Positions 1 to 9,887 of a stretch of 9,887 bases of DNA are shown here, in pieces. Positions within the stretch are counted from its first letter, which is position 1. The number at the start of each line of letters is the position of its first letter. This stretch comes from Desulfobacula sp. (GTDB lineage Bacteria > Desulfobacterota > Desulfobacteria > Desulfobacterales > Desulfobacteraceae), in assembly GCA_027858355.1 (NCBI GenBank), contig JAQICW010000250.1, positions 1 to 9,887 of the forward strand, given 5' to 3'. A model generated the notes under the pieces. The model had not been told where the DNA came from. It saw nothing but the letters and a program-made list of their open reading frames with translations, and made no database searches. The position numbers and the translations under genes were made by a program.

Positions 1-20
1 ATTCTATACGCTATCACTCT

Positions 21-3000
21 TTAAAGGAATTTTTTGTATCCATTTTCCAATTTTTTATGAAGGATCTCCACGACAGGCAACTCCCAGGATTCAATCTTAA
101 CCTTTTTGTAGCTTTTTTCCTCATTTTCCTGTCGACTTCGCCTGATAATACCCAGAACCCTTGCATTTAATATGTTCTGGATATGGGGGCGCCATCGTGC
201 CGACCCTTTTTTTGAAAGCAATGCGATAATTTGACCTGTATCATTTAAAATATAAACCCCGTCTTTTTGTTCCATCAATCTGACTTTTGCACCGGTTTCA
301 AGGTCTGACAAATATCTGTGGATTTCATGGGTGTCCGGGAAAAGACCAGGATAGTTGAGGTAAATATCTGCCATGCCAAGCGTAGAAACCGTCAGATCAT
401 CGGAAAAACCTTTGATTCCGGAGGTCATTATTGCTCTTTCATGGATAAAGCAATTGTTTTTTAAAGACGGGATATGTGGATTGGACGTATTGTCAACATG
501 ACACAGGAAAAGACCTTCTTTTGCCCGGGTCATGCCCACATAAAAAAGTCGTCGTTCCTCCTCTATGTCATTATGTTTCCATCCCCCGTCAAGGATGAAA
601 ATAATAGGAAACTCCATTCCCTTTACACTGTGAACGGTTCCCATGAATACCCCGTTCCCGGTTTTGTGCTCCCGTCTTTCTTCTAAGAGTGTTTCAAGGA
701 CAAAATTCTTTGCCCGGGCAATGGAGATTTCAATATCATTATTGATCTGACACCAGGATTCAAGGATCTGTTCGATTTGATTTGTCCAGGTATTTTTCCT
801 GTCAAACCGGGCCAGGATTTCCTGCTTCAGGTCAAGCGGGCGCAGACTCTTTTTTTTGAACCGGTCCAGGTAACTGACGAACGCCTGTATCTCCCTTACC
901 CTGAACAAGGGGAAGCCGGCACTGTTTTTAATTGAATAGCAAAAATCTATATTCTCTTTTGCCAAAGCCATTCTCACTGCGACAAGGGAAGGGTATGAGA
1001 TTCCCTGTCGTGAAACAACGGCAATATCACCCGGCTTTGTTGCAGGATTCCGGTTAAGTATCTGTTTGATGGTTTCAGCAACAAAGACGGCCTGGGATGC
1101 AATATCCTCTGCATGAACCATCTGGACAAGGCCCGCTCTTTCCATATTTTCAGGTATCTGTTCCCGGGCTTTTCTTTTTTGGTTGATGCGGCAGGATTGA
1201 TCTTTTTTCATCCGGTTTTCATTCAACGCGATAAAGGATGCCGATGCTTGAATAATCGGATATGAGGATCTATAATTTTCCACCATATAAAAGGTTTTGG
1301 CATCATAATCCTGTTTAAATTGTTTAATAAATCTTATATTTGCATTTCGAAACCCATAGATACTCTGGTCATCATCCCCCACTGCCATGATGGAAATTTT
1401 TGTCTCGCTGTCCTGTTCAAGTCTGCCGGTCAAAGCTGAAATAAACTTATACTGTCTTTCGTCAATATCCTGGTATTCATCCACGAGAATATGCCGGAAT
1501 CCGGATAGAAAATATTCCCTTGCCTCTGTAGGGTCAATGCCTGCAAGCTCTTTATCACCGGTTAATATATCAATGGCTTCATCAATGATGCTGTCAAAAT
1601 TCAACCCATTCTCATCAGATCTATAGGGTTTTTCCATAAATGATCTGCCCGTCAGGCGCATGGCAAACCCGTGATAGGTCATTGCCGTGACAAAATTAGC
1701 TCTTTGTCCTGCAAGTTTTCTGATACGTTTTCGAAGTTCCAGCATGGCCTGATGATTAAAGCACAAGACCAGAATCGAAGATGGATCAACAGATTTGGCC
1801 TTGATGAGCCAGGCGCACCTATGCACAATGGTTTTTGTCTTTCCGGAACCTGGACCTGCAAGAACCAGTATGTTTTTCTCAGGTTCTGTCGCAACAATGG
1901 TTTCCTGGATATTGTTTTCAAGGGATTGGATGATCTTTTTATAAGCTTCTTGTGTCATGGCTGTCTGGATGATCTTTTTTTCTCCTGGAAAATACTGGGA
2001 GATGAAAACATCATAGGAAGATGAAAAATAGTCACTGACAAAATTCAAGGCAGTCTTTATCTTTGCAAGACCCAGCCGTGCAAATTTTTCCATGACATGA
2101 ACCTGTACATTCTTCTGATCATAGTGATGGGACAAAGGCTCATAATCGCCTTTGGTATACTGACGTTTATGGCTTTCCGGCAGCATGGTAAGGGTCATGG
2201 CCTGTCTAAACACCCCTAGGCCGTTCTGCAGGGTAATAATTTTTACATCATGGAGATACAATAGACATCTTTCAATCAAAGATCTTGCATCACCCTTAAA
2301 ACTGGAAAGAAAAATATCTGTGCCCATGGCTTCCATGACATCAGTGATAAAAAATTCTGCCAGGACCTCGGCCTGTCCTGTCCTTAAATTCACAGGAAGA
2401 CAGGAAATAAGTGTATCAAGGATAATCCGGGACGCGCGATGCCGCAAGTCCACTCGTTGCCTGATTTCCTGCCAGGAGAATTTCACATACACCTGAAGCT
2501 GATCTATCCCTCTTCTGCCCGTGATTTTCAAGCTTTTCCCAAGACTTTCCCCTTTGTCATTGGCAATTGTCCTTAAAATTCTTTCCACAAAATCAGAGTT
2601 GATCCTGTCAAACCCGCTGTCCTTAAGGCGCTGAGACATAAGACGAAGATTGAATATGTCTGCTCTGTCAGGAGTTAGCCAGGAATCAGGGGCCATGTCT
2701 TCCATAATATGAATCATCTGTTTTTCAACATTTGAAAAATATTCAAAACACTTTGGAGAACTGTCTTTCCCCTTTGGCTTTACAAAAGCGGTCATGACCA
2801 CCCCTTCTCTTACAAGGCCTGCCTTTGCCATGTCAGACAAAAGAGCGATGACATGTCGGGAATCCAGATATTTTTCAGGAAGATCCTTTATCTTTCCTAA
2901 ATCTGCGCAAATATCATCTGCTGAGAGAACCGAGTTGGAATCCGCATTGAACAGGGAATTAAGAATGGTGATAAAAATCGCTTTCATGGTCTTTGAAAGA

Positions 3001-5183
3001 TTGAGCCTCTCCATCTTCAAAACCGCTTCTTTCATATTTTTTACAGCAGGCGTGCCCTTGAAAAAAAGTGTCTGGTTATAGGCTCGTTCCACAAACCCCT
3101 TTCTTTCGAGCCAGGAAACGCCGATCCGGGCTTTTGAATCATTGTCCCCGGAATCCCTGTATCCGATCAGACGCATGATCTCGCCCGGGGTAATGACAAT
3201 TTCAGGAGTTTTGGCACCTTTTTTTTTCAATATCCCAAGGATCTTCTTGATGTCCTTTATGGAAAGCTTTGAATATGCATTTAAAGAAAACTGATTCTCT
3301 ATATCCTCCTGTTCATATAATAGAATGCAGTCAGAGGGTTCCATGTCCCTTCCGGCACGACCTGCCTCCTGCAGGTAATTTTCAAGGGAACCTGGAATAT
3401 CTGCATGGATGACAAGCCGGATATCCTTTTTGTCAATACCCATGCCAAAGGCATTGGTGGCACAGATCACGGGAATTTTTCCCTCAACAAAAGCATCCTG
3501 GATATTTCTTTTGTCTGGTTCACTTCTTCCGGCATGAAACGCTTCAGAATGAATTTCTTTTTCATTTAAAAAAAGGCTTAATTCTTCCGTGTGCCTCCGG
3601 CTTGAACAATACACAATGGCCCCGCCATTTTTCCCTGTAAGACTCTCCTTTATACAATTGGCTATAACATCATATTTTTCATTCCGGGTTACGGGCCATA
3701 CCTGGAAGCTAAGATTTTCCCGCTGAACACCCCCGATAAAACTTTCAAGATCTATGGAGAGCTTTTCCCTTAAATGGCTTATAATCTCTTCAATGACATC
3801 CTTTTTCGCAGTTGCCGTAAACGCACCCACAAGGGCAGGCCTGCTGCAGGCTTTGCTGTAATTTGCAATAAACTCGGAAACATGGAGATAATCCGGTCTG
3901 AAATCATGCCCCCATTTGGACAGGCAATGGGCCTCGTCAAAAACCCAGCTTCCCACATCCCTTGATTTAATCAATTGGGCCACACTGAAATTGCGCAGCT
4001 GCTCAGGGGAAATATATAGAATTCCAATATCACCAAGTCTGACTCTATCCATCACTGCCCCCCGTTCCGGAAGAGTGAGACTGCCGTTGATAGCCGCAGC
4101 TGTTTGCGTGCCCGTGACCCGGTTCAAATTATCCACCTGGTCTTTCATCAATGCCTTAAGCGGCGAAATCACAATGGTCAGCTCGCCCAGTCGATCATAC
4201 CGGTGAAGGGCCGGAATCTGGTAGCAGATGGATTTCCCGCCACCCGTGGGAAGAATGCCAAGCAAAGGGTTCCCCATCAGGTTTGAATCTATGATTTCTT
4301 TTTGAAGCATCCTTCCATCGGCAAGGGCTCTGTAGGTATCAAACCCGAAATATTTTTTCAACAGACCTTCTGAATCATTGTGTTCTTTGCAATACCTGCA
4401 GGATTCATCGCCGCATGAATACCGAAGTTTTCTTATGATATCTAAAATATCCGGGAATTCATGCTTTACCCAGGGGGGTATGATTGAATTGCCCCCTGAG
4501 ACCATGATCCAGGAAAGAACATAGGCCAGGATCGGCCTTTTATCAACATGACCTGAAAAGGTTTCCCAAATCTTGTTAAGGCCTGTCTCACAGACCTTTC
4601 CTTTGGCAAGATCTTGAAATATAGCCTTTGCTTCCTGTTTTTCCGGGATTTTTCCGGTAAGGTTTTGGAACAGGTCGAAATTACCCTTTAAACAGAATCT
4701 TTCATTACCAGAACTATTTATTTCAAAGGCAAAGGCATAAAAAGCGATCAGCCCGGGCTCTCTTTGTCTTAATGCAGAGAATGCAGCCACCTGATCTTCA
4801 AAAACAGCCCGGGCCAGTTTGACATCGGCAACGGGATCATTTTTGCTGTTTTTAACCAGCTTATAATCTTTTACCAGTTTATGATATGGATTTTCAGGAA
4901 AGGCAAGGGGGGATAAAAAAAGGGTATCAATGACAGGAAGGGTTAAAAAACCTGCTTCAGGTAAAATGTCTTTTGCAACAGGCAGATCATGATTGATAAT
5001 ATTGTGACCCAGGATATAATCTGCGCCTTTTGAAAATTGGGACAGATCCCTGAGTGCGGTTTTTATATTCGTTATATTCTTTCTTTCAAAGATTTTATCC
5101 TTGAAAACTGCCCCTATATGATACAAATCCCCTTTGGGAACGGTTTCAAAATCAATTGATAGAATATTCTTGAGCACCAACAT
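21..5183 (-). CDS. DEDD exonuclease - RecQ helicase - UvrD/Rep helicase fusion protein
   Basis: A 1720-residue protein with three enzyme modules, expected to act on DNA in the cytoplasm. Residues 1-135 resemble a DnaQ-like 3'-5' exonuclease: SIDFET (D11, E13), GHNIINHD (D66) and NDPVAD (D120). Residues about 285-625 are an SF2 RecQ core: Walker A TGGGKS (313-318), DEAH (416-419), FTATA (455-459), ATNAFGMGID (575-584) and QEAGRAGRD (605-613). Residues about 1080-1565 are an SF1A UvrD/Rep core: AGPGSGKT (1109-1116), TYHGF, DEYQD (1235-1239), GDDDQSIYGFR, ENYRSS, VHSVKGMEF and YVGMTRAKE. Residues 630-1070 are a linker with winged-helix-like stretches; 1565-1720 are unassigned. Typical RecQ has about 600 residues and UvrD about 720. 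The frame is intact. The ATG overlaps the upstream hydrolase gene by 32 bases, with only a weak GGA-type ribosome site; exonuclease motif I begins at residue 9, so a start much further downstream is unlikely. Repair, recombination or defence roles are inferred. Confidence 0.96.
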   Translation of the reverse strand: MLVLKNILSIDFETVPKGDLYHIGAVFKDKIFERKNITNIKTALRDLSQFSKGADYILGHNIINHDLPVAKDILPEAGFLTLPVIDTLFLSPLAFPENPYHKLVKDYKLVKNSKNDPVADVKLARAVFEDQVAAFSALRQREPGLIAFYAFAFEINSSGNERFCLKGNFDLFQNLTGKIPEKQEAKAIFQDLAKGKVCETGLNKIWETFSGHVDKRPILAYVLSWIMVSGGNSIIPPWVKHEFPDILDIIRKLRYSCGDESCRYCKEHNDSEGLLKKYFGFDTYRALADGRMLQKEIIDSNLMGNPLLGILPTGGGKSICYQIPALHRYDRLGELTIVISPLKALMKDQVDNLNRVTGTQTAAAINGSLTLPERGAVMDRVRLGDIGILYISPEQLRNFSVAQLIKSRDVGSWVFDEAHCLSKWGHDFRPDYLHVSEFIANYSKACSRPALVGAFTATAKKDVIEEIISHLREKLSIDLESFIGGVQRENLSFQVWPVTRNEKYDVIANCIKESLTGKNGGAIVYCSSRRHTEELSLFLNEKEIHSEAFHAGRSEPDKRNIQDAFVEGKIPVICATNAFGMGIDKKDIRLVIHADIPGSLENYLQEAGRAGRDMEPSDCILLYEQEDIENQFSLNAYSKLSIKDIKKILGILKKKGAKTPEIVITPGEIMRLIGYRDSGDNDSKARIGVSWLERKGFVERAYNQTLFFKGTPAVKNMKEAVLKMERLNLSKTMKAIFITILNSLFNADSNSVLSADDICADLGKIKDLPEKYLDSRHVIALLSDMAKAGLVREGVVMTAFVKPKGKDSSPKCFEYFSNVEKQMIHIMEDMAPDSWLTPDRADIFNLRLMSQRLKDSGFDRINSDFVERILRTIANDKGESLGKSLKITGRRGIDQLQVYVKFSWQEIRQRVDLRHRASRIILDTLISCLPVNLRTGQAEVLAEFFITDVMEAMGTDIFLSSFKGDARSLIERCLLYLHDVKIITLQNGLGVFRQAMTLTMLPESHKRQYTKGDYEPLSHHYDQKNVQVHVMEKFARLGLAKIKTALNFVSDYFSSSYDVFISQYFPGEKKIIQTAMTQEAYKKIIQSLENNIQETIVATEPEKNILVLAGPGSGKTKTIVHRCAWLIKAKSVDPSSILVLCFNHQAMLELRKRIRKLAGQRANFVTAMTYHGFAMRLTGRSFMEKPYRSDENGLNFDSIIDEAIDILTGDKELAGIDPTEAREYFLSGFRHILVDEYQDIDERQYKFISALTGRLEQDSETKISIMAVGDDDQSIYGFRNANIRFIKQFKQDYDAKTFYMVENYRSSYPIIQASASFIALNENRMKKDQSCRINQKRKAREQIPENMERAGLVQMVHAEDIASQAVFVAETIKQILNRNPATKPGDIAVVSRQGISYPSLVAVRMALAKENIDFCYSIKNSAGFPLFRVREIQAFVSYLDRFKKKSLRPLDLKQEILARFDRKNTWTNQIEQILESWCQINNDIEISIARAKNFVLETLLEERREHKTGNGVFMGTVHSVKGMEFPIIFILDGGWKHNDIEEERRLFYVGMTRAKEGLFLCHVDNTSNPHIPSLKNNCFIHERAIMTSGIKGFSDDLTVSTLGMADIYLNYPGLFPDTHEIHRYLSDLETGAKVRLMEQKDGVYILNDTGQIIALLSKKGSARWRPHIQNILNARVLGIIRRSRQENEEKSYKKVKIESWELPVVEILHKKLENGYKKFL

Positions 5184-6009
5184 GCGCTTCTATCCATGTT
5201 TTAACGTCATTCAATACCTGCTCATGTTCTGGTTCATTAAAGATTTCATGGTAAAGGCCAGAATACATTTTTATGGTTTTATCGGTTGAGCTGACCAAAT
5301 CATAGAGTAACCGGGCACCGCCCGGATCAACCAATTTGTCAGCACTTCCCTGGGCAATCAGTATCGGCAAGGTTATCTGTGCGGCCTGTTTGGTTACATC
5401 CTGCATGGTTTTGATTATTTCTGCGCCAAGCCTTGCCGTGGCTTTTCCCGTATACACCAGCGGATCATTGACGTACGCTTCTACCACGGCCGGGTCTTGG
5501 CTTACACCTTCTGAATCCAATTGAACTAGTCCAGCCCTGGGTATTATTATTGAAAGCATCTTTGCTATAAAAATGGTGGCCTGGGAGATATTGTCAGGCA
5601 CTTTGATACTTGGCGCTGAAAGAACAGCGCCAGCCAGTTCATCCTGATGCTTAAGCAGGTATGCTGCACTAATCAATCCGCCCATACTGTGCCCGATCAA
5701 AAATATGGGTCGTTTAGGATGCCATGCCCGGATCATGTCAAAATAGGTCTTAAGGGTTTTTGTGTAATCCTGGAATCTTTCCACGAACACTCTTTTGCCA
5801 TCTGACTTTCCATGTCCCATGTGATCAATTCCATAGACTGCATAGCCCGATGGAACCAGGTGGTTGACAAGATTCATATATCGTCCACTGTGCTCGGCCA
5901 ATCCATGAACAACTAAAAGTATGGCTTTAGGCTCTTCTTCAGGTAACCAATATTGATAGTAAATATTGGTATCCCGAACACCTTTGAATCTTTCATCTTG
6001 ATGTTTCAT
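5152..6009 (-). CDS. Alpha/beta hydrolase, monoacylglycerol lipase / lysophospholipase-like
   Basis: A 285-residue serine hydrolase of the Hydrolase_4 (S33-related) group, likely splitting monoacylglycerol, lysophospholipid or another carboxylic ester. The oxyanion-region motif HGLAEHSGRY (35-44) is the hallmark of monoglyceride lipases. The nucleophile elbow is GHSMGG (106-111, Ser108). The predicted acid is Asp224 in GSADKLVD and the catalytic histidine is His254 in GLYHEIFNEP, spaced as in human monoglyceride lipase. The length is normal for the family. I see no signal peptide, so it is probably cytoplasmic. A strong AAGGAG site lies 6 bases before the ATG. It sits 53 bases after the transporter gene and its 3' end overlaps the helicase start by 32 bases, so it probably shares their transcript. 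Fold and triad are secure; the exact substrate is not. Confidence 0.93.
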   Translation of the reverse strand: MKHQDERFKGVRDTNIYYQYWLPEEEPKAILLVVHGLAEHSGRYMNLVNHLVPSGYAVYGIDHMGHGKSDGKRVFVERFQDYTKTLKTYFDMIRAWHPKRPIFLIGHSMGGLISAAYLLKHQDELAGAVLSAPSIKVPDNISQATIFIAKMLSIIIPRAGLVQLDSEGVSQDPAVVEAYVNDPLVYTGKATARLGAEIIKTMQDVTKQAAQITLPILIAQGSADKLVDPGGARLLYDLVSSTDKTIKMYSGLYHEIFNEPEHEQVLNDVKTWIEAHVGAQEYSIN

Positions 6010-6015
6010 TTATAT

Positions 6016-6021
6016 CTCCTT
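6016..6021 (-). promoter_or_regulatory. Ribosome binding site of the hydrolase gene
   Basis: On the minus strand AAGGAG lies 6 bases before the ATG at 6009. It is the best Shine-Dalgarno match in the operon and fixes this start. It sits in the 53-base gap after the transporter stop, which shows no hairpin followed by a T tract, so read-through from the transporter gene is expected. Confidence 0.75.
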
Positions 6022-6062
6022 GTTTATTCATAATTGCACTAAAGATAGATTCCAATGTGCTT

Positions 6063-7352
6063 CTATAGCGTTTTTTTATTGAACCCGATCCGCTGATCAG
6101 GAAAATCCGTATCCTGGAATGCGGAATGTTCTATATAAAGGTCTTTTTTATAATAAAAGGAGCCTGTAAACAATAAGACTCCTGCAAGGAATGCAAATAT
6201 GGGCAGGATTGTCAGGGCCTTATCAAGACCGTATGTGTCGGAAAGCTGCCCAATGACAATGGGAGCAAGGCTTGAACCGAACAGGTGCTGGATGATAATA
6301 TTCAGGCTTAAAGAGACAGCACAAAGCCCGGGGTGCACGACATCCTGGGTAACGGCTACGCCGGACGGAACAAAGGCCACGGCAGTTATGCCGATGAAAA
6401 GCAGGACAATATATTGAGCACTCCCCTGTAAAAAAGCAAAGGCGATAAAAAGCAGTATTCCCGTAAGAATGGATGACAGGGCCGGAAACAAAAGTCGGGC
6501 ATTTTCTCTTTTTTTCGACCATAGATCTGACAGAAAACCACCCAGAGGAGCGCCAATTATTGCAAGAACCATGATGGAGCTGGCTTTCATGCTTGCCTTG
6601 TCCATGGCAAGATCGTCAAATCTATGAAAATATGTGGGCAGCCAGGTTAGAAGAGATGTGGTGATAAAAACATTTAAGGTAAAGGCCAGGTTGTTGTAAA
6701 TCAGGGTCTTATTATGGGTAAATTGTCTTGCCATATCAATGAATAGCATTTTTGTTTCTTTGCCGGTTTTTTCCTTTTTAGTGAGCTGGATGGTTTTATA
6801 ATCTTTGACAAAATAAAATATTACGGCAAGGATCAGGCCGGGAATAGCCACAAGCCCGAAGGCATGGCGCCAGCCAAAGTTATGGGCGACAAATCCTCCT
6901 ATCCCAATGCCAAGGGCACTTCCAAGGGGAATGGATGCATTCCACAGCCCAAGTATTCTTGCTCTTTTTTCCTTTGGAAAATTGGCAGATAGCATGGCTG
7001 TTCCGCCAGGGGCATAACCTGCTTCTCCAATGCCAATGGCTGTTCTGGCAATTAACAGCTGTGAAAACGTTTTCGTGAATGCACAGGCTAAAGTGGCCAT
7101 GCTCCAGAATGCAGCCATGATGGAAATGCTTTTTGTACGACTCCAGCGATCAACAAGGATGGAAACAGGAAAAGAAAAAATCAGAATCGACCAGTATACA
7201 CTGGACATAAGAAGTCCGCACTGCGCATCCGTCAAGCCCATATCCTGTTGCAGGTAGGGAAAAAGGGATACAATAATCATGCGATCCATGTAATCAAACA
7301 TGTAAAGGGCGAACAGCAGCCAGAAAATAATCCAGGATTGTTTTTTAGTCAT
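6063..7352 (-). CDS. Major facilitator superfamily transporter (Spinster/ACS-like)
   Basis: A 429-residue polytopic inner-membrane protein with about twelve hydrophobic segments in two halves, separated by a charged loop near residues 183-212 (KDYKTIQLTKKEKTGKE). Family marks are DYMDR at the end of helix 1 (20-24), a motif-A-like VDRWSRT after helix 2 (68-73), RTAIGIGEAGYAPGG (103-117) with Glu110 in helix 4, and GWRHAF (160-165) before helix 6. The second half repeats motif A as GGFLSDLWSKKREN (271-284). This pattern is typical of Spinster-like and anion:cation symporter MFS proteins, which take up organic anions or small metabolites, usually with H+ or Na+. The ATG overlaps the URO-D gene stop in ATGACTAA, implying translational coupling, and AAGGGG lies 7 bases before it. 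The cargo may be the substrate of the URO-D-like enzyme, but that is only inferred from the pairing. Confidence 0.93.
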   Translation of the reverse strand: MTKKQSWIIFWLLFALYMFDYMDRMIIVSLFPYLQQDMGLTDAQCGLLMSSVYWSILIFSFPVSILVDRWSRTKSISIMAAFWSMATLACAFTKTFSQLLIARTAIGIGEAGYAPGGTAMLSANFPKEKRARILGLWNASIPLGSALGIGIGGFVAHNFGWRHAFGLVAIPGLILAVIFYFVKDYKTIQLTKKEKTGKETKMLFIDMARQFTHNKTLIYNNLAFTLNVFITTSLLTWLPTYFHRFDDLAMDKASMKASSIMVLAIIGAPLGGFLSDLWSKKRENARLLFPALSSILTGILLFIAFAFLQGSAQYIVLLFIGITAVAFVPSGVAVTQDVVHPGLCAVSLSLNIIIQHLFGSSLAPIVIGQLSDTYGLDKALTILPIFAFLAGVLLFTGSFYYKKDLYIEHSAFQDTDFPDQRIGFNKKTL

Positions 7353-8445
7353 TATTTAACCCCTTTTTATATTGGCCATGTTTGCGCACAGCCTCAAACA
7401 TGGCAATGCAGTTTTCAGGATTAACCCCGGGGTGCAGGGAATTTGAAGAACAGATAATCAGACCGCCGCCCTTTGCCCCGTCGGCAATGGCCTGTATGAC
7501 AGCCAGCTCAACTTGTTCCGGGGTGCCCGTGGGTAGAAGATCCACACAGTCAATATTGCCCAGAAGGCAGATTTTATCACCGCAGTATTCTCTCATTTTT
7601 TTTATTTCCATGCCAGCCTGAGGCTCCAGGGGATTGATCCCATCATAACCCGTCTCAATAAGGATGTCCATAAGGGGCCAGAGGTTGCCGTCAGAGTGTC
7701 TGACCACTTTTAGGCCTTTTTCATGGGCTTTGTCAACGATCTGCCTGTTATAGTGATTTACAAATGTTTTAAAATGCGCCGGAGATATCATTGGGCTTTT
7801 GGTGGATGCAATATCATCCTCAATTACCAGCACATCAAGACCGGCTTCAACCAGCAGGTCAAGCTGGGCAAGATTGAATTCCAGCATCATTTGGGCAATC
7901 GCATGGACAAATTCAGGATTGCTAATCATATTCATCATGAGATTGGTCATGCCGATTAATCGCCAGGAACGAACAAAAATCCCCCGCATGAGCCAGAAAC
8001 TTGCTTTTTGTCCCTTAAATCTGTCAATGGCAAGATGAAGAAGTCCCAGGTCCGCAGTACCTGGTACAGGGGGCTTGAATGCTTTAAGTTCATCAAAGGT
8101 TTTTATGGGGTGGCCAACAGGGACGGGAATGCCATGTTCCGATAGTTTATAGATCACACCAAATCCATCTTTGACATGGAGATCATCCACTCTTGTCTCA
8201 TGGCCGATTTCAAATGTTGTCATACCGTCAATGTCAAAATGCTCATGGATCATGAAAAGGGTATCCACAAGCTTGAGTTGATCATTCACATTCATGAGCC
8301 TGAAATCCTTTGGTTCAGGAAGGCCGTCTGTTAAGTGTTTTCCGATTCCGATAATGGGGGCCTCGTTAATGCCGTGGATATACAGAGGCACGCAATCGGG
8401 TTCTTTGACTTCAAGGGCAGTGAGGATTCTTTGTTTTCCGTTCAT
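7345..8445 (-). CDS. Uroporphyrinogen decarboxylase-superfamily protein (MtaA/methyltransferase-like paralogue)
   Basis: A 366-residue TIM-barrel protein of the URO-D/MtaA superfamily, which contains haem-pathway decarboxylases and cobamide-dependent methyltransferases. Family marks are the opening MNGKQRILTALEVKEPDCVP, VLVIEDDIAST (206-215), VVRHSDGN (247-254), INPLEPQAGMEI (270-281), LLGNIDC (294-300) and the closing LIICSSNSLHPGVNPEN. The HemE substrate-binding MRQAGR signature is absent after the N terminus (LYIHGINEAP instead), so it is not the haem enzyme. In MtaA-type enzymes zinc is bound by HxC plus a later Cys. Here the HxC site reads His250-Ser-Asp252, with Cys332 (IICSS) as the possible later ligand. 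The frame stays open to a TTG at 8514, but the ATG at 8445 has GGAG 8 bases upstream and gives the usual family N terminus. It is probably the first gene of the operon. Substrate unknown; demethylation or methyl transfer is inferred. Confidence 0.88.
   Translation of the reverse strand: MNGKQRILTALEVKEPDCVPLYIHGINEAPIIGIGKHLTDGLPEPKDFRLMNVNDQLKLVDTLFMIHEHFDIDGMTTFEIGHETRVDDLHVKDGFGVIYKLSEHGIPVPVGHPIKTFDELKAFKPPVPGTADLGLLHLAIDRFKGQKASFWLMRGIFVRSWRLIGMTNLMMNMISNPEFVHAIAQMMLEFNLAQLDLLVEAGLDVLVIEDDIASTKSPMISPAHFKTFVNHYNRQIVDKAHEKGLKVVRHSDGNLWPLMDILIETGYDGINPLEPQAGMEIKKMREYCGDKICLLGNIDCVDLLPTGTPEQVELAVIQAIADGAKGGGLIICSSNSLHPGVNPENCIAMFEAVRKHGQYKKGLNND
7360..7365 (-). promoter_or_regulatory. Ribosome binding site of the transporter gene
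   Basis: AAGGGG on the minus strand, 7 bases before the ATG at 7352 and inside the end of the URO-D-like gene. Together with the 8-base gene overlap it supports this start and coupled translation. Confidence 0.6.
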
Positions 8446-8453
8446 GGTTTTGT

Positions 8454-8457
8454 CTCC
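8454..8457 (-). promoter_or_regulatory. Ribosome binding site deciding the URO-D-like gene start
   Basis: GGAG (minus strand) 8 bases before the ATG at 8445. No comparable site precedes the in-frame TTG at 8514, so the shorter 366-residue protein is preferred. Confidence 0.65.
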
Positions 8458-8526
8458 ATGGGTTGCATAATTTGTCCAAGATTTTTCTTTTGTCTTAATG
8501 CCTTTCAAACTCAATACTACCCTGAT

Positions 8527-8532
8527 ATTATA
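8527..8532 (-). promoter_or_regulatory. Candidate -10 box for the four-gene leftward operon
   Basis: The minus strand carries a perfect TATAAT here, preceded by TTTAC. The -35 region 17 bases upstream (8550-8555, AAAACA) is a weak match to TTGACA. Transcription would begin near 8520 and give a leader of about 75 bases before the ATG at 8445. The TTG at 8514 would be almost at the transcript end, which also argues against that start. The composition is AT-rich, so a chance match is possible. Confidence 0.4.
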
Positions 8533-8559
8533 GTAAATGTAAACCTCACTGTTTTAGCA

Positions 8560-8590
8560 GCAATTTTCTGGTGATTCCCAGGGCAATTGC
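8560..8590. repeat. Interrupted hairpin in the divergent intergenic region
   Basis: GCAATT (8560-8565) pairs with AATTGC (8585-8590). Inside it CTGG (8568-8571) pairs with CCAG (8578-8581) around the 6-base loop TGATTC. Read as plus-strand RNA, two more T-G wobble pairs would join both helices, leaving one bulged C at 8584. Neither side is followed by a T tract, so it is not a typical terminator. The right arm is part of the 8-base palindrome GCAATTGC (8583-8590). It could be a protein-binding site or an intergenic repeat; function unknown. Confidence 0.45.
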
Positions 8591-8631
8591 ATGTAGATTT
8601 GAAAATTTCAGATGGTTATTCTAAATCTGTG

Positions 8632-8663
8632 ATATTGACACAATTTGTATAGCAATATATTTT
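8632..8663 (+). promoter_or_regulatory. Candidate promoter of the acyltransferase gene with overlapping inverted repeat
   Basis: A perfect -35 TTGACA (8635-8640) is followed, 15 to 17 bases later, by TATATT (8656-8661) or TATTTT (8658-8663). Transcription would start near 8668-8672, almost on the ATG at 8672, predicting a leaderless or very short leader. The inverted repeat ATATTG (8632-8637) / CAATAT (8653-8658), with a smaller ACAA-T-TTGT palindrome (8640-8648) inside, covers the promoter and could be a repressor site. All of this lies in AT-rich DNA, so the evidence is modest. Confidence 0.4.
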
Positions 8664-8671
8664 GGTAGTCT

Positions 8672-9412
8672 ATGAAAAAAATTCTACATCTTCTCTATCA
8701 GCCATATAAGTGGCTTGTATATATTCCATTTTTTGGTCTCTCTACACTCATTTTCGGTGCAATTGCTGCCATCCTGGCCTTCCTGATTAATGCCCGGGTG
8801 GCAAGTTATATCGGCGGTGCCATATGGGCTCGTCTAAATATCTGGATGGTACCGATATTTGTAACCGTATCTGGAAGAGAAAATATCGATATTAAACAAT
8901 CTTACGTGGTGATTGCCAATCATCAGAGTGCATTTGATATTTTTGTCTTATATGGTTTCCTTGATATAGATTTTAAATGGGTAATGAAACATGAACTGAG
9001 AAAATTACCCGGTATAGGTATTGGGTGTGAAAAAGTGGGACACATTTTTATTGACCGTTCTGATCATGAATCTGCTCTAAAAACGCTTAGCATGGCCAAA
9101 GAAAAAATAGTCAATGGTACATCAATCATCTTTTTTCCCGAAGGAACCCGCAGTTCTGATGGGATAATCAGGGATTTCAAAAAAGGCGCTTTCAAGATGG
9201 CGCTTGATTTGGATCTGCCAATCCTGCCGGTGACAATCATCGGAACAAAGGAGATACTTCCTAATAAAACGCTGAATCTTTTCCCGGGTAAGGTCTTGAT
9301 GAAGATTCATGAACCGATATCAGTAAAAGATTATTCAGATGAGAATATCAACGAACTCATTAAAAAAGCTCGGGAGATCATGGTTAAAGGTATAAGCAAG
9401 GGAAAGAATTAG
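8672..9412 (+). CDS. plsC: 1-acyl-sn-glycerol-3-phosphate acyltransferase (PlsC family)
   Basis: A 246-residue membrane-associated enzyme of the PlsC/LPLAT family, which acylates lysophosphatidic acid to phosphatidic acid in phospholipid synthesis. All four family blocks are visible: NHQSAFD (83-89, the catalytic His84 and Asp89), GHIFIDRS (123-130), FPEGTRSSDG (155-164) and LPILPVTI (182-189). The N terminus has a hydrophobic segment (about 17-39) and a second weaker one (45-66), likely anchoring it to the inner membrane. Length is normal. The ATG at 8672 is the first possible start because an in-frame TAG lies at 8666-8668; only a weak GGTAG-like ribosome site precedes it. It is divergent from the operon and convergent with a small frame beyond its 3' end. 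A genome can hold several paralogues, so the main plsC role is not certain. Confidence 0.92.
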   Translation: MKKILHLLYQPYKWLVYIPFFGLSTLIFGAIAAILAFLINARVASYIGGAIWARLNIWMVPIFVTVSGRENIDIKQSYVVIANHQSAFDIFVLYGFLDIDFKWVMKHELRKLPGIGIGCEKVGHIFIDRSDHESALKTLSMAKEKIVNGTSIIFFPEGTRSSDGIIRDFKKGAFKMALDLDLPILPVTIIGTKEILPNKTLNLFPGKVLMKIHEPISVKDYSDENINELIKKAREIMVKGISKGKN

Positions 9413-9585
9413 AAACAAGAGCTTAAATGCGGATTTCCAAAGATGTACATGCTTTCAATTTCTTTTTCATAGACCTGGTACCTCCTCAGATCTATGATAA
9501 GCTTATACGAAAGGCGGGCGGGATCTGCGGGATCAGGCGAGGTAAACTGGCAACATAATTGGAGACACACTTTACAGCAGTTCAA
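9409..9585 (-). CDS. Possible small cysteine-rich protein or gene remnant
   Basis: An open minus-strand frame runs from the stop at 9628-9630 to TAA at 9409-9411, which overlaps the TAG of plsC (9410-9412) in the convergent manner typical of real neighbours. From a TTG at 9585 it would encode 58 residues; a GTG at 9570 is another option and the only in-frame ATG (9450) is near the end. The start is thus unresolved. Visible features are a cysteine cluster, NCCKVCLQLCC, then SPDPADPARLSYKLIIDLRR and a charged helix-like YEKEIE before FGNPHLSSCF. Codon use and local GC look more like coding DNA than the AT-rich flank. No ribosome site fits a start. It may be a genuine small metal-binding protein or the 3' remnant of a longer, decayed gene. 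I do not recognise the family. Confidence 0.35.
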   Translation of the reverse strand: MNCCKVCLQLCCQFTSPDPADPARLSYKLIIDLRRYQVYEKEIESMYIFGNPHLSSCF

Positions 9586-9627
9586 ATCCTGAAAAATAAT
9601 GTTCTGAAATCTGCAACTATAAATTTG

Positions 9628-9887
9628 TTATATAATAAGTTGATTATCTGCATGATGAATGAATTTTCTCCTAAACACAAGATATTGTATCTGCCTATGA
9701 TGCAAAAAGCCCAATACTGTTAATAATAGTCTGGGGTTTGAAATCCGTTATTTACTCGCAGCATAAATACATAGTCCACAGTGAAAAAACTCAAAGATAC
9801 CGTTACAAATCAAAACCATTTTTCGATAAAATTTGAAGTCATTTTTATGCAAGTAGTCATGACTTTTTGCTAAACTCGCTTAGCAGG
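9628..9887. other. AT-rich stretch without a recognisable gene
   Basis: All six frames are broken every few dozen codons. The longest ATG-initiated frames are about 23 codons on either strand and show no family motif or good ribosome site. It probably carries the upstream region of whatever lies beyond 9887, or decayed sequence. Apart from the inverted repeats after 9836 I see no tRNA-like or riboswitch-like structure. Confidence 0.5.
9836..9865. repeat. Inverted repeat near the window edge
   Basis: AAGTCAT (9836-9842) and ATGACTT (9859-9865) form 7-base inverted arms 16 bases apart. The right arm is part of the perfect 10-base palindrome AGTCATGACT (9855-9864). A further small stem, GCTAA/TTAGC around ACTCGC, follows at 9869-9884, with a short T run (9864-9868) between them. 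Could be an operator, a weak terminator of an unseen gene, or part of an intergenic repeat family. Confidence 0.35.

Follow-up and report, generated by a model that had tools for sequence, protein, structure and literature searches.

Several described enzymes combine helicase motors with a nuclease. RecBCD comprises two motors of opposite polarity, AddAB comprises one motor with two PD-(D/E)XK nucleases, and WRN carries a DEDDy exonuclease together with RQC and HRDC domains and has no UvrD core. The RecQ and UvrD families both move 3'-5'. Bacillus subtilis DinG has a DEDDh motif, according to the accessible part of PMC11981726. In the portion of PMC12525004 available, B. subtilis ExoDinG degrades single-stranded DNA 3'-5', with its ATPase neither stimulating nor inhibiting this activity, and DinG is implicated in overcoming replication stress. 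MrfAB, as presented in an excerpt of PMC12458937, consists of the repair-related YprA helicase with the YprB 3'-5' exonuclease.

The exonuclease-RecQ-UvrD layout described here falls among the known helicase-nuclease fusions. The window, meaning the whole stretch of 9,887 nucleotides from Desulfobacula sp. (contig JAQICW010000250.1) that was analysed, contains the gene at 21..5183 on the minus strand, reading from 5183 to 21 as a single frame of 1720 amino acids with an ATG start, an alternative GTG start at codon 3 and a TAA stop. Family matches support the frame, as do homologues with the same layout. The original prediction of three parts in one unbroken frame, so that two motors and a nuclease domain share one molecule, is upheld by this frame, by the Pfam matches (DEAD/Helicase_C at residues 293-612, UvrD domains at 1090-1561) and by the predicted fold. 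It had also stated that no characterised member with this layout was known, and none was found in the open-licence literature searched, which yielded no paper on a RecQ-UvrD fusion; the available parts of papers on Deinococcus, Porphyromonas, YprA and Kineococcus contain no exonuclease-RecQ-UvrD fusion.

All parts of the protein are encoded on the minus strand. The RecQ-type superfamily 2 (SF2) helicase core occupies residues 266-641 (3261..4388), where string search located PTGGGKS at 312, DEAHC at 416 and QEAGRAGRD at 605. Pfam and NCBIfam both identify this core, and its predicted model matches RecQ, BLM and RECQL5 chains. The recQ_fam profile scores 296.8 bits against a cut-off of 219.8 and is passed, whereas the RecQ equivalog TIGR01389 reaches 354 bits against 640.2. 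RecQ zinc, RQC and HRDC domains were not detected by Pfam, either across the full chain at E 0.001 or within residues 637-1090 with the limit relaxed to E 10, and no cysteine occurs between residues 620 and 758. Immediately before the core lies the cysteine cluster C257-x4-C262-x2-C265 (4389..4415), a likely metal site, retained in 110 of 110 aligned rows (the window protein and 109 of the 120 listed homologues with at least 1,690 aa) and absent in two rows (L005, L026) of a diverse set of 37. This set comprises the window protein, 26 of the 30 loci L001-L030 and 10 listed homologues, omitting L016 (a longer neighbour was taken instead), L027 and L030 (partial, near contig ends) and L029 (frame break).

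The linker spans residues 642-1084 (1932..3260), the RecQ core ending near 641 and the UvrD part starting near 1085, so that the length of about 450 residues first proposed is close to the 443 found here. No Pfam match passes its cut-off in this region, and weak profile matches are to winged-helix regulators (best E 5e-4). Helix/strand units are predicted near 642-707, 717-801, 846-900 and 946-1000, with a long predicted helix at 1011-1054 closing the region. From these predictions the linker looks like several winged-helix units, and a remote winged helix may be present. The region is typical of the exonuclease-RecQ-UvrD family, and profile A3 was built on it (A3, A4 and A5 were made from 21, 20 and 19 loci, the window being extra).

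The UvrD/Rep-type SF1A helicase core covers residues 1085-1568 (480..1931), with support from Pfam, NCBIfam and conserved motifs. String search found GPGSGKT at 1110, VDEYQD at 1234, GDDDQSIYGFR at 1269 and NYRS at 1303, followed by GTVHSVKGMEF at 1515 and YVGMTRA at 1548; the Walker A, DEYQD, GDDDQ, NYRS and VI motifs assign it to the UvrD/Rep SF1A class. Scores lie below the equivalog cut-offs for PcrA (194.9 against 911.2 bits), UvrD (168.9 against 1144.45) and Rep (139.5 against 951.45). Residues 1085-1181 match PcrA 9-103 and residues 1220-1392 match PcrA 208-359, so that the interval separating the first two motif blocks is about 65 residues shorter in the fusion, in the stretch where subdomain 1B lies. 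The C-terminal tail, residues 1569-1720 (24..479), shows no family over cut-off; its one Pfam match, at E 0.031, is below the cut-off of that family.

Both DEAD and UvrD Pfam domains are carried by 117 of the 120 listed homologues, and several of the closest homologues bearing names, among the matches listed, are Desulfobacula, Desulfobacter or Desulfobacterales. Strong matches to linker profile A3 (best E <1e-50) occur in 50 of 1,436 sampled genomes across six phyla; the six sampling centres were chosen carriers, which makes 44 of 1,430 among the others. By phylum, the counts are 15/398 genomes for that of Methylobacter (L009), 14/296 for Desertivirga (L022), 12/299 for Acetivibrio (L029), 4/145 for Verrucomicrobiia (L013), 4/52 for L012 and 1/246 for Acidimicrobiaceae (L030), the last being the centre itself, with pieces on two contigs. 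Weak matches, with E between 1e-5 and 1e-3 and frames 135-366 aa long, were discarded as winged-helix look-alikes, affecting 5 genomes in the Methylobacter phylum, 13 in that of Desertivirga, 13 in that of Acetivibrio, 15 in that of Acidimicrobiaceae, 10 in that of Verrucomicrobiia and 0 in that of L012. The possibility that the gene is an assembly artefact, its homologues being separate genes, was looked at and did not hold; artefact and chance fusion are ruled out by the 117 of 120 listed homologues with both helicases and by the linker-profile matches across genomes, conservation across phyla indicating that the fusion is not due to chance.

Frames of at least 1,600 aa are present in 14/15 carriers of the Methylobacter phylum and 14/14 of the Desertivirga phylum. 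Broken copies occur in the Acetivibrio phylum, comprising a split frame in which most of the UvrD region is missing (G805), a copy that lacks the RecQ stretch (G918), an internal stop (G826) and a frame break (L029), some of which may be assembly errors. Copies L132 and L134 have the RecQ stretch missing or the frame split, which would fit a conditionally useful gene. RecQ-type matches also lie inside frames of about 1,210-1,270 aa in four Bacillota and one Bacteroidota (G719:C21, G834:C5, G805:C16, G709:C49, G414:C2), representing another large RecQ-containing architecture.

The gene also occurs on plasmids, with 25 plasmid records containing at least 80% of the fusion protein; the hosts among those listed are alpha- and gammaproteobacteria, cyanobacteria and Bacteroidota. 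Two cyanobacterial plasmids with the gene are classed as conjugative, and the Nostoc ATCC 53789 plasmid copy has a transposase gene within the matched span. None of 109 matching phage records reaches 80% coverage, which argues against a phage gene, and the viral collection gave one contig (with patterns taken from the window protein only). In a tree of 34 rows, a quick tree with two very long branches, a Clostridiales copy falls inside the Bacteroidota group (support 90), and a group made up mostly of proteobacterial and Desulfobacterales copies has a Verrucomicrobiia copy at its base (support 98).

A separate RecQ over cut-off was found in 28/38 carriers versus 19/38 non-carriers, a comparison omitting three Bacillota carriers (G918, G924, G994). 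The figures are 15/15 versus 14/15 in Pseudomonadota, 12/14 versus 3/13 in Bacteroidota and 1/9 versus 2/10 in Bacillota. Replacement of the housekeeping RecQ is thus ruled out for Pseudomonadota and Bacteroidota, where 27/29 carriers keep a separate RecQ, while in Bacillota the fusion could stand in for RecQ, because only one of nine carriers has a RecQ over cut-off. Retention of the separate RecQ in those 27 carriers indicates an accessory, patchy and mobile gene, its accessory and mobile character being well supported.

Examination of the surroundings gave a mixed answer to the neighbour check set out in the original prediction: defence genes stand beside some relatives, but the window neighbours are metabolic and no constant partner is seen. 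Upstream lies an alpha/beta hydrolase gene (Hydrolase_4; 5152..6009, minus strand), the stop end of which overlaps the fusion frame by 32 nt. It is judged not to be part of the system, since among 12 annotated plasmid regions only L143 shows such a gene close by, on the opposite strand. An MFS transporter, a URO-D family protein and an acyltransferase (plus strand) complete the metabolic surrounding. The URO-D family protein (7345-8514) is nearer MtaA/CmuA methyltransferases than HemE and adjoins the MFS transporter, the two perhaps having a methyl-transfer function. Neither the 12 annotated plasmid regions, out of 13 fetched, nor 97 neighbour proteins from 19 loci showed a constant partner gene; among the first 25 Pfam families listed for those proteins the commonest are HTH domains, in 4. 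Two related Cereibacter plasmids have neighbours in common, and no other recurring gene was seen.

Defence-related genes adjoin several copies. In Desertivirga (L022) a type I restriction set lies directly downstream of the fusion, type I restriction genes are near the Allochromatium plasmid copy, an IetS-like gene adjoins the fusion in Prevotella (L024), and type I-D CRISPR genes lie about 4 kb from it on a Thiothrix plasmid. Toxin-antitoxin or HipA-type genes are found within 12 kb of four plasmid copies. In Tritonibacter (L016, 1969-7857), a 1963-aa frame matching PDC-S37 and Hhe directly precedes the fusion gene. On a Scytonema plasmid (L144, 492-8458), four genes, one helicase-like, one for phospholipase D and two unknown, share one orientation shortly before the fusion and could form a defence cluster. 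WYL-domain regulators occur near two plasmid copies, adjacent in Pseudanabaena (L146, 7555-8760) and about 3.4 kb away in Thiothrix (L007, 20391-21182), and two plasmid copies have separate annotated 3'-5' exonuclease genes no more than about 9 kb away (L002, 25608-26225; L007, 18562-19143).

With confidence evenly divided for and against, the best explanation is a stand-alone, horizontally mobile 3'-end-processing double helicase serving accessory repair or defence against mobile DNA. The readings of defence, repair and plasmid maintenance concern the role of the protein and that of a dead exonuclease concerns its mechanism, so their likelihoods do not add to one. As an anti-phage or anti-plasmid defence, the single gene would recognise replicating or recombining foreign DNA, unwind it and degrade it from 3' ends. 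This is a serious candidate, somewhat short of even, consistent with the patchy distribution (50 carriers among 1,436 sampled genomes, counting the centres), the 25 plasmid records, the broken copies in Bacillota and the defence genes neighbouring L022, L016, L024 and the Allochromatium and Thiothrix plasmid copies. In PADLOC tallies (first 25 families listed), neighbours of the fusion (97 proteins) matched 122 models versus 9 for neighbours of ordinary RecQ genes (102 of 120 proteins, 17 of 20 loci), a contrast that also favours defence but is weak, because the 122 models are highly redundant, probably reflecting mostly one restriction locus; at a laxer limit, three restriction genes of L022 alone match 102 models. 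Against it also stand the metabolic window neighbours, the PADLOC models listed for the fusion itself, each of which matches one helicase core, and a check of 10 large, non-randomly chosen neighbour proteins taken singly, of which 5 matched PADLOC, from 3 of 7 loci.

A role in accessory repair, in which stalled forks, gaps or damaged 3' ends would be processed as by WRN, ExoDinG and MrfAB, is plausible while falling a little below an even chance. The design resembles ExoDinG and WRN, the gene is solitary with metabolic neighbours in the window, and replication-stress tolerance is the context in which B. subtilis DinG is implicated (available portion of PMC12525004). No recurring damage-linked neighbour was seen among the loci, however, and a core repair role is opposed by the patchy presence and by the separate RecQ kept in 27/29 Pseudomonadota and Bacteroidota carriers.

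The mechanistic alternative turns on the N-terminal domain. The DEDD exonuclease core, residues 4-141 (4761..5174), is supported by the predicted model, fold matches, conservation and a profile match to solved exonucleases, and is followed by a helical extension at residues 142-254 (4422..4760), seen in the model and in the alignment with S. aureus DinG (9ii8), which covers 221 residues over model range 1-263. Pfam gives no match to the exonuclease part even at E up to 10. The predicted model of residues 1-290 (mean pLDDT 87.4) matches solved DEDD exonucleases with an RNase H-like fold, and among the matches listed by Foldseek and VIA-align, ExoDinG is the top exonuclease fold match, tied with two lower rows. 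D11 and E13 are each kept in 109/110 aligned rows, one row being gapped at both, D66 and D120 in 110/110, and all four in 37/37 rows of the set from several phyla. At residue 115, which lies five positions ahead of the last Asp, 104/110 rows have Asn and 6/110 have Ser; the diverse set has Asn in 35/37 and Ser in 2/37, and every row of alignments A4 and A5 has Asn. The catalytic His of the DEDDh subclass is thereby replaced, the profile alignment setting this position opposite a His of solved chain 9l85, and the DEDDy Tyr, four before the last Asp, is also lacking, position 116 being Asp or Asn in 107/110 rows and Tyr in 0. The domain is therefore DEDD, neither DEDDh nor DEDDy. The earlier claim that all motifs are complete survives for the DEDD, RecQ and UvrD motifs and fails at the fifth position, Asn115. 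No Asn variant of DEDDh was found in the open-licence literature searched.

Judged from sequence, the replacement of the catalytic His by Asn could leave the nuclease weak or dead. If the domain were dead, it would only bind 3' ends and the protein would be a pure double helicase, a reading that is possible but on the doubtful side: Asn at the general-base position, facing a His in 9l85, speaks for it, while the four acidic metal ligands, D86-T87-L88 and P99-Y100-H101 are near invariant (the two motifs in the 110-row alignment and A4), a level of conservation beyond that usual in a decayed domain, which argues against it. A pseudo-exonuclease DinG class is described in the accessible part of PMC11981726, with acidic residues lost in that class. 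As a guess, H101 would supply the missing general base; prediction is poor around H101 and K105, with pLDDT <50 at 105-111 in the residues 1-290 model and at 101-113 in a second model spanning the RecQ core and linker.

Under the preferred reading of a 3'-end-processing double helicase, in which we infer polarity from the two motor families, the RecQ core, running 3'-5', would open branched or tailed duplex DNA, the winged-helix-like units of the linker may hold the opened junction, and the UvrD core, moving 3'-5' on single-stranded DNA, would strip or displace what the RecQ core exposed. The N-terminal DEDD domain would take the free 3' end, trimming or at least gripping it, with two metals presumably held by D11, E13, D66 and D120. 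Shared polarity would have the motors act in relay on one strand or one on each of the two arms of a fork or branch, rather than engage both strands of a single end in the manner of RecBCD. Benefit to the host would be conditional, through repair of certain structures or dismantling of foreign or replicating mobile DNA. Several features stand against this explanation, including Asn at the His position, the two rows without the cysteine cluster, the poorly predicted H101/K105 stretch, the chance that the protein stands in for RecQ in Bacillota and the absence among the loci of a constant partner or context pointing to one biological role. The protein opens the questions of what role two same-polarity motors have when joined in a single chain and whether Asn at the base position allows a DEDD exonuclease to function. 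An unlikely further reading is a new class of single-chain helicase-nuclease, in which a working DEDD exonuclease without a His or Tyr base (DEDDn) would be joined to two same-polarity motors from two superfamilies, and which would spread between phyla as a one-gene defence against mobile DNA. Maintenance or transfer of plasmids or mobile elements, through replication, recombination or exclusion of rival elements, accords with the plasmid records and the two conjugative cyanobacterial plasmids but is improbable given gene copies on contigs of 1-5 Mb in carriers G001, G092, G431, G439 and G518, the lack of phage records at 80% coverage and the one viral-collection contig.

The RecBCD- or AddAB-like logic of the original prediction proves a weak analogy, because the two motors come from 3'-5' families and the domain that would cut DNA has a DEDD fold with an atypical active site. 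These systems and the fusion are alike in uniting motors and nuclease within one machine, with similarity limited to single domains; they differ in nuclease fold and in the opposite-polarity pair, and the fusion is one chain. Two motors of one polarity cannot mimic the arrangement of RecB and RecD, whose polarities are opposite, no PD-(D/E)XK nuclease is among the Pfam matches of the fusion, and no constant RecC/AddB-like partner was seen among its neighbours. Among defence systems, the fusion protein matches 76 PADLOC models at E 0.01, and the 25 of these that are listed each cover one helicase core, DpdF and PsyrT being among the best for the RecQ part and GajB for the UvrD part. Canonical RecQ shares the helicase core over the recQ_fam cut-off, whereas the fusion has no detected zinc, RQC or HRDC domain; UvrD, PcrA and Rep share the SF1A motor motifs, and PcrA differs in the longer stretch between the first two motif blocks. 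The nearest designs are ExoDinG, WRN and MrfAB. In MrfAB a single helicase from a different family associates with the exonuclease or is fused to it, and the RecQ and UvrD pair is lacking. WRN likewise has an exonuclease ahead of a RecQ core, and the RecQ cores match. ExoDinG, represented by the DinG proteins of S. aureus and B. subtilis, is the nearest of all, carrying an N-terminal DEDD 3'-5' exonuclease on a superfamily 2 helicase, which in that case is DinG/XPD-like rather than a RecQ core joined to a UvrD core.
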